Below, piece by piece: positions 1-9,770 of a stretch of 9,770 nt of DNA. The stretch spans positions 1 through 9,770 of the forward strand of contig JBFLYE010000064.1 of assembly GCA_040756715.1 (NCBI GenBank), given 5' to 3'. The position numbers and the translations under genes are program-made. Source of the DNA: JBFLYE01 sp040756715 [NCBI: bacterium] (lineage in GTDB: Bacteria; UBA9089; UBA9088). The first letter of the stretch is position 1, and every line of letters begins with the position of its first letter. The notes below the pieces were generated by a model, which did not search any database, was not told where the DNA came from, and was given only the letters and a program-made list of their open reading frames with translations.

Positions 1-92
1 ATGAGCTTGCAGAGATTCCACTCATCAAAGCAAATTCCCCAAAATCTGCTGTTTCGCAAGCCATTGCAAAGGCTAAATTGCAATGCGTTTAG
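1..92 (+). CDS. 3' end of an unidentified protein-coding gene (partial)
   Basis: The third forward frame is open from the window edge to a TAG at 90-92 and encodes about 29 residues ending SAVSQAIAKAKLQCV. Composition (Ala/Lys/Ser rich, helical) and codon use resemble a genuine protein C-terminus rather than a shadow frame. The stop lies 34 bases from the stop of the convergent ubiD-family gene, a normal convergent spacing. A longer open frame in forward frame 1 runs to 258 but overlaps the strongly supported ubiD-family gene and gives a Phe/Cys/Leu-rich product, so it is a shadow. The tail faintly recalls the C-termini of Mrp/ParA-type ATPases (SPxSxxSxAI), but too little is visible to name a family. 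Confidence 0.4.
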   Translation, partial: ELAEIPLIKANSPKSAVSQAIAKAKLQCV

Positions 93-126
93 GTTATATG
101 TCTATTGCATTGTAGTTTTTGCATTT

Positions 127-1557
127 TTATATCCCATAATCCTTCCATTTTTGAGAAACAAGGGCTTCTATATCTTTATCCATTATTGCCTCATCTGGCC
201 ATTCCCTTTGCATCCCTCCTTCCTTTGTCTTTTTTGTTCCATCAATTGCCATCTTTGAGCCATAGCCAAAATATGGGCTTGCATGGTCTAATATGTCAAC
301 AGGACCATCCACAAAGAAAATATCCCTCTTGGGAGAAATGTTTGAAAGAACCCTCCATGAGACCTCAGAAAGATTATTAACATCAATATCCTCATCTACC
401 ATAACAAGAACCTTTGTTGTAGAGAGCTGACCAAGCCCCCAAAGGGCTGAGGCAGCCTTTCTTAAAGCACCTGGATATTCCTTTTTTATTGAGACAATCG
501 CAAGGTTATGGAATACACCTTCAATGGGAAGGTTCAGATCAACAATTTCAGGGATAAGCCTTTTTATGAAAGGAAGGAAAATAATGCTACTTGTCTTTGC
601 TATAAAGCAATCCTCCATGGGTGGCTTTCCCACAACCGTGGCAGGGTATATCGGATTTTTCCTATGGGTGATGCAATTTATATGGAATACAGGAAACTTG
701 GAAACTTCCGAGTAATAGCCAGTATGGTCGCCAAATGGGCCTTCATCCCTTGTTTCATCAGGCAAGATGTATCCTTCAAGGACAATCTCTGCCTCAGCAG
801 GAACCTCCAGGTCTATTGTTTTGCATTTTGTCATTTCAACCGGAGCTTTTCTTAAAAATCCAGCAAAGAGCATCTCGTCAAAACCAAAGGGAAGGGGCGA
901 TGTGGCAGAATATATGACCTCAGGTGGACCTCCCAATGCTACAGCTACCTCCATTTTTTTTCCCTCTTTTTTATAGGAAGAATAATGCCTTGCACCATCC
1001 TTTCCTGGATGCCAGTGCATACCCGTTGTCTTCTCATCAAATATTTGCATCCGATACATCCCGCAATTTCTCTTTCCATCTAAATCCTTTGTAAATACAA
1101 GGGGCAAGGTGATAAACCTTCCTCCATCCTTGGGCCATAGCTTAAGATGTGGAAATTTCAATAAATCAGGCTTTTCATCAATTATCTCCTGAGAAGGTGC
1201 ATCTTTTACCATCTTTGGAAAAAATTGGGAGATCTCAAATAGCCTGGGAAGAAATTTTATTTTGTCAATCAAGCCATTTGGCTCTTTAATCTCAAAGAGC
1301 TCATCAATTCGTCTTGAAATTTCAGAAAATTCTCCGATTGCTATTTCCATCCTCCTAAAAGAGCCAAATAGATTTGTTACAATAGGAACATTAGAGCCTT
1401 TTGGGTTTTCAAAATATAATGCCTTTCCATTATTTTTGGAAACCCTATTGGTAATACAGGATACCTCAAGCTCACAATATATCTCTTCTTTTATCCTTAA
1501 AAGCTCCCCCTCTTTTTCAAGCCTTTCTATAAATTCCCTAATATTCTTAAAAGCCAT
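127..1557 (-). CDS. UbiD-family (prenylated-FMN) decarboxylase
   Basis: A 476-residue cytoplasmic protein of full family length. UbiD enzymes (co)decarboxylate aromatic or alpha,beta-unsaturated acids using prenylated FMN made by UbiX. Members serve ubiquinone or menaquinone (MqnL) synthesis or anaerobic aromatic metabolism. Visible hallmarks are the MAFKNIREFIERLEKEGEL start, RNCGMYRMQ near residues 163-171, the MHWHPGKDGARHY segment near 180-192 that contributes metal and cofactor contacts, and the catalytic-site motif DEGPFGDHTGYY at 271-282, followed by the usual PATVVGKPPMED at 305-316. The start matches the family N-terminus. No Shine-Dalgarno precedes it, but a TATGAT hexamer (1566-1571, minus strand) lies only 8 bases upstream, so a leaderless message is possible. 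No ubiX homologue is in the window, so the substrate cannot be assigned. It converges on the partial gene at its 3' side and is separated from the upstream cyclase gene by 122 bases. Confidence 0.93.
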   Translation of the reverse strand: MAFKNIREFIERLEKEGELLRIKEEIYCELEVSCITNRVSKNNGKALYFENPKGSNVPIVTNLFGSFRRMEIAIGEFSEISRRIDELFEIKEPNGLIDKIKFLPRLFEISQFFPKMVKDAPSQEIIDEKPDLLKFPHLKLWPKDGGRFITLPLVFTKDLDGKRNCGMYRMQIFDEKTTGMHWHPGKDGARHYSSYKKEGKKMEVAVALGGPPEVIYSATSPLPFGFDEMLFAGFLRKAPVEMTKCKTIDLEVPAEAEIVLEGYILPDETRDEGPFGDHTGYYSEVSKFPVFHINCITHRKNPIYPATVVGKPPMEDCFIAKTSSIIFLPFIKRLIPEIVDLNLPIEGVFHNLAIVSIKKEYPGALRKAASALWGLGQLSTTKVLVMVDEDIDVNNLSEVSWRVLSNISPKRDIFFVDGPVDILDHASPYFGYGSKMAIDGTKKTKEGGMQREWPDEAIMDKDIEALVSQKWKDYGI

Positions 1558-1644
1558 TTTGAGGAATCATAAGATGCTTATCAAAGTTTTATATCAAACC
1601 CGAAGGATAAAGCAACAAGCAAGGCTCTTCAGTTTTGAATTTTG

Positions 1645-1664
1645 AATTGTAAAAATTTACAATT
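1645..1664. repeat. Perfect 9-bp inverted repeat between the cyclase and ubiD-family genes
   Basis: AATTGTAAA (1645-1653) is followed, after AA, by its exact reverse complement TTTACAATT (1656-1664). It lies in the 122-base gap after the cyclase stop and before the ubiD-family start (both minus strand). The stem is almost purely A/T and is not followed by a clean U-tract in the direction of transcription, so it is a weak candidate for a terminator or a protein-binding site. Just beside it (1633-1648) is a copy of the TTTTGAATTTTGAATTG word that forms the core of the interspersed palindromic elements elsewhere in the window. Confidence 0.4.
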
Positions 1665-1679
1665 TGCAATGGACAATTC

Positions 1680-2825
1680 TTATGCTAAAACAACCCTGTC
1701 CTTCCCCTCCTTTTTTGCTTGGTAAAGGGCTTTATCTGCTGCCTGGATAATCGCCTCTTCTCTCCCTCCATCATCGGGATAGGATGCTATACCAAGGCTT
1801 ATGGTAACAACCTCGGGAAGGCCTGCCATAATGTAAAGCCTTTCCCTTACAAGAGAAAGCATCTTTTCTCCTACAGTAAGCGCCCTCTCCTTTGTTGTCT
1901 GGGGAAGGATGATCACAAATTCCTCTCCTCCATACCTTGCAACCACATCTATCTCCCTTTGAAAAATCTCTTTTGCTATTTGAGAAAGCCCTTTTAAAAC
2001 CTCATCTCCCTTTGGATGACCATAGGTATCATTTATCTTTTTGAAATTATCTATATCAAACATAAGGAGGGAGAAAACAAGGTTATATCTCTCTGATCTC
2101 TTTATCTCCTTATGAAGTGTCTCTTTGAAGTATCGATGGTTGTAAAGGGAGGTTAAGCCATCGGTAATCGCAAGCTCCTCTATCTTTTTATGTAAAAGCC
2201 CATTCTCAATAGCAATAGAAGAATTGTCTGTTAAAAGCTTTATAAGCCTTATGTCGTCAGCAGAAAATGTATTTATCTTTGTATGTGCGACAGACAATAA
2301 ACCAATCAGGCGATCACCAACCTTAAATGGTATTCCCTCAAATGCACCAAGAATGCTTCCCTGTCCTTTATCAGAGACAATCAAAGCAGGGTTATCAATC
2401 TTTACCACAAGATTTTCCTCACCTGGCAGAGAACCAGCAAAGCTTGTATATTTCTTAAGGGTTTTATCTTTAAAAAGTGAAATAAAGGATTCTGTCCTTG
2501 GAAGGGCAAGGTGTATCCTTAACAAAAAAATGTCTTGCTCATAGATCAATATGCCGCAGGCAACATATTCTACCATTTCGGAAAGAAGGGTTACAAGCTC
2601 TGTAATAATTTCATCGTAGTTTAATGTCCTAGAAAGGGTTGTATTTATCTTGTTAATAACCGAAAGCTCATAAAGGCTTTTATCAAGAAGGCTATTTGTA
2701 TTTGCAATAATCTTTTTTCTTGTCTCTCCCCTTTTTATTTCTACTTTAAGCCCTTCTATCTCTTCCTTTAGCCTTTTATTCTCTATTTCTAGCTTCTCTA
2801 AATCCGCACATTCAATTAAATTCAT
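1680..2825 (-). CDS. GAF-domain diguanylate cyclase (GGDEF) with intact I-site
   Basis: A 381-residue soluble protein predicted to make c-di-GMP from two GTP. A charged coiled-coil segment occupies about residues 1-40, a GAF-like sensory domain about 50-210, and a GGDEF domain 215-381. The catalytic signature is present as GGEEF at 299-303, with the metal-binding FDIDNFKKIND at 256-266 and the typical domain entry TDGLTSLYNHRYF at 221-233. The allosteric inhibitory site RxxD is present at the canonical position, R290 and D293, five residues before GGEEF, so product inhibition is expected. The start codon overlaps the stop of the response-regulator gene in an ATGA and has no Shine-Dalgarno of its own, implying translational coupling. 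It is the last gene of the ferredoxin-kinase-regulator operon and the probable output. The GAF ligand is unknown. Confidence 0.93.
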   Translation of the reverse strand: MNLIECADLEKLEIENKRLKEEIEGLKVEIKRGETRKKIIANTNSLLDKSLYELSVINKINTTLSRTLNYDEIITELVTLLSEMVEYVACGILIYEQDIFLLRIHLALPRTESFISLFKDKTLKKYTSFAGSLPGEENLVVKIDNPALIVSDKGQGSILGAFEGIPFKVGDRLIGLLSVAHTKINTFSADDIRLIKLLTDNSSIAIENGLLHKKIEELAITDGLTSLYNHRYFKETLHKEIKRSERYNLVFSLLMFDIDNFKKINDTYGHPKGDEVLKGLSQIAKEIFQREIDVVARYGGEEFVIILPQTTKERALTVGEKMLSLVRERLYIMAGLPEVVTISLGIASYPDDGGREEAIIQAADKALYQAKKEGKDRVVLA

Positions 2826-3184
2826 CCGATAAAAGATTTAACCGCAGAAAGAAGCTCATCTGGTGTATATGGCTTTGTAAGATATTCATCAGAGCCTGTT
2901 TCTTTTCCCCTAAACTTATCTGCCTTAAGGGTCTTTGCGGTAAGCATAACCACAGGAATGTCCTTGTATGATGGGTCGTTTTTAAGCATCCTACATACCT
3001 GATAACCATTCATTTCGGGGATAGTAATATCTAAAAGAATAAGGTCATATCTTTTTTCATAGACCTTCTCCATAGCCTCCAAGCCATCATAGGCAACATC
3101 TACCTCGTAGCCTGCCTCAGAGAGGAATATCCTTTCTGTTTCTACCAGGTCTTCCTCATCTTCAACCAGAAGAATGCTTTTCAT
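2822..3184 (-). CDS. Single-domain response regulator (CheY-like receiver)
   Basis: A 120-residue stand-alone receiver domain with no DNA-binding or enzymatic output domain. The acidic pair is E8-D9 in VEDEED, the phospho-acceptor Asp is D52 in LILLDITIPEMNG, the switch Thr is T82 in MLTA, and the invariant Lys is K104 in YLTKPYTPDEL. It overlaps by ATGA with the histidine kinase upstream and with the diguanylate cyclase downstream, so it is almost certainly the cognate phosphoryl acceptor of that kinase. Lacking its own output domain, it probably acts by protein contact. The co-translated cyclase is the obvious partner, effectively a split version of the fused REC-GGDEF (PleD/WspR-type) arrangement. 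That pairing is inferred from gene order. The first position of the acidic pocket is Glu rather than the commoner Asp, a substitution tolerated in many receivers. Confidence 0.95.
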   Translation of the reverse strand: MKSILLVEDEEDLVETERIFLSEAGYEVDVAYDGLEAMEKVYEKRYDLILLDITIPEMNGYQVCRMLKNDPSYKDIPVVMLTAKTLKADKFRGKETGSDEYLTKPYTPDELLSAVKSFIG

Positions 3185-4944
3185 AGCATAATAAAATCAG
3201 CCTCTAGCTTCTTTAACAAGGATTCCTTGTCTTCTCCATCCTCGGGAAATACAGCTATGCCATAGCTTACATAAATTGTTTGGGGAACATCCTTGAATAA
3301 ATCACCATCAACAAATTCCCTTAGCCTATTTCCTACCTTTTCTGCCTCCTCTTTTCCTGCATGAAGAAGGATAATAAAAAATCCCCTATCTTTATACCTT
3401 ATAACCCTGTCAGATTTGTGAATCTCAGCCTTTATCCTCTCTTCTATATTTGAAAGAAGCCTCCATTTCTCATTTTCACTTTTAATTTTAAGATAATTTT
3501 CAAGCTTAATAAGGATTATGGAAAAATATGCCTCCTCTGTCTTTGCACGGAATATCTCCTCCTCCAATGAGAGATGAAAATATTTATCTATCTTGGGAAG
3601 GGTTACAATAAATTTTGTTCCCTTCCCAATTTCACTTTCTACACTTATCCTTCCCTTGTGCATATTGACAAAGTGCTTAACAATGGTAAGCCCTAAGCCT
3701 GTTCCCTCTATTTGCTCTGCTGTGGTTGCCCTCTGGAATTTGCCGAAGATTCTATCAAGCTCATTAGAGGGAATGCCAACCCCTGTATCAGATACAGAGA
3801 TATAGATATCCTCCTCCTTTGCTTTCCCTGATATTGTTATCTTTCCCTCAGGGGGTGTGAACTTACAAGCATTTGAAAGGAGGTTTGTCAATATATGGGT
3901 AATTCCCTCTTTATCGCCATAGATTTCTGGAAAACCATCCTCAATATCTATTTTTAGTTCTATTTTTTTGGAAAGAAGCACCCCTTTTATGCTTGTTATT
4001 GAATCCTCAATAAGGTTTGGAATGCTTACCACATCCATTCTTAATGAGACCATCCCCGATTCTATCCTTGAAATATCAAGGAGGTTATTGATAACCCTAA
4101 GCAATCTCTCTGTATTTTTTTTAATAATCTCAATAAATCTTGTTTGCTTTTCAGAAAGAAGAGATGCCTCCAATAAGTAAATAGAATTTGTAATAGAGGT
4201 AAGGGGTGTTCTTAACTCATGGGAGACATTGGCAATAAGCTCATTTTTTAATCTTTCTATCTTTTTTTCCTCGGTAATATCCCTGATAATAGCTGCAACA
4301 GCGAAAAAATTTCCTTCTTCATCATCAATCCTGGAGGCAACAATATTGAGCATCTTGGAAGTGCTGCCCATATCTGTTTTCTTTATAAATTCTATCTCTT
4401 CCATAATTGGCATATCTTTTTCAGATGCCCTCTCGATAACGCCGATAATAGAAGCATGCTCTTTTTGAATAAGTATATCGTCTTTTTTTACACCCAGGAG
4501 CCTTTGAGCAACAGGATTTACAAGGAATATCTTTTTCTCCTTATCAATGACAAGAACAGCCTCTCCCATTCCATGAACCATAGATTCAATCTCTTTTTTT
4601 TGAGCAGAAATGAGGCTATGTGCATTATGCCTTTCAAGGAGAACATCGCTTATAAGCCTTGCTACAAATCCTCCCAATACCTCAGTTTCTTCCCTTTTAA
4701 GCTTAAATACCTCCTCAAATACAGAAGGGTCTCCTGAGACATCCAAAACAATGTCTATTGGTTTAGTAAAGAGGGCTTTATAATCAGTATAGATTGGAAT
4801 GTTTAGCTCTTTTGCAGATTTTATCCCTAAAGCATCATCCTTCTTATCAACAACCCCGGTAATTTCAACATTGGGGTCTCTATGAAGGATTTCAAGAAGA
4901 CCTTTTCCCCTCCTTCCCCCTCCTATTATAAGAACCTTTTTCAT
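3181..4944 (-). CDS. Soluble sensor histidine kinase: Rossmann - PAS - HisKA - HATPase - degenerate GGDEF
   Basis: A 587-residue protein with no signal peptide or membrane helix, hence cytoplasmic. Residues 1-105 form a Rossmann-type dinucleotide-binding domain: KKVLIIGGGRRGKGLLEIL with GGGRRG at 8-13, then VVDKKDD at 31-37, where acidic residues often read the ribose of NAD. A PAS domain follows at about 118-225 (MGEAVLVIDKEKKIFLVNP). HisKA carries the phospho-acceptor H242 in NVSHELRTPL. The HATPase has N-box residues near 354-361, DTGVG at 386-390 and GTGLGL at 414-419. Residues about 455-587 match a GGDEF fold, ending with the typical YVSYGIAVFPEDGED, but the signature loop reads YKDRGFF (518-524), so it should be catalytically dead. 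The ATG overlaps the ferredoxin stop (ATGA) and has a GAGGGTGA Shine-Dalgarno inside that gene. NAD(P)(H) sensing is inference from the fold. Confidence 0.92.
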   Translation of the reverse strand: MKKVLIIGGGRRGKGLLEILHRDPNVEITGVVDKKDDALGIKSAKELNIPIYTDYKALFTKPIDIVLDVSGDPSVFEEVFKLKREETEVLGGFVARLISDVLLERHNAHSLISAQKKEIESMVHGMGEAVLVIDKEKKIFLVNPVAQRLLGVKKDDILIQKEHASIIGVIERASEKDMPIMEEIEFIKKTDMGSTSKMLNIVASRIDDEEGNFFAVAAIIRDITEEKKIERLKNELIANVSHELRTPLTSITNSIYLLEASLLSEKQTRFIEIIKKNTERLLRVINNLLDISRIESGMVSLRMDVVSIPNLIEDSITSIKGVLLSKKIELKIDIEDGFPEIYGDKEGITHILTNLLSNACKFTPPEGKITISGKAKEEDIYISVSDTGVGIPSNELDRIFGKFQRATTAEQIEGTGLGLTIVKHFVNMHKGRISVESEIGKGTKFIVTLPKIDKYFHLSLEEEIFRAKTEEAYFSIILIKLENYLKIKSENEKWRLLSNIEERIKAEIHKSDRVIRYKDRGFFIILLHAGKEEAEKVGNRLREFVDGDLFKDVPQTIYVSYGIAVFPEDGEDKESLLKKLEADFIML

Positions 4945-5114
4945 TCACCCTCAATAACCGCACTGGTTGGACAAACCTCTGCACAGGTTCCGCACTCTGT
5001 GCATTTGTCTGGATTTATCCAGTATTTATCGCCCCTATCCTCAATAGCCTCAGCTGGGCATTCCTCTGCACAGGCCCCACATGCTACACATTTATCAGTA
5101 ATAATATAAGCCAT
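4941..5114 (-). CDS. Small 2[4Fe-4S] ferredoxin
   Basis: A 57-residue bacterial (clostridial-type) ferredoxin starting MAYIITDKCVACGACAEECP. Two classic cluster motifs are present: C9, C12, C15, C19 and C38, C41, C44, C48 (CxxCxxCxxxCP twice), each set lending its last Cys to the other cluster. It is a low-potential cytoplasmic electron carrier. A very strong Shine-Dalgarno (GGAGGTGA, 5118-5125) sits just upstream of the ATG, and a promoter candidate lies 40-70 bases upstream. Its stop overlaps the start of the sensor kinase by ATGA, making it the first gene of a four-gene signalling operon. Heading a two-component/c-di-GMP operon is unusual for a ferredoxin. It could supply a redox input to the kinase, or simply share transcription. 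Because it is under 60 codons it is easily missed by gene callers. Confidence 0.95.
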   Translation of the reverse strand: MAYIITDKCVACGACAEECPAEAIEDRGDKYWINPDKCTECGTCAEVCPTSAVIEGE

Positions 5115-5117
5115 TTC

Positions 5118-5125
5118 TCACCTCC
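5118..5125 (-). promoter_or_regulatory. Strong Shine-Dalgarno of the ferredoxin gene
   Basis: GGAGGTGA, 3 bases before the ATG at 5114. It is close to a perfect anti-SD match and by far the best ribosome-binding site in the window, which fits high ferredoxin synthesis. Most other genes here have weak or no SD. Confidence 0.85.
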
Positions 5126-5154
5126 CATATCTTTTTGGCTTAAAATTATTTAAA

Positions 5155-5183
5155 ATTCTCTCATAAAATTTTTCCTTTGTCAA
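5155..5183 (-). promoter_or_regulatory. Candidate sigma70-type promoter of the ferredoxin-kinase-regulator-cyclase operon
   Basis: On the minus strand a perfect TTGACA (5178-5183) is followed by a 17-base spacer and GAGAAT (5155-5160, 4 of 6 to TATAAT, keeping the A2 and T6 positions). Initiation near 5148 would give a leader of about 34 nt ending in the strong Shine-Dalgarno of the ferredoxin. The surrounding 136-base gap between amrS and the ferredoxin gene holds no other gene and no clear terminator for amrS, so readthrough from amrS is possible. Confidence 0.5.
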
Positions 5184-5250
5184 GATTTTTGTTTTGTATT
5201 TTTTGTATGCGTTCTCATCCCATCTGTTTTAAAATTCATTTGTAATAAAG

Positions 5251-6252
5251 TCAAAACACCCCGTCTATCTTTGCTTTGCAATGAGGACAAGCTCCATCCT
5301 TTAAAGCATTCTCAAGCACAGAGAAGCCAAATCTATTGATAATGGGCTCTTTGCATTGATAGCAATATGTATTCTCGCCTGCATCACCGGGTATATTTCC
5401 AGAATAGACATACCTTAAACCAGCCTTTTCTCCAATTTCTCTTGCTTTCTCAATAAAGGAAACGGGTGTGGGAGGAAGGGAAAGCATCTTATAATTTGGA
5501 TGAAACCTTGAGATATGCCACGGCGTTTCTTCTCCAATCTCCTTGATAAACCTTGCAATATCAGAAAGTATTTCAGATGATGTATTTTTCTCTGGAATAA
5601 GGAGGGTGGTTATCTCAACCCAAATTCCAAGCTCCTTCATTAGTCTTATAGATGAAAGGACAGGCTCCTTTCTTGCCTGGCAAAGGGTTTTATAAAAATT
5701 ATCATCTCCCTTTAGGTCAACATTTGCTGCATCAAGGTATGGAGCAATCATCTTTAGGGCTTCAGGGCTCATATATCCATTGGTTACAAAGTTGTTATAA
5801 AGCCCCTCCTTTTTTGCAAGCTTTGCTGTATCAAAGGCATACTCAAAGAATATGGTTGGCTCTGTGTATGTATAGGATATGCTTTTACAACCCTCTGTTT
5901 TTGCCTTTGATACTATCCTTGAAGGAGGCAATTCGCTGCCAAATATTTCATTTTCATCCTTTGCTGCCTGTGAGATTGTCCAATTCTGGCAGAATTTGCA
6001 AGCCAAATTGCATCCAACCGTAGCAATAGAAAGGGAGAAAGAGCCGGGAAGAAAGTGAAAAAATGGCTTTTTCTCAATCGGGTCAATATTGCAGGAGCAA
6101 GCAAGGTTATAGACAAGGCTATAAAGAATGCCATCTTTATTTTCCCTTACCCCGCAAATTCCCCTTTTTCCCTCCTTTATCCTACATCTATGGCTACATA
6201 GCTGGCATTCTACAAGCCCCTCCTTTTTTTCATAAAGAAGTGCCTCTTTCAT
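5251..6252 (-). CDS. amrS: AmmeMemoRadiSam system radical SAM enzyme (AmrS)
   Basis: A 333-residue radical SAM protein of the PflA-like AmrS family, whose natural substrate is not established. An N-terminal Cys-rich segment (VECQLCSHRCRIKEGKRGICGV; C16, C19, C23, C33) is typical of the family. The SAM/4Fe-4S site is CNLACKFC at 81-88 (C81, C85, C88), followed by the conserved SYTYTEPTIFFEY at 126-138, VTNGYMSPEAL at 156-166 and NVDLKG at 177-182. The C-terminal region has two further CxxC pairs (C297/C300 and C322/C325), a rubredoxin-like metal knuckle also seen in family members. The usual partners, the AMMECR1 and Memo domain proteins, are not adjacent in this window. The start matches the family (MKEALLYEKKEG). 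There is no SD, and a terminus of a palindromic element lies 21 bases upstream and may supply the promoter. Confidence 0.92.
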   Translation of the reverse strand: MKEALLYEKKEGLVECQLCSHRCRIKEGKRGICGVRENKDGILYSLVYNLACSCNIDPIEKKPFFHFLPGSFSLSIATVGCNLACKFCQNWTISQAAKDENEIFGSELPPSRIVSKAKTEGCKSISYTYTEPTIFFEYAFDTAKLAKKEGLYNNFVTNGYMSPEALKMIAPYLDAANVDLKGDDNFYKTLCQARKEPVLSSIRLMKELGIWVEITTLLIPEKNTSSEILSDIARFIKEIGEETPWHISRFHPNYKMLSLPPTPVSFIEKAREIGEKAGLRYVYSGNIPGDAGENTYCYQCKEPIINRFGFSVLENALKDGACPHCKAKIDGVF

Positions 6253-6270
6253 TTTTTCTAAATTCTAATT

Positions 6271-6300
6271 CCTATAGTATCTTCCCTCACTTAGTGCAAA
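6271..6300 (-). promoter_or_regulatory. Promoter-like hexamers at an element terminus, facing amrS
   Basis: Reading out of the repeat toward amrS, TTTGCA (6295-6300) is followed by an 18-base spacer and TATAGG (6271-6276). Each matches the sigma70 consensus at 4 of 6 positions. The start codon at 6252 lies 18 bases past the -10, giving a predicted leader of about 12 nt. TATA comes from the element and GG from flanking DNA. This is a sequence match only. Confidence 0.3.
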
Positions 6301-6429
6301 AATAGATAGGGTTTATGTTTATTTAAGAAATTTTGAATTCTAAATTTTGAATTTTGGATTGAAAAAGTAAGTTTTTTAATTCAAAATTCAACATTCAAAA
6401 TTTTATAAAGCGTTATGGAATTAACTATA
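6273..6429 (+). mobile_element. MITE-like palindromic element, copy A (157 bp)
   Basis: It begins TATAGTATCTTCC and ends GGAATTAACTATA. The ends form an imperfect terminal inverted repeat that can be written TATAGTnnnTTCCATnAC (copy A has CTC for CAT at one end), with a later CAAAA that is altered at the right end of this copy. The interior contains two arms rich in TTTTGAATTTTGAATT and AATTCAAAATTCAAC, so the whole element is a long imperfect hairpin. It has no coding capacity. Compared with copy B it lacks part of each arm. At the right end TTTTATAAAGCG looks like a deletion between two similar words, TTTTATAAAG and TTTTGTAAAG, still separate in copy B. It fills the gap between the dehydrogenase gene and amrS, and its right end contains the dehydrogenase stop codon. 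A TA target duplication (Tc1/mariner/IS630 style) is compatible with the ends but not proven. Confidence 0.75.
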
Positions 6430-7381
6430 AATTATTTATTATCTCCTCGGTTATTTGGGCAAGAGAATAATTTCCACCCCAATCCTTTGGCAATATCCCT
6501 TTCTCCATTATAGAAGAAATGGCTTTTTCTATTTTTTCTGCACAATTTGCTTTTTTTAGGTATTTAAGCATCATAGAACCAGAAAGGATTGCGGCTATTG
6601 GATTTGCAATATTTAATCCTGCATACTTTGGGCAACTTCCATGAACAGGCTCAAATACAGCAAAGTTATCTCCAATATTTGCCCCTGGTGCTACACCAAG
6701 CCCTCCAATAATGCCAGCACATAGATCTGAGATAATGTCTCCAAATAGGTTTGTGGTTACAATGAGATCAAAATCTTCTGGCTTTTTTACCAATTGCATT
6801 GATGCATTATCTACCAGCCTATCCTCAAATTCAATATCAGGATAAAGGGAGGCAATCTCTTTGGCTGTTTTTAAAAATAAGCCGCAGGTCAGCTTTAGGA
6901 TATTTGCCTTATGGACACAGGTTACCTTCTTCCTATTATTCTTCCTTGCATATTCAAAGGCAAATCTTATTATCCTCTCAGAGCCTTCTTTTGTTATTGT
7001 CCTTATTGCACAAGCAGAGGAGGCTACAGAAAACTCAATCCCTGTGTATAACCCCTCTGTATTCTCACGGATGATTACAATATCTATATTTCCATCAAAT
7101 GATTTTGCTGGCCTAACCCCTGCATAGAGGCTTAATGCCTTTCTTAAAGAGACATTGAGAGAGGTAAATCCATAACCAACTGGTGTTGTTATCGGTCCTT
7201 TAAGACAGATCTTGGTTTTTCTTATGGATTCTAAAATTCCATCTATTGCAGGTGCATTATCCTTAAATTCCAAAGGAATCTCTTCCCATTCTATATCGGC
7301 TCCTGTTGCATCAATAACTCTTTGTGCGGCGCCTATAACCTCAGGCCCTATGCCATCACCCTTTATCAATGTTACCTTCAT
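6425..7381 (-). CDS. Short isocitrate/isopropylmalate dehydrogenase family protein, probably isocitrate dehydrogenase
   Basis: A 318-residue beta-decarboxylating dehydrogenase from the ATG at 7381 (MKVTLIKGDGIGPEV, the family N-terminus). An in-frame ATG at 7408 would add nine residues but lies upstream of the likely -10. Substrate-side motifs favour isocitrate over isopropylmalate: FTSLNVSLRKALSLYAGVRP (72-91) and RENTEGLYTGIE (105-116). The metal-binding aspartates lie in LFGDIISDLCAG (212-223), and EPVHGSCPKYAGLNIANP (244-261) binds the cofactor. Lys252-Tyr253 in that loop match the Lys-Tyr pair that favours NADP in E. coli-type isocitrate dehydrogenases, whereas NAD enzymes usually have Asp-Ile there. 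It is much shorter than E. coli Icd (416) and resembles the compact NAD-IDH/homoisocitrate class. The stop codon lies within the end of repeat copy A. Homoisocitrate or tartrate dehydrogenase activity cannot be excluded. Confidence 0.88.
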   Translation of the reverse strand: MKVTLIKGDGIGPEVIGAAQRVIDATGADIEWEEIPLEFKDNAPAIDGILESIRKTKICLKGPITTPVGYGFTSLNVSLRKALSLYAGVRPAKSFDGNIDIVIIRENTEGLYTGIEFSVASSACAIRTITKEGSERIIRFAFEYARKNNRKKVTCVHKANILKLTCGLFLKTAKEIASLYPDIEFEDRLVDNASMQLVKKPEDFDLIVTTNLFGDIISDLCAGIIGGLGVAPGANIGDNFAVFEPVHGSCPKYAGLNIANPIAAILSGSMMLKYLKKANCAEKIEKAISSIMEKGILPKDWGGNYSLAQITEEIINNL

Positions 7382-7387
7382 AGCCTT

Positions 7388-7416
7388 ATTATACAAAAAG
7401 CCTTGCATTAAAACAA
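7388..7416 (-). promoter_or_regulatory. Candidate promoter of the dehydrogenase gene, predicting a leaderless mRNA
   Basis: On the minus strand a perfect TATAAT (7388-7393) stands 17 bases after TTGTTT (7411-7416). Only six bases separate the -10 from the ATG at 7381, so transcription would begin at or next to the start codon. This supports choosing 7381 over 7408 as the start. It lies in the 61-base divergent gap with ruvA. Confidence 0.5.
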
Positions 7417-7442
7417 GAAATATGATTTAATTTAGTTTTAAA

Positions 7443-7991
7443 ATGATTGACTTTATAAAGGGAAGGGTTGTATCAAAAAGCCCAACATATGTTGTTATTG
7501 AAGGAGAGAGCATTGGATATGGCTTTGTTGTTTCATTAAATACATTCTCAAGCCTTCCAGATGAAGGAAAGGAGGCAAGGCTTTTTAGCCATACAATAAT
7601 TAAGGATGAGAAGATCCAATTGTTTGGATTTATCAGCGAAAAAGAGAGAGGGCTTTTTTTGACCCTTATCTCCATTAGTGGGATTGGTCCAAAGATCGCC
7701 TTAAGGATTCTCTCAGAGATAACACCAGATAATTTAGGAAAGATTATCCAAAGCGGAAATGTATCTTCCCTTTCAAGAATAAAGGGTATAGGAGAAAAGA
7801 CAGCAAAGAGGATTATCCTTGAGCTTTCAAATAAACTTCCCGAAAAGGAGGATAAAGATTTGGAAGATTCTTGTATCCAAGCCCTGATTTCTCTGGGTTA
7901 TTCAAAGAGGGAGGCATCTCTTGCCTGTAAAAGGGCATTATTAAAAAATCCAAAAGACCTTGAGGAATTGATAAAAGAGGCGTTAAAATGA
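7443..7991 (+). CDS. ruvA: Holliday junction branch migration protein RuvA
   Basis: A 182-residue protein, slightly shorter than the usual 190-205. RuvA tetramers bind the four-way junction and load the RuvB motor in recombinational repair. Domain I (OB fold) spans about 1-63, beginning MIDFIKGRV and including EKIQLFGF at 56-63. Two helix-hairpin-helix motifs follow: ISGIGPKIALRIL (about 78-90) and IKGIGEKTAKRIILEL (about 113-128). The flexible linker is short and acidic (KLPEKEDKDLED), and domain III (about 140-182, CIQALISLGYSKREASLACKRAL) is the RuvB-contacting bundle. No clear Shine-Dalgarno precedes the ATG. The gene is divergent from the dehydrogenase gene and followed 15 bases later by the DUF72 gene, likely co-transcribed. 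ruvB and ruvC are not in the window. Confidence 0.97.
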   Translation: MIDFIKGRVVSKSPTYVVIEGESIGYGFVVSLNTFSSLPDEGKEARLFSHTIIKDEKIQLFGFISEKERGLFLTLISISGIGPKIALRILSEITPDNLGKIIQSGNVSSLSRIKGIGEKTAKRIILELSNKLPEKEDKDLEDSCIQALISLGYSKREASLACKRALLKNPKDLEELIKEALK

Positions 7992-8006
7992 TTTAGGATT
8001 TCTTGA

Positions 8007-8732
8007 ATGTCTAATGTTTTTATTGGGACATCGGGTTTTAGTTATGAGCATTGGTATGAAAGGTTCTATCCCTCTTCTTTGGCAAAGGGTGAGATGCTTT
8101 CATTTTACAGCCAGCATTTTCAGACGGTAGAGATAAATTCCTCATTTTATCGCCTTCCATTTGAGGGGATGATCAAGGGATGGTATAGAAGGAGCCCAAA
8201 GGATTTTAAGTTTGTCCTGAAGGCACCGAGGAGGATTACCCATTTGTTAAAGCTGGTTGACTGCCAAGATGTCCTCAAAACCTTCTTAGATAGGATAAGT
8301 GGCCTTTCTGAAAAATTGGCAATAGTTTTATTCCAGCTTCCACCAGGGCTTAAAAAGGATATCCCAAGACTTAAAGGATTTATTCAAGAATTGCCCCCTA
8401 ATTTCTCTCATACTATTGAGTTTCGCAATAACTCCTGGTTTGATGAGGAGACATTTTCTCTTTTAAAAACGCACAATATTGCCTGCTGTATTGTAAGTGC
8501 ACCAAAGATTGAGACCCATTTTGTGGCTACTGCTCCTTTTGTTTATCTTAGGCTACATGGGGCATCAAGCTGGTATAACTATGATTACTCAATGGATGAA
8601 CTTAGGCAATTATCCTTTGAAATCAAAAAATTTTTAGAAAATGGGCTTGATGCCTATTGCTATTTCAACAACGACTTTGAGGCGTATGCCATAAAGAATG
8701 CAAAGGAACTGATGAATTTGCTTGAAGCTTGA
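8007..8732 (+). CDS. DUF72 (YecE-family) protein
   Basis: A 241-residue protein of the widespread DUF72/YecE family, a TIM-barrel-like fold of unestablished function. Conserved features are FIGTSGFSYEHWYERFYP (5-22) at the N-terminus, the VEINSSFYRLP segment (about 41-51), KFVLKAPRRITH (about 68-79), the central FQLPPGLKKD and TIEFRNNSWF, the C-terminal YLRLHG, and a closing YCYFNNDFEAYAIKNAKEL. The length is typical (about 240-280). AGGA at 7995-7998 lies 8 bases before the ATG. The start is 15 bases after the ruvA stop, indicating a two-gene operon; pairing with a DNA repair gene suggests but does not show a nucleic-acid role. Its stop overlaps a possible short downstream frame (TGATG). Confidence 0.93.
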   Translation: MSNVFIGTSGFSYEHWYERFYPSSLAKGEMLSFYSQHFQTVEINSSFYRLPFEGMIKGWYRRSPKDFKFVLKAPRRITHLLKLVDCQDVLKTFLDRISGLSEKLAIVLFQLPPGLKKDIPRLKGFIQELPPNFSHTIEFRNNSWFDEETFSLLKTHNIACCIVSAPKIETHFVATAPFVYLRLHGASSWYNYDYSMDELRQLSFEIKKFLENGLDAYCYFNNDFEAYAIKNAKELMNLLEA

Positions 8733-8830
8733 TGGACATACTTAAGGGGTATATTTTTTACTGGTGCACGGGTGACTATTTACTTATAGTTAATTCCATA
8801 ACGCTTTACAAAATGTATGTGTTTAGATAA
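8732..8830 (+). pseudogene. Short TGATG-coupled frame running into repeat copy B; possible truncated gene
   Basis: An ATG overlaps the DUF72 stop in TGATG, a common translational-coupling arrangement, and opens a 32-codon frame. The first 18 codons (MDILKGYIFYWCTGDYLL) precede the element. From 8785 the frame enters the terminal inverted repeat of copy B and stops at 8828-8830. It may be the remnant of a third operon gene cut by the insertion, or chance. I recognise no family. Confidence 0.2.
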
Positions 8831-9025
8831 TCTTAAGGAAAACTTTATAAAATTATGAATTTTGAATGTTGAATTTTGAATTAAAAGGGAAAAAATTTTA
8901 TAAAACTTAAACCTTCAATTCAAAATTCAAAATTTAGAATTCAAAATTTCTTAAAAGGTGGATGAATTTTTAACAGATAAACACAACCCTATCTATTTTT
9001 GCACTAAGTAATGGAAGATACTATA
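8785..9025 (-). mobile_element. MITE-like palindromic element, copy B (241 bp, inverted, most complete)
   Basis: This is the reverse-complement orientation of copies A and C, with the same ends: TATAGTTAATTCC at 8785 and GGAAGATACTATA ending at 9025. It is the longest copy and keeps both arms. Outside the AATTCAAAATT core the arms also share TGTGTTTA, so the inverted repeat extends well past the termini, and the whole unit is a near-complete imperfect palindrome with an AT-rich apex. It has no meaningful ORF. It occupies most of the 385-base gap between the DUF72 gene (plus) and the QueD homologue (minus, convergent). The remainder of that gap is the short frame before it and a run of AAATGCAAAA-type words after it; I see no canonical terminator. 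Confidence 0.75.
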
Positions 9026-9089
9026 ACTTTGGCAAAAATAGAATTTTAAGAATGAAAAAACTAAAAATGCAAACCTACATACAAAAATT

Positions 9090-9117
9090 CAAAATGCAAA
9101 AGTCAAAATGCAAAATC
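9090..9117. repeat. Tandem pair of 14-bp units abutting the queD stop
   Basis: CAAAATGCAAAAGT (9090-9103) is followed directly by CAAAATGCAAAATC (9104-9117), differing only in the last two bases. The tract ends exactly where the queD homologue's stop codon begins (9118-9120). Related AAAATGC words precede it. It is probably a simple-sequence expansion. Confidence 0.5.
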
Positions 9118-9474
9118 CTAAATCCTATATCCTGCCCATCTTCCATCCTTCTCGGAGACCCTTACCTCATAAAGGGATGGAATGCTTTTTTTAAGGCTTT
9201 CAAAGATATAAAATGCAATATTTTCAGATGTGGGAGGGATCTTATCAAATGGAGGAATTTCATTCAGGTTTTGATGGTCAAGGGGAAAGATTATTTGTTT
9301 AAGCCTTTCCTTTATCTCTTTAAAATCAGAAATCATCCCAAGGCTGTCCAATTCCTCATTCTTTAGATAGACCCTAACCTTGTAGTTATGCCCGTGAATT
9401 CTTGAGCAATTTCCAGGATAACCAACTATTGAGTGGGCAGAGGAGAATTCAGCCTCTACCATTAGTCTATACAT
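9118..9474 (-). CDS. queD: 6-carboxytetrahydropterin synthase / 6-pyruvoyl-tetrahydropterin synthase homologue (QueD-like)
   Basis: A 118-residue PTPS-fold protein, close to the roughly 120 residues of QueD. QueD converts dihydroneopterin triphosphate to 6-carboxytetrahydropterin, the second step to preQ0 and queuosine. Zinc ligands are visible as H14 (FSSAHS) and H27/H29 (RIHGHNY). The catalytic Cys is C23 (GNCSRIHGHNY). The Asp-His dyad appears in PLDHQNLNE (64-72), the substrate-binding Glu in PTSENIA (81-87), and a late Glu at 108 (VSEKDGRWAGY). The MYRLMVEAEF start matches the family. Only a weak purine run precedes the ATG. The gene stands alone between two copies of the palindromic element, with no other queuosine gene nearby and no recognisable preQ1 riboswitch upstream. 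A PTPS role in another pterin pathway is the main alternative. Confidence 0.88.
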   Translation of the reverse strand: MYRLMVEAEFSSAHSIVGYPGNCSRIHGHNYKVRVYLKNEELDSLGMISDFKEIKERLKQIIFPLDHQNLNEIPPFDKIPPTSENIAFYIFESLKKSIPSLYEVRVSEKDGRWAGYRI

Positions 9475-9504
9475 TTCTTTTTATAGGATAATATTTCCCG
9501 TAAG

Positions 9505-9554
9505 TTGTTGTAAAGCTTTTTAGCCTATAAACTTAGAACTTGGATTTACAACAA
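9505..9554. repeat. 10-bp perfect inverted repeat upstream of queD
   Basis: TTGTTGTAAA (9505-9514) and its exact reverse complement TTTACAACAA (9545-9554) flank a 30-base spacer, beginning 31 bases upstream of the queD start codon. In a transcript starting from the element further upstream it could form a hairpin in the queD leader; alternatively it is an operator. The rest of 9475-9643 has no gene that I can support. Confidence 0.45.
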
Positions 9555-9641
9555 AGATAGAAAGATGTCTCCCTGGATGTAGCTGGTTTGCTCTAAGGAG
9601 GGGATAAAAAAATTCTTTACAAAATAAATGAGTATTTTTAA

Positions 9642-9671
9642 ACTATAGTATCTTCCATTACTTAGTGCAAA
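9642..9671 (-). promoter_or_regulatory. Promoter-like hexamers at an element terminus, facing queD
   Basis: The same arrangement as at the amrS-facing terminus: TTTGCA (9666-9671), an 18-base spacer, and TATAGT (9642-9647, 5 of 6). It would give a queD leader of about 160 nt that includes the 9505-9554 inverted repeat. This is a sequence match only. Confidence 0.3.
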
Positions 9672-9770
9672 AATAGTATTTAAGAAATTTTGAATTCTAA
9701 ATTTTGAATTTTGAATTGAAAAAGGTTAAGTTTTATAAAATTTTTTCCCTTTTAATTCAAAATTCAACAT
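9644..9770 (+). mobile_element. MITE-like palindromic element, copy C (5' part, cut by window end)
   Basis: It starts TATAGTATCTTCCATTAC as in copies A and B and continues through TTAGTGCAAAAATAG. It then jumps to TATTTAAGAAATTTTGAATT, lacking the GGGTTGTGTTTATCTG segment kept in copy B. The remaining core matches copy B closely, including TTTTATAAAATTTTTTCCC and AATTCAAAATTCAACAT at the window edge. The right terminus is outside the window. Confidence 0.7.

Follow-up and report, generated by a model that had tools for sequence, protein, structure and literature searches.

In five of five members of one bacterial order examined, drawn from two families between which the kinases share ~55% identity, we find a ferredoxin gene adjacent to the gene for a sensor histidine kinase, and the two are a conserved unit. 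The N-terminal module of the kinase turns out, judging from its homologues, to be an interchangeable input part carried by several classes of bacterial signaling protein. We propose, with a probability that we put at about 0.5, that the kinase senses a dinucleotide (redox) signal in the cytosol, is produced along with the main ferredoxin, and drives a split receiver/diguanylate cyclase. The window, meaning the whole 9,770-nucleotide stretch of DNA that was analyzed, contains the following features:

5155..5183, minus strand: promoter-like site ahead of the ferredoxin, with an extended -10; as a class, such sites are not above chance
4941..5114, minus strand: ferredoxin, 57 aa, 2[4Fe-4S] clostridial-type; NCBIfam FdxA_fam (NF058577), 81.5 bits against a cut-off of 65
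3181..4944, minus strand: sensor histidine kinase, 587 aa; Rossmann - PAS - HisKA - HATPase_c - degenerate GGDEF
4615..4944, minus strand: Rossmann input module at the N terminus of the kinase, roughly residues 1-110
4270..4593, minus strand: PAS domain of the kinase, residues 118-225
4054..4248, minus strand: HisKA phospho-acceptor domain, residues 233-297; His242 in HELRTP
3592..3918, minus strand: HATPase_c domain, residues 343-451; N, G1 and G2 boxes
3208..3582, minus strand: degenerate GGDEF domain at the kinase C terminus, residues 455-579; signature lost
2822..3184, minus strand: lone receiver, 120 aa, single-domain; DE, LLDI with Asp52, LTA and TKP motifs
1680..2825, minus strand: predicted diguanylate cyclase, 381 aa; GAF (weak match) and GGDEF; GGEEF and an RxxD inhibitory site (REID)

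All four reading frames named in a preliminary description of the locus are present on the minus strand as listed, and the three ATGA overlaps that it reported (4941-4944, 3181-3184 and 2822-2825) are found in the window sequence, which suggests that ferredoxin, kinase, receiver and cyclase are co-transcribed. Three consecutive ATGA junctions occur in the window's genome only; in the relatives, solely the ferredoxin-kinase junction is tight throughout (a 4-nt overlap in two of the five order members and 0 nt in three), and the gap between kinase and receiver is 169 bp in a genome of the same genus. The strong promoter and Shine-Dalgarno sequence placed in front of the ferredoxin are plausible individually, as TTGACA-17-GAGAAT (5183-5155, 10/12) and a purine-rich ribosome-binding site before the ATG, but 13 promoter-like sites were counted between 1400 and 5500, where shuffled sequence gave 11.8 +/- 3.3. 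An Rfam scan of the window returned no RNA family at the gathering threshold.

Conservation of gene order separates the ferredoxin-kinase pair from the rest of the operon. Parting of ferredoxin and kinase in relatives, which the preliminary description held would speak against its circuit, is not seen within the order. The flanks of the pair differ: in the window, the upstream neighbor is an AmmeMemoSam radical-SAM gene, whereas both members of one family have hisD there; in the remaining two genomes the contig ends upstream of the pair. The kinase is followed by receiver and cyclase in all three genomes of the window's family and in neither of the two sister-family genomes, so the conserved four-gene set holds for one family but not for its sister. 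In one sister-family genome (G003), the kinase is followed by an opposite-strand open reading frame without a Pfam match, with the contig ending 244 bp past the kinase; in the other (G004), the NAD biosynthesis gene nadC lies 83 bp after the kinase on the same strand, the only order genome with nadC there. Because neither G003 nor G004 has receiver and cyclase next to the kinase, we reject the idea that the dedicated four-gene circuit is ancient as a unit, and it follows that the kinase must have another target in the sister family. That the operon came from a phage or other mobile element was also considered and rejected: a scan of viral contigs with the Rossmann alignment, using peptide patterns of close range and hence weak as evidence, found no relative. 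The single close-range scan of genome contigs returned three known order members and one weak match in Metabacillus (26% over residues 3-75).

Might the pair be a passenger operon, in which an unrelated kinase has no functional tie to the housekeeping ferredoxin whose promoter it shares? The generality of the ferredoxin and the variation in downstream genes between families fit such an arrangement, as does the fact that the five genomes represent one lineage, so that the ferredoxin-kinase link may have arisen just once. On the other side, the pair has outlasted divergence to ~55% kinase identity despite exchange of its flanks, which in our view would be uncommon without selection, and we consider the passenger explanation somewhat unlikely.

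The ferredoxin itself has two CxxCxxCxxxC motifs in a short, stand-alone protein and scores over the FdxA_fam cut-off, placing it among clostridial-type 2[4Fe-4S] ferredoxins. A homologous ferredoxin adjoins frr/uppS in six of the eight other genomes of the phylum that were examined, no ferredoxin lies beside uppS in any of the five order genomes, and the operon ferredoxin is the sole ferredoxin-sized match in four of these five. From these comparisons, it looks like the phylum's ordinary general ferredoxin rather than an obviously dedicated one. POR_N, a family of the pyruvate:ferredoxin oxidoreductase type, is also present in four of the five. The preliminary description instead made the ferredoxin an input component of a dedicated circuit; read strictly, this would have it dock on the kinase as a dedicated electron input and signal its own redox state. 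The tight junction, kept in all five order members although other neighbors vary between families, is consistent with such a role; the general character of the ferredoxin and its frr/uppS-adjacent homologues elsewhere in the phylum speak against it, as does the lack of an adjacent ferredoxin-motif reading frame beside any of 50 other proteins carrying the module (upstream flank of at least 200 bp in 48 of the 50 and at least 1000 bp in 43). Moreover, the five kinase orthologues share no invariant cysteine, so that any signal from the ferredoxin would have to pass through contact between the two proteins. The preliminary reading is partly supported: the adjacency is conserved within the order, but a dedicated input role for the ferredoxin appears improbable. 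Beside one of the 50, a cut Fe-S-motif reading frame lies ~1.1 kb away on the opposite strand.

We instead propose that a general clostridial-type ferredoxin and a cytosolic sensor histidine kinase are encoded on one transcript. The Rossmann module of the kinase would most probably bind a dinucleotide, with NAD(H) as the first guess, and do so without catalysis. Ligand occupancy or redox state would be relayed through a helix and the PAS domain to the HisKA/HATPase core, which would autophosphorylate at His242. In the window's family, the phosphate would pass to Asp52 of the lone receiver, and the phosphorylated receiver would control the neighboring GAF-GGDEF cyclase through contact, the two forming a split counterpart of the phylum's REC-GAF-GGDEF proteins, with c-di-GMP as the output of the circuit. 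The ferredoxin would more likely be co-expressed with the kinase, through a shared low-potential electron balance, than serve as a sensor subunit. The nadC gene of G004 and the occurrence of POR_N speak for this proposal; the lack of PilZ proteins in the order genomes (below), the 169-bp kinase-receiver gap and the restriction of the pair to one lineage speak against it.

Several lines of evidence indicate that the kinase's front end is a nucleotide-binding fold, probably of the NAD type. A 28-row profile of the module gave 14 matches in the PDB up to E 0.01, mostly NAD-binding enzymes, the best at 5.4e-6. An AlphaFold2 model of the module is well defined (pLDDT 88.1, pTM 0.80), and its closest folds include NAD-binding dehydrogenases, in agreement with the Rossmann assignment in the preliminary description; formyltransferases are also among the matches (profile E 0.0067, fold Z about 11). 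The module in the window has the loop GGGRRG, so that both the fold and the GxGxxG loop of an NAD(P)-binding Rossmann domain are present, while a shared fold alone does not establish what the module does. Could it be a mere platform for dimerization or partner docking that binds no nucleotide? The third glycine of the loop is kept in only 27 of 49 modules (Ala, Cys or Ser in 21) and the acidic residue ending strand 2 in 30 (substituted in 19), variation that would suit a docking platform; yet, in modules fused to outputs of six classes, 47 of 49 retain GxG, 47 retain Gly71 and 48 retain Ala44, suggesting a kept pocket. We regard the docking platform as doubtful.

The nearest relatives of the module, both in sequence profile and in fold, are the N-terminal domains of the Gfo/Idh/MocA family and of acylating acetaldehyde dehydrogenase (DmpF), but the module proteins scanned have no match to a dehydrogenase catalytic domain, and the module runs straight into the signaling part. 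In the usual view, the sensing of NADH/NAD+ in bacteria falls mainly to repressors such as Rex, a winged-helix protein in which a Rossmann domain reads this ratio. The module resembles Rex in coupling a Rossmann domain to an output; Rex is among the top 50 folds (Z 10.5, 2.2 A over 87 residues) and is the last and weakest of the 14 profile matches (E 0.0096). Unlike Rex, the window kinase begins at the first Rossmann strand, with no winged-helix Pfam match or DNA-binding part before it, and the module leads into PAS-kinase, GGDEF, HD-GYP, sigma-54, V4R or chemoreceptor outputs.

Pfam backs the domain names given in the preliminary description, except that the GAF matches are weak and under the Pfam cut-offs. 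By sequence, the kinase has the H-box histidine and the HATPase_c N, G1 and G2 boxes of a HisKA-type sensor histidine kinase. Its PAS-HisKA-HATPase core resembles kinases of the WalK/PnpS/PhoR type, from which it differs in its Rossmann input and C-terminal degenerate GGDEF, and it falls under the curated NCBIfam cut-offs of those families. This C-terminal GGDEF-family domain, overlooked in the preliminary description, scores 42.0 bits in Pfam against a cut-off of 23.8, but lacks the GG[DE]EF signature of an active cyclase, with KDRGF in the window and [KE]D[KR]GF in all five orthologues. Haem binding by the PAS domain was considered: His163 is invariant in the five orthologues, but the best matches among solved structures by sequence are WalK PAS domains, not haem sensors. 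A model of the full-length kinase is poor (pLDDT 63.1, pTM 0.32).

Downstream of the kinase, the lone receiver has the acidic residues, Asp, Thr and Lys of a single-domain response regulator and no output domain, and the gene at 1680-2825 encodes a predicted diguanylate cyclase with intact motifs (GGEEF at 299; REID, matching the RxxD I-site, at 290). Homologues of the two are fused as REC-GAF-GGDEF in four genomes of the same phylum (G014, G016, G017 and G018; Pfam run on one), and the second-best NCBIfam match of the receiver, under cut-off, is the PleD family. Unlike in REC-GGDEF proteins of the PleD/WspR type, receiver and cyclase are separate proteins in the window. PilZ proteins were searched for in the five order genomes and none was found.

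With the kinases of this order included, the module occurs in at least 55 distinct proteins: 14 histidine kinases, 24 GGDEF proteins, five sigma-54 activators, three HD-GYP proteins, three V4R proteins, one chemoreceptor and five unassigned (L050, L113, L115, L116 and L133, of which L113 was scanned with Pfam and L116 may be an enzyme). These are 61 module domain rows less six second domain hits in listed proteins, counted at E 1e-12 or better in what is a sample rather than a census, with some near-copies from one genus. First-profile matches at E 1e-3 (95 of 386 genomes), probably including many ordinary dehydrogenases, were not counted. Output classes were assigned by Pfam for 30 of the 55, by alignment to the window kinase for four and by motif alone for 17; the HisKA match of L108 is under cut-off.

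We tentatively suggest that this small NAD-type Rossmann domain may be a widespread, unnamed NADH/NAD+ input module swapped among histidine kinases, diguanylate cyclases, HD-GYP proteins, sigma-54 activators, V4R proteins and a chemoreceptor, and that in this order one such kinase became bound to the main ferredoxin, allowing a joint readout of the NADH and ferredoxin pools. If true, many bacterial lineages would have the dinucleotide pool connected directly to control by phosphorylation, c-di-GMP and sigma-54, and in an uncultured group the ferredoxin link might additionally report on the low-potential electron pool. A tree of the module left out six proteins then unassigned (among them L145, which was classed as a kinase only later); the chemoreceptor row forms a long branch in it, and of its 46 inner branches 15 are open. 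The best tree requires a minimum of 11 output changes; the well-supported branches alone force two changes each for GGDEF, kinase and sigma-54 outputs, and are compatible with a single origin for HD-GYP or V4R.

The operon in the window lies on a contig of a 1.55-Mb draft genome (218 contigs, completeness 95.98%), and the window spans that contig in full. The four genes and their ATGA overlaps, as set out in the preliminary description, are confirmed, with an overlap at each of the three junctions:

4941-5114, minus strand, ferredoxin (57 amino acids)
3181-4944, minus strand, histidine kinase (587 amino acids)
2822-3184, minus strand, receiver (120 amino acids)
1680-2825, minus strand, GAF-GGDEF protein (381 amino acids)

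The upstream neighbor, on the same strand, is an AmmeMemoSam-system radical SAM gene, and 122 bp downstream lies a UbiD-family gene that NCBIfam names menaquinone-biosynthesis decarboxylase. Pfam supports the description of the kinase as a Rossmann-PAS histidine kinase, but a GGDEF-family domain at its C terminus had been overlooked:

residues 3-82, Rossmann domain (Pfam DapB_N)
residues 118-225, PAS domain (Pfam)
residues 233-297, HisKA (Pfam)
residues 343-451, HATPase_c (Pfam)
residues 455-579, window 3208-3582, GGDEF-family domain (Pfam, 42.0 bits)

In all five orthologues this last domain has lost the GGDEF signature but keeps an invariant D.GFFIILL core, and is thus probably regulatory or structural.

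We consider the kinase's N-terminal Rossmann module a larger finding than the operon itself. A profile built from the five N termini of the window's order matches many signaling proteins beyond the order. With a 28-row profile at E 1e-12 or better, the sampled loci yield at least 55 distinct module proteins, at least 50 of them beyond the order, whose output classes were assigned by Pfam, alignment or motif.

Output classes among 55 proteins carrying the Rossmann module
GGDEF proteins: 24 (at least two also with an HD domain, at loci L045 and L048)
Histidine kinases: 14 (five from the window's order)
Sigma-54 activators: 5
HD-GYP proteins: 3 (one also with GGDEF)
V4R proteins: 3
Chemoreceptor-type protein: 1 (no other matched domains)
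No assigned class, or cut: 5

The chemoreceptor-type protein (L051 991-1869, genome G277) pairs an MCPsignal domain with the module as its N-terminal part. In the window's phylum the module occurs on kinases, HD-GYP and V4R proteins; in one other phylum it is present as a single copy in 17 of 24 genomes, in 16 of them on a GGDEF protein (assigned from Pfam or a motif) and in the other on a cut protein. Across a diverse genome set, 29 of 335 genomes have a match at 1e-8, a few of which may be enzymes. A tree of 49 modules from six output classes requires 11 changes of class, where the minimum possible is 5 and the mean over shuffles is 22.5. By themselves, the well-supported branches of this tree require two changes apiece for the GGDEF, kinase and sigma-54 outputs, and are compatible with a single origin for HD-GYP and V4R. 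Pfam and NCBIfam offered no module-specific model (for NCBIfam, among the best 25 of 99 matches to the window's kinase), and the module is reached through their general Rossmann models, often under cut-offs. Among the open-access papers listed, no title or opening of an abstract describes either module or operon; since subscription journals lie mostly outside this coverage, the novelty of both is unproven.

A model of the isolated module, built from four sequences, has a pLDDT of 88.1 and a pTM of 0.80, with four strands of at least three residues, one shorter strand, and a long last helix (92-117) running towards the PAS domain. A PDB profile search gave 14 matches up to E 0.01. Acylating acetaldehyde dehydrogenases head the list, other oxidoreductases follow, Gfo/Idh/MocA enzymes among them, together with a single formyltransferase, and Rex comes last. 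Both Foldseek and VIA-align recover this fold, with Z scores of 12.3 for acetaldehyde dehydrogenase, 11.8 for GenD2 with NAD and 10.5 for Rex; formyltransferases are also among the matches, at Z about 11. Of 49 modules, 47 conserve the GxG motif, 47 have Gly71 and 48 have Ala44; position 33 is acidic in 30. In the proteins scanned with Pfam, the part that follows the module gave no match to a dehydrogenase catalytic domain. Our best guess from sequence and model is that the module would bind a nucleotide, most simply NAD(H).

Among 61 relatives the kinase was matched at E 1e-60 in nine, five of which hold a full-length orthologue: the window's genome (G000), two of its family (G001, 89% identity; G002, 66%) and two of a sister family (G003, 55%; G004, 56%). 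The ferredoxin gene lies immediately upstream of the kinase gene in all five, overlapping it by 4 nt in G000 and G001 and abutting it at 0 nt in the others. Receiver and cyclase follow the kinase solely in G000, G001 (after a 169-bp gap) and G002, so that what had been described as a four-gene set is an order-wide pair with a family-level extension; in G003 the contig stops 244 bp past the kinase, and that stretch holds an opposite-strand ORF. Upstream of the ferredoxin lies hisD in G003 and G004, while the G001 and G002 contigs end there. In G004, nadC (quinolinate phosphoribosyltransferase; L021 1515-2375) lies 83 bp downstream of the kinase on the same strand. After the cyclase comes ftsZ in two of the family's three genomes (G001, L018 6609-7688; G002, L019 3608-4690), with a T2SSE-family ATPase gene next in G002; this might tie c-di-GMP output to division, or might be mere sharing of a locus.

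The preliminary description had read the operon as a dedicated circuit from redox or dinucleotide state to c-di-GMP, with the ferredoxin as an input component. Within the order the ferredoxin-kinase pair is indeed conserved, but its ferredoxin is the general one. Among 19 genomes of the phylum searched at E 1e-5, the kinase-linked gene is the sole ferredoxin-sized match in G000, G001, G002 and G004; in G003 a 96-aa open frame of 43% identity is matched as well. Close short homologues (56-67% identity, E 1.3e-16 or better) occur in 8 of 14 phylum genomes beyond the order, six of them (G007, G008, G009, G012, G013, G015) in the frr/uppS neighborhood, although in G009 and G012 the homologue is at a contig end with just one of frr/uppS visible; in G005 and G006 it lies elsewhere. 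All five order genomes have uppS, and the flanks of uppS examined lack a ferredoxin-motif ORF, an absence to be read with caution, as are others here, in drafts 78-97% complete. By this distribution, the ordinary ferredoxin has moved to a place before the kinase gene in the window's order. Four of the five order genomes encode POR_N, the pyruvate:ferredoxin oxidoreductase-type family, which makes it likely that metabolism requires a general ferredoxin. Beyond the order, none of 50 module proteins has an adjacent ferredoxin-motif ORF (upstream flank at least 200 bp in 48, at least 1000 bp in 43); at locus L114 there is a cut ORF with an Fe-S motif on the opposite strand, at a distance of about 1.1 kb, and in G049 a pyruvate:ferredoxin oxidoreductase beta-type gene lies upstream of a sigma-54 module protein, in the same orientation. 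Ferredoxin input to the kinase is a minority reading, and the part of the earlier interpretation that likely holds is a dinucleotide-type sensor kinase feeding c-di-GMP in the window's family.

The separate cyclase has GGEEF and an RxxD inhibitory site, its GAF part being a weak match. Among cyclase-containing loci, where receiver homologues were compared and beyond which a better match may exist, the receiver has its best homologues outside the family in two settings. Lone receivers in G006 and G011 (47 and 53% identity) are flanked by a HATPase_c protein on one side and a GAF-GGDEF protein on the other, and 485-aa REC-GAF-GGDEF proteins in G014, G016, G017 and G018 join a receiver 47-50% identical to the window's to a homologue of its cyclase (36-40%). 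Fusion elsewhere and adjacency here are good evidence that receiver and cyclase act together. PilZ proteins were matched in none of the five order genomes and in 5 of 14 control genomes. In G006, a Rossmann kinase has ribD (L043 227-1324) upstream of it, and ribBA (L086 2712-3914) adjoins the receiver-GAF-GGDEF pair, apparently likewise, by eye, in G011 (L087); a flavin link is possible.

A repeat of about 245 bp at window 8784-9030, with the appearance of a miniature mobile or palindromic repeat, has more than 20 near-identical copies in the draft genome and a diverged inverted copy near window 6273-6430. The right-hand contig end (9644-9770) lies inside this 245-bp repeat, and the left end (1-127) is identical over 127 bases to a stretch of contig C120, which makes repeats the probable cause of the assembly breaks.
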